From Sphingobium sp. WTD-1 (GTDB lineage Bacteria > Pseudomonadota > Alphaproteobacteria > Sphingomonadales > Sphingomonadaceae), in assembly GCF_030128825.1 (NCBI RefSeq), contig NZ_CP119127.1, positions 2,976,001 to 3,040,000 on the forward strand: 64,000 nt of DNA, written 5' to 3'. A program made the position numbers and the translations under genes. The notes beneath the pieces were generated by a model. It was not told the origin of the DNA and made no database searches. It saw only the letters and a program-made list of their open reading frames with translations. Below are positions 1-64,000 of the stretch, in pieces; positions within the stretch are counted from its first letter, which is position 1, and each line of letters begins with the position of its first letter.

Positions 1-50
1 CGGCATCCCCGCGCACATCCTGCGCAATTCTGTCGAAAGGACGTAATGTC

Positions 51-410
51 ATGAAGTTCGAATTTGATGCGTCGCGCAAAGCCATCCCGCAGGGCGATGT
101 CTACCTTGTGCCGATCATCGCCGTGCCGGCGGAAGCCATGGACAAGGCTGTGGCAGCGGAAAACGGCAAGTTCATCGTCACCCACTCGGAAACGGGCCAC
201 CACCATGTCGTGCTGGAACGGCCGAACGTGAAGATGTTCAGCGCCATGGATACCTTCCGCGACTTTCTGCTGATCGAGGGCGAACCGGCTACTCTGGAGC
301 ATTTGCGCGACCATCACACCCATGCCCCGCAGGAAATCCCTGCCGGCGCCTGGCTGATCCAGCGCCAACGCCAACCGTCCCCCGAAGGCTGGCAGCGCGC
401 CGCCGACTGA
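51..410 (+). CDS. Orphan element protein, His-rich
   Basis: 119-aa soluble protein of unknown function and the first complete gene of the integrated element. Two histidine clusters stand out, H45 plus H50-H52 in a GHHH stretch and H84, H88, H89, H91 in DHHTH, which would suit metal binding (inference). An AAGGA about 9 nt upstream supports this ATG. No signal peptide or membrane segment is visible. I do not recognise a family; its place in the recombination-gene run suggests a phage early gene. Confidence 0.7.
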   Translation: MKFEFDASRKAIPQGDVYLVPIIAVPAEAMDKAVAAENGKFIVTHSETGHHHVVLERPNVKMFSAMDTFRDFLLIEGEPATLEHLRDHHTHAPQEIPAGAWLIQRQRQPSPEGWQRAAD

Positions 411-420
411 CGTGACCGGA

Positions 421-439
421 CCCCGGCTTCGCGCCGGGG
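421..439. repeat. Short GC hairpin between genes
   Basis: 7-bp perfect inverted repeat (421-427 with 433-439) around a 5-nt loop, just after the first gene. No T-run follows on the plus strand, so it is not a standard intrinsic terminator. It may slow transcription or be a remnant of a repeat. Confidence 0.4.
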
Positions 440-473
440 CGAGGATGACATCAGTTCACCGATGGAGCGTCCC

Positions 474-635
474 ATGAGACACGAAATCATCACGAAGGCA
501 GCGGAACGGGGCGAACCCACTGATCCCGCCTCGTATCGCAACATGCTCAACGACCTTAACGCGAAGGGCGCTGCGAAGGCTGCCCGCGCGATCGAGGCTG
601 CCATGCAGTCCCAGATGAAGGGGCGCCGGGCATGA
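474..635 (+). CDS. 53-aa orphan element protein
   Basis: Small, charged, helix-prone protein starting MRHEIITKAAERGE. GGAG lies 6 nt before the ATG. Its stop overlaps the next start in an ATGA, so translation of the two is probably coupled. No family recognised. Confidence 0.55.
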   Translation: MRHEIITKAAERGEPTDPASYRNMLNDLNAKGAAKAARAIEAAMQSQMKGRRA

Positions 636-1009
636 TCGGCGCCACCCTCATCGACGCAACGTCGCACACCGCCCTTGAAGCCGCTGCCGAGAAGGCTGGC
701 AACTGGCTGGTGACCGCCAAGCCCGTGATCCGCGCCATGATCGCGCTGTTCGACATGGATGCGAACGAGCTGTCTGGCTGCGATCCGCGCACCTTCGACG
801 CCGCCTGGCCGCATATCGAGAAGGCCGCCAACCGCCTGCACCAGCAGATCGAGGATATCCGCGAGGAAGCCATCTGCGACCACAGCGTGAGCGGCACCAG
901 TGAAATGACCGAAGCCGAATGGGATGCGGTCGAGGAGTTCAACGATGCGCTGCGCCGGGACGTGGTTTCCGTGGCGATGGCCATCCGGATTGTGAGGATC
1001 GAAGCGTGA
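632..1009 (+). CDS. 125-aa orphan element protein
   Basis: Acidic, mostly helical soluble protein with no recognisable motif. It starts inside the stop of the preceding small gene (ATGA) and ends in a GTGA overlap with the next, so it sits in a translationally coupled string. Function unknown; probably a phage accessory protein. Confidence 0.6.
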   Translation: MIGATLIDATSHTALEAAAEKAGNWLVTAKPVIRAMIALFDMDANELSGCDPRTFDAAWPHIEKAANRLHQQIEDIREEAICDHSVSGTSEMTEAEWDAVEEFNDALRRDVVSVAMAIRIVRIEA

Positions 1010-1311
1010 CCCACTACCTCAACGGCTTCGTGCCCGAAGTCGAATGCACCACCTGCAACGGAAATGGCGAAGTGTGCGGGGTCAACCCCAACCGCCGTTC
1101 GCGCTTCGTCGGCATGGACGATCTTTCGCCTGACGATTTCACGGTCGAGTGCGCCGACTGCGCTGGCCATGGATGGCGCCCGATGACGCAGGACGAAATG
1201 GACGACGCCGCGGCCGATGCCTTTTCCGACATGTGCGAGGGTGAACCGCCGGTCAGCATGGATGAAATGCACCAGCGCGCCCACCGCGAGAAGATGGAGA
1301 GCAGGTCATGA
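1006..1311 (+). CDS. Small protein with DnaJ-like CxxCxGxG zinc motifs
   Basis: 101-aa protein starting at GTG within a GTGA overlap. It has two CxxC repeats of the DnaJ zinc-centre type, CTTCNGNG near residue 15 and CADCAGHG near residue 46, followed by an acidic C-terminal half rich in Met, Glu and Asp. The pairs probably form one zinc site. DnaJ-type cysteine-rich modules of this kind occur in small phage proteins, but the target is unknown. A longer in-frame ORF begins at 919, but the overlap style and the position of the first CxxC favour 1006. Confidence 0.6.
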   Translation: MTHYLNGFVPEVECTTCNGNGEVCGVNPNRRSRFVGMDDLSPDDFTVECADCAGHGWRPMTQDEMDDAAADAFSDMCEGEPPVSMDEMHQRAHREKMESRS

Positions 1312-1439
1312 TCAGCAAAATCCGCGCCGCCCTGACCAACCGCGACGCCCGCATCGGCCTCCACCCTCCCTATGCCGAGCTGATCGGGGCGGGGGCTGTG
1401 GTGTTCATGATGGGGTTGTTGATGGGGAGTCACATATGA
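1308..1439 (+). CDS. 43-aa single-pass membrane peptide
   Basis: Begins in an ATGA-type overlap with the preceding stop. A basic N-terminal half (MISKIRAALTNRDAR) is followed by one hydrophobic segment (residues about 24-40, rich in Gly, Val, Leu and Met). Its stop overlaps the next ATG. It could be a small inner-membrane phage protein; too short for a family call. Confidence 0.45.
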   Translation: MISKIRAALTNRDARIGLHPPYAELIGAGAVVFMMGLLMGSHI

Positions 1440-2359
1440 ACGCCGTGACCAACATCATGGCCGGGGATGGCGACGACGCTTTCCGCGCATCGGTGGTCGG
1501 AGCTTCCGAGGTCGCCGCTCTGTTCGGCCAGCATCCCTGGCTGACCGAGTTCGAGCTTTGGCACCGGAAGGCCGGCAATGTCGCCACGCCAGACTTCACT
1601 GGCAATGAGCGCGCGGAATGGGGCGTTCGCCTTGAGCCGGTCATTATCGAAGGCGCCTGCGATCGCTTTGGCTACCAGAAGATGGAAACGCCCAAGCGGC
1701 TGACGAACGAAGCCGGCCTGGGCGGCCACCCTGACCAGATGGTGATGTGCCCGCAGAGCGGGCGCGGCATCCTTGAGGTGAAGACGGCAGACTGGATCGT
1801 GGCCAAGGGCTGGGGCGATGAGCCGCCGCTGAATTATTTGCTGCAGGTCATGTCCTACATGGGGCTGGCCGGATGCGATTGGGGCGATGTCATCGTGCTG
1901 GTCGGCGGCAATGAACTGCGCCGGTTCCAGTATCAGTTCCGCCCGGTCATCTGGGCCGACATAGAGGCGCGGGTTGCAGCGTTCTGGCGCTCCATCGCTG
2001 CGGGCGATCCGCCGGCTGCAGACTATACCCGCGACCTGCCGACGATCAGCGCGCTCTATCCCGAGGACAACGGCGACCTGATCGACCTGCGGACGGACAA
2101 TCTGGCTGTGGACGCTGCAGACCGCTGGCTGACCGGCAAGGCGCTGGAGAAGCAGGGCAAGGCGCAGGCCGATGCGGCGCAGGCTGAACTGCTCGACAAG
2201 CTGGGCACCGCTGGCGTGGCGCTGCTCGATGGGATGACCGTCAAATGCCCGACCACGAAGGCCCAGCCGGATCGCGAAATCACTGCCGACGACATCGGCA
2301 CAATTATCAAGGGGCGCAAATCTTACCGGCGCTTCAGCATCGTGGAGAAGCGCGGATGA
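1436..2359 (+). CDS. YqaJ-type viral recombinase (exonuclease)
   Basis: 307-aa PD-(D/E)XK nuclease of the YqaJ/lambda-exonuclease superfamily, expected to resect double-stranded DNA ends and hand single strands to the annealing protein encoded just downstream. Visible nuclease core: GASEVAALFG at residues 22-31, E67, D100 in GGHPDQ, the E114-V-K116 pair in GILEVKT, and Q137 in LLQVMSYM. The C-terminal third is a helical Ala/Gln/Lys-rich region. The ATG at 1436 overlaps the previous stop. Exonuclease plus RecT within one operon is the classic phage recombination pair. Confidence 0.85.
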   Translation: MNAVTNIMAGDGDDAFRASVVGASEVAALFGQHPWLTEFELWHRKAGNVATPDFTGNERAEWGVRLEPVIIEGACDRFGYQKMETPKRLTNEAGLGGHPDQMVMCPQSGRGILEVKTADWIVAKGWGDEPPLNYLLQVMSYMGLAGCDWGDVIVLVGGNELRRFQYQFRPVIWADIEARVAAFWRSIAAGDPPAADYTRDLPTISALYPEDNGDLIDLRTDNLAVDAADRWLTGKALEKQGKAQADAAQAELLDKLGTAGVALLDGMTVKCPTTKAQPDREITADDIGTIIKGRKSYRRFSIVEKRG

Positions 2360-2574
2360 GGCTCGCAGACACCTTTTATCTCGTCTGGAATCCAGAAGGG
2401 ATGAACCCCCGTGTCCGTCACGACACTTTCGGACGAGCAGCGGAAGAGGCCAAGCGTCTAGCTGTGGCTAACCCCGGCAAAGAGTTCTTCGTCATGCAGG
2501 CTCACCGTCGCGTGACCATCCACAATCCGCTGGTGATCGAGGACTTCGATACCAGCCTAGAAGTTCCGTTCTAA
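2356..2574 (+). CDS. 72-aa orphan protein between YqaJ and RecT genes
   Basis: Starts in an ATGA overlap with the YqaJ stop and ends 11 nt before the RecT start. It reads MRLADTFYLVWNPEG at the N-terminus and has an alpha/beta pattern without known motif. Its position between the two recombination genes suggests a role in, or co-expression with, that pathway (inference). Confidence 0.55.
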   Translation: MRLADTFYLVWNPEGMNPRVRHDTFGRAAEEAKRLAVANPGKEFFVMQAHRRVTIHNPLVIEDFDTSLEVPF

Positions 2575-2585
2575 GGAGAAATTGA

Positions 2586-3704
2586 TTGGCAACCCAGCTT
2601 CAGGAGCGCCGGGCCGACCCGGCAGTAGCGTTGCGGCAAAGCCTGGCGCAGATGAGCGACCAGCTCAAGATGGCGCTGCCGGCGCATATTGCGGTCGACA
2701 AGTTCCAGCGCGTCACCATGACGGCGATCCAGAGCAACCCAGATCTGCTCAACGCTGATCGCCGCTCGCTGTTCGGCGCCGTGGTCAAGGCGGCCCAGGA
2801 CGGCCTTCTTCCGGACGGTCGCGAAGGTGCGCTGGTGATCTTCAACACGAAGAATCGGCAATCGGGCGGGTGGGACAAGAAGGTCCAGTGGATGCCCATG
2901 ATTGCCGGCGTCCTCAAGAAGATCCGGCAGTCGGGCGAGATTGCCAGCGTCGATGTCCATGTCGTTCATGAGCATGACAAATTCACCTATCGGCCCGGCC
3001 TCGATGCTGTCCCGGTGTTCGAGCCTGACTGGTTCGCCGATCGCGGCAATCCCATCGGCGCCTATGCGATCGCCACCCTCAAGAGCGGCGAGGTCGTCCC
3101 GCCCGAAATCATGAACGTCGCCCAGATCGAGGCGGTGCGGAAGGTTTCGCGCGCTTCCGACAAGGGGCCGTGGGTGGACTGGTGGGGAGAAATGGCGCGC
3201 AAGACCGTCATGCGGCGCTTCGCCAAGCGGCTGCCGAGTTCCACCGACATCGAAGCCGAGTTCGAGCGCGATGACACGATGGTCGCCAAGTCGGCGGCGC
3301 TTGCCATGGCCGCCGAGGGCGAGATTGCGCAGATCGAAACCGAGCAGCCCGCCGGCCGCCTCGATGCCCTGGAGCATCAGATCCAGTCGGAGCAGGCCGC
3401 GGATGGCGGCGAAGGCCCGGACGACAACGAGCGCGGCGAACGCCTGACGCTGGATCAGGCCATGGCGGAAATCGACCAGTGCGGCACGGTGATCGATGTG
3501 GACACCAAGCTGGAATCGCTGCTCCCCGATCTGTCGGAGGCTGATGGCGATGACCTGTTCGTCCATGCCGGCGTGCGCAAGACCGAGCTGGGGCCGGCAA
3601 GTGACCGAATGCACCCACCCGCGCAGCAAGGGCGCCAAGCGGTGCAAGCCCTGTTCGGCGAAGCACATGGCAACCGACCCGGAAATCCAGCGCCGGCGGC
3701 GTGA
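2586..3704 (+). CDS. recT: RecT-family single-strand annealing protein
   Basis: 372-aa phage recombinase that binds single-stranded DNA and promotes annealing of complementary strands. The N-terminal 240 residues carry the RecT pattern: an early helical part ending SNPDLLNADRRSLFGAV, then KAAQDGLLPDGREGALV, WMPMIAGVLKK, GAYAIATLKSGE and a basic MARKTVMRRFAKRLP. TTG is used as start, with AAGGAG at 2573-2578, 7 nt upstream. The acidic, low-complexity C-terminal third is poorly conserved in this family. The last 104 nt overlap, in another frame, a downstream gene whose reading frame looks more protein-like there. Confidence 0.85.
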   Translation: MATQLQERRADPAVALRQSLAQMSDQLKMALPAHIAVDKFQRVTMTAIQSNPDLLNADRRSLFGAVVKAAQDGLLPDGREGALVIFNTKNRQSGGWDKKVQWMPMIAGVLKKIRQSGEIASVDVHVVHEHDKFTYRPGLDAVPVFEPDWFADRGNPIGAYAIATLKSGEVVPPEIMNVAQIEAVRKVSRASDKGPWVDWWGEMARKTVMRRFAKRLPSSTDIEAEFERDDTMVAKSAALAMAAEGEIAQIETEQPAGRLDALEHQIQSEQAADGGEGPDDNERGERLTLDQAMAEIDQCGTVIDVDTKLESLLPDLSEADGDDLFVHAGVRKTELGPASDRMHPPAQQGRQAVQALFGEAHGNRPGNPAPAA

Positions 3705-4059
3705 GGGAATCCAGCGCTATCATCAGAAGCCCGGCGTGAAGCTCGAATATCGCGAGCGGATGCGCAAGGCTTTGGCGGCGAGCATGGCTGATCCCGAGCA
3801 GTTGGAGCGGCGGCGCGAACATGGCCGCTGGCTCCGCGCCAACGTGCTGACCCGGCCCGATGTGGTGGCCAAGACCGTTTCGCCCGAAGTGAACGCCAAG
3901 CGCGCCGCGTCCCTGTCTGCCACCCGGATGCGAGACATCCCGGCAGCCATGCGCGACGAATACCGGCGCCTGGTGGTGACCAAGAAGGTGCCTGCCGCCG
4001 AAGCGAAGGCGATCATTCTCGACCAGTGGAAGAAGCAAATCGCCGCACGCGCGGCCTAG
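3601..4059 (+). CDS. Basic protein with short N-terminal Cys pair
   Basis: 152-aa protein starting at GTG inside the recT gene, out of frame. The GTG start keeps a CTHPRSKGAKRCKPC segment (residues 4-18) that looks like a small zinc knuckle; an internal ATG at 3667 would lose it. The rest is strongly basic and helical (RRRREGIQRYHQ, RRREHGRW) and is probably nucleic-acid binding. Function unknown. The start is the main uncertainty. Confidence 0.6.
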   Translation: MTECTHPRSKGAKRCKPCSAKHMATDPEIQRRRREGIQRYHQKPGVKLEYRERMRKALAASMADPEQLERRREHGRWLRANVLTRPDVVAKTVSPEVNAKRAASLSATRMRDIPAAMRDEYRRLVVTKKVPAAEAKAIILDQWKKQIAARAA

Positions 4060-4071
4060 AGGAGAACAAGC

Positions 4072-4392
4072 ATGTTCGGACTTATGAGCGTGAAGAAGCA
4101 CAAGGCGGTGGTGGACGATATCACGGCTGACCGCGATGCGATCCACAAGAGCTATGGCGCCAAGCATGATGCTTTGCTGGAGGCGCGTGACGAACTCCGC
4201 TTTCAGAAAGGGCAGGTGGCAACGCTTTCCCGCCGGAAAGATGAGGAAACCGTTCGCGCTGACCTGGCCGAACAGCGCGTCAATTCGCTGCTGGACGAAC
4301 TGGCCAACTGGCGCGCCAACGGCCAGCTTCGCGACCCCAAGACCGGTCGGCTGATCCCGCGCGCGAAGACCGCCGATCCGGCCGCCGCCTAA
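4072..4392 (+). CDS. 106-aa coiled-coil protein
   Basis: Preceded by a good GAGGAGAA site. Nearly the whole protein (residues about 8-85) is a heptad-like Leu/Ala/Glu/Arg helix, ending in a GRLIPRAK basic tail. It probably oligomerises; role unknown. Confidence 0.6.
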   Translation: MFGLMSVKKHKAVVDDITADRDAIHKSYGAKHDALLEARDELRFQKGQVATLSRRKDEETVRADLAEQRVNSLLDELANWRANGQLRDPKTGRLIPRAKTADPAAA

Positions 4393-4442
4393 CCATTTCC
4401 AAGGGACTGGCCGGTGCCCAACAAGCCCGGCCAGAGTTTTCG

Positions 4443-4712
4443 ATGAGCATCGAACTGACATGCTACGGAACCGAGGACTGCGAGCCGTGGGGCGTGTTCG
4501 CTCATGGCCACGTAGATCCGGCGCTGATCACGGTCGAAGCGATCAACGTCGCTCTCGATGCCGGCGGATTTGAGACGATCGACCATGCCGATATCGAGCA
4601 TCTTTGGATGGCGCGCGACGAAGAAGATGCTGGCGAAGACGGCATGTTTCCGTGGCACTGGTGCCAGGCCGACACCGAAGGCGCAGTGGCCATCACCGGT
4701 ATCAAGTTCTGA
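4443..4712 (+). CDS. 89-aa acidic orphan protein
   Basis: Acidic protein (MSIELTCYGTEDCEPWGVFAHGHV at the N-terminus, HLWMARDEED in the middle) with several Trp, His and Cys residues. Its stop shares a base with the next ATG. No family recognised; it belongs to the element's string of short genes. Confidence 0.55.
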   Translation: MSIELTCYGTEDCEPWGVFAHGHVDPALITVEAINVALDAGGFETIDHADIEHLWMARDEEDAGEDGMFPWHWCQADTEGAVAITGIKF

Positions 4713-4825
4713 TGACCCCGCGCCCCCGCCACCCTCAACCCCGCCCGCGCCCAATCCAGCGCACCACGAAGAAGCCCGGCGAGTGGGTTCAGACCCGCGA
4801 CGGCTTTGTGAGGATCGAAGCATGA
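4712..4825 (+). CDS. 37-aa basic peptide
   Basis: Pro/Arg-rich short frame starting MTPRPRHPQPRPRP, wedged between two genes with a TGATG junction on the left and an ATGA junction on the right. That spacing is the main support for it being translated; it may act only as a coupling ORF. Confidence 0.35.
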   Translation: MTPRPRHPQPRPRPIQRTTKKPGEWVQTRDGFVRIEA

Positions 4826-5316
4826 CCCAGGAAAACACCGCGCTGCTGGAGGCGCTGGATACTCGCCTATGGTGCCTGCATCATATCGGACCAGATGAAG
4901 TCCACCCTGCGCCAGACTTCGACACGGCGTGGAAGTGGGCCGAATGGGGCAACAAGACGTTCGCTCAACATGCAGACATCAGCCGGTTTGTCGTTGCAGT
5001 GTGGCCGCATGCTCCAGAAGCGCACGCTGCCGATCTTCCCAAGAGCGTCGCGGAGTGGACCCTGCCGGCGACCAGCCCCACGGATAGCTTGACGGCTGAT
5101 GCGGCGGCGGTGCGGGAGGCGGATTTCATTGCGGCCGATCCGGTGATGAGCGCAGATGATTGCAACGAGGACGGTGACCCTCTGTGGTATGCCGAAGTGC
5201 AAGACATCGGCGGGTGGAGCGTCATAGCCACAGTCTGGGGCGCATCAGCGGAACAAGCTACATCGCGAGCAAATGCGATCGTCGCCGCCCTCGCCGGATC
5301 GGAGGGCGGGCGATGA
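4822..5316 (+). CDS. 164-aa orphan element protein
   Basis: Starts in the ATGA of the preceding peptide. Soluble, Trp-rich protein; the C-terminal part (WYAEVQDIGGWSVIATVWG, then SRANAIVAAL) resembles phage proteins that track residues at risk of being spread over repeats, but I cannot assign a family. Ends in an ATGA overlap with the next gene. Confidence 0.55.
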   Translation: MTQENTALLEALDTRLWCLHHIGPDEVHPAPDFDTAWKWAEWGNKTFAQHADISRFVVAVWPHAPEAHAADLPKSVAEWTLPATSPTDSLTADAAAVREADFIAADPVMSADDCNEDGDPLWYAEVQDIGGWSVIATVWGASAEQATSRANAIVAALAGSEGGR

Positions 5317-5855
5317 GAGACCGTCTGGAAACCCTGAAGGCCGCGATCAAAGCGCATGGCGAAGCGGTTGTGTCCATCATTCCGAACCATAACCCTTGCG
5401 GCGTGGTCCATGCTGACGCCGATCAGTGGGATATGCTGGTATCTGCTGGCGACGCTGAGAAGCGGGCACGCGCCGATCTGATGCCGACTGAGCAGGATGC
5501 CATTGATCTGATGCATCAAGCGCACCTCCGGCTTCGTGAGCTTGGTTGGCGGGAGGCGATCTATTGCCCGAAGGACGGCACCGAGTTCGACGCTATTGAG
5601 GCTGGCAGCACCGGCATTCAACGCGCGCACTATCTCGGGACTTGGCCGACTGGTGGCTGGATGGTCGCCAGCGATGGTGATCTGTGGCCTTCGCATCCGT
5701 GCCTGTATCGCCCGACTGCGGCTGAACTAGCGGCCAAGGAAGAGCGCGCCAAGCGGTTCCAGCAGCTCGCCAACGACAACCGCCCCCGGACCATCTTCTC
5801 CGATGATGTCGATCCGGCTGCGAGGGAGGAGGCGGGGCATGACGCTCTACGTTGA
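5313..5855 (+). CDS. 180-aa orphan element protein
   Basis: ATGA overlap with the previous gene. Contains a central Trp/Tyr/Cys-rich segment (ELGWREAIYCPKDGTEFD and YLGTWPTGGWMVASDGDLWP), which resembles small phage proteins of unknown role, and a charged helical C-terminus. No enzymatic motif seen. Confidence 0.55.
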   Translation: MRDRLETLKAAIKAHGEAVVSIIPNHNPCGVVHADADQWDMLVSAGDAEKRARADLMPTEQDAIDLMHQAHLRLRELGWREAIYCPKDGTEFDAIEAGSTGIQRAHYLGTWPTGGWMVASDGDLWPSHPCLYRPTAAELAAKEERAKRFQQLANDNRPRTIFSDDVDPAAREEAGHDALR

Positions 5856-6048
5856 GGATTACGAGATCGGCCAGCGTTGCCCGCTAACTGCGGCCGACAA
5901 CGAGGCGGATCAATGCGGTGGCGTCCTTATGCTGAGCGCGGCCGTCGATTGTTCCTGTCATATCGCCGCCCCTTGCGCGGGCTGCACGGAAGCGCCGCTG
6001 GTCTGCACGGTCTGTGGCTGGGAAGCAGAGGATTTGGACCATGACTGA
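5839..6048 (+). CDS. 69-aa Cys-rich zinc-binding-like protein
   Basis: Overlaps the preceding gene by 17 nt. Seven cysteines are packed into the middle and C-terminal part: a CSCHIAAPCAGC segment followed by CTVCGWE. This suggests one or two zinc ribbons. Phages often encode tiny zinc proteins that bind host enzymes; that role here is only a guess. Confidence 0.5.
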   Translation: MTLYVEDYEIGQRCPLTAADNEADQCGGVLMLSAAVDCSCHIAAPCAGCTEAPLVCTVCGWEAEDLDHD

Positions 6049-6481
6049 TCGCGATACCCTGCTGGCTTTGGCGGAGCGGGTGGAGGGGCTTCCTGCTGAA
6101 TGGTGCGTGGACTACCGATCAGCTGGCAAGGAAATTCACCGCTCCATCTTTGGCGCGCCAGAAGTGGCCGAGCATTCCGGTTATGGATGGCGTGAGGATG
6201 ACAGCGGATGGTGGATGCTGACCGGCGAGGATGGACGCATCCCCCCGCAGCGCATCGACCCCGCCAAGTGGCTGACCTCGATCGACACGGCCATGACGCT
6301 GCTTCCAGAAAAATGGAAGCTGCGTGGGATGCAGTTCTCTGCCCCGTGCGCCGACGACCGCAAGTGGCATCTGAACTTGCACGGAGGCCGGGAAGGGCAG
6401 GACAGGTTTGTCGGCCGTGGCGCCACGCCTGCGTTGGCCATGACCGCCGCAGCCCTGCGCGCGCGGGCGGGAGGTTTGTGA
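6041..6481 (+). CDS. 146-aa orphan element protein
   Basis: Begins MTDRDTLLALAERVEG, overlapping the preceding gene by 8 nt. It contains WHLNLHGGREGQDRFVGRG followed by TPALAMTAAALRAR, the typical end of phage proteins that begin with a short helix and finish with an A-rich helix. Function unknown. Its stop shares one base with the next ATG. Confidence 0.55.
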   Translation: MTDRDTLLALAERVEGLPAEWCVDYRSAGKEIHRSIFGAPEVAEHSGYGWREDDSGWWMLTGEDGRIPPQRIDPAKWLTSIDTAMTLLPEKWKLRGMQFSAPCADDRKWHLNLHGGREGQDRFVGRGATPALAMTAAALRARAGGL

Positions 6482-6618
6482 TGGCGATCGATCTGCACCG
6501 GACGGCCAAGATCGAGGCGGTTGAACGCCAACGCTGCATTCCGTGGCAGCATTTCAGCATGACCCGCGCCGGCCGCATGTCGTGGGCAAATTGGTTTCGG
6601 AAAGGACGCCGCACATGA
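6481..6618 (+). CDS. 45-aa basic peptide
   Basis: Small basic frame MAIDLHRTAKIEAVERQ, overlapping by one base on the left and four on the right. Plausible because of this packing; no function can be suggested. Confidence 0.4.
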   Translation: MAIDLHRTAKIEAVERQRCIPWQHFSMTRAGRMSWANWFRKGRRT

Positions 6619-7136
6619 CTGACATCATCCAGGAACTGCGCGGGCTGATCGCGAAGGCGACGCCGGGGCCGTATCTGATACGCACGCTCGAAAACTTCGG
6701 CTTCAATGTTGTCCATTATCAAGATGGAGACAAGTTCAACATCGTGCGGGTCGGGAAGTGCGCTGACGAAGCAAACGCCGACCTCATCGTTGCCGCCATC
6801 AACCACCTCCCGGCCCTGCTGGATCGGTTGGAGGCGGCTGAGGCCGACAACGCGAAAATCCGCAAGATGCTGGTGCCGCAATGGTTCTATGCCGACGGCT
6901 ATAGCAGCGAGGACTGCTGCGACAGCCCGGCCGAGGCGCTGTGCGAATTTGATCTGGAGCCTGGGAAACATATCAGGCAGGTGGATTGCGCTGGCCCAAT
7001 GCCGTCAATCTGGTGCGTTGTTCACGTCCTGACCGATGAGGAGAAGGACGCGCTAGACACCGATGACGACGAAATCATCACCGAATTTGCCAGCAAGGAG
7101 GAGGCAGAGGCCGCCATCCGGGAGGTGAAGCCGTGA
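6615..7136 (+). CDS. 173-aa orphan element protein
   Basis: ATGA overlap start. The N-terminal half follows the pattern of phage proteins reading LRGLIAKATPGPY then ADLIVAAINHLPALLDRLEAAE, a family often annotated only as ead/Ea22-like. The C-terminal half is acidic with several Cys (EDCCDSPAEALCEFD). No catalytic motif. Ends in a GTGA overlap. Confidence 0.55.
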   Translation: MTDIIQELRGLIAKATPGPYLIRTLENFGFNVVHYQDGDKFNIVRVGKCADEANADLIVAAINHLPALLDRLEAAEADNAKIRKMLVPQWFYADGYSSEDCCDSPAEALCEFDLEPGKHIRQVDCAGPMPSIWCVVHVLTDEEKDALDTDDDEIITEFASKEEAEAAIREVKP

Positions 7137-7402
7137 GCGAGATGATCGAACGTGTGGCCAAAGCCATCTACGAGGAGGACGACCCGTGGCATAAGGCGTG
7201 GCCTTGGCCTGACCTGAACGAAAAGCAGGGAACGGCAGATGCGTATCGACGGATCGCCGCCGCAGCCATCAAGGCTATGCGCGAGCCGACTTTTCCTATG
7301 GTCAAGGCCATGTTCAACACCAAGGACGACGGCGGCGGCAGTCTGCATGAGCGCAAGTGGCAGTCCGCCATCGACGCCGCTCTTGTGGGGGAGGTGGGGT
7401 AG
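7133..7402 (+). CDS. 89-aa orphan element protein
   Basis: GTG start in a GTGA overlap. Pattern MIERVAKAIYEEDDPWHKAWPW then YRRIAAAAIKAMREPT is common in small alphaproteobacterial phage proteins of unknown role. No motif beyond this. Confidence 0.5.
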   Translation: MSEMIERVAKAIYEEDDPWHKAWPWPDLNEKQGTADAYRRIAAAAIKAMREPTFPMVKAMFNTKDDGGGSLHERKWQSAIDAALVGEVG

Positions 7403-7403
7403 A

Positions 7404-7577
7404 ATGGGGAAGGTTGCGCGCTTCACCAAAGCCGACATAAAGCGCGCCGCGTCGGGCATGGCGGCGGCGGGCTTCCGTAATATGCGGGTCGAGATAGACC
7501 CCAATGGCAAAATCGTCATCCTGACCGAGCAGCCGAATCAGCGCAGGGATGGCGAAGGATGGGAAGACCTAGAGTGA
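7404..7577 (+). CDS. 57-aa small protein preceding integrase
   Basis: Basic N-terminus (MGKVARFTKADIKRAASGM) then a short beta-hairpin-like VEIDPNGKIVIL. It lies directly before the integrase and overlaps its start. An excisionase/recombination directionality role is possible from position and size, but no MerR-like helix-turn-helix is evident. Confidence 0.5.
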   Translation: MGKVARFTKADIKRAASGMAAAGFRNMRVEIDPNGKIVILTEQPNQRRDGEGWEDLE

Positions 7578-8659
7578 CGAAGGGGCTTCCCCCATATGTG
7601 ACCGAGTTTCGCGACCGGCATGGCAAGATGCGCCTCCGATTCCGCCGCACTGGCTTCCCATCCAAATACATCAACCACCCGGTTGGCAGCGATGATTTCT
7701 GGAAGGAATATCTGGCGCTCAAGAATGGCGAGAAGCTGGCCGTTGGCACCGATCGGCTGGAGCCTGGCACATTCAACGATCTGATCGCCCAATATTACCG
7801 CAGCACCACATGGGCTAACATCCCGAAGGAAAGCACCAAGCGCGTCTACCGCGGCACCTATGAGAGGTTCCGCGCGCAGTATGGCGATCGCCAGGTTGCC
7901 ACGATGTCGGCCAAGAACGTCGCGCGGCTCATGGAGAAGATGCACGAAACGCCCACCGCCGGCGCTATCCTGCTCAAGCGCCTGCGCCAGTTGTTCGACT
8001 ATGCGATCCTGATGGGGATGCGGAAGGACAACCCGGCCAAGGCGGTCAAGCCGCCGAAGTCGAAGGGGACCGGCTTCCACACATGGGATGAGGAAGAGAT
8101 CGACGCGTTCGTGGCCCGGCATCCGGTTGGCACGAAGGCGCATCTGGCCCTTTGCCTCCTGCTCTACACCGCGCAACGCCGGTCTGATGTCGTCACGATG
8201 GGGCCGCAGCATGTGAAGAACGGTCGCATCCGCGTGAAGCAGATGAAGACAGGGAAGGAGCTTTTTATCCCGATCCATCCGCGCCTGGCATCCGCGATCG
8301 CTGCGTGCCCATCGGGCCAGCTCGCATATCTGGTGACGGAGTTTGGCAAGCCATTCACAGCGAATGGCTTCGGCAACTGGTTCCGCAAGCGCTGCGACGA
8401 AGCCGGGCTGGAGAAATGCGCCGCGCATGGCCTGCGCAAGGCCGCGTCTCGCCGCATGGCGGAGATCGGCATGTCGAACCAGTCGATCAAATCCATCACC
8501 GGCCACACGACCGATTCGGAGATTTCGCGATACACGCGCGATGCCGATCAGATGCTGATGGCTGACCAGACCATGGCGGCGATGATCCGCGCTGATTTGT
8601 CTACCTCAGAAACCGGGTTAGACAAAAACGCCTCGAAAACGCCGGAAAATAAGGGCTAA
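7559..8659 (+). CDS. int: Tyrosine-type site-specific integrase
   Basis: 366-aa phage integrase that catalyses recombination between element and chromosome att sites. N-terminal arm and core-binding domains occupy about residues 1-160 (ESTKRVYRGTYERFRAQYG is the SAM-like helix set). The catalytic domain shows R207 in AQRRSDVV, K230 in KQMKTGKE, H290-x-x-R293 in HGLRKAASRR, H316 in TGHTTDS and the nucleophile Y325 in SRYTRD. All active residues are present, so it should be functional. Its stop is 10 nt from the tRNA-Arg 3' end, the usual target for this family. A GTG at 7574, in a GTGA overlap with the preceding stop, is an alternative start. Confidence 0.93.
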   Translation: MGRPRVTKGLPPYVTEFRDRHGKMRLRFRRTGFPSKYINHPVGSDDFWKEYLALKNGEKLAVGTDRLEPGTFNDLIAQYYRSTTWANIPKESTKRVYRGTYERFRAQYGDRQVATMSAKNVARLMEKMHETPTAGAILLKRLRQLFDYAILMGMRKDNPAKAVKPPKSKGTGFHTWDEEEIDAFVARHPVGTKAHLALCLLLYTAQRRSDVVTMGPQHVKNGRIRVKQMKTGKELFIPIHPRLASAIAACPSGQLAYLVTEFGKPFTANGFGNWFRKRCDEAGLEKCAAHGLRKAASRRMAEIGMSNQSIKSITGHTTDSEISRYTRDADQMLMADQTMAAMIRADLSTSETGLDKNASKTPENKG

Positions 8660-8669
8660 AAATGGCTTG

Positions 8670-8712
8670 TGGTGCACCCAAGTGGATTCGAACCACTGGC
8701 CTTTGCCTTCGG
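8670..8712. other. Predicted attachment site (tRNA-Arg 3' half)
   Basis: Inferred att core: integrases of this type usually recombine within the 3' part of a tRNA, and this integrase gene ends 10 nt away. The matching copy should lie beyond the left edge of the window, so the exact core cannot be read here. Confidence 0.45.
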
Positions 8713-8746
8713 AGGGCAACGCTCTATCCAGCTGAGCTATGGGTGC
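8670..8746 (-). tRNA. tRNA-Arg (anticodon CCG)
   Basis: 77-nt cloverleaf on the minus strand: 7-bp acceptor stem GCACCCA/TGGGTGC, D arm GCTC-GAGC, anticodon stem TTGCC/GGCAA enclosing CTCCGAA (anticodon CCG, reading CGG), T arm AGTGG-TTCGAAT-CCACT, discriminator A and an encoded CCA. It is intact although the element abuts its 3' end, as expected when an integrating element restores the tRNA. Confidence 0.96.
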
Positions 8747-8821
8747 ATGACGCTGGTCAGAAGGGGCGCTTAGCAAAGGGCTTCGAACCGCGCCAGCCAC
8801 AAAATCACCTGTTCCCGAAAC

Positions 8822-9208
8822 TTATTTCGGGGCCTTCACCATTGGCTGGAATTTGCCCAGGCCACAGCTGGCACCCGGTTGCAGGCCCGGCCCGGCGTTG
8901 AACAGCACGGTGATGATGTCGACCGAACAGAGTTGGGACATGCTGGTGCGATAGGAAAAGCGCCGTTCGAAGCCCAGGCTGGGGCAGCTGTTGGGCAGGG
9001 TGTTGCGGTAGATCTTCTTGCCGCTCACCTCGAAATCGATGGTGCGATCGTCACGCACATTGCTCGACCGAATCTGGCTGATCGAAATGCAGTCGACCGG
9101 ATCGCCGCTGGGCACATAGGGATCCGGCTTGTCCTTGGTCTTGGCGAAAGCAGGCGTCAGGCCACAGGCCAGCAGCAGGCCGGCGGTGAGAATGGGGCGG
9201 ATGGACAT
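8822..9208 (-). CDS. Small exported Cys-containing protein (DUF6491-like)
   Basis: 128-aa protein with an N-terminal Sec signal (residues 1-22, MSIRPILTAGLLLACG..AFA). The mature part has DCISISQIRSSNV then DDRTIDFEV and three further cysteines, the layout I associate with the DUF6491 family of proteobacterial periplasmic proteins (from memory). Probably periplasmic; function unknown. An upstream in-frame start at 9271 would bury the signal peptide, so 9208 is preferred. Confidence 0.7.
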   Translation of the reverse strand: MSIRPILTAGLLLACGLTPAFAKTKDKPDPYVPSGDPVDCISISQIRSSNVRDDRTIDFEVSGKKIYRNTLPNSCPSLGFERRFSYRTSMSQLCSVDIITVLFNAGPGLQPGASCGLGKFQPMVKAPK

Positions 9209-9286
9209 TGTCTCTCTCCTTCGTGCTGACAAGACGATTCGCGGAGCTGATTTCCGTACCGATCCTAGCACCGCCGTCGGGCGCGA

Positions 9287-9946
9287 TCAGGCGGCTTTCG
9301 CGACGCTGCCGGGTTCCGGCGTCTTCGGCTTGAAGCGGCACAGATCCGACACGATGCAGCGCCAGCATTCGGGCTTGCGCGCCTTGCAGACATAGCGGCC
9401 ATGCAGGATCAGCCAATGATGCGCATCGCGGCGGAAGGGCTGGGGCACGCGCCTTTCCAGCTTGTCCTCGACTGCCAGCACCGTCTTGCCCGGCGCAAGG
9501 CCGGTGCGGTTGCCGACGCGGAAGATATGGGTGTCGACCGCGAAGGTCTCCTGCCCGAAGGCGGTGTTGAGCACGACATTGGCGGTCTTGCGGCCGACGC
9601 CGGGCAGGGTGGTCAGCGCGTCGCGATCCTGCGGCACCTCGCCGCCGAAATCGCGCACCAATATCTCGGACAGGGCGATGACATTCTTCGCCTTGGTGTT
9701 GAACAGGCCGATCGTCTTGATGTGCTGCTTCAGCGCATCCTCGCCTAGGTCGACCATCTGCTGCGGCGTTTCGACTTCGCGGAACAGGGCGCGGGTCGCC
9801 TTGTTGACGCCGACATCGGTGGCCTGCGCCGACAGGGTGACCGCGACCAGCAGCTGATAGGCATTGCCATATTCCAGCTCCGTCACCGGCGCGGGATTGG
9901 CCTCTGCCAGGCGGCTGAAAAAGTCGAAGATCTGGCCCTTGTTCAT
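9287..9946 (-). CDS. nth: Endonuclease III
   Basis: 219-aa DNA glycosylase/AP lyase that removes oxidised pyrimidines in base-excision repair. Helix-hairpin-helix LPGVGRKTANVVL carries catalytic K120; D138 lies in VDTHIFRV. The C-terminal 4Fe-4S loop has C187, C194, C197 and C203 with the standard C-x6-C-x2-C-x5-C spacing. Length is typical of the family. The gene follows dapB with 4 nt between them, so the two are probably cotranscribed. Confidence 0.96.
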   Translation of the reverse strand: MNKGQIFDFFSRLAEANPAPVTELEYGNAYQLLVAVTLSAQATDVGVNKATRALFREVETPQQMVDLGEDALKQHIKTIGLFNTKAKNVIALSEILVRDFGGEVPQDRDALTTLPGVGRKTANVVLNTAFGQETFAVDTHIFRVGNRTGLAPGKTVLAVEDKLERRVPQPFRRDAHHWLILHGRYVCKARKPECWRCIVSDLCRFKPKTPEPGSVAKAA

Positions 9947-9950
9947 GGCA

Positions 9951-10715
9951 TCAGAGCCCCAGCACGCCCTTCATGTCATAGCGACCGACCGGCTGGCCGG
10001 CGAGCCAGCTTGCGCCCTTGATCGCGCCGCGCGCGAAGATGCTGCGGTTCTCGGCGCGATGGCCGAGTTCGATCCGCTCGCCCTCGGTCGCCAATATGAC
10101 CTGATGGTCGCCCGCGACCGATCCGCCGCGCAGCGCGGCAAAGCCGATCGCGCCCTTCGCCCGCGCGCCGGTGATGCCGTCACGGCCGCGCTCGCTATGG
10201 TCGGCGAGGGTGATGCCGCGCCCCTTCGCCGCTGCTTCGCCCAGTAGCAGCGCAGTGCCCGACGGTGCGTCCACCTTGTGGCGATGATGCATCTCGACGA
10301 TCTCGATATCCCAATCGTCGCCCAGGCTGGCGGCGGCCTTCTCCACCAGCGCGGCGAGCAGGTTGACGCCCAGCGAGGTATTGCCGGTCTGCAGCACCGG
10401 GATGCGGGCGGCCGCCTGATCGATCAGCGCATGATGCTCGCCCTCCAGTCCGGTCGTGCCGATCAGGATCGGCTTGTTCGCGGCGATGCAGGCGTCGAGA
10501 TTGGCGGAAAGCGCGGCTGGCACGGAAAAGTCGATCAGCACGTCGGCCGCCTGTGCCAATGCCAGCGGATCGCTGGTGATGGCGACGCCGGGCGCCAGTT
10601 CGCCGCTGCCGTCGCGATCGGTGCCGCCCGCCACGGTCAGTCCCGCTTCCGCCGCGGCCTGCGCGATGGCGCGGCCCATGCGCCCGGCGGCGCCGAAAAT
10701 CCCGATGCTGGTCAT
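9951..10715 (-). CDS. dapB: 4-hydroxy-tetrahydrodipicolinate reductase
   Basis: 254-aa NAD(P)H-dependent reductase of the lysine/diaminopimelate pathway. Rossmann motif GAAGRMGRAIAQ is at residues 8-19. The catalytic and substrate-binding region MHHRHKVDAPSGTAL and the adjacent GARAKGAIGFAALRGG are intact. The start at 10715 places the dinucleotide-binding loop at the expected position; an in-frame extension to 10865 runs into the large hairpin and is unlikely to be translated. First gene of a dapB-nth unit. Confidence 0.96.
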   Translation of the reverse strand: MTSIGIFGAAGRMGRAIAQAAAEAGLTVAGGTDRDGSGELAPGVAITSDPLALAQAADVLIDFSVPAALSANLDACIAANKPILIGTTGLEGEHHALIDQAAARIPVLQTGNTSLGVNLLAALVEKAAASLGDDWDIEIVEMHHRHKVDAPSGTALLLGEAAAKGRGITLADHSERGRDGITGARAKGAIGFAALRGGSVAGDHQVILATEGERIELGHRAENRSIFARGAIKGASWLAGQPVGRYDMKGVLGL

Positions 10716-10840
10716 GCCCTGATCCGTTCCTTGAAGATAAGTGAGCGGGCGATGCCAGAGCGGCGGCCCTTTGTCATCCGGCACCATGAATTTCTTGGGA
10801 ACGGCGACCGGCCATGGCCAGGGGTTCGTTCGAGAAAGCC

Positions 10841-10921
10841 GGTACCAGCCCGCTCCCCCGCCCAACCACCCGAAAGGATGACACTGGATCGGGTGGTTGG
10901 GCGGGGGAGCGGGCGGGTACC
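10841..10921. repeat. Long near-perfect hairpin (33-bp arms)
   Basis: Arms 10841-10873 and 10889-10921 are reverse complements over 33 nt with one mismatch, separated by a 15-nt loop. It lies between the divergent dapB and the FAH-family gene. It has no T-run and is far longer than a terminator stem, so it more likely is a mobile palindromic repeat or a cruciform-forming site. Confidence 0.85.
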
Positions 10922-10925
10922 GTAC

Positions 10926-10954
10926 CGAAAAAATCGCTCTTTCGCGATTTTTCG
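10926..10954. repeat. A/T-rich hairpin next to the long palindrome
   Basis: Inverted repeat CGAAAAAATCGC with GCGATTTTTCG (one bulged A, 6-nt loop), ending 21 nt before the downstream ATG at 10976. It would fold in the 5' leader of the FAH-family mRNA if transcription starts upstream. Confidence 0.6.
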
Positions 10955-10975
10955 AACTGGCTCTAAGAGAGGGCC

Positions 10976-11653
10976 ATGCTCGATCTTCCCCGACTCTCCG
11001 TTCCGACCCTGCCGATCGACGGCAGCGCCGATCGCTTTCCCGTCCGTCGCATCTTCTGCGTCGGGCAGAATTATGCCGAACATGCGCGCGAAATGGGCGG
11101 CGATCCCGATCGTGCGCCGCCCTTCTTCTTTACCAAGCCGGCCGATGCCGTGGTCGAGAATGGCGCGTCGCTGCCTTTCCCCTCGCGCACGCAGGATCTG
11201 CATCATGAGGTCGAACTGGTGGTCGCGCTCGGCGCGGGCGGTACGGATGTCGCGGTCGAGGATGCGCTGGCGCTGATCTACGGCTGGGCGGTCGGCATCG
11301 ACCTCACCCGCCGCGACATGCAGGCGGTCGCGAAGAAGGCCGGTCGTCCCTGGGACATGGCCAAGGGCTTTGATCGCTCCGCGCCGATCGGCCCGATCCA
11401 TCCCGGCACGCCGCCGGCCAGCGGCGCCATCGCGCTCAGCATCGATGGCGACCCGCGCCAGTCGGGCGACCTGGCCGACATGATCTGGTCGGTGCCAGAA
11501 ATCATCGCCAATCTCTCCACCTATGTGCAACTGGCGCCCGGCGACCTGATCTTCACCGGCACGCCTGCCGGCGTCGGTCCGATCGCGCCCGGCCAGGCAG
11601 TGCAGGCGACCATCGCCGGCCTGCCGCCGCTCGACATCGCCTTTCAGAACTGA
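10976..11653 (+). CDS. Fumarylacetoacetate hydrolase family protein
   Basis: 225-aa enzyme of the FAH superfamily, metal-dependent hydrolases or isomerases of 2,4-dioxo acids. Seen: [19 protein letters not shown] at the start of the fold, metal ligands in HHEVELVV (two Glu), GIDLTRRD (Asp), then [11 protein letters not shown] and the [13 protein letters not shown] loop. This short form resembles fumarylpyruvate or acylpyruvate hydrolases of gentisate/aromatic breakdown; the exact substrate cannot be told. Confidence 0.88.
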
Positions 11654-11676
11654 CCATCGGAACAAGGATAAACAGG

Positions 11677-11976
11677 ATGGACATCGACATTCCCCATGAT
11701 CTCGGCCGGGACGAAGCCAAGCGCCGGGTGGAGCAGGGCCTGCCCAAGCTGGAACAGCATATCCCCGGCGGCGGCACCATGACCGCGACCTGGCCGTCCG
11801 ATTATGCGCTGGATATGGAAATCTCGGCCATGGCCCAGACCATCCCGGTCAAGCTGCTGATCGAGGAGGACAAGGTGCGCGGCACCGTGTCGATCCCGAT
11901 GTTCCTCAAGATGATGTCCGGCCCGATCTCCGACTTCATCAAGACCAGCGCCCAGAAGATGCTGACCAAGGCGTAA
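11677..11976 (+). CDS. Polyhydroxyalkanoic acid system family protein
   Basis: 99-aa protein beginning MDIDIPHDLGRDEAKRRVEQG, the hallmark of the small PHA-system family (PF09650 as remembered), whose members occur near PHA genes but have no defined reaction. It follows the FAH gene by 23 nt and precedes the sirtuin gene, perhaps as one transcript. Confidence 0.8.
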   Translation: MDIDIPHDLGRDEAKRRVEQGLPKLEQHIPGGGTMTATWPSDYALDMEISAMAQTIPVKLLIEEDKVRGTVSIPMFLKMMSGPISDFIKTSAQKMLTKA

Positions 11977-11999
11977 GCCTGCCTGCCGAGGTGCCCGCC

Positions 12000-12701
12000 A
12001 TGCCGATCGACATCGAAAACATCGTCATCCTCACCGGCGCGGGCATTTCGGCCGAGAGCGGGCTTGCCACCTTTCGCGGGCCGGATGGCATGTGGGAGGG
12101 GCATCGGGTGGAGGATGTCTGCACGCCACAGGCGCTGGCGCGTAATCCGGCCTTGGTGCATCGCTTCTATGACGAGCGGCGCGCGAAGCTGGCGGAGGTG
12201 GCGCCCAATCCCGCGCATGAGGCATTGGCCGCGCTCGATCGCGCCTGGTCGGGCGATCTGCTGATCGTCACCCAGAATGTCGATGACCTGCATGAGCGGG
12301 CAGGGGCGAGCCGGCTGCTCCACATGCATGGGGAATTGAAGTCTGCCCTTTGTGCCGCCTGCGGCAAGGCGGTGGCCTGGGCCGATCCGCTGCCGCCCGG
12401 CAGCGCCTGTACGGGCTGTGGAGCGCCCAGCCTGCGGCCCGACATCGTCTTCTTCGGCGAAATGCCCTATGATATGGAGCGGATCGAGGAAGCGCTGGCG
12501 CAGGCCGATCTGTTCGTGTCGATCGGCACGTCGGGCGCGGTCTATCCGGCCGCCGGTTTCGTCCAGATGGCGCGCCATTATGGCGCCCGCACGCTGGAGC
12601 TCAATCTCGATCCGTCGGCGGGCAGCAGCTATTTCGAGGAAAGCCGGCTTGGCCCGGCAAGCGAACTGGTGCCCGAACTGGTCCACGACCTGCTCGGCTG
12701 A
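12000..12701 (+). CDS. cobB: NAD-dependent protein deacylase (sirtuin, CobB type)
   Basis: 233-aa Sir2 enzyme that removes acyl groups from lysines using NAD. Visible: GAGISAESG at residues 13-21, TQNVDDLH at 91-98, catalytic H110, and zinc ligands C118, C121, C137, C140. Y57 and R60 in FYDERR match the Tyr/Arg pair that lets CobB and SIRT5 act on succinyl- or malonyl-lysine, so desuccinylase activity is likely. ATG 12000 has GAGG 8 nt upstream; the GTG at 11991 lacks a site. Confidence 0.93.
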   Translation: MPIDIENIVILTGAGISAESGLATFRGPDGMWEGHRVEDVCTPQALARNPALVHRFYDERRAKLAEVAPNPAHEALAALDRAWSGDLLIVTQNVDDLHERAGASRLLHMHGELKSALCAACGKAVAWADPLPPGSACTGCGAPSLRPDIVFFGEMPYDMERIEEALAQADLFVSIGTSGAVYPAAGFVQMARHYGARTLELNLDPSAGSSYFEESRLGPASELVPELVHDLLG

Positions 12702-12707
12702 CCGGCC

Positions 12708-13760
12708 TTATTCGCCGGGTGCCGCCATGATGTCGGCACCAGCGGGTTCATCGCGATAGAGCAGCATCACCGATCCATCCTCGCCATTCACCGCGCGGAT
12801 CGGCAGGCTCAGTTGCAGGGCGGAGAGGAATTCCTTGCTGTCGCTGACGCGGAATCGCCCGCCGACCCGCAACGAGGAGACGCGCGCGTCGCCGATCAGG
12901 ATCGGCGCACGGCGATAGCGGTTGAACTCGCTCGCCGCCTGCTCGATCGTTTCCCCGTCCAGCTCGACCATCTGGTCGCGCCAGGCGGTGCGCTGGTCGA
13001 TCAGCTTGGGGCTGAGATGGGTGAGGTCGATGCTGCGCGACTGGATCACGGCGCCGCTGCCTGCGCTGACCTTTTCCAGCCCGCTATTGCCCGAATGGAC
13101 CGTCACCGTGCCTTGCGTGACGGTCAGTTCCACCACCGACGGGCGCATGCGGACGTTGAAGGCAGTGCCGACGGCGCGGATCTGGGCCGATCGCACCTCC
13201 ACGTCGAAGGGCCGGCCCTTGTCATGGGCCACGTCGAAGGAGGCTTCGCCCTTGAGCACGCGCACCTTGCGGCCGATGTCGGTGAAGCGGACCTCCGCCT
13301 CGCTATTGCTGTTGAGGTGCAGGATGGAGCCGTCGGCCAGCGCGACGTCGCGGATCTGGCCGACCGCCGTCTCATAACGATCCACGCCGCTGAAGGTGCG
13401 GATGGTGACGATCGCGGCGACGATGAAGAAGGCGATGGCGATGCCGGCGGCGATCATGATGTTGCGCGACAGGCGGCGCTGCTGTTCCTCGCTGACGATC
13501 GCTTCGAGCGGGGGCAGATTGACTTCGGCGGCGGCGCTCTTCAGCCGCTCGGCCGCATCCCAGGCGGCTTCGGCGCGGGCAAAGGCCACGCCATGGCGCG
13601 GATCGGCCTCGATCCACGCACATATCTCGTCTTCGTCCTGGGGAGTAGGGTCGCTGTTAAGCCTGGCCAGCAGGCGCGCGGCTTCCAACGCGATCGCGTC
13701 CCTGTCCCCGCTGTTTGAACCTGGTCCCGACGCCTGCACGTTCGAAATCCGTTTCCTCAC
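12708..13760 (-). CDS. FecR-family anti-sigma factor
   Basis: 350-aa inner-membrane regulator. A cytoplasmic DUF4880-like N-terminus (DAIALEAARLLARL, EADPRHGVAFARAEAAWDAAERL) is followed by one membrane span at about residues 99-122 (IMIAAGIAIAFFIVAAIVTI) and a periplasmic FecR domain (VGQIRDVALADGSILHLNSNSE, GEASFDVAHDKGRPF, VRAVGTAFNVR-like). It should control the ECF sigma factor encoded upstream, with which it overlaps by 104 nt. No TonB receptor with an N-terminal signalling domain lies nearby, so the usual third partner is missing. Confidence 0.88.
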   Translation of the reverse strand: MRKRISNVQASGPGSNSGDRDAIALEAARLLARLNSDPTPQDEDEICAWIEADPRHGVAFARAEAAWDAAERLKSAAAEVNLPPLEAIVSEEQQRRLSRNIMIAAGIAIAFFIVAAIVTIRTFSGVDRYETAVGQIRDVALADGSILHLNSNSEAEVRFTDIGRKVRVLKGEASFDVAHDKGRPFDVEVRSAQIRAVGTAFNVRMRPSVVELTVTQGTVTVHSGNSGLEKVSAGSGAVIQSRSIDLTHLSPKLIDQRTAWRDQMVELDGETIEQAASEFNRYRRAPILIGDARVSSLRVGGRFRVSDSKEFLSALQLSLPIRAVNGEDGSVMLLYRDEPAGADIMAAPGE

Positions 13761-14262
13761 GTTCTGCCCAGGCCCGCATAACTATGCCGATCGCTTTGGC
13801 CAGATGTTTTTCAACAGTAGAAACGGACAGAGACATTTCCTCCGCTATTTCCAGCATCGATTTTTCGTGAATACGGCGAAGAATGAAGACGCGGCGGCAC
13901 TGGGTGGGCAACGAATCGACGATCGCCTCAACCTGGCGGAGCGCTTCGCGGGCGTGGAGCTGTGCCTCGATGGTGTTTTCGCCCCCCAGCAATTCCAGAT
14001 CGGCGATTGTCTCGAAGCTCACCACCTTGTTGCGGCGTGCTGTGTCGATAACAAGGTTGCGGGCGATGGTGAAGAGATAGGCGCGCCCGGTGGTGACATT
14101 TTCCCAGTTCTCCGTGGCATAGGCACGGGCGAGAACTTCGGCGACCATATCCTCCAGTTCATGGGTAGAGGGGAGAATGCGACGCAGACGGCCTCGTAAG
14201 GCAGCTTCCTGCGGCAAAATCACGGTCTTGAACCATTCTAATTTGGCGCGAACCCTATGCAC
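13657..14262 (-). CDS. ECF sigma-70 factor (FecI-like)
   Basis: 201-aa extracytoplasmic sigma factor. Region 2 includes HELEDMVAEVLARAYATENWENV and AYLFTIARNLVIDTARR; region 4 has LPTQCRRVFILRRIHEKSMLEIAEEMSLSVSTVEKH. GTG start with AAGGGGG a few nt upstream. The last roughly 35 residues after region 4 are unlike other sigma factors and lie within the overlap with fecR. Sigma then fecR order is typical of surface signalling regulators. Confidence 0.88.
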   Translation of the reverse strand: MHRVRAKLEWFKTVILPQEAALRGRLRRILPSTHELEDMVAEVLARAYATENWENVTTGRAYLFTIARNLVIDTARRNKVVSFETIADLELLGGENTIEAQLHAREALRQVEAIVDSLPTQCRRVFILRRIHEKSMLEIAEEMSLSVSTVEKHLAKAIGIVMRAWAEREETDFERAGVGTRFKQRGQGRDRVGSRAPAGQA

Positions 14263-14351
14263 GTCGACCCCCTTTTATGTCAGCGCGCCTCTCCTGAATT
14301 TCTTTTTGTTGTCACATTTCAATCATGGATTTCGGGGGGTGTCCAGCACGT

Positions 14352-14372
14352 GATTACGCATATTCCGTAATC
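14352..14372. promoter_or_regulatory. Possible operator upstream of ECF sigma gene
   Basis: Perfect 7-bp inverted repeat GATTACG-N7-CGTAATC, 90 nt upstream of the sigma start, in an A/T-rich stretch between the sigma gene and the Pro-rich gene that converges on it. Symmetry suggests a dimeric regulator site; binding protein unknown. Confidence 0.35.
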
Positions 14373-14433
14373 CGCCATAAAAAGTTCCACCCTGTTGCAA
14401 AAAAGTTTTCAGGGGCCTTCTTTTGTTGCGTGG

Positions 14434-14634
14434 TTACGAAATTATGTCAGGCGGAACCTCGTCCGGCGCGCGATCGGGCTGGTCATAGTCGGGTTCGCCA
14501 GGGATGATTTCGGGCGGCTCTTGGATCGGAGTCTCATCCGGAGTCGCGGGCGGCGGCGTTTCGGGCGGCGACTGCGGTTCGATCCGGTCGGGCGGGGGCA
14601 GGGTGTCGGGCGCTGGATCGGGCTGGGTGGCCAT
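14434..14634 (-). CDS. 66-aa proline-rich small protein
   Basis: Low-complexity acidic Pro/Glu/Asp-rich protein (starting MATQPDPAPDTLPPPDR; later EPPEIIPGEPDYDQPD). AGGAG lies 8 nt upstream of the ATG. No signal peptide or membrane span, so it is probably a disordered cytoplasmic protein. Similar short proline-rich frames are common in sphingomonads; function unknown. A longer in-frame start at 14718 is less likely. Confidence 0.6.
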   Translation of the reverse strand: MATQPDPAPDTLPPPDRIEPQSPPETPPPATPDETPIQEPPEIIPGEPDYDQPDRAPDEVPPDIIS

Positions 14635-14753
14635 GCTATGCTCTCCTGCAAAGAAGAAGCTACGCGCGGGCAAGGATGCCGGTTCCATCAATGCATCCAT
14701 ATCCCTTGCTCTCGCCAATGCTTTTCTCTATGCCGCGCCGACCGGCGACCGAT

Positions 14754-14838
14754 GCGGGCGTGGCGAAACTGGTAGACGCGCCAGATTTAGGTTCTGGTAT
14801 CGCAAGATGTGGGGGTTCGAGTCCCTTCGCCCGCACCA
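14754..14838 (+). tRNA. tRNA-Leu (anticodon TAG)
   Basis: 85-nt class II tRNA: acceptor GCGGGCG/CGCCCGC, anticodon stem CCAGA/TCTGG enclosing TTTAGGT (anticodon TAG), a long variable arm (TATCGCAAGATGT), T loop GTTCGAGTC and an encoded CCA. Located just upstream of tig. Confidence 0.96.
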
Positions 14839-14901
14839 GTGTCAGGCTTGGCTTGATCCGGCGCCAACGAGATTCAGCTAAGAAAGCGTTTGAGAGAAGA
14901 G

Positions 14902-16497
14902 ATGCAGACTGTCGAGACGTTGAACGAGGGCCTGAAGCGCGCCTACACCGTGACCATCACGTCGAAGGATATCGACGCCCGCGTTGAGAAGGAAGTGCTG
15001 GCGATTGCGCCGCAGGTGCGCATGCCCGGCTTCCGCCCCGGCAAGGTGCCGGCGAACCTCGTCAAGAAGATGCATGGTGAAAGCCTGCAGCGTGACGCGC
15101 TCAACAATTCCATCCAGGAAAGCGTTCAGAAGCTGATCGCCGACCAAAAGCTGCGTCCCGCGATGCAGCCTTCGGTCGAGCTGGACGAAGGCTTCGAGTT
15201 CGGCAAGGACGCGCAGGTCAAGGTGGAACTGGAAGTTCTGCCCGTGATCGAAGCCCCGAGCATCGACGGTCTGAAGCTGGAACGCCTGACCGCCGAAGTC
15301 AGCGACGCGCAGGTCGAGGAACAGGCCGGCCGCATCGCCACCCAGCAGGGCGCGCTGGAAGAATATGCCGCCAGCCACAAGGCGAAGGACGGCGACACGC
15401 TGGTCATCGACTTCGTCGGCAAGGTCGACGGTGAAGCGTTCGAGGGCGGTTCGGCCGAAGGCGTGAAGCTGAAGATCGGTTCGGGCCAGTTCATCCCCGG
15501 CTTTGAAGAGCAGCTCGGCGGCGTGAAGAAGGGCGAAGAAAAGACCATCGAAGTCACCTTCCCCGAAGATTATGGCGCCGCGCACCTCGCCGGCAAGGCC
15601 GCGACCTTCGACGTGACCGTGCAGTCGGTGCTGAACGCCGACAAGCCCAAGCTCGATGACGATTTCGCCAAGTCGCTGGGCCTGGAAGGTCTCGACCAGC
15701 TCAAGGATCTGCTCAAGGGCCAGATCGAGCAGGAGCATAACGGCCTGACCCGCACCTACATGAAGCGCAAGCTGCTCGACCAGCTCGCCGCTTCGCACGA
15801 CTTCGACGTTCCGCCGAGCATGGTGGAAGCCGAATTCAACCAGATCTGGCAGCAGCTTCAGCATGAAGCGAGCCATGAAGCCGATCCGGAAGCGGCTCTG
15901 GCCGAAATGGAAGCCGAGAAGGAAGATTATCGCGGCATCGCCGTGCGCCGCGTGCGCCTGGGCCTGCTGCTGTCGGAAATCGGCCAGGCCAACAATGTCG
16001 TCGTTTCGGACAATGAAATGAACCGTCTCATCATGCAGGCTGCCCAGCAGTACAGCCCGCAGGATCGTGAGCGTTTCGTGCAGTATGTCCGCCAGGATCC
16101 GATGGCCGCCGCCCAGCTGCGCGCGCCGCTCTATGAGGACAAGGTCGTCGACTTCCTGTTCGAAAAGGCGGAAGTCAGCGACCGCGCTGTCAGCCGTGAG
16201 GAACTGGAAGCTGCGATCGAAGCCGAAGATGGCGATCTGAAGCCCCACGTCCACGGTCCGGGCTGCGGCCATGACCACGATCATGACGACAAGCCCAAGG
16301 CGAAGAAGGCCGCTGCCAAGAAGAAGGCCGAGCCCGCCGAGGCCGAAGCCGTAGCCGAGGAAGCGCCCGCCAAGAAGGCCCCGGCCAAGAAGGCTGCCGC
16401 CAAGAAGGACGAAGCCCCGGCTGAGGACGCTGCCGCCGAGGAAAAGCCCAAGGCGAAGAAGGCTCCCGCCAAGAAGGCCGCTGCCAAGGCTGAATAA
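14902..16497 (+). CDS. tig: Trigger factor with long His/Lys/Ala-rich tail
   Basis: Ribosome-associated chaperone and prolyl isomerase. Residues 1-110 are the ribosome-binding domain, with the signature PGFRPGKVP; about 150-240 are the FKBP-like domain (GDTLVIDFVGKVDGEAF, FIPGFEEQLGG); the rest is the helical arm domain. At 531 residues it is about 100 longer than the E. coli protein. The extra part begins with a HVHGPGCGHDHDHDD metal-binding-like cluster, followed by repeated AKKA/PAKK histone-H1-like blocks. The ATG at 14902 follows an AGAGAAGAG site; an in-frame TTG at 14890 is less likely. Confidence 0.95.
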   Translation: MQTVETLNEGLKRAYTVTITSKDIDARVEKEVLAIAPQVRMPGFRPGKVPANLVKKMHGESLQRDALNNSIQESVQKLIADQKLRPAMQPSVELDEGFEFGKDAQVKVELEVLPVIEAPSIDGLKLERLTAEVSDAQVEEQAGRIATQQGALEEYAASHKAKDGDTLVIDFVGKVDGEAFEGGSAEGVKLKIGSGQFIPGFEEQLGGVKKGEEKTIEVTFPEDYGAAHLAGKAATFDVTVQSVLNADKPKLDDDFAKSLGLEGLDQLKDLLKGQIEQEHNGLTRTYMKRKLLDQLAASHDFDVPPSMVEAEFNQIWQQLQHEASHEADPEAALAEMEAEKEDYRGIAVRRVRLGLLLSEIGQANNVVVSDNEMNRLIMQAAQQYSPQDRERFVQYVRQDPMAAAQLRAPLYEDKVVDFLFEKAEVSDRAVSREELEAAIEAEDGDLKPHVHGPGCGHDHDHDDKPKAKKAAAKKKAEPAEAEAVAEEAPAKKAPAKKAAAKKDEAPAEDAAAEEKPKAKKAPAKKAAAKAE

Positions 16498-16520
16498 GCT
16501 GGCAGGCTAGAGACGAGAAG

Positions 16521-16560
16521 GGCGCCCGGCTTCCAAATGGAGGTCCGGGCGCCTTTTCTT
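16521..16560 (+). terminator. Rho-independent terminator after tig
   Basis: 9-bp GGCGCCCGG/CCGGGCGCC stem (16521-16529 with 16545-16553) followed by TTTTCTTT, 23 nt after the tig stop. Confidence 0.85.
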
Positions 16561-16655
16561 TATATCGTCGCCCGCATTCTTGGGGCAGGGCGGTCGAAAT
16601 ATTAACCATGGCTGGGCCATGGCAGGGGCAAGAGAGGCGCAGGAGCGTGCGGCAG

Positions 16656-17633
16656 ATGAAGGAATTTCCGGCGGTGGCGAATGGCGAGGGCGTTGCGACC
16701 CCGCATATCGCGGTGATCCTGCCCTGCTATAATGAAGCGGGCGCGATCGTGCAGACGGTGCAGGATTTCCGCCGTGCGCTGCCCGATGCCGACATCTATG
16801 TCTTCGACAATAACAGCACGGACGGCAGCCGCGAACTGGCTGCTGGGGCAGGGGCGATCGTCCGGCGCGTGACCCAGCAGGGCAAGGGCCATGTCGTGCG
16901 CCGCATGTTCGCCGATGTGGATGCCGATATCTACATCATGGCCGATGGTGACGCGACCTATGAGGCTGCTGCCGCACCGGCGATGGTCGCAGCGATGCTG
17001 GAGGATAATCTCGACATGGTGGTGGGCTGTCGTCGCGACCAGGTGGAGGAAGCCTATCGCCGCGGCCACCGCTTCGGCAACTGGGCGCTCACCAGCCTGT
17101 TGAAGCAACTTTTCGGGCGCAGCTTCACCGATATCCTGTCGGGCTATCGCGTCTTCTCGCGTCGGTTCGTCAAGAGCTTCCCGGTGCTGTCCGCCGGCTT
17201 CGAGATCGAAACCGAGATCAGCGTTCATGCCCTCGAACTGGCGATGCCGGTGTCCGAAGTGATGACTGCCTATGGCGCGCGGCCCGAAGGGTCGGTCAGC
17301 AAGCTGTCCACCTATCGCGACGGCTGGCGCATCCTGCGCACGATCATCACCCTCTATCGCATCGAGCGGCCGATCCTGTTCTTCGGCATCATCGCGGCGT
17401 TCCTCGCGGCGCTGGGCCTTGGCCTCGCGGCGCCGTTGATCGTTACCTATGCCCATACCGGGCTGGTCCCGCGCTTTCCGACCGCGATCCTGGTCACCGG
17501 CCTCATGATCCTGGCGACCTTGAGCGGCATGTGCGGCCTCATCCTCGACACGGTGGTGCGTGGCCGCCGCGAAGTGCGGCGGCTCGCCTATCTCGCCTTC
17601 CGCGCGCCCAGCGACTACGCCTTGAAGGACTGA
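16656..17633 (+). CDS. Family 2 glycosyltransferase (polyprenyl-phosphate type)
   Basis: 325-aa membrane-attached glycosyltransferase. The GT-A domain (residues about 15-215) shows ILPCYNEAGAI, DNNSTDGSREL, the DGDATY metal motif, GCRRDQ and ILSGYRVFSRR. Two membrane spans follow (PILFFGIIAAFLAALGLGLAA and ILVTGLMILATLSGMCGLIL), as in DPM1/GtrB-type enzymes that load a sugar on undecaprenyl phosphate. AGGAG 10 nt before the ATG at 16656 supports this start over the ATG at 16608. Sugar and pathway unknown; no other cell-envelope sugar gene lies nearby. Confidence 0.85.
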   Translation: MKEFPAVANGEGVATPHIAVILPCYNEAGAIVQTVQDFRRALPDADIYVFDNNSTDGSRELAAGAGAIVRRVTQQGKGHVVRRMFADVDADIYIMADGDATYEAAAAPAMVAAMLEDNLDMVVGCRRDQVEEAYRRGHRFGNWALTSLLKQLFGRSFTDILSGYRVFSRRFVKSFPVLSAGFEIETEISVHALELAMPVSEVMTAYGARPEGSVSKLSTYRDGWRILRTIITLYRIERPILFFGIIAAFLAALGLGLAAPLIVTYAHTGLVPRFPTAILVTGLMILATLSGMCGLILDTVVRGRREVRRLAYLAFRAPSDYALKD

Positions 17634-18244
17634 ACCCGGCGGCGCAGCCGCATCGCCAGGATCAGCAGGGTGACGCCCGTCACCAGCGCGTAGAAGCCGA
17701 TGCCCCAGCCCAGCATCGCCACCGACACATGCGGGTTGGCAAGGGCCAGGTAGAGGACGAACAGGCCCAGCAGCAGCGAGAGCAGCCCGCTCAGCGCCAG
17801 CAGCCATTCTCCCTCTATCTCCTTGCGCAGCCGGATCGCGGCGATGATTTCCAGGCCGCCGGCGATGATCGCCCAGCCGGCAATCATGAATACGGTCAGC
17901 AGCGCATAGGTGATCGTCATCGCGATCGGGGTGACGATGAAGATGATGCCGACGGCAATGCCCAGCAGGCCGCGCAGCAGCATCGCGCCCCAATGGCGGC
18001 CATGCCCCACCCGGCGAAAGGCGCTGATCGCCGAGAATATGCCGTCGACCAGTGCATAGACCGCGAAGATCAGCGTGAGCGCGAACAGCGCGCTGAACGG
18101 GTAGAAGAGCGCGATGAGGCCCAGGATGATCGAGACCACGCCACGCAGCGCCAGCGCCTTCCAACCGAAGGAGAAGGCGGCGATCAGCCCCGGTCCGGCC
18201 CGGCCGTCATGGGGCGGAATATCGGATTGCACGTCGGAAACCAT
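17615..18244 (-). CDS. HdeD-family membrane protein
   Basis: 209-aa integral membrane protein with about six spans arranged as three pairs, the DUF308/HdeD layout (first pair WKALALRGVVSIILGLIALF; third pair LLALSGLLSLLLGLFVLYLAL). HdeD in E. coli is linked to acid resistance at high cell density, but the activity of the family is unknown. GGGGAA lies upstream of the ATG at 18244. Its 3' end overlaps the convergent glycosyltransferase gene by 19 nt. Confidence 0.85.
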   Translation of the reverse strand: MVSDVQSDIPPHDGRAGPGLIAAFSFGWKALALRGVVSIILGLIALFYPFSALFALTLIFAVYALVDGIFSAISAFRRVGHGRHWGAMLLRGLLGIAVGIIFIVTPIAMTITYALLTVFMIAGWAIIAGGLEIIAAIRLRKEIEGEWLLALSGLLSLLLGLFVLYLALANPHVSVAMLGWGIGFYALVTGVTLLILAMRLRRRVQSFKA

Positions 18245-18309
18245 CGGCTTGTTCCCCCTGTCGCGATTTGAAACGATTGTGGAGCGAGAGGGGTGACACA
18301 TGGTTCCCC

Positions 18310-18339
18310 CTTGAACCAGTCGGGTTTTGTGCCGATGTA
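18310..18339 (+). promoter_or_regulatory. Putative RpoH (heat-shock) promoter of clpP
   Basis: CCCCCTTGAA (-35, CTTGAA at 18310-18315) and CCGATGTA (-10, 18332-18339) with a 16-nt spacer resemble sigma-32 promoters, ending about 36 nt before the clpP ATG. clpP is a classic heat-shock gene and an rpoH gene is present in this window. Confidence 0.45.
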
Positions 18340-18375
18340 GGGGGCCGGGCAAAAGCACCTGACTGAAAGAGCACA

Positions 18376-19011
18376 ATGACCAACATCATGCATGATCCCA
18401 TGGCCGCGCTGGTTCCCATCGTCATCGAGCAATCGAACCGTGGCGAGCGCAGCTTCGATATTTACTCGCGTCTTCTGCGCGAGCGGATCATCTTCGTGAC
18501 CGGCCAGGTCGAGGACCATATGGCCTCGCTGATCGTCGCCCAGCTTCTGTTCCTCGAATCGGAAAATCCGAAGAAGGACATCTGGATGTACATCAACTCG
18601 CCGGGCGGCGTCGTCACGGCGGGCATGGCGATCCACGACACGATGAAATATATCCGTCCCCAGGTCGGCACCGTCTGCATCGGCCAGGCCGCCTCGATGG
18701 GCAGTTTCCTGCTGGCCGCCGGCGAGCCGGGCAAGCGCATCGCGCTCAGCAATGCCCGCATCATGGTGCATCAGCCGTCAGGCGGCGCGCAGGGCATGGC
18801 GTCGGATATCGAGATCCAGGCCAAGGAAATCCTTCGGATTCGCCGCCGCCTGAACGATCTCTATGTGAAATATACCGGCCAGACGCTGGAAGCGGTGGAG
18901 CGGGCAATGGACCGCGACACCTTCCTGGAGGCTGACGAAGCCAAGGCGTTCGGTCTGGTCGACGAAGTGTTCGATCGCCGCCCGGCCGCTGCGGAATCCG
19001 CGGACGCCTAA
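18376..19011 (+). CDS. clpP: ATP-dependent Clp protease proteolytic subunit
   Basis: 211-aa serine peptidase that forms the tetradecameric barrel of ClpXP/ClpAP. The catalytic triad is S107 in GQAASMGS, H132 in [10 protein letters not shown] and D181 in AMDRDTF; INSPGG and the family length are normal. It sits 133 nt upstream of clpX, but is separated from tig by two unrelated genes. Confidence 0.97.
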
Positions 19012-19144
19012 AGGCGATCTTTACCGGGGCGCGGTACATCACCTCTTGTGAAACCGCCGTGCCCCGGTCTAGGATGGCCTTTGGACCAGAATATCCCCGG
19101 CCAGATCCGGCATGGTGCCGACGGCGGGGAGGAAAGATTGGCGA

Positions 19145-20413
19145 ATGACTAAGCTTACGGGCTCCGATTCTAAAAGCACGCTTTACTGCTCCTTCTGCGG
19201 CAAGTCGCAGCATGAGGTGCGCAAGCTGATCGCGGGGCCGACCGTCTTCATCTGCGATGAATGCGTGGAACTGTGCAACGACATCATCCGCGAGGAGACC
19301 AAGGGCGGTCTCGTCGGCAAGAAGGATGGCGGCGTGCCGACCCCGCAGGAAATCTGCGATGTGCTTGACGATTATGTGATCGGCCAGAAGCGCGCCAAGC
19401 GTGTCCTGTCGGTCGCGGTCCACAATCATTACAAGCGCCTCAACCATGGTTCCAAGCCAGGCGAGGTGGAACTGGCCAAGTCGAACATCCTGCTCGTCGG
19501 CCCGACCGGCTGCGGCAAGACGCTGCTGGCGCAGACGCTTGCCAAGACCTTCGATGTGCCCTTCACCATGGCCGATGCCACCACGCTGACCGAAGCCGGC
19601 TATGTCGGCGAGGACGTGGAGAACATCATCCTCAAGCTGCTCCAGGCGTCCGACTATAATGTCGAGAAGGCGCAGCGCGGCATCGTCTATATCGACGAGA
19701 TCGACAAGATCAGCCGCAAGGCCGAAAACCCGTCGATCACGCGCGACGTGTCGGGCGAGGGCGTGCAGCAGGCGCTGCTCAAGCTGATGGAAGGCACGAC
19801 CGCCTCGGTTCCGCCGCAGGGTGGGCGCAAGCATCCGCAGCAGGAATTCCTGCAGGTCGACACGACCAACATCCTGTTCATCTGCGGCGGCGCGTTCGCG
19901 GGCCTGGAAAAGATCATCGGCGACCGTCTGGAAGCCAAGTCGATCGGCTTCGGCGCTCATGTCGCGGCCCCAGAGGAGCGCAAGACCGGCGAACTGCTGC
20001 GTCAAAGCGAACCGGAAGATCTGCTCAAGTTCGGTCTGATCCCCGAATTCGTCGGCCGTCTGCCGGTGATCGCGACGCTGGAAGATCTGGACGTGACCGC
20101 ACTGGTCAAGATCCTGGTCGAGCCCAAGAACGCGCTGGTCAAGCAATATGGCAAGCTGTTCGACATGGAGAATGTCGAGTTGAGCTTCACCGACGATGCT
20201 CTGACTGCGATCGCGAAGAAGGCGATCGAGCGCAAGACCGGTGCCCGCGGCCTGCGTTCGATCCTGGAAGCGATCCTGCTCGACACCATGTTCGACCTGC
20301 CCTCGATGGAGGGCGTCGGCGAAGTGGTGGTCGACAAGGATGTCGTCGCCGGGACCAAGGAACCGATTCGCGTGTTCAGCGAGAAGGACAAGCGCGCGGA
20401 AGACGCCGCCTAG
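19145..20413 (+). CDS. clpX: Clp protease ATPase subunit ClpX
   Basis: 422-aa AAA+ unfoldase that feeds substrates to ClpP. N-terminal zinc domain [10 protein letters not shown]...[10 protein letters not shown]; Walker [16 protein letters not shown]; Walker [11 protein letters not shown]; pore-loop region ending [10 protein letters not shown]; sensor 2 [10 protein letters not shown]. Length and domain order are standard. ATG 19145 is chosen because the conserved N-terminus [12 protein letters not shown] starts there. Confidence 0.97.
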
Positions 20414-20439
20414 TTCATTCGCCGTTCAGGCTGGAACAA

Positions 20440-20473
20440 AAGGGGCCGGTGGACCATCCACCGGCCCCTTTTT
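20440..20473 (+). terminator. Rho-independent terminator after clpX
   Basis: 14-bp perfect stem (20440-20453 with 20457-20470), 3-nt loop, then TTTTT, 26 nt after the clpX stop. Confidence 0.92.
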
Positions 20474-20779
20474 CGTGCAAGTCTTTCGCACTGCACAAAA
20501 TTTCCTGCGCCGTTGCATAATTGCACCAGTGTTGGCGTGGTGTAAAATTTCGACATATTATGCAATGAAATCAATATGATAGTTTGAGGTTTCGGCCTGT
20601 TTTTCAGTGCCTTGTCCAGATGTCCGTCCAATTGTGACAGTCTCGCACCTGCATTGTAACATAATTGCAATCATAGCATCACAGGGGCGTCGCCAGTGGC
20701 CGCCAGATGCGGCGCCGGCTCGAAGAGCAAAATGGTTATGGCGCCGTGGGGCGCACTCTTGAAAAAGGGACAAGGGTCA
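20474..20779. other. A/T-rich leader region of TonB receptor gene
   Basis: About 300 nt without a supported gene. Far more A/T-rich than its surroundings, it carries several TTGCA/TGCAA words (for example TTGCATAAT at 20513, ATTATGCAA at 20557, ATAATTGCAA near 20661). Most likely a regulated promoter and long 5' leader for the receptor at 20780. Confidence 0.6.
20513..20565. promoter_or_regulatory. Nested inverted repeats upstream of TonB receptor
   Basis: Outer arms TTGCATAAT (20513-20521) and ATTATGCAA (20557-20565) are exact reverse complements, and inside them CACCA (20524-20528) pairs with TGGTG (20538-20542). Could be a regulator-binding region or an RNA fold controlling the receptor gene. 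Confidence 0.5.
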
Positions 20780-23338
20780 ATGAAGCAGTTTCTCAAGTGC
20801 AGCGCCGCGATTCTCGCCGTCGCTGCCCCGGCTGTCGCTCTCGCGCAGTCGACCGGTTCGGACGATTTCGATTCGATCATCGTGACGGGCGCCGTCGTCA
20901 ACCAGGGCGTTGGCGGCGTGAAGATCCCGGATTCGCCCAAGGCGAAGGTCGTTCTGGGCCAGGAAATCATCCAGGCACAGCGTCCGGGCCAGTCGGTCAA
21001 CGAAATCATCAACCTGGTGCCGGGCGTCAGCTTCACCAACAACGATCCCTGGGGTTCGTCGGGCGGCAGCTTCACCATCCGCGGCTTCAGCTCGGACCGT
21101 ATCTCGCAGACCTTTGACGGTATCCCGCTCAATGACTCGGGCAACTATGCGATCTACACCAACCAGCAGGTTGACGCCGAACTGATCGAGAACGTCAACG
21201 TCAACCTCGGTTCGACCGACGTCGACAGCCCGACCGCCGCTGCGGTTGGCGGCACCGTCAACATCAAGACCCTTGAGCCGAGCGACGATTATGGCGTTCT
21301 GGCCAGCGTCAGCTACGGCAACATCGCCGCCGACGGTGCGGGCGATCGTCCCTATTTCCGCATGTTCGGCGTGGTGAACACCGGTGACCTCACCGGTCAC
21401 GGCACCAAGGCCTGGATCTCGGCCTCGCGCATTCGCAACGACGCGGCCTTCGCCAATTATGGCAAGGTGTCGAAGCAGCAGTATAACGCCAAGATCTGGC
21501 AGGATATCGGCAGCAACGGCGACTTCATCTCGGTCGCTGCCCATTATAACCAGAACCGCAACAACTTCGGTGGTTCGCCCTTCCGCGCCAGTGCCTTCAC
21601 CGGCGACAAGAGCGATCGTTTCTACGACATCGCTGGCGGCTACCCCTGTAAGGTCAGCCAGACCAGCACCCCCAACGCTTGCGGCACCGATTTCGAGCGT
21701 CGTTTCAACCCTTCGAATACCGGCAACGTCCGTGCGAACTCGAAGTTCACCCTGGCTGAGCGTCTGACCCTGTCGGTCGACGGCGCCTATCAGTGGGTGA
21801 AGGCCAATGGCGGCGGCACCACCAGCGCCAACGAAACCTTCTTCACGGACTCGACCGGTTTCCGTGGCACCGGCAACTATGGCGGCAGCTTCTACTTCGG
21901 TCGCGACCTGAACGGTGACGGCGTGCTGGGTCGCGTGACCCTGCTCCAGCCGAGCCAGACCAACACCCGTCGCTGGGTCGGCATTGCCAACCTCGCTTAC
22001 GAGATCAGCGATGGCCAGCGTATCCGTCTGTCGTACAGCTATGACCGTGCGCGTCACCGCCAGACCGGCTATGCTGGCTTCCTGGATCAGGGCGGCACGC
22101 CGTTCGACGTGTTCCCGATCAACGATCCGGTTCTGGATGCTGCCGGCAATGCCCTGCAGAAGCGCGACCGCAAGTCGATCGCCGAACTGAACCAGATCGC
22201 CGGTGAATATCGCGGCCAGTTCTTCGAGGACAAGCTGTCGGTGCTGATCGGTGGCCGCCTGCCCTTCTTCAAGCGCGAACTGAACCAGTATTGCTTCACC
22301 ACCAGCTCGGGTGGTTTCGTGAACTGCGTGCCGGAAGACCAGCAGGCTGCTTACATCGCGACCCATCCTTACAGCTTCAACGAGACGACCGGCCGTGCGA
22401 CCGGTTCGGCTCTGCCGCAGGCGCGCAAGCTGAAGTATGACAAGTTCCTGCCGAACGTCGGCGCGACCTTCAAGATCACGCCGGAAATCAGCATCGCGGG
22501 CAGCTATGCCAAGAACCTGTCGGTGCCCAGCACCGATGCGCTCTACAACGCGTTCATCTTCCCGGTCGATAGCGACTCCGCTTATCGTGCGCCGGAAACC
22601 TCGGACAGCTTCGACGCCAGCCTCCGCTACACCTCGTCGAAGGTGCAGGCTGCTGTCACCGGCTGGTACTCGAAGTACAAGAACCGTCTGGTCACTGCCT
22701 ATGACATCGATGGCAACGGCACCGACACCAACCTGGGTCCGGTGAAGAAATATGGCGTCGACGCCAATATTTCCTACAGCCCGATCAAGGAAATCACCGC
22801 CTATCTGTTCGGTTCCTACATCAAGTCGGAAATCCAGAACGACGCCGTGACCGGCAGCTGTGCCGCGACCAGCGACATCGCTCTGGCGGGCCTGTGCTAT
22901 GTGCAGGATGGCGTTGCCTATCTCCGCACCTCGGGCAAGCGTGAACGCAGCGCACCGAAATATCTGTTCGGTGGCCGTCTGCAGGGCAATCTGGGCGACT
23001 TCACCCTGGGCGTCCAGGCGAAGAAGACCAGCTCGCGCTATCTGAACGACATCAACGGTGAAATTCAGAGCGTGACGCTCACCGATGGCACCAGCAAGAT
23101 GATCTTCCCGGGTGCGAAGTTCGGTGCTTACACCGTCGTCGACCTCGACCTGCGCTACTCGCTGGCCAGCGTCGGCATGGAGAAGGGCGCGATCCAGCTG
23201 AACGTCAGCAACCTGTTCGACAAATATTATGTCGGCTCGTTCAGCGGCGGTCTGGATACGCTCGCCAGCTCGTCCTCGGCCTTCGTGAACTTCGGTTCGC
23301 CGCGCGCGATCAGCGCCTCGCTGATCATCGGCTTCTAA
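20780..23338 (+). CDS. TonB-dependent outer-membrane receptor
   Basis: 852-aa beta-barrel receptor with a Sec signal (MKQFLKCSAAILAVAAPAVALAQ). The plug begins at about residue 28 (DSIIVTGAVVNQG, then NEIINLVPGVSF, GSFTIRGFSSDRISQTFDGIPL) and the protein ends in the aromatic SLIIGF typical of outer-membrane barrels. No N-terminal secretin-like signalling domain, so it is not itself a FecA-type transducer. No transport or utilisation partner is adjacent; substrate unknown. Start chosen for the signal peptide. Confidence 0.93.
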   Translation: MKQFLKCSAAILAVAAPAVALAQSTGSDDFDSIIVTGAVVNQGVGGVKIPDSPKAKVVLGQEIIQAQRPGQSVNEIINLVPGVSFTNNDPWGSSGGSFTIRGFSSDRISQTFDGIPLNDSGNYAIYTNQQVDAELIENVNVNLGSTDVDSPTAAAVGGTVNIKTLEPSDDYGVLASVSYGNIAADGAGDRPYFRMFGVVNTGDLTGHGTKAWISASRIRNDAAFANYGKVSKQQYNAKIWQDIGSNGDFISVAAHYNQNRNNFGGSPFRASAFTGDKSDRFYDIAGGYPCKVSQTSTPNACGTDFERRFNPSNTGNVRANSKFTLAERLTLSVDGAYQWVKANGGGTTSANETFFTDSTGFRGTGNYGGSFYFGRDLNGDGVLGRVTLLQPSQTNTRRWVGIANLAYEISDGQRIRLSYSYDRARHRQTGYAGFLDQGGTPFDVFPINDPVLDAAGNALQKRDRKSIAELNQIAGEYRGQFFEDKLSVLIGGRLPFFKRELNQYCFTTSSGGFVNCVPEDQQAAYIATHPYSFNETTGRATGSALPQARKLKYDKFLPNVGATFKITPEISIAGSYAKNLSVPSTDALYNAFIFPVDSDSAYRAPETSDSFDASLRYTSSKVQAAVTGWYSKYKNRLVTAYDIDGNGTDTNLGPVKKYGVDANISYSPIKEITAYLFGSYIKSEIQNDAVTGSCAATSDIALAGLCYVQDGVAYLRTSGKRERSAPKYLFGGRLQGNLGDFTLGVQAKKTSSRYLNDINGEIQSVTLTDGTSKMIFPGAKFGAYTVVDLDLRYSLASVGMEKGAIQLNVSNLFDKYYVGSFSGGLDTLASSSSAFVNFGSPRAISASLIIGF

Positions 23339-23363
23339 GCCAGGCGCCGACAGGCAAAAAGGA

Positions 23364-23397
23364 AGGGAGGTGCGGAGCGATCCGCGCCTCCCTTTTT
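23364..23397 (+). terminator. Rho-independent terminator after TonB receptor
   Basis: AGGGAGG-(T)GCGG stem pairing with CCGC-(G)CCTCCCT around a 6-nt loop, followed by TTTTT; 26 nt after the receptor stop. Confidence 0.85.
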
Positions 23398-23511
23398 CAT
23401 GTCCTATTCGCCGCCGCTCGATTATGATCGGGGACCGGGCAGTGTGCGCTTTCCGATAGGATCAGGGCAGCGCAATAAAATGTCGAAATGTGCGGGAAAT
23501 ATGGGAAGTTA

Positions 23512-23539
23512 AGCGCCCGATTTCCTATTTTTGGGCGCT
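23512..23539 (-). terminator. Weak hairpin after mtgA
   Basis: AGCGCCC (23512-23518) and GGGCGCT (23533-23539) form a 7-bp stem with a 14-nt A/T-rich loop just past the mtgA stop. There is no clear T-run on the minus strand, so termination strength is doubtful. Confidence 0.35.
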
Positions 23540-23550
23540 CAGTCGCGGCC

Positions 23551-24264
23551 TCAGTTCAGGCAGTCGTCCAGCCCGTCGCGTTGCACCACGGGGATGCGGG
23601 CGGAGATGCTGTTGCCATAGCGGCGGGTGAAGCCATGCGGGTCGATCGCTTCGCGCTTCTTGGGCAGCGGCAATACCGCCGCCAGCCGCGCCGCCTCGGC
23701 CCGGCTCAGCTTGCCGGCGCCATGGCCGAAATAGCGGATCGATCCGGCCTGCACGCCATAGGTGCCGATGCCGGTCTCCGCGACGTTCAGATAGACTTCC
23801 ATGATCCGCCGCTTGCCCCAGATCGCCTCGATCAGCACGGTGAACCAGGCCTCGAACCCCTTGCGGACGAAGCCGCCACCCTGCCACAGGAAGATATTCT
23901 TCGCCGTCTGCTGGCTGATCGTGGAGCCGCCGCGAATGCGCCCGCCGCTGGCATTGTGGCGCATCGCCTGGGCAATTGCGACCGCGTCGAAGCCATGATG
24001 GCTGCAGAAGCGACTATCCTCCGCCGCGATCGCCGCGCGCGGCATGTCCGGGTCGATCGCGTCCAGGCCCTTCCATTCCTTGGTGATGCCATTGGGATCG
24101 AGCAGCATGGTGATCGTCACCGGTGGCGGCACGAAGCGATAAATGACCACGGTGCCGACCGACAGGCCGACAAAGCCGATGGCGACCTTGAGCGGGATAC
24201 TGATCCAGCGGGAGCGACGTTTCTGGGCGGAGGCAGGCTTGGGCGCGGCTTTGGCTTTTTTCAT
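23551..24264 (-). CDS. mtgA: Monofunctional peptidoglycan transglycosylase
   Basis: 237-aa GT51 enzyme that polymerises lipid II into glycan strands. A basic cytoplasmic N-terminus (MKKAKAAPKPASAQKRR) precedes one membrane anchor (IPLKVAIGFVGLSVGTVVIY). The GT51 core has AAEDSRFCSHHGFD (catalytic Glu), GGSTISQQTAKN, RKGFEAWF, KRRIMEVYLNVAE and YFGHGAGKLSRAEAA. An in-frame ATG at 24300, 8 nt after the MFS stop, would add 12 residues and is also possible. Likely expressed with the MFS gene upstream. Confidence 0.95.
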   Translation of the reverse strand: MKKAKAAPKPASAQKRRSRWISIPLKVAIGFVGLSVGTVVIYRFVPPPVTITMLLDPNGITKEWKGLDAIDPDMPRAAIAAEDSRFCSHHGFDAVAIAQAMRHNASGGRIRGGSTISQQTAKNIFLWQGGGFVRKGFEAWFTVLIEAIWGKRRIMEVYLNVAETGIGTYGVQAGSIRYFGHGAGKLSRAEAARLAAVLPLPKKREAIDPHGFTRRYGNSISARIPVVQRDGLDDCLN

Positions 24265-24308
24265 GGGCCGCAAACTAGCGTCCCCGCGCGCCGTCGTCAT
24301 CGATTCCT

Positions 24309-25598
24309 TCAGGCTGTCGCCAGGCTCGGCGTGCGGCCCCGGTTGATCAGCAGCACCAGCGCCGCACCGATCAGGCACAATATACCTGCCGCGATGAAGG
24401 CGGGCATATAGCTTTGCCAGGCGGTGCGCGACAGGCCACCGGCCAGCGCCGCGCTCGCCGCGCCCAATTGATGCCCGGCAAAGATCCAGCCGAACACGAT
24501 ATTCGCCTTTTCCGGACCGAAGCGCTGCGCCGTCAGCTTCACTGTTGGCGGCACCGTCGCCACCCAGTCGAGGCCATAGAAGATGGCGAACAGCGACAGG
24601 CTGTAGATCGAGAAGTCGCTGAACGGCAGATAGAGCAGCGACAGGCCGCGCAGCCCATAATAGAAGAAGAGTAGCCAGCGATTGTCATAGCGATCGCTGA
24701 GCCAGCCCGATGCCAACGTGCCAGCAAAGTCGAACAGCCCCATCATCGCCAGCATCGACGCCGCGCCCACCGCCGCCAGCCCATAATCGCCGCACAGGGA
24801 GATGAAATGGGTCTGGACCAGGCCATTGGTGCTGGCACCGCAAATGTAGAAGGAAAAGAAGAGAATCCAGAAGGTCGGCACCTTTGCCACGTCGCGCAGC
24901 ACGATCAGCGGCGTCGCCAGCAGCGCGCCCAGGCTGGCCGGCTGGGTGGGGACGGGCTGGATCGCCTGTTCGCCATAGGGGGCAAGGTTCAGGTCCGATG
25001 GCCGGTCGCGCATCAGCAGCATGACCGCGACGGCCGCGACCAGGATCGCGCCACACACTAGCAGCATCGCCACGCGCCAGCCATAGCTGTCGGTCATGCT
25101 GGCCAGCAGCGGCAGGAAGGCGAGCTGGCCGGTCGCGGTGCTGGCCGACAGCAGCCCCATCACCAGTCCCCGCCGCTCGCTGAACCAGCGGGTGGCGACG
25201 GTCGCGCCCAGCACCATGGCGGTGAGGCCGGTGCCGACGCCGATTACCACGCCCCAGAGAAGGACGAGCTGCCACAATTGCGTCATGCCGAGCGACAGCA
25301 GCAGGCCACCAATCACGATTGACAGCGAAATCAACATCATCCGCCGCACGCCGAAGCGGTTCATGAAGGCGGCGGCAAACGGCCCTATGCCGCCGAACAG
25401 CAGGAAACGGATAGCCAGCGCACCGGAAATATCGGCCGCGCTCCAGCCAAATTCCTTCTGCAGTGGCACGATGAACACGCCCGGCGCGCCGACCGCGCCG
25501 GCCACCACCAGCATGGTGAGGAAGGTCGTGCCCGCGACTGCCCAGCCATAATGGACATTGCGCGCGGCCAGGCGGCGGGCGAACATGGTGGACAGCAT
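24309..25598 (-). CDS. MFS transporter
   Basis: 429-aa twelve-span major-facilitator protein. Start HYGWAVAGTTFLTML, the loop NRFGVRRMM and ATRWFSERRGLVMG resemble the oxalate/formate and monocarboxylate (MCT-like) antiporter branch. Substrate unknown. It is divergent from a TetR regulator gene 99 nt away, with a palindrome in between, which suggests it is the regulated target. Confidence 0.88.
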   Translation of the reverse strand: MLSTMFARRLAARNVHYGWAVAGTTFLTMLVVAGAVGAPGVFIVPLQKEFGWSAADISGALAIRFLLFGGIGPFAAAFMNRFGVRRMMLISLSIVIGGLLLSLGMTQLWQLVLLWGVVIGVGTGLTAMVLGATVATRWFSERRGLVMGLLSASTATGQLAFLPLLASMTDSYGWRVAMLLVCGAILVAAVAVMLLMRDRPSDLNLAPYGEQAIQPVPTQPASLGALLATPLIVLRDVAKVPTFWILFFSFYICGASTNGLVQTHFISLCGDYGLAAVGAASMLAMMGLFDFAGTLASGWLSDRYDNRWLLFFYYGLRGLSLLYLPFSDFSIYSLSLFAIFYGLDWVATVPPTVKLTAQRFGPEKANIVFGWIFAGHQLGAASAALAGGLSRTAWQSYMPAFIAAGILCLIGAALVLLINRGRTPSLATA

Positions 25599-25647
25599 CG
25601 ACTTCCCCTCGGATTGGCGCTTCGACCGGAAAACGGACTGGCGTTAA

Positions 25648-25661
25648 ATGATGGGTATCAT
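25648..25661. promoter_or_regulatory. Possible TetR operator
   Basis: Palindrome ATGAT-GGGT-ATCAT midway between the divergent MFS and TetR start codons, in an A/T-rich stretch. Position and symmetry fit an autoregulatory TetR site. Confidence 0.4.
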
Positions 25662-25697
25662 ATATAAGGTCAAGAGGCCAATTGGAGTGTCGGAATC

Positions 25698-26246
25698 ATG
25701 AAAGTCAGCCGCGAACAGGCCGAGCGTAATCGCGAGAAGGTGGTGGATGCGGCGTCGCGCCTGTTTCGTGCCCGTGGCGTCGAGGGCGTCGGCATTGGCG
25801 AGGTGATGCGCGAATGCGGCCTTACCCATGGCGGCTTCTACAATCAGTTCGAATCGAAAGAGGCGCTGGCGGCCGAAGCCTGCGCCACGTCGCTTGCGAG
25901 GGGCGCGGCCAAGTGGCGTCGTCTGTCGGCCGAGGATGGGCCGGATGCGATCACCGCCGATTATCTGAGCGCCCGTAATCGCGACTTGCCCGAAACCGGC
26001 TGCGCCCTGATCGCGCTTGGCCCGGACGCTGCGCGCAAGGGTGGACCGCTCGCCACCGCCTTTCGCGAAGGGTTTGAGGATCTGACCGCCACGTTGCAAA
26101 ATGCCGGTATCGCCGATCGCGACGCGGCGCTGGCACGCATGGCGCAATTGGTCGGCACGATGGTGCTGGCTCGCGCGGTCGACGATCCTGCGCTGTCTGA
26201 GGAATTGCTGGCGGCCAATCGCCGTGCCCTAGGTGTCGAGGCATGA
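25698..26246 (+). CDS. TetR-family transcriptional regulator
   Basis: 182-aa repressor-like protein. Residues about 10-55 are the TetR helix-turn-helix (REKVVDAASRLFRARGVEG, IGEVMRECGLTHGGFYNQFESKEAL). The effector domain (about 75-180) has one Cys (GCALIALGPDAAR), a feature of a TetR subgroup that includes NemR-like proteins, whose sensors use cysteines. It probably controls itself and the divergent MFS gene; it overlaps the GNAT gene by 4 nt. Confidence 0.88.
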   Translation: MKVSREQAERNREKVVDAASRLFRARGVEGVGIGEVMRECGLTHGGFYNQFESKEALAAEACATSLARGAAKWRRLSAEDGPDAITADYLSARNRDLPETGCALIALGPDAARKGGPLATAFREGFEDLTATLQNAGIADRDAALARMAQLVGTMVLARAVDDPALSEELLAANRRALGVEA

Positions 26247-26728
26247 GCGGCAGCGCCCGGTGGAGACCGATGGGGCAGGGGGATGTGGACGCTGCGGCGG
26301 CCATTTCCGATCGAGTCCACGGCGCCTATACGGAGAAGCCTGCCATCTATGCCGAACGGCTGCACCTCTATCCGGCGGGTTGCTTCCTACTGGAGCGGGA
26401 CGGGCAGGCGCTCGGCTATCTCGTAACCCATCCCTGGGCAGGCGACCGGCCGCCGGCGCTCGACCAGTTGATCGGCGCGCTGCCGGGCGCGCCTGACCGC
26501 TATTATCTTCACGACCTGGCGCTACTGCCCGAAGCGCGCGGCACCGGCGCTGCTGCGGCGGCCGTGGATCTGACCGTCGCGCAGGCCCGCGCCGCCGGCT
26601 TCGATCGCATCACCCTGACCGCCGTCAACGGTGCGGATGCCTTCTGGCGCCGACAGGGTTTCGTCGACGCGCCGGTTGCCGCCGGTAGCTATGGCGCGGA
26701 CAGCGTCTCGATGGTGCGGATGCTCTAA
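26243..26728 (+). CDS. GNAT-family N-acetyltransferase
   Basis: 161-aa acetyltransferase starting in the ATGA of the TetR gene. GNAT core: a beta-strand CFLLERDGQALGYLVTH, motif A YYLHDLALLPEARGTGAAAAAV (acetyl-CoA pyrophosphate loop), then DRITLTAVNGADAFWRRQGF. Substrate unknown. Coupling to the TetR gene suggests a shared detoxification or metabolism role. Confidence 0.85.
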   Translation: MSGSARWRPMGQGDVDAAAAISDRVHGAYTEKPAIYAERLHLYPAGCFLLERDGQALGYLVTHPWAGDRPPALDQLIGALPGAPDRYYLHDLALLPEARGTGAAAAAVDLTVAQARAAGFDRITLTAVNGADAFWRRQGFVDAPVAAGSYGADSVSMVRML

Positions 26729-26731
26729 GAC

Positions 26732-26774
26732 GAAAAAAAGCCCCGGATCGCTCCGGGGCTTCTTCTTTTTTCCT
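26732..26774. terminator. Bidirectional terminator between GNAT gene and rpoH
   Basis: 9-bp stem AAGCCCCGG/CCGGGGCTT (26738-26746 with 26753-26761) with an A-run before and a T-rich tail after it, so it can end transcription from both converging genes. Confidence 0.88.
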
Positions 26775-26785
26775 GTGTGGCCGGA

Positions 26786-27700
26786 TCAGGCGGCGGCGAA
26801 ACGCGCCATCTTTTCCAGCTTGCCGCCGGCGATGCGCATCATCGCCTTCTGCAGCTTCTCGAAGGCACGAACCTCGATCTGGCGGACGCGCTCGCGCGAT
26901 ACGCCATAGACTTGGCTCAGTTCTTCAAGCGTCTTGGGCTCCTCGGCCAGGCGACGCTCGGCCAAAATGTGCTTCTCGCGGTCGTTGAGGTCGGTCATCG
27001 CCTCGACCAGCATCTCGTGACGCTGGGTGCGTTCCTGCTCCTCGGCGACGCGTTCGTCCTGCAGCGGATCGGTGTCTTGCAGCCAATCCTGCCACTGGCC
27101 GTCGCCATCCTCGCGCATCGGCACGTTGAGCGAGGTATCGCCGCCCATCGCCATGCGACGGTTCATCGACACCACATCATCTTCCGACACGCCTAGATCG
27201 GTCGCGATCTTGGTCACGTCCTCGGGGCGCAGATCGCCATCCTCGAACGCCTCGATATTGTTCTTCATCCGGCGCAGGTTGAAGAACAGCTTCTTCTGCG
27301 ACGCGGTGGTGCCCATCTTGACCAGGCTCCAGCTGCGCAGGATGAATTCCTGGATCGACGCGCGGATCCACCACATGGCGTAGGTCGCCAGGCGGAAGCC
27401 ACGTTCGGCCTCGAACTTCTTCACGCCCTGCATCAGGCCGATATTGCCTTCGCTGATCAGTTCGCTGACCGGCAGGCCATAGCCGCGATAGCCCATGGCG
27501 ATCTTCGCCACGAGGCGCAGGTGAGAGGTGACGAGCTGGGCCGCCGCCTCGGGATCCTGATGTTCCTCGTAGCGCTTCGCGAGCATATATTCCTGCTCGG
27601 GGGTCAGCAGCGGAAACTTGCGAATTTCCGACAGATAGCGGTTGAGGCTGGCTTCACCGCCCAGCGCCGGAACCGCGGGGACATTGCTCCGATTGGCCAT
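26786..27700 (-). CDS. rpoH: Heat-shock sigma factor RpoH (sigma-32)
   Basis: 304-aa alternative sigma factor. Region 2 has HLRLVAKIAMGYRGYGLPVSEL and GFRLATYAMWWIRASIQEFIL; the RpoH box reads QKKLFFNLRRMK, and region 4 has DREKHILAERRLAEEPKTLEELSQVYGVSRERVRQIE. Start at 27700 fits the family N-terminus (MANRSNVPAV) and has AAGGAA upstream; a longer in-frame start at 27766 is unlikely. Probably drives clpP in this window and other heat-shock genes. Confidence 0.96.
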   Translation of the reverse strand: MANRSNVPAVPALGGEASLNRYLSEIRKFPLLTPEQEYMLAKRYEEHQDPEAAAQLVTSHLRLVAKIAMGYRGYGLPVSELISEGNIGLMQGVKKFEAERGFRLATYAMWWIRASIQEFILRSWSLVKMGTTASQKKLFFNLRRMKNNIEAFEDGDLRPEDVTKIATDLGVSEDDVVSMNRRMAMGGDTSLNVPMREDGDGQWQDWLQDTDPLQDERVAEEQERTQRHEMLVEAMTDLNDREKHILAERRLAEEPKTLEELSQVYGVSRERVRQIEVRAFEKLQKAMMRIAGGKLEKMARFAAA

Positions 27701-27778
27701 GTCACAATTCCTTCCCTTTACATGCGCGCCAGGCGAACCCGAAAGTGGCATCCGCTGGCCGCGCAAACTTGTCAGAAC

Positions 27779-28729
27779 CTATACGTGAAGCTCGCTTAAC
27801 AGTTCCTGCATATCTGCAGGCAGGGGACTGTCGAAAGCCAGGGGTTCCTCCGTCACAGGATGTATGAACCCCAGCCGTTTCGCGTGCAATGCCTGCCTTT
27901 TGAAACCCAGCGTTTCCAGTATTGATTTGAAACCTTTTCTGTCTCTACCGTAAACCGGGTCACCGATCAAGGGGTGACCCAGATGCGCCATATGCACACG
28001 AACCTGATGGGTGCGGCCGGTTTCGAGCCGGCATTCCACCATCGCCGCGCCGCGCAGGCGCTCCATCACGCGGTAATGGGTGACGGCATGCTTGCCGCGC
28101 CCTTCCCGATGAACCGCCATCTTCTTTCGATCAGCGTCGGATCGCCCGATCCAGGCATCGACCGTGCCGGACCCCGGCGTTGGAATGCCATAGACGATCG
28201 CGGCATAGAGCCGGTCGATACTGTGATCCTTGAACTGCCGGGCGAGGCCCTCATGGGCTTTGTCCGACTTGGCAACGACCAACAGACCGGAAGTATCCTT
28301 GTCGATGCGATGAACGATGCCGGGACGCGCCACGCCGCCAATACCGGATAACTGGCCATCGCAATGATGCAGCAGCGCATTGACCAGCGTGCCGTCCAGA
28401 TTGCCGGCCGCCGGGTGGACCACCAGGCCCGCAGGCTTGTCGACCACGATCAGGTCGGCATCCTCATGCACGATGTCGAGCGGAATATCCTGTGCCACGG
28501 CGTCGAGCGCGACCGGGGCGGGCAGGGTGATGCTGTAATCCTGCCCCACCGTTACCTTCATCGACGGGTTGAGCGATCGACCGCCAGAGACGATCTGTCC
28601 CTCGACGATCAACGCCTTGATCCGCTCGCGCGACAGGTCGGGCAGCAGTTCGGCCAGCGCGCGATCGAGGCGCAAACCCGCCTGGGCTTCGCCTATCGTC
28701 GTTTCAATGATGGAAACCCCCGGAACCAT
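27779..28729 (-). CDS. rluD: 23S rRNA pseudouridine synthase (RluD type)
   Basis: 316-aa RluA-family enzyme. An S4 RNA-binding domain fills the N-terminus (GLRLDRALAELLPDLSRERIKALI); the catalytic D143 is in HRIDKDTSGLLVVAK, followed by KHAVTHYRV and GRTHQVRVHMAHLGHPLIGDPVYG. Presence of the S4 domain favours RluD (positions 1911/1915/1917) over RluC or RluA, but this cannot be proven here. Divergent from the JAMM gene with 17 nt between starts. Confidence 0.93.
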   Translation of the reverse strand: MVPGVSIIETTIGEAQAGLRLDRALAELLPDLSRERIKALIVEGQIVSGGRSLNPSMKVTVGQDYSITLPAPVALDAVAQDIPLDIVHEDADLIVVDKPAGLVVHPAAGNLDGTLVNALLHHCDGQLSGIGGVARPGIVHRIDKDTSGLLVVAKSDKAHEGLARQFKDHSIDRLYAAIVYGIPTPGSGTVDAWIGRSDADRKKMAVHREGRGKHAVTHYRVMERLRGAAMVECRLETGRTHQVRVHMAHLGHPLIGDPVYGRDRKGFKSILETLGFKRQALHAKRLGFIHPVTEEPLAFDSPLPADMQELLSELHV

Positions 28730-28746
28730 TGCCTAGGGATGTAGGA

Positions 28747-29148
28747 ATGAAGGCCGAAATTTCAAGGGTGCTGCTGGAACAAATCATGGCCCTGGCCGCG
28801 GCCGAGCCGGGGGAGGTCTGCGGCCTGTTGCTGGGGCAGGGCGCGCGCATCGACGCGATCCTGCCAGCGGCCAATGTCGCGCCTGACCCGGCTCGTCATT
28901 TCGAACTGGCGCCGGCGACCTTGCTGGCCGCGCATCGGGCCGCGCGCCGGGGCGGGCCGGCGGTGCTTGGTCATTATCATTCCCACCCATCGGGCGTGCC
29001 GATTCCGTCGGAAACGGACCGGGCCTGTGCTGTGCCGGACGGCGCCTTGTGGCTGATAGTCGGCGGGGGAGCGGTGCGGGCGTGGCTGGCCGCGCCAGAC
29101 GGGGAGGGGGGCGTGGCCTTCGTGGAGGCGTTGCTCGATATAAGGTGA
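28747..29148 (+). CDS. Stand-alone JAMM/MPN metalloprotease
   Basis: 133-aa Mov34/MPN protease consisting of the JAMM fold alone. Zinc and catalytic residues are present: E23 in PGEVCGLLLG, H78-x-H80 in HYHSHPSG, S88 and D91 in PSETD. Bacterial single-domain JAMM proteins trim sulfur-carrier C-termini or cut isopeptide bonds, though no ThiS/MoaD-like gene is nearby. ATG 28747 fits the fold better than the in-frame ATG at 28729. Confidence 0.88.
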   Translation: MKAEISRVLLEQIMALAAAEPGEVCGLLLGQGARIDAILPAANVAPDPARHFELAPATLLAAHRAARRGGPAVLGHYHSHPSGVPIPSETDRACAVPDGALWLIVGGGAVRAWLAAPDGEGGVAFVEALLDIR

Positions 29149-29239
29149 TGCAAAGGGGGTGAGCCGGGCTTGCATCATCGGCTGGGGAAGCCTAGCCGGG
29201 AAGGTGTCTTTTCCCGTAAATCCGGCGGCCTCCATCTCC

Positions 29240-29893
29240 ATGACCCATCCGATCGACAGCATCGAATTTGCCAGCCTTCTCTGCTCGCGCCTCTGCCATG
29301 ACCTGTTGAGCCCCGTCGGGGCGCTCAACAATGGTCTGGAACTGATGGCCGACGAAACCGATCCGGACATGCGCCAGCGTTGCCTGGACCTGCTGGCCGA
29401 CAGCGCGCGCACCTCGGCCAACAAGCTGAAATTTTTCCGCCTGGCCTTCGGTTCGGCGGGCGGTTTTGGCGATGCGGTGCCGCCGCATGAGGCGAAAGTC
29501 GCGATCGAGGGCATGTTCGCCTCGGGCCGGGTGAAGCTCGGCTGGATGGTCGAGGAGCAGATGCTGGCCAAGCTCGCGGTCAAGGTGCTGCTTAATCTCG
29601 CGCTGATCGCCGGCGATGCGCTGGTGCGCGGTGGGCAGCTCGACATTGGTGCGGAGAAGCGGCCGGGCGTGACGGAGATCGTGGTGCGGGGCGAGGGCCC
29701 CAAGGTCATTCTCGATCCCGAACTGCGCGCAGCGCTGGCGGGAACCTTGCCGGCCGGTGGCCTGGCGTCGCGCACGGCGGCCGCCTGGATGGTGCGGGCG
29801 CTGGTGATGGAGGCTGGCGGCGAGATCGTGCTGTCGCCGCCGGGCGATTCGGTGCTGCTGTTCGGCGCCGCCATTCCCGATCGCGCGGAATAA
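29240..29893 (+). CDS. chpT: Histidine phosphotransferase ChpT
   Basis: 217-aa cytoplasmic phosphotransferase passing phosphate from CckA to CtrA and CpdR in the alphaproteobacterial cell-cycle relay. The dimerisation helix has LLCSRLCHDLLSPVGALNNGLEL with phospho-acceptor H20 in the CHDL motif; the C-terminal domain is a degenerate Bergerat-like fold without ATP-binding boxes (AAWMVRALVMEAGGEIVL). Start chosen at the family N-terminus MTHPIDSIEFASL; an in-frame start at 29159 gives extra unlikely residues. Confidence 0.92.
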   Translation: MTHPIDSIEFASLLCSRLCHDLLSPVGALNNGLELMADETDPDMRQRCLDLLADSARTSANKLKFFRLAFGSAGGFGDAVPPHEAKVAIEGMFASGRVKLGWMVEEQMLAKLAVKVLLNLALIAGDALVRGGQLDIGAEKRPGVTEIVVRGEGPKVILDPELRAALAGTLPAGGLASRTAAAWMVRALVMEAGGEIVLSPPGDSVLLFGAAIPDRAE

Positions 29894-29908
29894 TTCAGGT
29901 CGGAAAAT

Positions 29909-30418
29909 TCAGGGCAGCAGGGCGCGCAGGGCTGCGTCGTCCTGCCCCTCCAGTTCCAGCACCGCGGTATAGGGATCGCCCGTCAGGCCCAGCAGCGCGG
30001 CAAAGGCGGGCTCGGTCTTCAGGCCGCGATGCCGCAAAGCCATGATCGCCTGCGCCAAAGCAGAGCCGCCCAGATCGAGCAGGCGTCGCTCGACACAGAA
30101 ATGGCGCCAGCCATGTTGCTGCGCGATCGGCAAGGCCTGGCCGAAAATCTCGAATGGCCAGTCCCACGCGCGGAAGCGGACGATCATGGCATCAAGGTCG
30201 GGGCGCGCATGAACCACAAAATCGGGGCGATCGCCGAAATGCTCGGTCATCAAGGCGGCAAAGGCATCGAAATCCCGCACCTCGCAGACGATATCGATGT
30301 CGCTGTCCGGCAGGTCGAGGCTAAGCGGCGGCGTGCCCGCAACATGCGGATCATGGGGCGCCAATAACGTTAGGACGCCGGTTCGTTTCAGCGCGACGTC
30401 ATGCGCGACGCGGCTCAT
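29909..30418 (-). CDS. DUF4269 nucleotidyltransferase-like protein
   Basis: 169-aa protein with LLAPHDPHVAGTPPLSLDLPDSDIDIVCEV, a typical nucleotidyltransferase-fold start (an acidic D-x-D pair following a G/S turn) seen in DUF4269. A matching W/H-rich part (DWPFEIFG, QQHGWRHFCVERRLLDLGG) follows. Substrate unknown. Its ATG overlaps the stop of the nitronate monooxygenase gene by 4 nt, so they are cotranscribed. Confidence 0.8.
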   Translation of the reverse strand: MSRVAHDVALKRTGVLTLLAPHDPHVAGTPPLSLDLPDSDIDIVCEVRDFDAFAALMTEHFGDRPDFVVHARPDLDAMIVRFRAWDWPFEIFGQALPIAQQHGWRHFCVERRLLDLGGSALAQAIMALRHRGLKTEPAFAALLGLTGDPYTAVLELEGQDDAALRALLP

Positions 30419-31473
30419 GTTTCGCGCATTTCCGCCGCGATTGCCGCAATCAGGTCTGCCGCCGGCAGAACACGGGCGAGGGGCGCACCCTGGCCCGCCC
30501 ATTGTGCGCCATAGCCGCCTTCGCCTTGGATCTTGGCGGCCGCGTTGAGCGCCTTCCCGGCGGCATAGGCGCGCGGATAGTCGGGGACGTCGCTACCATT
30601 TTCAGTGCCCCATCGGGTGAAATGATTGGCAAGGCAGCGGGCCGGGCGGCCGGAAATGGCGCGGGTCATGACCGTGTGCTGGGCGGCCGGGCTGGCAAGG
30701 GCTGCGCGATAGGCGGCGTCAGCACTGCTTTCCGGGCAGGCGATGAACGCCGTGCCCAGTTGTGCCGCCACCGCGCCGAGGTCGAGCGCTGCGCGCACGC
30801 TCCGTCCGTCCATGATGCCGCCGGCGGCGATCACCGGCAAGCCGGCCTTCGCCACCAGCAGGCGGGTCAGCGCGAAGGTGCCGAGCATTGCATCGGGCGC
30901 ATCGGGATCGAACATGCCGCGATGGCCGCCGGCTTCGAATCCCTGGGCCACCAGCGCGTCGATCCCGGCGGCGTGCGCGGCGCCTGCCTCGTCCAAATTG
31001 GTGACGGATGCCAGCAACAGGCAACCCGCCTGCTTGAGCGCCGCGATCTGCTCAGCGCCGGGCAGCCCGAAATGGAAGCTGACCACGCGTGGGCGCGCTT
31101 CGACCAGCAGGTCGAGCATCGCTGGGTCGTCAACAAAGCTGCGATAGATGGTGTCCAGGCTGGCGGGTGGCGCCGCATCCTGCCCGGCAAAGAGCGGCGT
31201 CAGCGCCGCCAGCCACGCCTGCTCCTCGGCCGGGCGAACGCTGGGCGGCGCATGGACGAACAGATTGACGTTGAACGGCCGGTCAGTGCGCGCGCGTGTT
31301 GCCGCAATCATGGCGCGCGCACCCGCTGCGTCGGTTGCCCCCACGGCGATCGATCCCAGCGCCCCGGCATTGCTGACGGCGGCGGCCATCGCCGGCGTCG
31401 ATACGCCAGCCATCGGCGCCTGGATCAGGGGAAGGGAAAGGTCTAGCGCGTCGATCGGGTTCATGCCGTTCAT
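30415..31473 (-). CDS. Nitronate monooxygenase family protein
   Basis: 352-aa FMN TIM-barrel enzyme of the nitronate monooxygenase/2-nitropropane dioxygenase family. Seen: PLIQAPMAGVSTPAMAAAVS near the N-terminus, QGFEAGGHRGMFDP (His likely catalytic), LPVIAAGGIMDGRSVRAAL and GAVAAQLGTAFIACPES for phosphate binding. It probably oxidises alkyl nitronates such as propionate 3-nitronate. Upstream partner of the DUF4269 gene in a two-gene unit. Confidence 0.9.
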   Translation of the reverse strand: MNGMNPIDALDLSLPLIQAPMAGVSTPAMAAAVSNAGALGSIAVGATDAAGARAMIAATRARTDRPFNVNLFVHAPPSVRPAEEQAWLAALTPLFAGQDAAPPASLDTIYRSFVDDPAMLDLLVEARPRVVSFHFGLPGAEQIAALKQAGCLLLASVTNLDEAGAAHAAGIDALVAQGFEAGGHRGMFDPDAPDAMLGTFALTRLLVAKAGLPVIAAGGIMDGRSVRAALDLGAVAAQLGTAFIACPESSADAAYRAALASPAAQHTVMTRAISGRPARCLANHFTRWGTENGSDVPDYPRAYAAGKALNAAAKIQGEGGYGAQWAGQGAPLARVLPAADLIAAIAAEMRET

Positions 31474-31507
31474 GTGGGCGGTGGCGATCGATCCTGCAAC
31501 AGCCGGA

Positions 31508-31810
31508 TCAGACGTCGTCGGTACCCACCGGGCCGCCTTCGCCTTCCATGCGGTTGATTGCGCGCACGTCGCGTGCGGTGAATTTCAGGCGAACGCCAGC
31601 GCCCTGTTCGCCATTCTCCGGCAGGAAGACGGCGCCCCCCTGTTCCAGTGCCAGGCGCAGTCGTGCCTTGGCATCGTCACCCGGATCGGCGCGCCCGGCT
31701 TCGAAATCGGCCAGCATCGGCGTATCGATCCCCGCAAGGCGCGCGACATGATCACGCGGCCATTCCACCAGGGCGCGGGCGGCGCGGGCAAGCTTTCCGC
31801 TGATCTGCAA
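31508..31810 (-). CDS. Small XRE-like helix-turn-helix regulator
   Basis: 100-aa protein. A TTG start at 31810 has GGGAG 7 nt upstream; the longer frame to 31918 runs through the glnA terminator and is not credible. The HTH reads LARAARALVEWPRDHVARLAGIDTPMLADFEAGRADPGDD (about residues 6-46), then a beta region FLPENGEQGAGVRLKF. Such DNA-binding proteins are commonly seen downstream of glnA in sphingomonads; target unknown. Confidence 0.7.
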   Translation of the reverse strand: MQISGKLARAARALVEWPRDHVARLAGIDTPMLADFEAGRADPGDDAKARLRLALEQGGAVFLPENGEQGAGVRLKFTARDVRAINRMEGEGGPVGTDDV

Positions 31811-31880
31811 GGCGAGTCTCCCTTCGTCGATGCGTGGTGCCGGAATAGAACAGCACGCCTGCCGCACCGCAACGGAAAAG

Positions 31881-31910
31881 GCCCGGCCGCTTGCGCGACC
31901 GGGCCCGTCC
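31881..31910 (-). terminator. Rho-independent terminator after glnA
   Basis: 11-bp stem (31881-31891 with 31896-31906, one mismatch) with a 4-nt loop; on the minus strand it is followed by TTTTCC. It separates glnA from the small regulator gene. Confidence 0.75.
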
Positions 31911-31930
31911 TCCAGCAACCTGTGAAAGGA

Positions 31931-33343
<1,413 letters not shown>

Positions 33344-33437
33344 GTGCAGTTGCCCTTCTCTATGGATACCCCCCCGAAGGGGTCGTTGAAGCCTGTGTCC
33401 GCCGGACCCCTGTCCGCCGGCTAGAACCTGTCGAAAA

Positions 33438-33779
<342 letters not shown>

Positions 33780-33949
33780 TTAATCCCAACCCATGACGCA
33801 CGACCGGATGCGGGCGCGACCCGCATCCAAACCTTCAAGTGACGATCATCATGCCCCCCGAGGCAAGCGCCGTCTCCCTTAACAATCAATTACCGTGCCA
33901 AATGGCGAATCGCTAGGCCTGCTTTCGGCGATGCAGCAATCTTTGTCCA

Positions 33950-33974
33950 TATTGCCCGGATTCCGGGCAATATC
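33950..33974. promoter_or_regulatory. Palindrome upstream of glnB
   Basis: Perfect 11-bp inverted repeat ATATTGCCCGG-ATT-CCGGGCAATAT, 174 nt upstream of the glnB start. Size and symmetry suit an operator for a nitrogen regulator or a small cruciform; it lacks a T-run. Confidence 0.5.
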
Positions 33975-34023
33975 ATGTCATTCTGCCTGTTTTTTGGGCA
34001 GTGGTTGGACGGCCCGTCATGCA

Positions 34024-34086
34024 AAAGGCCCGCCCCGTCGACGCCGGTCAGGAATGATCCCGATAGCATGAACGGAGCGGGCCTTT
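34024..34086 (-). terminator. Possible terminator after map
   Basis: AAAGGCCCGC (34024-34033) pairs exactly with GCGGGCCTTT (34077-34086) across a 43-nt loop, 24 nt after the map stop. On the minus strand a TTTT follows the stem. The long loop makes this moderate. Confidence 0.45.
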
Positions 34087-34110
34087 GGGACCGCCATGGG
34101 CAGGCAGAAA

Positions 34111-34941
34111 TCAGCGCGCGTAGGGCGGGCAGTCGAGACCCGTCGGGCTCTTGGTGAAGATTTCGCAGCCGGTTTCGGTGATGCCGATGCTGTGCTCAAA
34201 CTGAGCCGACAGGGTGCGGTCGCGCGTCACCGCCGTCCAGCCATCGTCGAGCATCTTCACGCCGGGCTTGCCGATATTGATCATCGGCTCGATCGTGAAG
34301 AACATGCCGGGCTTCAGCTCCGGGCCGGTGCCGGGACGGCCGACATGGACCACTTCGGGGCTGTCATGGAAGACGCGGCCCAGGCCATGGCCACAGAAAT
34401 CGCGGACCACGCCGTAACGATGCTTTTCGGCATGACGCTGGATGGCATGGCCGATGTCGCCCAGATGATTGCCGGGCTTGGCCTGCTCGATGCCCAGCAT
34501 CAGACATTCATAGGTGATCTCGACCAGCCGCTTCGCCTTAATCGGCGCATCGCCGGCAATGAACATGCGGCTGGTGTCGCCGTGCCAGCCATCGACCAGC
34601 GGGGTGACGTCGATATTCAGGATATCGCCGTCCTTGAGCTTATAGTCGCCCGGAATGCCATGGCAGATGACATTGTTGAGCGAGATGCAGCAGCTATGGG
34701 TGTAGCCGCGATAGCCCAAAGTCGCCGGCACGCCGCCGCCGTCCAGCGTCATGCGGCGAACGATGTCGTCCAGTTCGCCGGTGGTTACGCCCGGCACCAC
34801 ATGGGGCACCAGCGCGTCGAGGATCTCGGCGGCCAGCCGGCCGGCCTTGCGCATGCCTTCAAAACCGGCCGCGTCGTAGAGCTTGATCGCGGTCGAGCGG
34901 GAAACCGGCGCGTCGGCCGTCATCGTCATATATTCGGTCAT
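34111..34941 (-). CDS. map: Methionine aminopeptidase, type I
   Basis: 276-aa dinuclear metalloprotease that removes initiator methionine. The five metal ligands are D111, D122, H185, E218 and E249 (DVTPLVDGWHGD, CGHGLG, FTIEPMI, QFEHS). Length is typical. ATG 34941 is preferred to the in-frame ATG at 34971, which adds ten residues not typical of the family. Confidence 0.96.
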   Translation of the reverse strand: MTEYMTMTADAPVSRSTAIKLYDAAGFEGMRKAGRLAAEILDALVPHVVPGVTTGELDDIVRRMTLDGGGVPATLGYRGYTHSCCISLNNVICHGIPGDYKLKDGDILNIDVTPLVDGWHGDTSRMFIAGDAPIKAKRLVEITYECLMLGIEQAKPGNHLGDIGHAIQRHAEKHRYGVVRDFCGHGLGRVFHDSPEVVHVGRPGTGPELKPGMFFTIEPMINIGKPGVKMLDDGWTAVTRDRTLSAQFEHSIGITETGCEIFTKSPTGLDCPPYAR

Positions 34942-35024
34942 GTGGTTGATATAGACCCTGCGATCCGGCATTGCGAGTGTCTTCGCTCAGCCCCGCGGTC
35001 GCTATCAGGAAAAGAGAAACGGAC

Positions 35025-35507
35025 ATGGTGATGGAAGGCGGATGCGCCTGTGGTGAGGTGCGCTATCGGGTCGATGCCGATCCCATCTTCGTCAACAACT
35101 GCCATTGCAGCCTGTGCCAGCGGCAGAGCGGCGCGGCGTCTGCGGTCAATGCCTTTGTCGAGGTCGATCATCTTCACCTCCTGTCGGGACAATTGAGCGA
35201 ACATGTCGTCCCCACCGGCAGCGGCAAGACCCAGGTGATCGTGCGCTGCGCCAACTGCGGCACTGCGGTCTGGAGCTTCTATCCTCGTCTCGGCCGGGCC
35301 GGCGCGGCGATCCGCGTCGGCACGCTGGACGATCGTTCGGCGATCCGGCCCGATGCGGCGATCTTCGTGGCCGACCGGTCGGACTGGACCGCCTTGCCCG
35401 CCGACGTGCCGGTCTTCGAGGCCAGCTACAAGCCGGCGGACATATTGCCACCCGATCGGCTGGCCCGGTTGATGGCGCTTGCCGCCCGTGCGGAGCCGCT
35501 GGCATGA
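35025..35507 (+). CDS. GFA-family zinc protein
   Basis: 160-aa protein of the glutathione-dependent formaldehyde-activating (GFA) family, a zinc fold whose real activity is mostly unknown. Cysteines: GGCACGEVRY, NNCHCSLCQRQSG and RCANCGTAVWSFY. Divergent from map; overlaps the following cinA-like gene by 4 nt, so cotranscribed. Confidence 0.9.
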   Translation: MVMEGGCACGEVRYRVDADPIFVNNCHCSLCQRQSGAASAVNAFVEVDHLHLLSGQLSEHVVPTGSGKTQVIVRCANCGTAVWSFYPRLGRAGAAIRVGTLDDRSAIRPDAAIFVADRSDWTALPADVPVFEASYKPADILPPDRLARLMALAARAEPLA

Positions 35508-36259
35508 GTGACCGTATCTGGACCGCCGCTGTGATCGTGATCGGCGATGAAATCCTGTCCGGCCGCATCCAGGACAAGAACGTCGCGCAGATCGCCACCT
35601 GGCTTAATGTCCAGGGCATTCGCCTGCGCGAGGTACGGGTGGTGCCCGATGTGCAGGACGCGATCGTCGAGGCGGTGAACACGCTGCGTGCCCGCAACGA
35701 CTATCTCTTCACCACCGGCGGTATTGGGCCGACCCATGACGACATCACGGTCGATGCGATCGCGGCGGCGCTGGGCGTCGGCGTCGAAATCCATCCCGAA
35801 GCGCGGGCGATATTGGAGCGCTATTATGTCACGCGCGGGGGCCTGACCGACGCGCGGCTGCGTATGGCGCGGGTGCCGGCGGGCGCCGACCTCATCGAAA
35901 ACCGGATGTCGGGCGCGCCGGGCATTCGCCACGGCAATATCTTCATCATGGCCGGCGTGCCGCACATCACCGCCGGCATGCTCGACAGCCTTACCGGCAC
36001 GCTGGAAGGCGGATTGCCTGTCCTGTCGGCGACGATTGGCTGCTGGGTCGCGGAAAGCGAGATCGCCGACCTGCTCGGAACCACCGAGCGCGCCCATGAC
36101 GGCGTCCAGATCGGCAGCTATCCCTTCTTCCGCGAAGGGCGCACCGGCGCCAATTTCGTCATCCGCTCGACCGACCAGGCGGTGCTGGACGCCTGTGTCG
36201 CCGATTTGGGCGCTGCCCTGGCATTAGGGGGCTGGACCCCGGTGCCGGGCGGCATTTGA
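35504..36259 (+). CDS. CinA/MoaB-like molybdopterin-binding domain protein
   Basis: 251-aa protein with a MoaB/Mog domain: WTAAVIVIGDEILSGRIQDKN, then FTTGGIGPTHDDITVDAIAAALG. It matches the N-terminal half (COG1058) of CinA and lacks the C-terminal nicotinamide-mononucleotide amidohydrolase domain; such short forms are common. CinA-type proteins hydrolyse ADP-ribose in some species, but no activity is proven for this branch. Starts in an ATGA overlap with the GFA gene. Confidence 0.88.
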   Translation: MSDRIWTAAVIVIGDEILSGRIQDKNVAQIATWLNVQGIRLREVRVVPDVQDAIVEAVNTLRARNDYLFTTGGIGPTHDDITVDAIAAALGVGVEIHPEARAILERYYVTRGGLTDARLRMARVPAGADLIENRMSGAPGIRHGNIFIMAGVPHITAGMLDSLTGTLEGGLPVLSATIGCWVAESEIADLLGTTERAHDGVQIGSYPFFREGRTGANFVIRSTDQAVLDACVADLGAALALGGWTPVPGGI

Positions 36260-36454
36260 GCGCAATTCCCGGGGCGAACCGGCCCGGTCCTGTTATGATT
36301 CGGCTATGCCGCTCTCCTGATTTCAAGGCTTTATCGGGCAGACTTTGGAAGTTTGCGCGTGTGCGCCATGGGAGATTTTAGTCGGGCCTAGAAAAATATA
36401 ACGAATATAATGGGTTGGCCATTTCGAGGGGCCGACCGGAAGTTTACATGATGT

Positions 36455-36475
36455 CGGGCCTGTAGGACAGGCCCG
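36455..36475 (-). terminator. Hairpin after first GGT-like gene
   Basis: Perfect 9-bp stem CGGGCCTGT/ACAGGCCCG with a 3-nt loop, 12 nt past the stop codon. T-run weak on the minus strand, so an attenuated or Rho-assisted terminator is possible. Confidence 0.5.
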
Positions 36476-36486
36476 GCCAGTCTTCC

Positions 36487-38352
36487 TCAATAGCCCATGG
36501 CATAGCCCATGCGGCGGGGATCGGCGCCGGCCATGCGGGCACCCGATGGGTCGGCCAATATGCCCTGCACGCTGCCGATCGCATAGGGGCCGACCAGTTC
36601 GATCTTGTGCCCCATCGCGGTCAGGCGTTGGATCGTGGCGTCGGGGAAGCGTCGCTCCGCCTGCACGGTGATCGCCGCGCCTGGCCTGTAGAAATTGGGA
36701 TCGGCGTCGAGCGCGAAGCGCGGCGCTTCGATCGCGGCCTGGATCGGCAGGCCGCGATCGACGATATTGACCAGGAACTGGAACTGGGTCTGGCCGATCG
36801 TCTCGCCGCCGGGCGAACCGAAGACCAGTTTCAGCCGGCCCTTGTCGAGGACGATAGTGGGGCCATTGCCGAGCAGGGCGATCTTGCCCGGCGCGACCTT
36901 GTTGGGATGGCCGGCATAGGGGGCGGACGAGCCGAGGCGCAGGCCGTTGTTGAACAATATGCCGGTATTGCCCATCACCAGGAAGGTGCCGAAGCCGCCG
37001 CCGACGGTGGTCGTGACCGCGATGGCATTGCCGTCGGCATCGACCGCCGACAGGCTGGTGGTGTCGCCGCCGCGCGTATGGTCGTCGCCCTGATACGCGA
37101 AATCCTGCCGTGCCCGCTCCAGCGCCGCCCGGTCGAAGGCGGCGGCATTACCGCCCTGCGGATAGAGGCCCGCGCGGGCTGCATCGATCAGTTGGCGCCG
37201 CTCGGCGGCGAAGCGCTTGGACAGCAGTCCTTCGACCGGCGTCTGCGCGAATTTGGGATCGGCGGCATATTTGTAGACATCGGCCTTCGCGACCTTGATC
37301 GCCTCGATCAGATAATGGGTGAAGAGCGGATCGTCGGCCGGCAGCGCAGCAAGGTCGAACCCCTCGACCAGATTGAGCTGCTCGCACAATTCCAGCCCCG
37401 TGCGCGAGGTCAGCGGGCTGCAATAGACGTCGAGCCCGCGATAATTGGTCGTCACCGGATCGTCCCAGCGCGGCTGATAGGCCTTGAGGTCATCGAGCCG
37501 CAACCAGCCGCCTGTCTGTGTCGAAAAGCGGGCAAATTCCTGCGCGATCGGGCCGGTATAGAAATAGTCATGCGCCGCCTGCAGCGCGCGATCGCGATCG
37601 GCGCCGCCCTTGAGCGCCTGGCTTTCCGCGTCGGCAAGGGCCTGAAAGCTGCGGGCCAGATCGGGATTGCGGAAGATGGATCGCGGGACGGGCGGCTGGC
37701 CACCGGGCAGGAAGATCGCCGCGCTGGTCGGGTAGAGCGCCAATGTCTTTTGCGCCCGCGTGATGAACATCGCGATGGAGGCATCGAGCGGGTGGCCGTC
37801 GCGGGCATAGCCGATCGCCGGTTCGAGCAGGGTCGAGAGCGGCAATTTGCCGAACCGGCGGGCCAGCGCGATCCAGCCGCCAAAGGCGCCCGGCACGGTC
37901 AATGCCTTGGGGCCATGGTCCAGCGCCTTGGGATCGCCATCGGGATCGAGCAGGCGCGGCGCGCCTCCGGTGAAGGCCAGTGACTGGACCTTGCCCGTTT
38001 TGCGATCGAGGCAGGTGGCAAAGCCGTTGCCGCCCGCGCTGGATGCCCAGGGTTCGACCACGTTCATGACCGCCATCGCCGCGACCACGGCGTCGGCCGC
38101 GGTGCCGCCCTGCATCAGCATGCGGGCGCCGGCCATGGCGGCCAGCGGATGGCCGGCGGTCACGCCGCCATGCGGCATGGGCACTTCGACCCGGTGCGCG
38201 GCGACGCTGGCGCTGCCGGTGCGGGGTGCGTCGGGCGCGCGTGCGCCCGATTGGGCGAGGGCACGGGCGGGCAGGGTGGTGAGCGCCATGCCGGCAAGGC
38301 CGGCGGCCAGCATTTCGCGGCGATCCAGGAAGGATGGGGGCGTATCGGACAT
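36487..38352 (-). CDS. GGT-family hydrolase 1, Tat-exported, lacks canonical Arg
   Basis: 621-aa Ntn-hydrolase of the gamma-glutamyltranspeptidase family. Tat signal at residues 11-34 (RREMLAAGLAGMALTTLPARALAQ). The self-cleavage site and nucleophile is T431 in GGDTTSLSAVDADGN, and the oxyanion GSPGG is intact. But where GGTs have the substrate-binding R-E after the first strand pair, this protein reads AFTGGAP; the PLSSMSP segment is replaced by ALLGNGP and the Asp near it by Asn (LFNNG). It is therefore unlikely to bind ordinary gamma-glutamyl groups. 79 nt downstream of the TonB receptor gene, probably one operon. Confidence 0.85.
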   Translation of the reverse strand: MSDTPPSFLDRREMLAAGLAGMALTTLPARALAQSGARAPDAPRTGSASVAAHRVEVPMPHGGVTAGHPLAAMAGARMLMQGGTAADAVVAAMAVMNVVEPWASSAGGNGFATCLDRKTGKVQSLAFTGGAPRLLDPDGDPKALDHGPKALTVPGAFGGWIALARRFGKLPLSTLLEPAIGYARDGHPLDASIAMFITRAQKTLALYPTSAAIFLPGGQPPVPRSIFRNPDLARSFQALADAESQALKGGADRDRALQAAHDYFYTGPIAQEFARFSTQTGGWLRLDDLKAYQPRWDDPVTTNYRGLDVYCSPLTSRTGLELCEQLNLVEGFDLAALPADDPLFTHYLIEAIKVAKADVYKYAADPKFAQTPVEGLLSKRFAAERRQLIDAARAGLYPQGGNAAAFDRAALERARQDFAYQGDDHTRGGDTTSLSAVDADGNAIAVTTTVGGGFGTFLVMGNTGILFNNGLRLGSSAPYAGHPNKVAPGKIALLGNGPTIVLDKGRLKLVFGSPGGETIGQTQFQFLVNIVDRGLPIQAAIEAPRFALDADPNFYRPGAAITVQAERRFPDATIQRLTAMGHKIELVGPYAIGSVQGILADPSGARMAGADPRRMGYAMGY

Positions 38353-38431
38353 GGCGGGGCGACCTTGCAGAGGAAAGGAAAAGGAGGAATGGGCACGGCA
38401 GCATCGCGCCGTGCCCATGTTTTGCAAGCCT

Positions 38432-41400
38432 TTAGAAGACCTTCTTCAGGCTGGTATACCAGTAGCGCGCCTGCGGCTGGTAGAGGCTCGACAGATAGCC
38501 GCCCGATGCCAGCGGCGGATCCTTGTCGAAGATGTTGCGCGCGCCGATCTGAACGGTGGTGCCGTTCAACGGTCCGTCATTCTTGAACGTATATTGGCCG
38601 TAGAGATTGACCGTCGTCTGGCCCTTCACCGTCCAGGGATTGGCGGACGCATCGCGCACGCCATTTTCATAGACGCTGTCGATATATTGGGTGAAGGCGC
38701 CGAACTTCCACGGGCCGAGCGACCAGTCGAAGGTTGCCGAAAGCCGCCAGCGCGGCTGGCCATCGCGGCCGATCACATCGCCGCCGCCCTGGATCGGCAC
38801 GCCGGCATTGATCTCGCCAGCGGCCTGCCCTGCGATCACCTGCTGCACGCCCGCCGGGGCATCGACATAATAGCTGATCAGGCGCGAGGCATTCACGTTG
38901 AGCGAGAAGGTGCCGACCGAGGTCGTGGGCAGGAAATAGTCCAGATTGAAGTCGATGCCCTGAACGGTGACCGGCAGCAGATTCTGGAAATTGGCGACGA
39001 CGTAGAGGAGTTCGCCGACCGGTGCGAGCCCGGTGCCGGCGACGCGGGCGATATCATCCGCGGTCGGATCGCGGCGGATGACGTTGGGATTGCTGCTGCC
39101 CTGGGTGCGCAGCAGATAGTCGAGGTTGAGCGCATTCTGATAGTCGAGCAGGCCCACGACATTCTTCTGCTGGATCTTCCAGCGGTCGACGGTGAAGGTG
39201 ACCTTGCCCAGGCCATCGCCCAGTTTCGGCGACAGCACGGCGCCGAAGCTCCAGCTGGTCGATTCTTCCGGCTTCAGGTTCGGGTTGCCGCCGCTGCGAC
39301 GCAGCACCGACACGTTGCAGACCGCGCTGGAGAAGTTCGTCGCGCGCCCGGAGCGGACATCGGCGTCGCACAGCACATAGTCGAAGCCGCCATTGACGCG
39401 ATCGAGCGTGGAGGTGTTGATGACCTCCAGGTTCGGCGCACGGAAGCCCTGCGACCAGGAGCCGCGCAGCATCATGCCCTCCAGCAATTCCCACGATCCC
39501 GCGATCTTGGGCTTCGCCACAGACCCGACGTCGCTATAATCCTCGTAACGGCCCGCGACCTGGAAATTCAGGCGACGGAACATGGGGATTTCCATTTCCG
39601 GGCTGAAGATCGGGATGGCGAGTTCGGCATAGGCGGACTTCACGTTGCGCTTGCCGCGCACGTCCGGGCTGGGGCTGGCGCCGCCAAGGTCGGAGCCATA
39701 GAAGACGCCGGTGACCGCGTCGGTATAGGTGGTATCGACCCCGGCAATGCCGCCCTGATAGGTGGAGCGATTGTCATGATAGGTCTCGCGCCGCCATTCG
39801 ATTCCGGCCGCGACGCCGATGCTGTTGTCGGCCCACAGGCCCAGCAGATTGGCGTTTGACACCTTGAAGTCCCACAGCGCCAACGAGGTGCGGGTCTTGC
39901 GGGTTGCCTCGATCATGAAACTGTCGATGGTTGACTGGCTGTTGGGCGTGCAGTCGCCGATCGAGGGCGTGTCGACGCAGCCGCCGTTAAACGGATTATA
40001 GGCGTCGGGCGTGGTCTTGTTGATCGCCTGTTGCAGCAGCGTGTTGGAGAAATTCTCCTGCGTGTCCTTGGCCGTGGCCCAGGTGTAGAGGCCGGCCGAT
40101 TCCCAGTCGAAGTCGCCGATACTGCCGCGCAGGCCGCCCAGGAAACGATATTGGTAATTGGTCACGTCGACCTTGCGCGATCCGACATCGACATAGCTGA
40201 GCGAGGTGATCTGGACCGGCAGGCCCTCGGCTGGCACCACCGAAAGGTCGAGGCCGGGCAGGCGGTTGGGCGATCCGACCGGGCCGAGCGGGTTCCAATA
40301 GGCATTGGCCGCCACGGTGATCGGGATGTTGGCGAGCGAGCCGGGCGCGCCGATCGTCGAACTGGTCTTGCCGCGATAGAAGCCGACCTCGCCGAAGAAG
40401 GAGAGGGCGTCCGACAGTTCATAGTTGATGTAGGAGAAGATATTGATGCGCTTGACCGAGGGCTGGGCGGTCAGGTCGTCGAAGGTCGCCGGCGAATTGA
40501 AGCGCAGGTTGGAATCCGCACCCGACATTTCGGTCGCGCCATTGCCGTCATCATAGCAGGTGTCGGGCGTGCCCGACGCGATGCGGCAACCGGCATTGGT
40601 GCTGGGCTGAATGTGGAACTGGCCCGAGCTGTTGGTGAAGGCGGTGCCGTTGCTGGTGAGAGTGCGGTTGAGGAAATTCGCGCCACCGCCGGGGCGGACA
40701 ACGCGGAAGGTGCCCCAGGGCGTGCTGGTGCTGGTGCCGTTCCACGCCGCCACATTGGCGAAGGAGGTGCCGGCGACATAGTCGCGCCGGTCGACGCTGG
40801 CGGTATAATCCTGGTCGCTGAGATAGAGTTTCGACTTCTGCGCATAGCCGCCGAAGATCGAGATATTGCCGCGGCCTTCGGCGAAATCGAAGCCGACCAG
40901 GCCATTGGCGGCAAATTCGCGCAGATTGGTGCCTTCCGCGCCGCCATATTGGACGTCGAACTTGGCGCCCTTGTAATCGGACTGGAGGACATTGTTGACG
41001 ACGCCGGCGACCGCATCCGAACCATAGAGGGCGGCTGCGCCGTCGCGCAGCACTTCGACGCGCGCAATATTGCCGACGGGAATGGTGTTGGCGTTATAGC
41101 CAAAGGTCGGGACGCCGGAATCGACCACGCCGGTGATCGCCTGCGATGTCGGGTGCAGCACGGTGCGGCGGCCGTTGATCAGCAGCAGCGTATTGCCTTG
41201 GCCCAGGCCGCGCAGCGAAACGGTCGATACGTCGCCGCGTGCGGCGTTGGCATTGCCGCCGCCCAGCACCTGTTCGTTGAAGGTGACGCCGCCCAGTTGC
41301 GGGATGGAGCGATAGAGATCGGCGCCCGAAACGGCGGCCACGGCCTCGATCTGCTCTTCGCCGACCAGGCTGACCGGCAGCGCGCCGGCGGTATTGGCGC

Positions 41401-41572
41401 CCTTGATCTGGGAACCGATGACGACAATTTCCGCAGCGGCCGGTTCATCGGCCTGCGGGGCGGCTTCTGTGCTGGATTGGGCCTGGGCCATGCCGGCCGT
41501 CAACGCCCAGAGACTGGCACTGGTTAGGGCGGTGGTTAAGGCGAAAAGCGTCTTTCCTCTTTCTTTCGTCAT
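38432..41572 (-). CDS. TonB-dependent receptor, large barrel
   Basis: 1046-aa outer-membrane receptor with a Sec signal (TLFALTTALTSASLWALTAGMAQA). The plug domain reads IVVIGSQIKGANTAGALPV, then DLYRSIPQLGG, STVSLRGLGQGNTLLLINGRR, VEVLRDGAAALYGSDAVAGV. It ends YWYTSLKKVF. Large receptors with this IVVxGS(R/Q)I plug are common in sphingomonads next to peptidases and are thought to import peptides or other organic compounds. It precedes the first GGT-like gene on the same strand. AGGGGAA is located upstream of the ATG. Confidence 0.93.
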   Translation of the reverse strand: MTKERGKTLFALTTALTSASLWALTAGMAQAQSSTEAAPQADEPAAAEIVVIGSQIKGANTAGALPVSLVGEEQIEAVAAVSGADLYRSIPQLGGVTFNEQVLGGGNANAARGDVSTVSLRGLGQGNTLLLINGRRTVLHPTSQAITGVVDSGVPTFGYNANTIPVGNIARVEVLRDGAAALYGSDAVAGVVNNVLQSDYKGAKFDVQYGGAEGTNLREFAANGLVGFDFAEGRGNISIFGGYAQKSKLYLSDQDYTASVDRRDYVAGTSFANVAAWNGTSTSTPWGTFRVVRPGGGANFLNRTLTSNGTAFTNSSGQFHIQPSTNAGCRIASGTPDTCYDDGNGATEMSGADSNLRFNSPATFDDLTAQPSVKRINIFSYINYELSDALSFFGEVGFYRGKTSSTIGAPGSLANIPITVAANAYWNPLGPVGSPNRLPGLDLSVVPAEGLPVQITSLSYVDVGSRKVDVTNYQYRFLGGLRGSIGDFDWESAGLYTWATAKDTQENFSNTLLQQAINKTTPDAYNPFNGGCVDTPSIGDCTPNSQSTIDSFMIEATRKTRTSLALWDFKVSNANLLGLWADNSIGVAAGIEWRRETYHDNRSTYQGGIAGVDTTYTDAVTGVFYGSDLGGASPSPDVRGKRNVKSAYAELAIPIFSPEMEIPMFRRLNFQVAGRYEDYSDVGSVAKPKIAGSWELLEGMMLRGSWSQGFRAPNLEVINTSTLDRVNGGFDYVLCDADVRSGRATNFSSAVCNVSVLRRSGGNPNLKPEESTSWSFGAVLSPKLGDGLGKVTFTVDRWKIQQKNVVGLLDYQNALNLDYLLRTQGSSNPNVIRRDPTADDIARVAGTGLAPVGELLYVVANFQNLLPVTVQGIDFNLDYFLPTTSVGTFSLNVNASRLISYYVDAPAGVQQVIAGQAAGEINAGVPIQGGGDVIGRDGQPRWRLSATFDWSLGPWKFGAFTQYIDSVYENGVRDASANPWTVKGQTTVNLYGQYTFKNDGPLNGTTVQIGARNIFDKDPPLASGGYLSSLYQPQARYWYTSLKKVF

Positions 41573-42020
41573 TATTGTTCCCCTGTGATGAAGCCTGAAG
41601 CTTCGCGCCGTTGGGCAAAGGTGCCTTTCCGGTTCAGAGATTGGGGAGGTCGGCAAATGTCGGCGCCGCACAACGCGTGCAGCGACCCATGTTTATTGAT
41701 GACCGTTCAGATAGTGCATTTGCAGGCCCTCCCGAAAAACTGGAGTTCCGGCATCATCCCTTGCGTGGGAAATCGTTGCTGCTGTCGCCCTCACGACGGC
41801 AAGGCTTTTTCCGGGCACAACACCCACCATTGTGCGCGTTCATTGCGCTAGAACTGATGGGCGTGAAATTTCCACCATATGTTTCGAAATATTTTTGAAA
41901 TAAAATCGGATTTACCGGCATATAGCGGAAAAATCGGGTTGGCTCGTTGTTTCGCGTATCGGCCGGCAAACGCCTTCCCTCGGGCGGTGCCGGACAGGCC
42001 GAAAACAGGGGATTCCATCA
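41573..42020. other. Divergent promoter region of peptide/amide locus, no gene
   Basis: 448 nt between the divergent TonB receptor and second GGT-like gene. The part at about 41866-41940 is strongly A/T-rich with TTTCGAAA (41882-41889), probably the promoter of 42021. GAAGC-N5-GCTTC lies near 41590. No ORF with a credible start and composition on either strand. Confidence 0.65.
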
Positions 42021-43910
42021 ATGAGCGATAACGCAAAGCAGGGGGTGACCCGGCGGGAGTTCGCGGCGTCGGCCATGGCCGGTGCGGCCTTGGTCACGAG
42101 CGCCGGGCCGGCCTCCGCCCAGGCGGGTAATGCGCCGGCAACGCCCGGCAAGGCAGCGATCGAGCCAACCAGATTGGTTAGCGCAGGCGAGACTCTGCGG
42201 CCGGAAATCGTCGGCCAGTTCGGCATCGTCGCGGCCGGGCGCCATTATGCGGTGGCGGCGGGGACGCGCATCCTGCTGGCCGGCGGCAATGCGACCGATG
42301 CGGGCGTGGCGGCGGTCTTTGCCGCAGCCGTGACCGAGATTTCGCATTTCGGCTTTGGCGGCGAAGCGCCGACCATCATCTATGACGGCAAGACGAAGAA
42401 AGTGTCGCTGATCAGCGGCCAGGGCGTCGCGCCGGGCCTGGCCACGCCGGACAAGTTCGCCGATGCCGGCGTCATTCCGGGCAATGGTCCCAATGGCGGC
42501 ACGGTGCCGGCAATGGTCGATGCGATGGCGCTCGCGCTCCAGCTCAACGGCACGATGGGCCTGCATGAAGTGATGCAACCGGCGATCGAATTGGCCGACG
42601 GTTTCGTCATGTATAATTTCCTGGCCGAAGTGTTCGTCAGCCAGCAGAAGGCGACGTCCAAATATAAGGACGCCTACGACGCCTATTATCCCGGCGGCCA
42701 ATTGCCCAGGACCGGGGAGATTTTCCGCCAGCCCAATCTCGCCCGCACGATGCGGATCATTGCCGACGCGGATGCTGCGGCGTTCAAGAAGACCAAGGAT
42801 CGCAAGGCCGCGATCCAGGCCGGACGCGATGCCTTCTACAAGGGCGACATCGCCCGCCGGATCGGCGCCGCGATGGAGCGGGACGGCGGCCTGATGCGCT
42901 ATGAGGATCTCGCCAAATATAAGGGCAAGGTCGAGGCGCCGGCGATGACCAGCGTCTTTGGCTATCAGGTCTGCAAGGCGGGGTTCTGGAGCCAGGGGCC
43001 GGCCATGCTGATGGCGCTCAACATTGCCGAGGCGGCCGGGATCGCGACGATGGAGCCGGGCTCGGCGCCCTATCTCCACACCGTTGCCGAGGCGATCAAG
43101 CTCGCCTTCGACGATCGCAACATGTATTTTGGCGACCCCGATTTCGCGACGGTGCCGATGATGGGGCTGTTGTCGAAGGACTATGCGGCGCAGCGGGCCA
43201 GGCAGATCGGCCCGCGCGCTTCACTGGAGCATCGCTTCGGCAATCCCTGGGCATTCGAGGGCAAGGCGCGGACCACGCCGCAATTCACGCCGCATATGTT
43301 GAAGGCTCCGCCCAAGCCGACCGCCGACACGACCGCGATCGAAGTGGTGGACAAGGACGGCAACCTCTTTTCCTGCACGCCCAGTTCCGGCTGGATGCTG
43401 GGTGGCGCCTATATTGCGGGCGACACCGGCGTGCCGATGAGCAACCGCCTGACCGTGTTCGATCTTGATCCGGAAAGCCCCAATGTCCTGGTGCCGGGCA
43501 AGCGGCCGCGCACGACCCTGTCGCCCTCGATGGTGCTCAAGGACGGCCAGCCCTATCTGGCGATCGGGACGCCGGGCGGCGACAATCAGGATCAGCAGAT
43601 CATGAATGTGCTGCTGCGGGTGCTGGCGTTCGACCAGCCACTCCAGGCCGCGATCGAGGCACCGCGCATCAATTCCAATCATTTCCATGGCTCCTTCGGC
43701 ATCAAGAAGGATGAGCCGGGCGTGCTGGAAATCGAGGATCGCGTGCCCCAGGCGGTGCGCGACGATCTGACCGCGCGCGGTCACAAGCTGGACGTGCTGG
43801 GGCCGTTCGCGGTGTCGACCGGCATCGTCGCGGCCGGCGTGGTGCCGGGCAGCGGCACGCTGCGCGGTGGCGCGGATGTGCGCCGCGAGCGCTATATATT
43901 TGGTTGGTAA
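42021..43910 (+). CDS. GGT-family hydrolase 2, Tat-exported, lacks canonical Arg
   Basis: 629-aa Ntn-hydrolase, only distantly similar to the first GGT-like protein. Tat signal TRREFAASAMAGAALVTSAGPASAQ. Nucleophile T437 in TADTTAIEVVDKDGN; the oxyanion IGTPGGDNQ is intact. In place of the GGT arginine loop it has LISGQGVAP; the PLSSMSP motif is RTTLSP. So the fold and autocatalysis look active, but the substrate pocket differs from glutathione-type enzymes. 13 nt upstream of the amidohydrolase gene, clearly one operon. Confidence 0.87.
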   Translation: MSDNAKQGVTRREFAASAMAGAALVTSAGPASAQAGNAPATPGKAAIEPTRLVSAGETLRPEIVGQFGIVAAGRHYAVAAGTRILLAGGNATDAGVAAVFAAAVTEISHFGFGGEAPTIIYDGKTKKVSLISGQGVAPGLATPDKFADAGVIPGNGPNGGTVPAMVDAMALALQLNGTMGLHEVMQPAIELADGFVMYNFLAEVFVSQQKATSKYKDAYDAYYPGGQLPRTGEIFRQPNLARTMRIIADADAAAFKKTKDRKAAIQAGRDAFYKGDIARRIGAAMERDGGLMRYEDLAKYKGKVEAPAMTSVFGYQVCKAGFWSQGPAMLMALNIAEAAGIATMEPGSAPYLHTVAEAIKLAFDDRNMYFGDPDFATVPMMGLLSKDYAAQRARQIGPRASLEHRFGNPWAFEGKARTTPQFTPHMLKAPPKPTADTTAIEVVDKDGNLFSCTPSSGWMLGGAYIAGDTGVPMSNRLTVFDLDPESPNVLVPGKRPRTTLSPSMVLKDGQPYLAIGTPGGDNQDQQIMNVLLRVLAFDQPLQAAIEAPRINSNHFHGSFGIKKDEPGVLEIEDRVPQAVRDDLTARGHKLDVLGPFAVSTGIVAAGVVPGSGTLRGGADVRRERYIFGW

Positions 43911-43923
43911 GGGGATCGATCCG

Positions 43924-46881
43924 ATGAAATCTGCCTTCAAGCTTCTGTCGCTGGCCCTGTTGTCGGCCGGCGCCGTCCAGGCCTATGCCCAGCCCGCCAA
44001 TCTGCCCCCGCCCGGCGGCGAGACCCCCGTCGCTTTCGATGTGCATGAAGGCACGTCGATGGCGGTGTCGGTATCGCCCGACGGCAAATGGCTGGCGGTC
44101 GACCTGCAGGGCAGCCTGTGGATCATCCCGACCAGCGGCGGCAAGGCGAAGCGGATCACCGACTATTTCAACGATGCCCGCCAGCCGGTCTGGTCGCCCG
44201 ATGGCTCGCGCCTCGCCTATTTTTCCTATCGCGACGGCAATTATGATCTCTGGACGATCAAGCCGGATGGCAGCGAGATGCGCAAGCTGACCGAGGGCGC
44301 CTATGACGATCGCGAGCCGGCCTGGTCGCCCGATGGCCGGACAATCGCCTTCTCGTCCGATCGCAGCGGTAATTACGACATCTGGACGCTGGACATCGCC
44401 AGCGGCGCGATGAAGCAGGTCAGCAGTAACGAACGCGAAGATCGCATGCCCAGTTGGTCGCCGGACGGCGCGCGCATCGCCTATTCCGGGACGGATGGCG
44501 CCAAGACCGCCCTCTATGTCACGGCCCTCGCCGATGGGCAGGAAAGCCTGTTGAAGCAGGTGCAGGGCAAGATCGATGCGCCGTCCTTCGGCCCCGGCGG
44601 CGAGCTTGCCTATGTGGTGCAGGACGCCCAGGGCAGCCGCCTGGAAGTTGATGGCAAGGCCGTCGGCGGTGCCGAGAATGTCTTCCCCTTCCGTGTGTCC
44701 TGGGGGAAGGGCGGTTACTATTATGTGTCCGACGGCAAGATCCGCAGCCGTAAGGGCACCAGCCTGTCGACCGTCAACTTCGCTGCCACGCTGGAGGTGG
44801 TGAAGCCCAGCTACACCCGCGCCAAGCGCGACTGGGATTCGACCGCGCCGCGCAAGGCGCTGGGCATCGTCCATCCGACCCTGTCGCCCGACGGCAGCCG
44901 CATCGCCTTTGCTGCGCTCGGCGACCTCTATGTCATGTCGTCCAAGGGCGGGGTGCCGGAGAATTTGACCAAAGATGGCGCGCTCGACACCGATCCGGCC
45001 TGGTCGCCCGATGGCCAGAGCCTGGTCTACACCTCCGACAAGGGCGGCGGCCTGCCGCAGCTGTGGATCCGCGACATGAAGACCGGCAAGGATCGCCGGC
45101 TGACCGATATCGACACCCAGCCGCTGGGTGCCGCCTGGTCGCATGACGGCACGCGGATCGCCTATATCGATGTCGACGGGCGCTGGGGCGTCGCTGGCCT
45201 GTGCGTGGTCGATGTCGCGACCGGCAAGATCACCCGCCTTCAGGGATCGCTGGGCCAGCCCGGCAGCCCCAGTTGGTCGCCCGACGGCAAATATGTCGCC
45301 ATCCCGCTATCCTACAAATATTCCAACAGCTTCCGTGAGGGCACCAACCAGGTCTACATGGTGCCGACCGATGGCGTGGGCAAAGCCTTCTGGCATCTGC
45401 CCGAACCCAATATGTCGATGGACACCCGCGCCGGTGGCGGCCCCGCCTGGTCGCCCGACGGAACGAAGATGGCCGCCATCTATGAGGGACTGCTGAAGAT
45501 CTGGCCGGTGGCCGCCGACGGCAAGCCGCTGGGGCCGCCGCGCTCCTACACCTCCGACATCTCCTATTTCCCGAGCTGGGCCGGCGACAACAAGACGATC
45601 CTGTTCCAGTCGGCCGACAAGCTGAAGTCGCTCGACACCGAAACCGGCGCTATCACCGATATCCCGCTGGACCTGACCTATCGCATCGCCAACCCGAACG
45701 GGCGCACGGTCATCCATGTCAGCAACCTGGTGGATTCCGTCCATGACGTGACCCAGCATGACAAGGACATCATCGTCGACGGCCACCGCATCGCCGAAAT
45801 TCGCGATCATGATCCCGCGCTGCATCAGGCGGAGCATTTCGTCGACGGCACGGGCCTCACCGCCATTCCCGGCCTGATCGAGCATCATTCCCACGCCCAG
45901 AAGGATTTCGGCTCCAATCTGGAACGGGCCTGGCTCGCCTATGGCATCACCACGGTGCGCGATCCGGGTACGCAAATCTATGATGCGGTGGAGGATCGCG
46001 AGGCGGCGGAATCGGGTGTGCGGCTGTCACCGCGCCTCTATGTCGCCGGGCCGCTGCTCGAATGGCAGCGCGTCTATTACAAGATGGGCGTGGCGGTCTC
46101 CAGCCCCGCTCATCTGGAGCGGGAATTCAGCCGCATGCGCGCGCTCCATTATGACATGATCAAAAGCTATGTGCGCATGCCCGACCTGTTCCAGCGGCAG
46201 ATCGTGCGCGCCGCCCATGAAATGGGCATTCCGGTCAGCGGTCATGAAATCTTCCCGGCGGCCTTTTCCGGCGTGGATGGCACCGAGCATATGGGCGCGA
46301 CCAGCCGGCGCGGCTATTCGCCCAAGCAGGGACCGCAGGGCATGGCCTATGAGGATGTGATCCAGCTTTTCGGCCGCAGCGGCCGGACGCTGACGCCGAC
46401 CCATTTCGGCGCGATGACGCCTTATCTCGCCAAGCATCCCGGCTACAAGGACGACCCGCGTCTCAATCTCTATCCGGTCTGGGCACGGGAAACGATCACC
46501 GAAGCCGATCCGATGGCGAGCATGCTGCGCCCGCTGCTGGAGGGCCAATATAAGAGCCTGAAGAAAATGTATGACGCCGGCACGCTGGTGACGGCGGGCA
46601 CCGACACGATGATCGCCAACAATCTCCATGCGGAGATTTCCTCCTATGTCGACGCCGGCCTGACGCCGTTCCAGGCGCTCCAGACCGCAACCGTCAACTC
46701 GGCGAAGGATCTGAACCTGGATGCGGGCACGCTGGAGGCCGGCAAGCTGGCCGACATCGTGCTGGTCGACGGCGATCCGCGCGCCGACATCGCCAACACC
46801 TTCAAGGTAAAGAAGGTGATGATGAACGGCGTCATCCATGACGTGGACGACATCGTCGCCGGCGGCATGCGGAAAAACTAG
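43924..46881 (+). CDS. Exported TolB-propeller/amidohydrolase fusion
   Basis: 985-aa protein. A Sec signal (residues 1-22) precedes a long TolB/PD40 beta-propeller region (about 30-610) with repeats such as PVWSPDGSRLAYFS, PAWSPDGRTIAFSSD and PSWSPDGKYVAIPL. A metal-dependent amidohydrolase domain follows from about 640: HHSH metal motif (near 655), K in DMIKSYVRM, H in SGHEIFP, EHMG, and the D of TAGTDTM (near 891). Such fusions act on imidazolone or dipeptide-like amides in other bacteria. Expected in the periplasm; substrate unknown. Confidence 0.9.
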   Translation: MKSAFKLLSLALLSAGAVQAYAQPANLPPPGGETPVAFDVHEGTSMAVSVSPDGKWLAVDLQGSLWIIPTSGGKAKRITDYFNDARQPVWSPDGSRLAYFSYRDGNYDLWTIKPDGSEMRKLTEGAYDDREPAWSPDGRTIAFSSDRSGNYDIWTLDIASGAMKQVSSNEREDRMPSWSPDGARIAYSGTDGAKTALYVTALADGQESLLKQVQGKIDAPSFGPGGELAYVVQDAQGSRLEVDGKAVGGAENVFPFRVSWGKGGYYYVSDGKIRSRKGTSLSTVNFAATLEVVKPSYTRAKRDWDSTAPRKALGIVHPTLSPDGSRIAFAALGDLYVMSSKGGVPENLTKDGALDTDPAWSPDGQSLVYTSDKGGGLPQLWIRDMKTGKDRRLTDIDTQPLGAAWSHDGTRIAYIDVDGRWGVAGLCVVDVATGKITRLQGSLGQPGSPSWSPDGKYVAIPLSYKYSNSFREGTNQVYMVPTDGVGKAFWHLPEPNMSMDTRAGGGPAWSPDGTKMAAIYEGLLKIWPVAADGKPLGPPRSYTSDISYFPSWAGDNKTILFQSADKLKSLDTETGAITDIPLDLTYRIANPNGRTVIHVSNLVDSVHDVTQHDKDIIVDGHRIAEIRDHDPALHQAEHFVDGTGLTAIPGLIEHHSHAQKDFGSNLERAWLAYGITTVRDPGTQIYDAVEDREAAESGVRLSPRLYVAGPLLEWQRVYYKMGVAVSSPAHLEREFSRMRALHYDMIKSYVRMPDLFQRQIVRAAHEMGIPVSGHEIFPAAFSGVDGTEHMGATSRRGYSPKQGPQGMAYEDVIQLFGRSGRTLTPTHFGAMTPYLAKHPGYKDDPRLNLYPVWARETITEADPMASMLRPLLEGQYKSLKKMYDAGTLVTAGTDTMIANNLHAEISSYVDAGLTPFQALQTATVNSAKDLNLDAGTLEAGKLADIVLVDGDPRADIANTFKVKKVMMNGVIHDVDDIVAGGMRKN

Positions 46882-46981
46882 CGGAGCCGGAACGGGCGGC
46901 CCGCCGGTGAGGCGGGCGGGCAGTCTGGTCCTGCCTGGGTCGCGTGGATAAATTCGGATGATCTGGAAGCGACCATCTCCC

Positions 46982-47048
46982 GTCATTGCGAGCGTAGCGA
47001 AGCAATCCATCTCGCGCCGGTGGATTGCTTCGCTACGCTCGCAATGAC
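46982..47048. repeat. Dispersed palindromic repeat, perfect 28-bp arms
   Basis: Arms 46982-47009 and 47021-47048 are exact reverse complements (GTCATTGCGAGCGTAGCGAA.. and its complement) with an 11-nt loop. The sequence resembles palindromic repeats seen in many bacterial genomes. It lies 100 nt after the amidohydrolase gene. Confidence 0.9.
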
Positions 47049-47132
47049 GATGTCGGATTTTAGCGGCTAACGACCATTTGCCGCCGCCAGAATCCGCCGC
47101 TAGCCTCCCCATAAGCGGACGGAGATGGCCGG

Positions 47133-47417
47133 GTGCATTTGATTGAATTGCTGAAAAGCGCGCAGGAGTGGAGTGACGACGATGGCACGATTTACGCTGC
47201 CAAGCCTTGGGGGTGTTTTGCAGACGCTATCGTTATCACCCCTGCGCCAGACGCGACCGATGACATCGAACGATCAGGGATAGTTTACAGCTATTTTCTC
47301 GAAACGTTTATCGCGCGTGATCTCTTGGAAGATTTCGCGGGGTTAGCAGAGGGCGAAGAAACTGCGGAGCGCGTTAGATGCGAACGCCTTATCAAGTATG
47401 CCATCGATGACGCATGA
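47133..47417 (+). CDS. 94-aa orphan protein, low GC
   Basis: GTG start with GGAG 8 nt upstream. Acidic soluble protein (VHLIELLKSAQEWSDDDG, then GIVYSYFLETFIARDLLEDF). No family recognised. Base composition is visibly poorer in GC than both neighbours. It overlaps the next gene by 20 nt. Pairing with a neighbour in a repeat-bounded island suggests an accessory (immunity or antitoxin-like) role, unproven. Confidence 0.6.
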   Translation: MHLIELLKSAQEWSDDDGTIYAAKPWGCFADAIVITPAPDATDDIERSGIVYSYFLETFIARDLLEDFAGLAEGEETAERVRCERLIKYAIDDA

Positions 47418-47736
47418 CGATCGCGACAATGAGACATGGCTGCTTGACGCAACCGACGAAATCATGAACGCGAAGGCGGAGATCGGCTTCGCAGCTATGA
47501 CCTCGATCCAGCGCGTGACCTATTGCTTGTGGGTTGCGGATTACGGAATGCGAAATGCAGGCGATTTAACCACGGCGATTGATCTGTTTGCATCGTTTAT
47601 GAGTGATGGCCACGTCGCTGCCAAGGAAGCTGGCCTGCCTCATTCGACACACATGTTTTCGCTTTCTATCGCGGATTTGGAAGCGAGATACCTTGGCTTG
47701 TTCGACGGCGTCGTTAACGAGATCAGGGCCGTGTAG
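47398..47736 (+). CDS. 112-aa orphan protein, low GC
   Basis: Acidic helical protein (MTHDDRDNETWLLDATDEIM; TYCLWVADYGMRNAGD; HSTHMFSLSIADLEARYLGLF). No family recognised. Start at 47398 or 47407 (both ATG, same frame, no clear ribosome site), overlapping the previous gene. Lower GC than surroundings, as for its partner. Together they may be horizontally acquired. Confidence 0.6.
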   Translation: MPSMTHDDRDNETWLLDATDEIMNAKAEIGFAAMTSIQRVTYCLWVADYGMRNAGDLTTAIDLFASFMSDGHVAAKEAGLPHSTHMFSLSIADLEARYLGLFDGVVNEIRAV

Positions 47737-47813
47737 GTTTAGCAGAAGGCGATCATGTGTCTGCTCTGGCCGATTAGGGCCATAAGCCGACTGTCGCCTA
47801 ACCACCCAACTCC

Positions 47814-47901
47814 GTCATTCCCGCGCAGGCGGGAATCCATCTCCTGACCTCGCATCTGGTCCGAAGCTGGTGAGATGGATCCCCGCCTGCGCGGGGATGA
47901 C
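47814..47901. repeat. Dispersed palindromic repeat, 30-bp arms
   Basis: Arms 47814-47843 and 47872-47901 are reverse complements apart from two positions (both allow G-U pairing in RNA), with a 28-nt loop. Sequence differs from the repeat at 46982. It follows the two orphan genes and precedes lysE-like. Confidence 0.88.
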
Positions 47902-47971
47902 GCTGTGAAACAGGTAGCCATCTTCCCACCCATCCCGGCCATTTGGCGGGCGCGGAATTTGTTCACGCCGC

Positions 47972-48598
47972 CTAGCGTTCCACCGCCATGCGCACGGCGA
48001 GGCCACCCAGCACCGTGCCCATCAGCCAGCGCTGGATCGTCAGCCAGCGCGGCCGGGTGCCAAGGAACCCCGCGATCGATCCGGCGAGGCAGGCGATGAT
48101 CGCGTTGACCGACAGGCTGATCGCGATCTGGGTCGCGCCCAGGATCAGCGACTGGCCCAGCACATGGCCACGCGCCGGATCGACAAACTGGGGCAGCAGC
48201 GAGAGATAGATCATCGCCACCTTGGGATTGAGCAGATTGGTCAGCAGACCCATGGCGAACAGCTTGCGCGGGCCATCGAGCGGCAATTGCTTCACTTGAA
48301 AGGGCGAACGGCCGCCGGGCCGCACCGCATTCCAGGCGAGCCACAGCAGATAGAGCGCGCCGCCCAGGCGCAGCACGTCATAGGCGAAGGGCACTGCCAT
48401 CAACAGCGCGGTGATACCGAAGGCGGCGGCCACCATGTAGAAGAGGAAGCCGCAGGCGACGCCGAGCAGCGAGACCATGCCGGCGGCGCGGCCCTGGCTG
48501 ATCGAGCGCGAGATGAGGTAGATCATGTTCGGCCCCGGCGTCAGTACCATGCCGAGCGAGATGAGGGCGAAGGCGGCAAGATGCGCGGCGCTGGGCAT
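47972..48598 (-). CDS. LysE/RhtB-family amino-acid exporter
   Basis: 208-aa inner-membrane exporter with six hydrophobic spans and the family signature near the N-terminus (ALISLGMVLTPGPNMIYLISRS). Later LLTNLLNPKVAMIYLSLLPQF is also typical. Substrate probably an amino acid or homoserine lactone. Single gene. Confidence 0.92.
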   Translation of the reverse strand: MPSAAHLAAFALISLGMVLTPGPNMIYLISRSISQGRAAGMVSLLGVACGFLFYMVAAAFGITALLMAVPFAYDVLRLGGALYLLWLAWNAVRPGGRSPFQVKQLPLDGPRKLFAMGLLTNLLNPKVAMIYLSLLPQFVDPARGHVLGQSLILGATQIAISLSVNAIIACLAGSIAGFLGTRPRWLTIQRWLMGTVLGGLAVRMAVER

Positions 48599-48701
48599 GG
48601 CTGGGTTCCCCGGATGAGCGTTCGGTATCGCCTAGGAGGGAAGGGGCCGCGCCGACAGGTCCGGGGGGCAGCAATTGGCCACCCCCGGATATCGGCGCAG
48701 G

Positions 48702-49166
48702 TCAGGCCGGGCGGGTGCGCCACATGGCGATCGGGCACATGGTCAGCACCGGTTCGTCCTTCTGGTTGTAGAGCGTCACCTTGTTGCGGACGATGCCCAT
48801 TTCAGGTCGACTCTGCGAAATCTTCTTGTCGATCACTTCATTGGTGCCGCGCAGCGTGTCGCCGGGGCGGACCGGGCGCAGCCAGCGCAATTCGTCGACG
48901 CCCATCGCGCCCAGACTGGCGGCCTGGCGGCCCGGTTGCTTCTGCATTTCGGCGACGAACATCTTCATGAACAGGGCGGTGGTGTGCCAGCCGCTGGCCG
49001 AGAGGGTGCGGAAATGGGTGGTGGCCGCTGCCTCGTCCGACAGATGGAAGGGTTGGGGATCGAACTCCGCGGCAAAGGCGATCGTTTCCTCGCGCGACAG
49101 GGTCAGCGGCCCGAACGCCACGCTGTCGCCCACCACGATATCCTCGAAATAGAGAATCTCGTCCAT
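48702..49166 (-). CDS. MaoC-like (hot-dog) hydratase
   Basis: 154-aa MaoC-fold protein (FEDIVVGDSVAFGPLTLSREE, then AAEFDPQPFHLSDEAAAT with the hydratase Asp/His pair, ASGWHTTALFMKM, LRWLRPVRPGDTL). MaoC proteins hydrate enoyl-CoA thioesters in fatty-acid or PHA metabolism. Start at 49166 fits the family N-terminus; the frame to 49235 adds a Met/Arg-rich stretch unlikely to be translated. Confidence 0.88.
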   Translation of the reverse strand: MDEILYFEDIVVGDSVAFGPLTLSREETIAFAAEFDPQPFHLSDEAAATTHFRTLSASGWHTTALFMKMFVAEMQKQPGRQAASLGAMGVDELRWLRPVRPGDTLRGTNEVIDKKISQSRPEMGIVRNKVTLYNQKDEPVLTMCPIAMWRTRPA

Positions 49167-49337
49167 TTGATCCGTCTCCTCGAAGCGATTTCGAGGCAGA
49201 TGGGACATCTGCCGGCTCGGAAATCGCGACATCATATTTACCGGAGATGGTGTAGGGTTGCTTTCCGTTTACGTCAACTGCTGGATGCACTCGGTCTTGG
49301 GCGGCGCGGGACCATGACGCGCCGCCTCACGACAGGG

Positions 49338-50621
49338 TCAGGGCTTGACCAGCCCCTGTAGCACCGCGGGGTTGCCGTCGCTCGTCACCGGCGTCACGCC
49401 GATCAGCCGGGCGAGCAGCGGATAGACATCGACATTGGTGAAATCGGCCGAGGGGCGGAAGCCGCTGACGAAGGCCGGGCCGTTGGCGATGAACAAAGCC
49501 TGCATTTCGGGCGCCCGATCGTCCCAGCCATGGTCGCCGCCGGTCACGGGCTTGGTCGGGGTCGTATTCTGGAATACCCAGCCGGTTTCGGCCAGGCAGA
49601 AATAGGGCGGGATGCGGCGATGGGTGCCATAATGGAAGCGCGCCGGGATGTCGCTCTTGCGCCAGCACTGCATATGATCGCGCGGCTTGAACAGCGCGGC
49701 CTCCAGCGCCTTTTCGCGGCCGGGGTTGGCGACCAGGCTGGCATAGGGGCCGGCCTCCACCACCCGATAGTCGGCCGGGTCGGCGATCTTGTCGATCGGC
49801 AGCACCCGGTCGTTGGCCTTGGCGGCCATGCCATGGTCGGAGACGATGACGATATTGGCCGGCTGGCCCAGCGCCTTGAGGCCGGCGAGCAGGTCGCCGA
49901 TATGGGCATCGACATCGGCGACCGCCTGCGTCGTTTCCGGCGCGGCCGGGCCGTTCACATGGCCAGCGGTGTCGACCTCATCGAAATAGAGGGTGACGAA
50001 GCGGGGGCGGATGTCGGCCGGGCGGCGCAGCACGTCCAGCACGCCGTTGACGCGCTGGGTCGGGCTGATCGCCTCGTTGAACTGGGCCCAGTCGCTCGGG
50101 CGCGACCCGCCGCTGATCTTGTAGGGCCACTCGGCCGCCTTGTTGCCGCCCCAGGCAACGTTGGAACCGGGCCAGAACATGGTCGCGGTGCGCACGCCCT
50201 GCTTTTCGGCGGTGATCCAGATCGGCTCGGCCTCGTTCCACCAATAGGGATCGTCGCTGGCCATGGTGAACTTGTCCTTGGGCCGGCTGTCATCTTCCAT
50301 ATTGTTGGCGACGATGCCGCTGCGGTCCGGCCGATCGCCGGTCACGATCGCCCAATGATTGGGGAAGGTCTTGGTCGGGAAGGAGGGCCGCATCGATGCC
50401 TCGGTGCCGCCGGCCGCCAGCGCGTTGAGATGGGGCGAGACGCCGCCGGTCAGATAATCGGGGCGGAAGCCGTCGATCGACACTAGGATCGTCACCGGCG
50501 CGCGCTGCTCGGCCGGGGCGGCGGCGACGCTCTCGGGATGCTGCTGTACCGGGGCGCAGGCACCGAGCAGGGTGGAAACGGACAGGGCAAGCATAAGCGA
50601 AAGGCGACGGGGGGACATCAT
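49338..50621 (-). CDS. NPP-type alkaline phosphatase superfamily lipoprotein
   Basis: 427-aa nucleotide pyrophosphatase/phosphodiesterase-like enzyme. Lipobox LLGAC with C22. Metal and catalytic sites: D50 in LVSIDGFRPDYL, nucleophile T85 in FPTKTFPNH, YFDEVDTAGHVNGP, IVSDHGM and GGDHGWDD. This is the layout of Xanthomonas NPP, which hydrolyses nucleotide phosphodiesters. Probably anchored in the periplasm or outer membrane. Confidence 0.92.
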   Translation of the reverse strand: MMSPRRLSLMLALSVSTLLGACAPVQQHPESVAAAPAEQRAPVTILVSIDGFRPDYLTGGVSPHLNALAAGGTEASMRPSFPTKTFPNHWAIVTGDRPDRSGIVANNMEDDSRPKDKFTMASDDPYWWNEAEPIWITAEKQGVRTATMFWPGSNVAWGGNKAAEWPYKISGGSRPSDWAQFNEAISPTQRVNGVLDVLRRPADIRPRFVTLYFDEVDTAGHVNGPAAPETTQAVADVDAHIGDLLAGLKALGQPANIVIVSDHGMAAKANDRVLPIDKIADPADYRVVEAGPYASLVANPGREKALEAALFKPRDHMQCWRKSDIPARFHYGTHRRIPPYFCLAETGWVFQNTTPTKPVTGGDHGWDDRAPEMQALFIANGPAFVSGFRPSADFTNVDVYPLLARLIGVTPVTSDGNPAVLQGLVKP

Positions 50622-50691
50622 GGCCTCATGGCAAAAGGAAGATTTGACCGCTGCTTAGCAGTCCAAGCATGTCGGTAAAGTGACGAATGGT

Positions 50692-51219
50692 TCATGTCGG
50701 ATCGACATAGGGCGCCAGCGCGCTCCAGGCTTGGCGCTTGGCATCACGCGACAGGCTGGCATAGGCGCCGCTGGAGGAGGGCAGATCGATCATCACCAGA
50801 TCGGACCTTTCCCCCAATTGTCGGCGGCCATGTAGGGCGGCGGTCTTGCCGTTGAAGGCGATCGCGCGGAGATTGGGCAGGCGGGACAGGAAGGCGCTGA
50901 GGTCGCGCAGTTCCGCACCCCGGATGCTGCTGTCCAGGCTGCCGTCGCGATCGGCGCTCTCGATCACGTCCCACAGGCCGACGCCCCGTGCGCGCAGCCG
51001 CTTGAGCTTCATCGCATAGGGGGCGCTGCGGACATCCTCACCCAGAACGTCACTCATCAATGCCCAGAAGGCATTGCCGCGATGGGCATAATATTCGCCC
51101 TGCTTGATCGACGCGTCGCCGGGCAGGCTGCCCAGGATCAGCAGCCGTGTGCCCGCATCCACGCTGGGTGGAAAGGCGACCTTGCGGCGGACGGACATGA
51201 TGCGGGGCGGTTGGGTCAT
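50692..51219 (-). CDS. DNA-deoxyinosine/uracil glycosylase family protein
   Basis: 175-aa enzyme of the uracil-DNA glycosylase superfamily, family 6 (deoxyinosine-type). Motifs: LLILGSLPGDASIKQGEYYAH and RGNAFWALMSDVLG, FNGKTAALHG and IDLPSSSGAYASLS. Removes deaminated purines or pyrimidines. Start at 51219; the ORF can be extended to 51432 but that overlaps the divergent gene's start. Confidence 0.85.
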   Translation of the reverse strand: MTQPPRIMSVRRKVAFPPSVDAGTRLLILGSLPGDASIKQGEYYAHRGNAFWALMSDVLGEDVRSAPYAMKLKRLRARGVGLWDVIESADRDGSLDSSIRGAELRDLSAFLSRLPNLRAIAFNGKTAALHGRRQLGERSDLVMIDLPSSSGAYASLSRDAKRQAWSALAPYVDPT

Positions 51220-51270
51220 TGCCTTCCAAGCTTTTGTTTCTAAAAGATTGCGCGTCACAAGGGGGATCTG

Positions 51271-52275
51271 ATGAAGAAGATGTGGAGCGCCATTGGCGCC
51301 ATGTTGCTGCTCGGCGCCATGCCGGTAGCGGTTTTTGCCCAGTCGGACCAGCCTGCCGGTCAGGCGGCGAGCGCGGAACAGCGCGCCTATGAGGCCAAGG
51401 TGAAGGCGGTGCTGGCGAAGCAGCGTCCGCAAAATGGCGATATCGCGCTACCCGGAGCCAAGGCCGTGCTGCATCTGGGCCAGGATTATTATTATCTCGA
51501 TGCGGCGCAGGCGCGCGAGGTGATCGTTGACATGTGGGGCAATCCGTCGGCCCAGGCCGATGGTGTGCTGGGCCTGGTCTTTCCGGCCGGCAAGACCTTT
51601 GTCGATGAGGATGCCTGGGGGGCGGTCATCACCTATGAGCAGAGCGGCTATGTGAAGGATGATGACGCCGCCTCGACCGATTATGATGCGTTGATGGCCG
51701 ACATGAAGTCGGGCGAGGAAGAGAATAACAAGGAGCGCGCTGACGCCGGATATCCTGCTATCCAGCTGGTCGGCTGGGCCGAGCGCCCGGCCTATGACAA
51801 GGCGCATCACAGCGTCATCTGGGCGCGCGACATGCGCTTTGGCAATGCGCGGGAAGATACGCTCAACTATGACGTCCGCCTGCTCGGCCGCTATGGCGTG
51901 CTCAGCCTCAACATGGTGTCGACCATGTCGCAGCTGCCGTCGGTGAAGACGGCGGCAGCCAAGTTCGGCGCTTCGGTCAGCTATGATGCAGGCGCGCGCT
52001 ATGCCGATTATGTGCCCAATGTCGACAAGGTTGCCGAATATGGCATTGGCGGGATGATCGCGGCGGGTGCCGGCCTGCTGGCGGCCAAGAAGCTGGGCCT
52101 GATCGCGCTGATCCTGGCCTTCGGCAAGAAACTGCTGATCCCGATCATCCTGGTCTTTGGTGGCGGCTGGCGCTGGATCAAGCGCCGCCTGGGCAAGGGC
52201 GAGGAGGAGGTCGCTCCGCTGGAACAGGAGCCGGCCGCTGCCGAGGCACCGGAAGAGGAAAGCGCCCCGCGCTGA
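51271..52275 (+). CDS. DUF2167 membrane protein
   Basis: 334-aa exported protein with a Sec signal (residues 1-23). The lumenal part includes GDIALPGAKAVLHLGQDYYYLDAAQAREVIVDMWGNP, the DUF2167 signature, then GVLGLVFPAGKTFVDEDAWGAVITYEQSGYV. Two to three hydrophobic segments (about residues 252-310, MIAAGAGLLAAKKLGLIALIL) lie before a charged tail. Function of the family is unknown. Confidence 0.88.
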   Translation: MKKMWSAIGAMLLLGAMPVAVFAQSDQPAGQAASAEQRAYEAKVKAVLAKQRPQNGDIALPGAKAVLHLGQDYYYLDAAQAREVIVDMWGNPSAQADGVLGLVFPAGKTFVDEDAWGAVITYEQSGYVKDDDAASTDYDALMADMKSGEEENNKERADAGYPAIQLVGWAERPAYDKAHHSVIWARDMRFGNAREDTLNYDVRLLGRYGVLSLNMVSTMSQLPSVKTAAAKFGASVSYDAGARYADYVPNVDKVAEYGIGGMIAAGAGLLAAKKLGLIALILAFGKKLLIPIILVFGGGWRWIKRRLGKGEEEVAPLEQEPAAAEAPEEESAPR

Positions 52276-52281
52276 ACGAAG

Positions 52282-52314
52282 AAGGGCCGGGGGATCGCTC
52301 CTCCGGCCCTTTCC
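52282..52314 (+). terminator. Rho-independent terminator after DUF2167 gene
   Basis: AAGGGCCGG stem with CCGGCCCTT (52282-52290 with 52303-52311), inner GGGA/TCCT extension, followed by a short TTT; 7 nt after the stop. It lies between two convergent genes. Confidence 0.65.
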
Positions 52315-52335
52315 ATGTCAGTGTATCTTTTGCTG

Positions 52336-53436
52336 TCAGACGTTGAAGCGGAACAGCATGATGTCGCCGTCCTGCGTCACATAATCCTTGCCTTCCGAGC
52401 GCCACTTGCCCGCTTCCTTGGCGCCGGCTTCGCCGTTGAACTGGACATAGTCGGCATAGGCCATGGTTTCGGCGCGGATGAAGCCCTTTTCAAAGTCCGA
52501 GTGGATCGCGCCGGCGGCCTGCGGGGCCTTGCTGCCCTTGGCCACGGTCCAGGCGCGGGCTTCCTTGGGGCCGACGGTGAAGAAGGTGATGAGGCCCAGC
52601 AGTTCATAGCCGGCGCGGATGATGCGGGCGAGGCCGGCTTCGGTCAGGCCCAGCGCTTCGAGATATTCGCCGCGTTCCTCGACGGGCATGGTGATGAGTT
52701 CGGCTTCGATCGCGGCCGACACGATGACCGCGCTGGCATTTTCGGCCGCCGCCTTCTCGAACACGCGGGCGGAAAATGCGTTGCCCTCGGCCGCGGCGCC
52801 TTCCTCGACATTGCAGACGTAGAGGACGGGCTTGGCGGTCAGCAGTTGCGCCTGGGCGAACAGGCGGGCCTCTTCCTCGTCGCGCGGCTGGGTCAGGCGG
52901 GCGGGCTTGCCGTCGCGCAGCAGTTCCAGCGTCTGGCCCAGCACCGATGCGGCGGCCTTGGCTTCCTTGTCGCCCTGCGCGCCCTTCTTGAGCAGGTTGG
53001 GAACGCGCTTTTCCAGGCTTTCGAGGTCGGCGAGCATCAGTTCGGTCTCGACCGTCTCGGCGTCGGCGATCGGATCGACCTTGCCCTCGACATGGGTGAT
53101 GTCGTCATCCTCGAAACAGCGCAGGACGTGGACGATGGCGTCGGTCTCGCGGATGTTCGCCAGGAACTGGTTGCCCAGCCCTTCGCCCTTCGACGCGCCG
53201 CGCACCAGGCCGGCAATGTCGACGAAGGCGAGCTGCGTCTCGATGATCTTGGCGCTGCCGCCGATCCTGGCGATGGTCTGCAACCGGTCGTCGGGCACGG
53301 CGACGCGGCCCTCGTTGGGCTCGATCGTGCAGAAGGGATAATTCGCCGCCTGCGCTGCCTGCGTCTCGGTCAGCGCATTGAACAGGGTGGACTTGCCCAC
53401 ATTGGGAAGCCCGACGATACCGCAACGAAAACCCAT
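52336..53436 (-). CDS. ychF: Redox-regulated ATPase/GTPase YchF
   Basis: 366-aa Obg-like ATPase. G1 GLPNVGKSTL, G3 DIAGLVRGASKGEGLGNQ, NVEE in the G4 position (typical of the ATP-using YchF/OLA1 group), and the C-terminal TGS domain (LGLITFFTVGPKEARAWTV; YADYVQFNGEAGAKEAGK). Binds ribosomes and stress factors. Confidence 0.96.
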   Translation of the reverse strand: MGFRCGIVGLPNVGKSTLFNALTETQAAQAANYPFCTIEPNEGRVAVPDDRLQTIARIGGSAKIIETQLAFVDIAGLVRGASKGEGLGNQFLANIRETDAIVHVLRCFEDDDITHVEGKVDPIADAETVETELMLADLESLEKRVPNLLKKGAQGDKEAKAAASVLGQTLELLRDGKPARLTQPRDEEEARLFAQAQLLTAKPVLYVCNVEEGAAAEGNAFSARVFEKAAAENASAVIVSAAIEAELITMPVEERGEYLEALGLTEAGLARIIRAGYELLGLITFFTVGPKEARAWTVAKGSKAPQAAGAIHSDFEKGFIRAETMAYADYVQFNGEAGAKEAGKWRSEGKDYVTQDGDIMLFRFNV

Positions 53437-53646
53437 TATCGAAACCTTTGAAGACGCAGATTGATGCTCTGCCCGCTAGCGCCTTCCCGCCTGCAAGGCC
53501 AGCATTTCCGCGATGCGGGGGCGGAAAACAATGGGTGCGGGCGTCGTTTCGGGGGTTCCTCCGGGTTGCCCCCTATTCTGGGGAATCGGGCTTTTTCTAC
53601 TATGGCCGAAAAATAAGCGGGTCGCGCTGGCAATCGGGAGACGATT

Positions 53647-55065
53647 ATGACCATCGCGACAAGGCTTGATGCTTCTCTTGGCAAGAATATCAACAAGATA
53701 TGCGAAAATAAATTTCACGATCTGGCTGCGAATCACTGTGCGCATTTCGTTTCGCATATATGCGATTTGACATTTTCCTTTAACTGCAAACAGTTCTCCG
53801 GCGGAAACAAGCCTGGCGCCAATATTCGTGTGCATGAGGTGTTCGCGCAATGCCCGCGCGTGGGACTCTGGGCCGATGCCGATCTCGCCAAGACCCAGCT
53901 GATTTTCGTGACGCTGGCCAGCAATGTCGATCTTGCCCGCAAGGAGATGATCAACATCCCGCAAAAGCATATCGGCGTCTATCATGGCGGGAAGGTCTAT
54001 CATTACAGCAACACCGCCGATCAGGTGACGTCGGAATCTCCTGACAGCTTCCTTGCCAAGTTTCAGGCGCTCTATGCCGGCAATCAGGGCCTTTTCTTTG
54101 GCTGGATACCGGGCGAAAATCTGCTGCTCGACGTGCAGGCCGAGCCGCGATCGGTCAGCGCCGACAAGAAGTTCGAGCTGCCTGATCCGGTCGATGGTCG
54201 CTGGAAGGCGCGGCTGGTGGGCGAACCCGATTTCTTCCTGGTGGGGAAGGAGGTCAATGACGCCGCCCGCAAATATCACGGCATCTTCATGCCGGGCGCC
54301 AGCTATTGGGGCGAAATTTATCGGGCGGAGGAGTATCGGCCCAGCTTGCGGACCTGGGCGACGCTGCTGGAAGTGACGGGGGCTTGCGAGAGCGAAAATC
54401 ACTTCAATCTGGTCAACACCTATGACCGGGCGAAATTCACCTTCGGCTTCTATCAGCTGGCTGCGCATACGCCGCAGGACAATCTGATCCTGATGTTCCA
54501 CCGGCTGGCCGAATTGCCGGATTTCAAGGGCTATTTTCCCGAGCTGGAACTGCGGGGCGGGCGCCTGTTCCGGGTCGATTCCGATGGCGGAGCGACGGAT
54601 TTGGAGCAGGAATTCACCGCCAGCAACGGCGAACGGCAGATCATGTTGTTCATGAACTATCTAAACCCCCAGCGGGTGCCGATCGACCGCCAGGAAGTCT
54701 TGCAGGCGGCGCGGCTGATCCACTGGACACAGCATGATCCGGCTGCCCGGCTGGCTCAGGTGCGGACCGCCGCCGATATCCTGCAGCGCAAGATGTCCGC
54801 GCGCTACGCCCGGAAACTGCCGCTGGACGGACAGTCCGACATCGTCTGCGCAATCGTGGCGGATATTTTCCATCAGGGGCGATCGACCTTCGCGGCCGTC
54901 AAGCCGCTGCTGAGCAGCGCCGACCCGGTCGAGGCGCTGCTGAAGGTCAATGATGCCGCCTGGAGCGGGCGTAACAATCGGCTGCGCGCGGCAATCAAGG
55001 TCGCCAAGGACGATGGGCGGCTGGGGCAGAAACATTATTCCGCCGCCACCAACGAATTTGTCTGA
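53647..55065 (+). CDS. Orphan two-domain cell-wall hydrolase-like protein
   Basis: 472-aa protein without a signal peptide. N-terminal domain: NHCAHFVSHICDL with Cys31, and KHIGVYHGGKVYHYS with His108, matching the NlpC/P60 or CHAP cysteine-peptidase pattern. A second domain from about residue 235 has TGACESENHFNLVNTYD followed by AKFTFGFYQLAAHTP, the pattern of lysozyme-fold glycosidases (Glu248 or 250 likely catalytic). The C-terminal 150 residues are unassigned. Bifunctional muramidase/amidase activity is inferred. No secretion genes are adjacent. Confidence 0.6.
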   Translation: MTIATRLDASLGKNINKICENKFHDLAANHCAHFVSHICDLTFSFNCKQFSGGNKPGANIRVHEVFAQCPRVGLWADADLAKTQLIFVTLASNVDLARKEMINIPQKHIGVYHGGKVYHYSNTADQVTSESPDSFLAKFQALYAGNQGLFFGWIPGENLLLDVQAEPRSVSADKKFELPDPVDGRWKARLVGEPDFFLVGKEVNDAARKYHGIFMPGASYWGEIYRAEEYRPSLRTWATLLEVTGACESENHFNLVNTYDRAKFTFGFYQLAAHTPQDNLILMFHRLAELPDFKGYFPELELRGGRLFRVDSDGGATDLEQEFTASNGERQIMLFMNYLNPQRVPIDRQEVLQAARLIHWTQHDPAARLAQVRTAADILQRKMSARYARKLPLDGQSDIVCAIVADIFHQGRSTFAAVKPLLSSADPVEALLKVNDAAWSGRNNRLRAAIKVAKDDGRLGQKHYSAATNEFV

Positions 55066-55074
55066 CCCGGAGGA

Positions 55075-55758
55075 TCAGTGGCGGAAGAACAGCGTCACCG
55101 ATGCGACATGGTTGACGCGCTGGCGGCTGCCGCCCTGGTCGATCAGCTGGTTGAGATAGCCGACTTCCATGGTCGATGCGCCCGGCAGGCCGATTTCGAC
55201 CCCGGCGAAGCTGCGGAGTTGGTCGAAGCCCTTGCGGGCGCCCCAGTCGGTATCGTTGAGGGCGAAGAAGACCTCGCCATAGGCAAGCGCATTGATGGCG
55301 TCGCTGCCGGGTTTGAGCGCATGTTCCACCCGCAGCATTTCGCGCAGGCGCCAGCCCGTGTCGTTGCCGTTCGAGCGCCAGCGCTGCTCCAGCCGGGTGC
55401 GCGAGGAAATCTCGGCATCCTTTGGCCGCGCCAGCGTCCAGCTCAGCTGCTGGAAGGTGCGTTCCTCATTGACGTCCTTGCCGCCCTCGATCGGGACGAC
55501 GACATGGGCGTAGCCCTGGTAGAGGGTGATGTCGCGCGACAATTTGACGCCCAATGCGCCGCGAAACAGGGCCTGGTCGATCCGCGATATGCCGTCGCCG
55601 ACGCGCGGCTGGATTTCCGCAAAATAGACCAGTTCGTCCTTGATCGACCCCATCGCCGTCAGATTGACCCAAAGCTGCTCGTCTTCGCTTGTTGCAGCTT
55701 GAGCGGGCAGGGCGAGGGCGGCAAGGGGCAGGGCTGCAGCAAGGGACGGGAAACGCAT
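55075..55758 (-). CDS. DUF2490 outer-membrane-like protein
   Basis: 227-aa protein with a Sec signal (MRFPSLAAALPLAALALPAQA). Mature part is rich in alternating aromatic/hydrophobic beta-strands and ends VTLFFRH, matching DUF2490, small beta-barrel-like proteins of unknown function. Start at 55758 sets the signal peptide correctly; the frame to 55791 is longer but less likely. Confidence 0.85.
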   Translation of the reverse strand: MRFPSLAAALPLAALALPAQAATSEDEQLWVNLTAMGSIKDELVYFAEIQPRVGDGISRIDQALFRGALGVKLSRDITLYQGYAHVVVPIEGGKDVNEERTFQQLSWTLARPKDAEISSRTRLEQRWRSNGNDTGWRLREMLRVEHALKPGSDAINALAYGEVFFALNDTDWGARKGFDQLRSFAGVEIGLPGASTMEVGYLNQLIDQGGSRQRVNHVASVTLFFRH

Positions 55759-55851
55759 GAAACCTCTGGCGGTGGAAAGCGACATTCCCACCGCCTTTAG
55801 GTTGCTGTCATTGCTGTCCCGTTGCTGCGGGGTAAGTGATGGTGAACCGGC

Positions 55852-57498
<1,647 letters not shown>

Positions 57499-57705
57499 CT
57501 AATAAGTCGTTACGCCTCTATGGCTTGTTCATGCTGCACTGCGCAATGCGCTTTGTCGCGCCGAAGGTGCGGGCGACCGTGATCAGGGTCCATTACTGCG
57601 CGAAAGAATGGTCGGGCAAAGCGGTCATGCGGGTTATCACCCATGGCAACTATTCAGAAAATCGGCATTTTCAGGGGCAGTATCGCGACCATATCGGGAG
57701 GTTCC

Positions 57706-58758
57706 ATGTCTCGTCTGCCCGCTTTCCTGTCCGGACTTGCGCTGCTGACGGCGCAACTGGCTTCGGCGTCGGCCGATGCCTGCACGCGCCTCGTCTATCA
57801 TGGTGCCAATGACGATGTGATCACCGCCCGGTCGATGGACTGGAAGATCGATGTCGGCACCAACCTCTGGATCTTTCCGCGCGGCATCGCGCGCAGCGGG
57901 CAGGCCGGCCCCAATTCGGTCAAATGGACGTCCCGCTATGGCAGTGTGATTGCCACCGGCTACGACATTTCCACCACGGACGGGATGAACGAGGCGGGGC
58001 TGACCGCCAATCTCCTGTGGCTGGTCGAGTCCGAATATCCGCATTTCGACGGCAAGCAGCCGGGGATGAGCATCGCGATCTGGAGCCAATATGTGCTCGA
58101 CAATTTCGCTACCGTGAAGGCGGCGGTCGACGAACTGTCCAAAGAAAGCTTCGTCGTCGTCACCGACAATATTCCGGGCGAGGAACGGCTCGGCACGCTC
58201 CACCTCGCAATTTCGGACGCATCGGGTGACAGCGCCATCTTCGAATATATCAAGGGCAAGCTGGTGATCCATCACGGCCCGCAATATCCGGTGATGACCA
58301 ATTCGCCGATCTTCGACGAGCAACTGGCGCTCAACGCCTATTGGAAGGAGATTGGCGGAACGACCATGTTGCCGGGCACCAACCGCTCGGCCGATCGCTT
58401 CGCCCGCGCCTCCTTCTATGTGAAGGCCATTCCCAAGAGCGAAGACCCGGTGACGGCGCTGGCGAGCGTGTTCAGCGTGATCCGCAATGTCTCGGTGCCA
58501 TTCGGCATCTCGACCCCCGACCAGCCCAATATCTCTTCGACGCGCTGGCGCACGGTCGCGGACCACAAGCGCAAGCTCTATTTCTTCGAATCCGCGATGA
58601 CGCCCAACAGCTTCTGGGTTGACCTCAAGACGATCGACTTCGCCCCGTCCGCGAAGGTGAGGAAGCTCGATCTTGGCCCGAACCAGACCAAAACATATTC
58701 GGGCGAGGTCAGCGGCCAGTTCAGGGATGCGCCGGCCTTCAAGTTCCTGGGCCTCTGA
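57706..58758 (+). CDS. Exported choloylglycine-hydrolase-family enzyme
   Basis: 350-aa Ntn-hydrolase of the bile-salt hydrolase/penicillin V acylase family. A Sec signal ends at ASADA, placing nucleophile C26 (C-T-R) at the mature N-terminus. Further residues: R42 and D45 in ARSMDWK, N102 in LTANLLWL, an N in VMTNSPIFDEQ and an R in NRSADRFARASFY. Gram-negative secreted members often hydrolyse penicillin V or N-acyl-homoserine lactones; the substrate is not known. GGGAGG ends 4 nt before the ATG. Confidence 0.88.
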   Translation: MSRLPAFLSGLALLTAQLASASADACTRLVYHGANDDVITARSMDWKIDVGTNLWIFPRGIARSGQAGPNSVKWTSRYGSVIATGYDISTTDGMNEAGLTANLLWLVESEYPHFDGKQPGMSIAIWSQYVLDNFATVKAAVDELSKESFVVVTDNIPGEERLGTLHLAISDASGDSAIFEYIKGKLVIHHGPQYPVMTNSPIFDEQLALNAYWKEIGGTTMLPGTNRSADRFARASFYVKAIPKSEDPVTALASVFSVIRNVSVPFGISTPDQPNISSTRWRTVADHKRKLYFFESAMTPNSFWVDLKTIDFAPSAKVRKLDLGPNQTKTYSGEVSGQFRDAPAFKFLGL

Positions 58759-58764
58759 ACCGGC

Positions 58765-59334
58765 TCAGTCGGCCAGCCGCAGCGCCACCTCGTTCATGAA
58801 GCGGGCGTCGTCATTCTTGGCCAGCCATTCCGTCTCGGCGCCGACCGCGCCCAGCATGTCGGCCAGCGCGTCCATCTCGCTCTTGTGGTAATTGCCCAGC
58901 ACATAGCCATGGACCTTGTCCTTGTGGCCGGGATGGCCGATGCCCAGCCGCACGCGGCGGAAATCATTGCCGATATGGGCGTCGGTCGACCGCAGGCCAT
59001 TATGGCCGGCATTGCCGCCGCCGCGCTTCACCTTGACCTTCATCGGCGCAAGGTCGAGTTCGTCGTGGAAGACGGTCACGTCCTGCGGCGTCAGCTTGTA
59101 GAAGCGCATCGCCTCGCCGATCGCGCGGCCGCTTTCGTTCATGAAGGTGGCGGGCTTCAGCAGGATGATCTTCTCCGGGCCGATCCGCCCTTCCTGCACC
59201 CAGCCCTGGAACTGCTTCTTGGGCGGCGAGAAGCGATACATGTCGGCGATCAGGTCCACGGCCATGAAGCCGACATTGTGCCGGTGCATCGCATATTGCT
59301 GCCCCGGATTGCCGAGGCCGGCCCAGATCTGCAT
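58765..59334 (-). CDS. pth: Peptidyl-tRNA hydrolase
   Basis: 189-aa esterase freeing tRNA from stalled peptidyl-tRNA. Active-site residues are N9, H19, N66 and D91 (GLGNPG, HRHNVGF, FMNESG, FHDELD); the RGGGNAGHNGLRS loop is intact. Downstream partner of rplY, as is common. Confidence 0.97.
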   Translation of the reverse strand: MQIWAGLGNPGQQYAMHRHNVGFMAVDLIADMYRFSPPKKQFQGWVQEGRIGPEKIILLKPATFMNESGRAIGEAMRFYKLTPQDVTVFHDELDLAPMKVKVKRGGGNAGHNGLRSTDAHIGNDFRRVRLGIGHPGHKDKVHGYVLGNYHKSEMDALADMLGAVGAETEWLAKNDDARFMNEVALRLAD

Positions 59335-59354
59335 CGTCTATCCCGCATAAAAAG

Positions 59355-59385
59355 AAAATCCCGCCCGCCGAGTAGGCGGACGGGA
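59355..59385 (-). terminator. Rho-independent terminator between rplY and pth
   Basis: 11-bp stem (59359-59369 with 59375-59385, one mismatch) with a 5-nt loop; on the minus strand TTTTCTTTTT follows. It should limit read-through from rplY into pth. Confidence 0.85.
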
Positions 59386-59421
59386 TCGGAATTTCCAGCC
59401 TGCAAGCAAGCTGTAAGGCGA

Positions 59422-60033
59422 TTACTCGCCTTCGCCCTCGGCGGCTTCGCCTTCGGCGCTCTTGAGAGCCGAGGGAGCGACGATGGTGGCGATGGTGAAG
59501 TCGCGGTCTTCGATCGCAGCCTTCGCGCCCTTGGGCAGGGTCACGGCGCTGATGTGGATCGAATCGCCGACTTCGAAGCCCTTGAGGTCGACGACGACGT
59601 CATCGGGGATCTCGGCGGCATCGACGACCAGTTCGACGTCGTGACGGACGACGTTCAGCACGCCACCCTTCTTGAGGCCGGGCGAGGCGTCTTCATTCTC
59701 GAAGCGCACCGGGACAGCGACGGTCACGGTGGCATGTTCCGAAACGCGCAGGAAGTCGGCGTGCAGCGGACGATCGGTCACGGGGTGGAAGGCCACATCC
59801 TTGGCGAGGGTGCGGACGGTCTTGCCGCCGACTTCGACCATGATGACCGAATTGAAGAAGTGACCGGTGCCGAGCTGCTTGTTGAGGAGCTTTTCCTCGA
59901 CGTGGATCGACAGGGGTTCTTCGTTCATACCATAGATGACGGCGGGTACGCGGCCCTCACGGCGGAGGGCGCGGGAGGCTCCCTTGCCTGCCCGATCGCG
60001 TGCCTCGGCCGACAGCGTAAGCTGCTCGCTCAT
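59422..60033 (-). CDS. rplY: 50S ribosomal protein L25/Ctc form
   Basis: 203-aa form with an N-terminal 5S-rRNA-binding L25 domain ([31 protein letters not shown]) and a C-terminal TL5/Ctc domain ([27 protein letters not shown]). The acidic tail ends [12 protein letters not shown]. Start at 60033 gives the [13 protein letters not shown]-terminus. Confidence 0.96.
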
Positions 60034-60147
60034 TGCGTGTCTCCAAAAGCAAATTTGATACATTTTCCCGCCACGCCTCCAGGGATGACCATCGCGGGAA
60101 GGCGGCCCTGTAGCAGAAAGCGGCGATAAAGCAAGTTTAGCGTTGGC

Positions 60148-61038
60148 TTATTGCACGCGCGTGACCTTGTAGCCTTTGGCCTTGAGCAGATCGATGAGAT
60201 TGTCCTTGCCGGTCAGGTGGCCGGCGCCCACCGCGATGAAGGGGCGGCCCTTCAACTTGTCGACCGCGCCGACCCAGTCGCGGTTGCGCGCGGTCAGGAT
60301 CGCATCCTCGACCACCGGATCGGGCTGCTCGCCATTCTGGTCCTCTTTCGCGATCGCCTCCATGTCGCCCTTGGCCCAGGCGGTCAGGATGCGATTATAG
60401 AGCGCCTTCATATCCTTGGCTTCATGGATGGTCTGGATCAGCAGCTTGCGCTGCGCCGCTTCGGGCAGGCCGTCAAAGGCGCCGAACTGGCGCTCGACGG
60501 TTTCGAGGCCGCCGATCGGCCGGCCCTTGAAGGCGGCGATCAGCACCGGCTCGACGCCATTGGCCTGGCTGACGTTCAGGCTTTCCTGCGACGCGGCCGA
60601 CAGCAGCATGGCCGCCGCCCAGCTTTCATAGCCCGACAGCGCCTGCGCGCTGGTGCCGCCTTCCTTGACGATCCGGTCGAGTTCGGGGCGCTCGCCCGCC
60701 GGCACGCGCGCGTCGAGCGCGGGCAGGTTGGGGCTGCGGCCCATGCTCTCGAACAGGCCCAGCGTCTTCTGCTGGTCCTGCAGGTCGGCGGCCTCCAGCA
60801 CCAGCTGGTCGGCATCCTTCCAGGCCTGCTTGATCGTCGGCGTCTGCCAGTCGACCCCTTCGGGCAGGACATGGATGGTGCCAAAGATCCAGCCGTCCAG
60901 CCCGGCGCGCTCGACCCGCCACAGTGCCGGGCCTTGGCCGGCCTCGACCTTGGGGGCAGGGGCCTTCTGCTCGCCGCCGCAGGCGGCGATGAGGGCAAGG
61001 CCGCAAAGGGCCAGAAAACGGATCATCCAGCTTTTCAC
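60148..61038 (-). CDS. TraB/GumN-family lipoprotein
   Basis: 296-aa protein of the TraB/GumN superfamily. Lipobox LIAAC at residues 16-20; the family motifs FGTIHVLPEG, VLEAADLQD, GGLETVERQ and GAGHLTGKDNL are visible. TraB/GumN proteins are predicted metal-dependent hydrolases; the true substrate is not known. Cotranscribed with a paralogue 4 nt upstream. Confidence 0.9.
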   Translation of the reverse strand: MKSWMIRFLALCGLALIAACGGEQKAPAPKVEAGQGPALWRVERAGLDGWIFGTIHVLPEGVDWQTPTIKQAWKDADQLVLEAADLQDQQKTLGLFESMGRSPNLPALDARVPAGERPELDRIVKEGGTSAQALSGYESWAAAMLLSAASQESLNVSQANGVEPVLIAAFKGRPIGGLETVERQFGAFDGLPEAAQRKLLIQTIHEAKDMKALYNRILTAWAKGDMEAIAKEDQNGEQPDPVVEDAILTARNRDWVGAVDKLKGRPFIAVGAGHLTGKDNLIDLLKAKGYKVTRVQ

Positions 61039-61042
61039 GGCC

Positions 61043-61969
61043 TTATTCCCCCTGCTTCACGCGCGCGCTGGCGATGCCCAGCGTCTTCAACTGGTCCTGC
61101 ACGCTGCCCTTGCCGGCCAGATGGCCCGCGCCGACCGCGACGAAGACGGTGCCGGGCTGATCCAGCCGCGCCTTGATCCACTTGGCCCAATTGGCGTTGC
61201 GATTGATCAGCAGCACCTGTGCCAGTTCCGGCGTCGCCTTGAGCGAATCATTCATCTCGTCCGCCAGCTTTTCCGGCTGGCCGGTCTGCCAGTGATTGAG
61301 CAGGGCGGCGAACTCGCCTTCCATGCCGTCCATGCCGTCGACCGTGGCGTTGAGGAACTGGACCTGCTGCGCCATCGGCAGGTCGGCGAAGAAATTGAGC
61401 TGCTGCTCCACCGTTTCCAGCGCGCCGACCTTCTTGTCGGCCTTCTCGGCGGCGGCGCGCAATATCTTTTCCGCGCCGATGTCGGACTGGTAGCCCAGCT
61501 TCTGCAGCGGCGCGACCGACAGGATCATGCCGGCCATCCAGGGATTGAATGCCTCGAACGACTGCCAGGGCACCCCGGCCGCCACCATCGCCGCGCGATA
61601 TTTCTGCGCGGCGTCGGGCGCGAGGCGGGTGGACAGGGCGACCCGGTCGGTCGCCATCGCCTTGCCCGCCATCATCTGCGCCATTTCGCCGGGATTTTCC
61701 GGCTCGATGATTTCCAGCACCAGTTCGTCCGATGCGTCGAACGCCTGCTTCACCCCGCCCTTGAACCAGTCGATCCCCGGTTTCAGCACATGGACCGTGC
61801 CGAACAGATAGATGGTCGTGTCGGCGTCCTTCACCTGCCACAGGGCAGGGGCGACGTTGACAGCGATGTTGACGGGTTCGCGGGCGGCGAGGGGCTGGGC
61901 CTGGCCCCAGGCGCCGAGCAGCAAAAGTCCCGCGGCGAGCCAGCGGGACGGGAAGGCGGTCAGTCTCAT
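61043..61969 (-). CDS. TraB/GumN-family exported protein
   Basis: 308-aa paralogue of the downstream gene. A Sec signal (WLAAGLLLLGAWGQA) precedes motifs LFGTVHVLKPGID, LVLEIIEPENP, GALETVEQQLNFFADLP and GAGHLAGKGSV. No lipobox Cys, so it is probably soluble in the periplasm. Start at 61969 has GGAAGGG just upstream; a frame running to 62101 overlaps the divergent glyQ promoter and is not favoured. Confidence 0.9.
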   Translation of the reverse strand: MRLTAFPSRWLAAGLLLLGAWGQAQPLAAREPVNIAVNVAPALWQVKDADTTIYLFGTVHVLKPGIDWFKGGVKQAFDASDELVLEIIEPENPGEMAQMMAGKAMATDRVALSTRLAPDAAQKYRAAMVAAGVPWQSFEAFNPWMAGMILSVAPLQKLGYQSDIGAEKILRAAAEKADKKVGALETVEQQLNFFADLPMAQQVQFLNATVDGMDGMEGEFAALLNHWQTGQPEKLADEMNDSLKATPELAQVLLINRNANWAKWIKARLDQPGTVFVAVGAGHLAGKGSVQDQLKTLGIASARVKQGE

Positions 61970-62103
61970 ATCCCTTCCATGCGGGCGCCGGGCGCGCAGG
62001 GCAAGCGGCTTAACCCTGTTCGACGCGGCTTTTCCTTGACCCTTGGCCCGCGCTGCGCCAAGGCGCGGCCGACCATAATCTGTCATTATTGCAAGGACCA
62101 CCG

Positions 62104-62976
62104 GTGGCCGAGGGCAAAGCGCTTTCCTTCCAGGACCTCATTCTCACCCTGCACGCCTATTGGGGCAAGCAGGGTTGTGTCATTCTTCAGCCCTACGACA
62201 TGGAAGTGGGGGCGGGGACATTCCACCCGGCAACCACGCTGCGCAGCCTGGGCCCCAAGCCCTGGAACGCGGCCTATGTCCAGCCCAGCCGCCGTCCGAC
62301 CGACGGCCGCTATGGCGAGAACCCGAACCGGCTGCAGCATTATTACCAGTATCAGGTGATCATGAAGCCCAGCCCTGCGAACCTGCAGGAGCTGTATCTG
62401 GGCAGCCTCAAGGAAATCGGCATCGATCCGCTGGTCCACGACATACGCTTTGTCGAGGATGACTGGGAAAGCCCGACGCTGGGCGCCTGGGGGCTGGGCT
62501 GGGAAGTCTGGTGCGACGGCATGGAAGTCACCCAGTTCACCTATTTCCAGCAAATGGGCGGCTATGACTGCAAGCCGGTCGCGGGCGAGCTGACCTACGG
62601 CCTCGAACGCCTGGCCATGTATATTCAGGGCGTCGACAGCGTCTATGACCTGAAGTTCAACGACCAGGGCGTCACCTATGGCGACGTGTTTCTGGAAAAT
62701 GAGCGGCAGATGTCGAAATGGAATTTCGAGGTCGCCGACACCGAAAAACTGTTCCGCTGGTTTAAGGACTGCAAGGCTGAATATGACCAGTGCATCGCCA
62801 ATGATGTGCCGCTCGCGGCCTTCGAGCAGGCGATCAAGGCCAGCCACACCTTCAATCTGCTTCAGGCGCGCGGCGTGATCTCCGTGCAGGAGCGCGCCAG
62901 CTATATGGGCCAGGTCCGCGACATGGCGAAGGGTAGCTGCGAAGCGTGGATGAAGACCAACGGATGGACCGCCTGA
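62104..62976 (+). CDS. glyQ: Glycyl-tRNA synthetase alpha subunit
   Basis: 290-aa catalytic subunit of the tetrameric bacterial Gly[28 protein letters not shown] and the class II motif-3-like [17 protein letters not shown] are present. GTG 62104 has AAGGA 7 nt upstream and is preferred to the in-frame TTG at 62089. Its TGA overlaps the glyS ATG by 1 nt. Confidence 0.97.
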
Positions 62977-64000
62977 TGACCGATTTCCTCCTTGAACTGC
63001 GCTGCGAGGAAATCCCCGCGCGCATGCAATTGAAGGCGTCCGATGATCTGGCCCGCCTCTTCACCGAAGAACTGGCCAAGGCCGGGCTCAAGCCCGCGTC
63101 GATCGACAGCTTCGTCACGCCGCGCCGCCTGGCGCTGATCGCCCGCGACCTGCCGCTGGAAACCGCGGCGGTCAGCGAGGAGTTCAAGGGCCCCCGCACC
63201 AGCGCCCCGGCGCAGGCGCTTGAAGGCTTCCTGCGCAAGACCTGCCTGATCCAGGAGCAACTGGAGGATCGCGACGGCGTCTGGTTCGCCGTGGTGAACA
63301 AGCCCGGCCGCGCCACCACCGACGTGCTGGCCGAAGCCGTGCCGGCAGTCATCCGCGCCTTCCCCTGGCCCAAGTCGATGCGTTGGGGTGCGGCCAGCGC
63401 CACCACCGAAAGCCTGCGCTGGGTCCGCCCGCTGCAGGGCATCATCGCGCTGCTGGGCGGGGAAATCGTGCCGCTGTCGATCGAAGGGATCGAGGCAGGC
63501 CGCGAGACGATGGGGCATCGCTTCCATTCGACCGGCACCATCAGCATCGACGGCGCCGACGACTATGCCGACAAGTTGCGCGCCGCCTATGTCATCGTTT
63601 CGCATCAGGAGCGTCAGGCGATCATCGAGGCGAGGGCCGGCGAGGCCGCTGCGGCCAAGGGCTATAGCGTGATCGAGGACAAGGGCCTGGTTGCGGAAAA
63701 TGCCGGCCTCACCGAATGGCCGGTGCCCTTGCTGGGCGATTTCGATCCGGAATTTCTTGAGGTTCCGCCTGAAGTCATTCAGCTAACCCTGCGTATAAAC
63801 CAGAAATATTTCGTTCTGCGTGACGCGACGGACAAGCTCGCCCCGGCCTTCATCTGCACCGCCAATATCCAGGCGAAGGATGGCGGCGTGGCGATCGTCG
63901 CCGGCAACCGCAAGGTGCTGGCCGCGCGCCTCAGCGACGCCCGCTTCTTCTGGCAGCAGGACCGCAAGACCCCGCTCGCCGATCAGGCGAAGAAGCTCGG
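62976..64000 (+). CDS. glyS: Glycyl-tRNA synthetase beta subunit, partial (runs off window)
   Basis: Open frame from the ATG at 62976 to the window edge without a stop (about 341 codons of an expected roughly 680-700). N-terminus [43 protein letters not shown] and NQKYFVLRD are typical of GlyS, which binds and helps charge tRNA-Gly with GlyQ. Truncated only by the window end. Confidence 0.95.
   Translation, partial: MTDFLLELRCEEIPARMQLKASDDLARLFTEELAKAGLKPASIDSFVTPRRLALIARDLPLETAAVSEEFKGPRTSAPAQALEGFLRKTCLIQEQLEDRDGVWFAVVNKPGRATTDVLAEAVPAVIRAFPWPKSMRWGAASATTESLRWVRPLQGIIALLGGEIVPLSIEGIEAGRETMGHRFHSTGTISIDGADDYADKLRAAYVIVSHQERQAIIEARAGEAAAAKGYSVIEDKGLVAENAGLTEWPVPLLGDFDPEFLEVPPEVIQLTLRINQKYFVLRDATDKLAPAFICTANIQAKDGGVAIVAGNRKVLAARLSDARFFWQQDRKTPLADQAKKL

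Follow-up and report, generated by a model that had tools for sequence, protein, structure and literature searches.

Gene content of the locus

The window, the whole stretch of 64,000 nucleotides that was analyzed from Sphingobium sp. WTD-1, contains a cassette of four genes in two divergent units. On the minus strand are GGT1 (open reading frame 36487-38427, ATG at 38352, CDS 36487..38352), which encodes 621 aa and matches Pfam family PF01019 with an E-value of 8e-119, and TBDR (open reading frame 38432-41671, ATG at 41572, CDS 38432..41572), which encodes 1046 aa with Pfam matches to the Plug (1.3e-14) and TonB barrel (1.6e-28) domains. A divergent putative promoter region of 448 nt (41573..42020) fills the gap between TBDR and GGT2, and an alignment of six loci reveals conserved blocks within it. 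On the plus strand GGT2 (42021..43910; 629 aa; PF01019, 1.5e-120) is followed after a gap of 13 nt by AMH (43924..46881, ATG at 43924), a propeller-amidohydrolase fusion of 985 aa that matches PD40 (5.7e-58) and Amidohydro_1 (7.5e-22). The initial annotation had described four genes of these lengths with gaps of 448 and 13 nt, and all of its numbers proved exact on re-check. As read by eye from the sequence, GGT1 and GGT2 have Tat-like twin-arginine N-termini (DRREM and TRREF) and AMH has a Sec-like N-terminus. The host genome (5.67 Mb in 6 contigs) has three PF01019 genes, two of which are inside the cassette.

A REP-like element with a perfect 29-nt inverted repeat and an 11-nt loop is found at 46981-47049 of the window, 100 nt beyond the AMH stop codon. 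Its motif has two matches in the window versus 0 in shuffles. As a general companion of the cassette the palindrome was rejected, as its 12-nt core is present at only 3 loci in the 2.49 Mb searched, and two of these three belong to the window's own genome.

Distribution and conservation

GGT2, TBDR, and AMH are a real conserved unit, and GGT1 is an optional member of it. Orthologs of the three are found in the same six of 298 family genomes, the window's own included, with identities of 75-100% for GGT2, 70-100% for TBDR, and 63-100% for AMH. The next-best matches among the 298 genomes are at 40%, 52%, and 42%, respectively. In all six genomes the listed coordinates place the three genes no more than 11 kb apart. 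Five of the six also have a GGT1 ortholog (64-100%), as does G214, which lacks the other three genes, and in three of the five GGT1 is distant from the rest of the cassette (about 460 kb away, 100 kb away, or on another contig). The cassette genes are not chance open reading frames, since orthologs with 63-84% identity have a patchy distribution among the other genomes of the family. Five genera are represented among the six genomes, and at the thresholds used not one of the four genes turns up in four further members of the window's genus that were sampled; shared ancestry alone is therefore an unlikely explanation.

Two further sets of loci, with many genomes common to both, show the same association. 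GGT2 is found in 29 of 94 genus genomes, and 20 of these 29 loci were examined: AMH is present in all 20, TBDR in 18, and GGT1 in 14. Within the set of 26 loci, AMH is found with at least 65% identity in 22 and as a homologue with 37-38% identity in two, and two have none; TBDR with at least 65% identity is found in 21 and GGT1 in 12. Some of the misses in this set are due to contig edges (at L043 for TBDR and GGT1, and on the left side of L046). TBDR was not found within the examined flanks of L032, L052, L048, and L050, nor AMH within those of L046 and L050. The closest named copy is in Sphingobium scionense, with a GGT2 that is 98% identical. Overall the recurring gene set bears out the proposal in the initial annotation of a unit made up of a TonB receptor and hydrolases. 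Its expectation that all four genes occur together holds for GGT2, TBDR, and AMH but not for GGT1. No relative of the cassette was found in viral contigs, and a plasmid search gave one record, which covers only the AMH region (28% of the query). A search of a limited literature collection found no described locus of this type.

Gene order and genomic sites

The position of AMH varies among loci; it can follow GGT2 or lie beyond TBDR or beyond GGT1. For cassettes with the same gene order, DNA identity over the whole length is 94-96% (S. scionense, G324, and G312) or 79-84% (the others). The similarity to relatives stops at the stop codons of GGT1 and AMH or within about 60 nt of them. Apart from short matches of 86-359 nt that do not adjoin the cassette, no locus in either set (26 and 20) shares the window's flanks, and these unshared flanks indicate three cassette sites among the closest relatives.

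A mobile element is not claimed. There are no direct or inverted shared words of at least 11 nt between window positions 35901-36520 and 46851-47500, and no empty site was found when the flanks of the S. scionense and G324 copies were mapped on the window genome, where they lie 1.1 Mb and 1.5 Mb apart, respectively. Gene order is also widely rearranged between G000 and G324, so the location of the cassette between breakpoints is no proof of mobility. In the stretches compared, the DNA of these two genomes is about 95% identical and gene order is kept in blocks of about 11-28 kb. Each of the 41 genus genomes searched contains a match to the MoCF-type gene left of the cassette (window 35105-36259), with many of the matches spanning only the last ~250 residues. 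The region downstream of this gene differs among genomes, and in L131 the gene of window position 55852 directly follows it.

GGT-fold enzymes

The alignments suggest that neither GGT1 nor GGT2 is a gamma-glutamyltransferase. Their scores against TIGR00066 (324.2 and 316.7 bits) are below the curated cut-off of 357.85 bits. The catalytic Thr that begins the small subunit is kept in 13 of 13 GGT1 rows and 27 of 27 GGT2 rows, and in GGT1 the presumed nucleophile is a Thr in GGDTTS. In E. coli Ggt, R114, D433, and S462-S463 are, we assume, the residues that hold the gamma-glutamyl group. At these positions all 13 GGT1 rows have T, L/I/V/T, L, and G, and all 27 GGT2 rows have Q, V/I, T, and T. The genome's third PF01019 gene, outside the cassette, keeps the canonical R, D, S, and S. 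Ordinary glutathione hydrolysis, which the initial annotation had named as one of the findings that would count against its proposal, is disfavored because the gamma-glutamyl-binding residues have been lost.

Sequence comparison places GGT2 with the LmbA-type GGT-fold Ntn-hydrolases, a likely assignment based on its clade and an Asp-Thr cleavage site. Its best PDB chain is 6j3a (274 bits, versus 220 for 4y23, the Bacillus licheniformis GGT). We deduce that this chain is probably LmbA2991 from the small-subunit start and the length of 617 (420+197) given in PMC5519988; 6J3A is not named in the related papers checked. In a tree built from match-guided frames, with long-branch and composition warnings for LmbA2991, GGT2 is within a clade of 12 rows that includes LmbA2991 (support 100/99, inner join 94/88), and GGT1 forms a separate clade (100/100). 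GGT2 and LmbA2991 also have the motifs GQG and RPRTTL(S/T)P in common. D436-T437 of GGT2 is invariant in 20 aligned sequences, and self-cleavage is predicted at this site. According to the parts of PMC5519988 consulted, LmbA2991 and Ant6 cleave themselves before a Thr and then cut a C-C bond; in the case of Ant6 oxalate was identified, and the authors regard an oxalyl-Thr intermediate as likely. An HpxW-type oxamate hydrolase was rejected as a model for GGT2, as the HpxW-like GGT of L099, itself a long branch, falls outside the GGT2/LmbA clade.

More distant relatives of GGT2 are common. Matches with E-values of 1e-70 or below are found in 80 of 385 class genomes, the window's own included; the relatives have 34-42% identity, and none of the matches listed from the 385 genomes is above 42% except the window's own. 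Ten loci of such relatives were considered, and ten neighbor proteins from nine of them were scanned. A solute-binding protein gene (SBP_bac_5, PF00496) is present in four of the ten loci, and the six other scanned neighbors include a TPP enzyme, a histidine kinase, an AMP-binding protein, MdoG, and an enolase-family protein.

Propeller-amidohydrolase

AMH appears to consist of propeller repeats fused to a metal amidohydrolase of the prolidase/carboxypeptidase type, as judged from sequence matches and the predicted structure; we read the number of propellers as two. Six presumed metal ligands (HxH, Lys, two His, and Asp), with roles that we assign by motif position, are invariant in 25 sequences. 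The predicted fold is closest to amidohydrolases of the prolidase/carboxypeptidase type. The fold-comparison rows mostly span model residues 325-582 and 592-985, and for this reason no claim of a new fold is made. AMH has 89 bits against the Xaa-Pro dipeptidase equivalog NF051886 (cut-off 500). Against the AtxE2-type lasso isopeptidase family NF033523 it has 108.1 bits (cut-off 400), through its propeller part, and it has no Pfam match to an S9 hydrolase domain. The parallel with lasso-peptide isopeptidases drawn in the initial annotation is therefore not supported, and no evidence was found in support of the isopeptide or pyroglutamyl substrates that it listed.

Receptor and regulatory genes

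An ECF sigma/FecR pair may sit between TBDR and GGT2, and the FecR cluster is present in nine of the 26 loci. The receptor has an STN-like match in three of three cassette loci with the pair, one of them above the Pfam cut-off, and no STN match in three of three loci without it; the window TBDR has no Pfam match to STN either. As a mark of ECF/FecR loci STN was rejected, because at L098, an AMH-homologue locus with ECF/FecR genes, the receptor has no STN match. TBDR homologues with 46-52% identity are found in seven loci. At four of these (L111, L113, L116, and L117) the homologue is next to a sodium:dicarboxylate symporter (SDF) and a DctB-like kinase, and at three it adjoins GGT, amidohydrolase, M14, or M20 genes. 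One 52% homologue is in the window's own genome (L115, C1 3651000-3669000), together with genes for a metzincin-like protein, an amidohydrolase-CIA30 protein, and an M14 carboxypeptidase.

Neighboring genes

Genes beside the cassette in some of the relatives provide clues to the substrate. Downstream of AMH, three of the 26 loci encode a RidA that starts with a Sec-like sequence, an amine oxidase that starts with a Tat-like one, and a cytochrome c. The same set is present in five of the 20 genus loci, and three of the five are the same genomes. The nearest relative of the amine oxidase is the L-amino acid oxidase 2jae. M20 genes are found at four of the 26 loci, and one of them resembles a dipeptidase family below the cut-off. 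As far as the available portions of the two papers go, Tat-type amine oxidases with an adjoining cytochrome c gene are reported to be dehydrogenases (PMC12224317), and Rid proteins were assayed on imino acids from L-amino acid oxidase (PMC8113886). The oxidase set and the M20 genes, present in a minority of loci, favor a peptide-like or N-acyl-amino-acid substrate. At L032 (1899-9865) and L052 the genes directly before GGT2-AMH encode a LysR regulator, two purine nucleoside permeases (NUP), an ADA-like protein, a TonB receptor, and a xanthine/uracil permease. These purine genes in one lineage argue against an amino-acid-type substrate, and we give greater weight to the amino-acid clues.

GGT1 is also found apart from the cassette. 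In three of four genomes (L106, L107, and L109) a non-cassette GGT1 adjoins an amidohydrolase gene, with PQQ dehydrogenase and GSDH genes in the same three. One of these amidohydrolases was scanned and has its best match to Xaa-Pro dipeptidase (145 bits, below the cut-off). In the fourth genome (L108) the scanned neighbors of GGT1 are GH2 and GDSL enzymes.

Proposed function and alternatives

The cassette probably imports an amino-acid-containing compound and cuts it in the periplasm. In the reading that we prefer, with a probability of about 0.55, it serves specifically to scavenge a small amide that has an amino-acid part, such as a peptide-like compound or an N-acyl amino acid. The TonB receptor would move the compound through the outer membrane. 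Periplasmic GGT2, self-cleaved between D436 and T437, would then use the N-terminal Thr so created to attack a carbonyl, and AMH, as a propeller-guarded metal amidohydrolase, would cut the amide beside a carboxylate to release an L-amino acid. Where GGT1 is present it may cut an additional acyl bond. In some relatives the released amino acid would be oxidized by an exported L-amino acid oxidase together with RidA and cytochrome c.

The best of the alternatives, which we regard as possible although unlikely, is a unit for purine or nucleoside-type compounds. TBDR would import a conjugate; the amide hydrolyzed by GGT2 would be oxalyl or ureide-like, and that hydrolyzed by AMH would be a ring or ureido amide. 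The purine genes of L032 and L052 are consistent with this, as is L099, where a 41% AMH homologue has genes for an ADA-like protein, an amidase, and a xanthine/uracil permease as neighbors, together with a GGT that has its best PDB match to 5hft, which we take to be the oxamate hydrolase HpxW. Also, LmbA-type enzymes probably act through an oxalyl-Thr intermediate, according to part of PMC5519988. However, L032 and L052 are just two related loci of 26, and the GGT of L099 is not a GGT2. The nearest folds to AMH are peptidase-like rather than purine deaminases, and L-amino acid oxidase, RidA, and M20 genes are found at other loci.

Somewhat less probable is a target other than a peptide-like amide. 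The enzymes would act on a keto acid, at a C-C bond, or on an amide of non-peptide type, for instance in a xenobiotic, and the peptidase-like neighbors would be incidental. GGT2 clades with the C-C-cleaving LmbA2991 and has its GQG and RPRTTL(S/T)P motifs, and the fold neighbors of AMH include ochratoxinase and molinate and phenylurea hydrolases. These motifs have no assigned role, however, and the GGT2/LmbA2991 clade includes uncharacterized members. We consider it similarly doubtful that GGT2 is a catabolic exported LmbA-type enzyme that cleaves a C-C bond or an oxalyl bond, with a propeller-carboxypeptidase as its partner and a dedicated TonB receptor for uptake. If true, the oxalyl-Thr chemistry of a GGT-fold enzyme would here serve nutrition, within a cassette that is complete in itself and occupies various genomic sites.

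An ordinary set for scavenging gamma-glutamyl compounds or glutathione is very improbable; the family name, the fold, and the retained catalytic Thr agree with it, but the clamp residues are replaced in every row of both types and kept in the genome's third GGT, and both proteins fall below the TIGR00066 cut-off. Import and opening of a lasso peptide or isopeptide is least probable of all, because AMH has no S9 catalytic domain match and falls far below the AtxE2 family cut-off, even though a TonB receptor adjoins a propeller hydrolase with a weak propeller match to that family.

These results bear on the annotation of related genes. Proteins of the GGT1 and GGT2 kind are annotated as gamma-glutamyltransferases, and this is probably wrong for both types because 40 aligned rows lack the residues that define the activity. 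The conserved partner genes are a concrete handle on the true substrates of GGT-like proteins, and the ECF sigma/FecR loci could act as ready-made reporters for the inducing compound. Since relatives of GGT2 (34-42% identity) are frequent across the class, any function established for it might apply more widely.

Comparison with known systems

GGT1 and GGT2 share the fold and the catalytic Thr of E. coli Ggt and differ from it in the replaced substrate-clamp residues. LmbA and LmbA2991 are described, in the part of PMC5519988 consulted, as GGT-fold Ntn-hydrolases from the lincomycin field. By sequence alone GGT2 is like LmbA2991 in its clade, its Asp-Thr cleavage site, and its GQG and RPRTTL(S/T)P motifs; in contrast to LmbA and LmbA2991, it has an export-type N-terminus and belongs to an uptake locus. 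AMH has the fold and the six presumed metal ligands of prolidase-like carboxypeptidases and ochratoxinases (2qs8, Cc2672, and ADH3), but unlike these it bears N-terminal propeller repeats, and no description of a propeller-amidohydrolase is found among the AMH fold matches listed. The lasso-peptide isopeptidase AtxE2 combines a propeller with a hydrolase and is found near TonB receptors. AMH has the same general plan of propeller plus hydrolase, but it lacks an S9 match and is below the NCBIfam cut-off. TonB-receptor utilization loci with periplasmic peptidases are a known kind of system. The cassette resembles them in having a receptor beside hydrolases with export-type N-termini, and in some relatives ECF sigma/FecR genes, but in place of S9 peptidases it has two clamp-less GGT-fold enzymes and a propeller-amidohydrolase.
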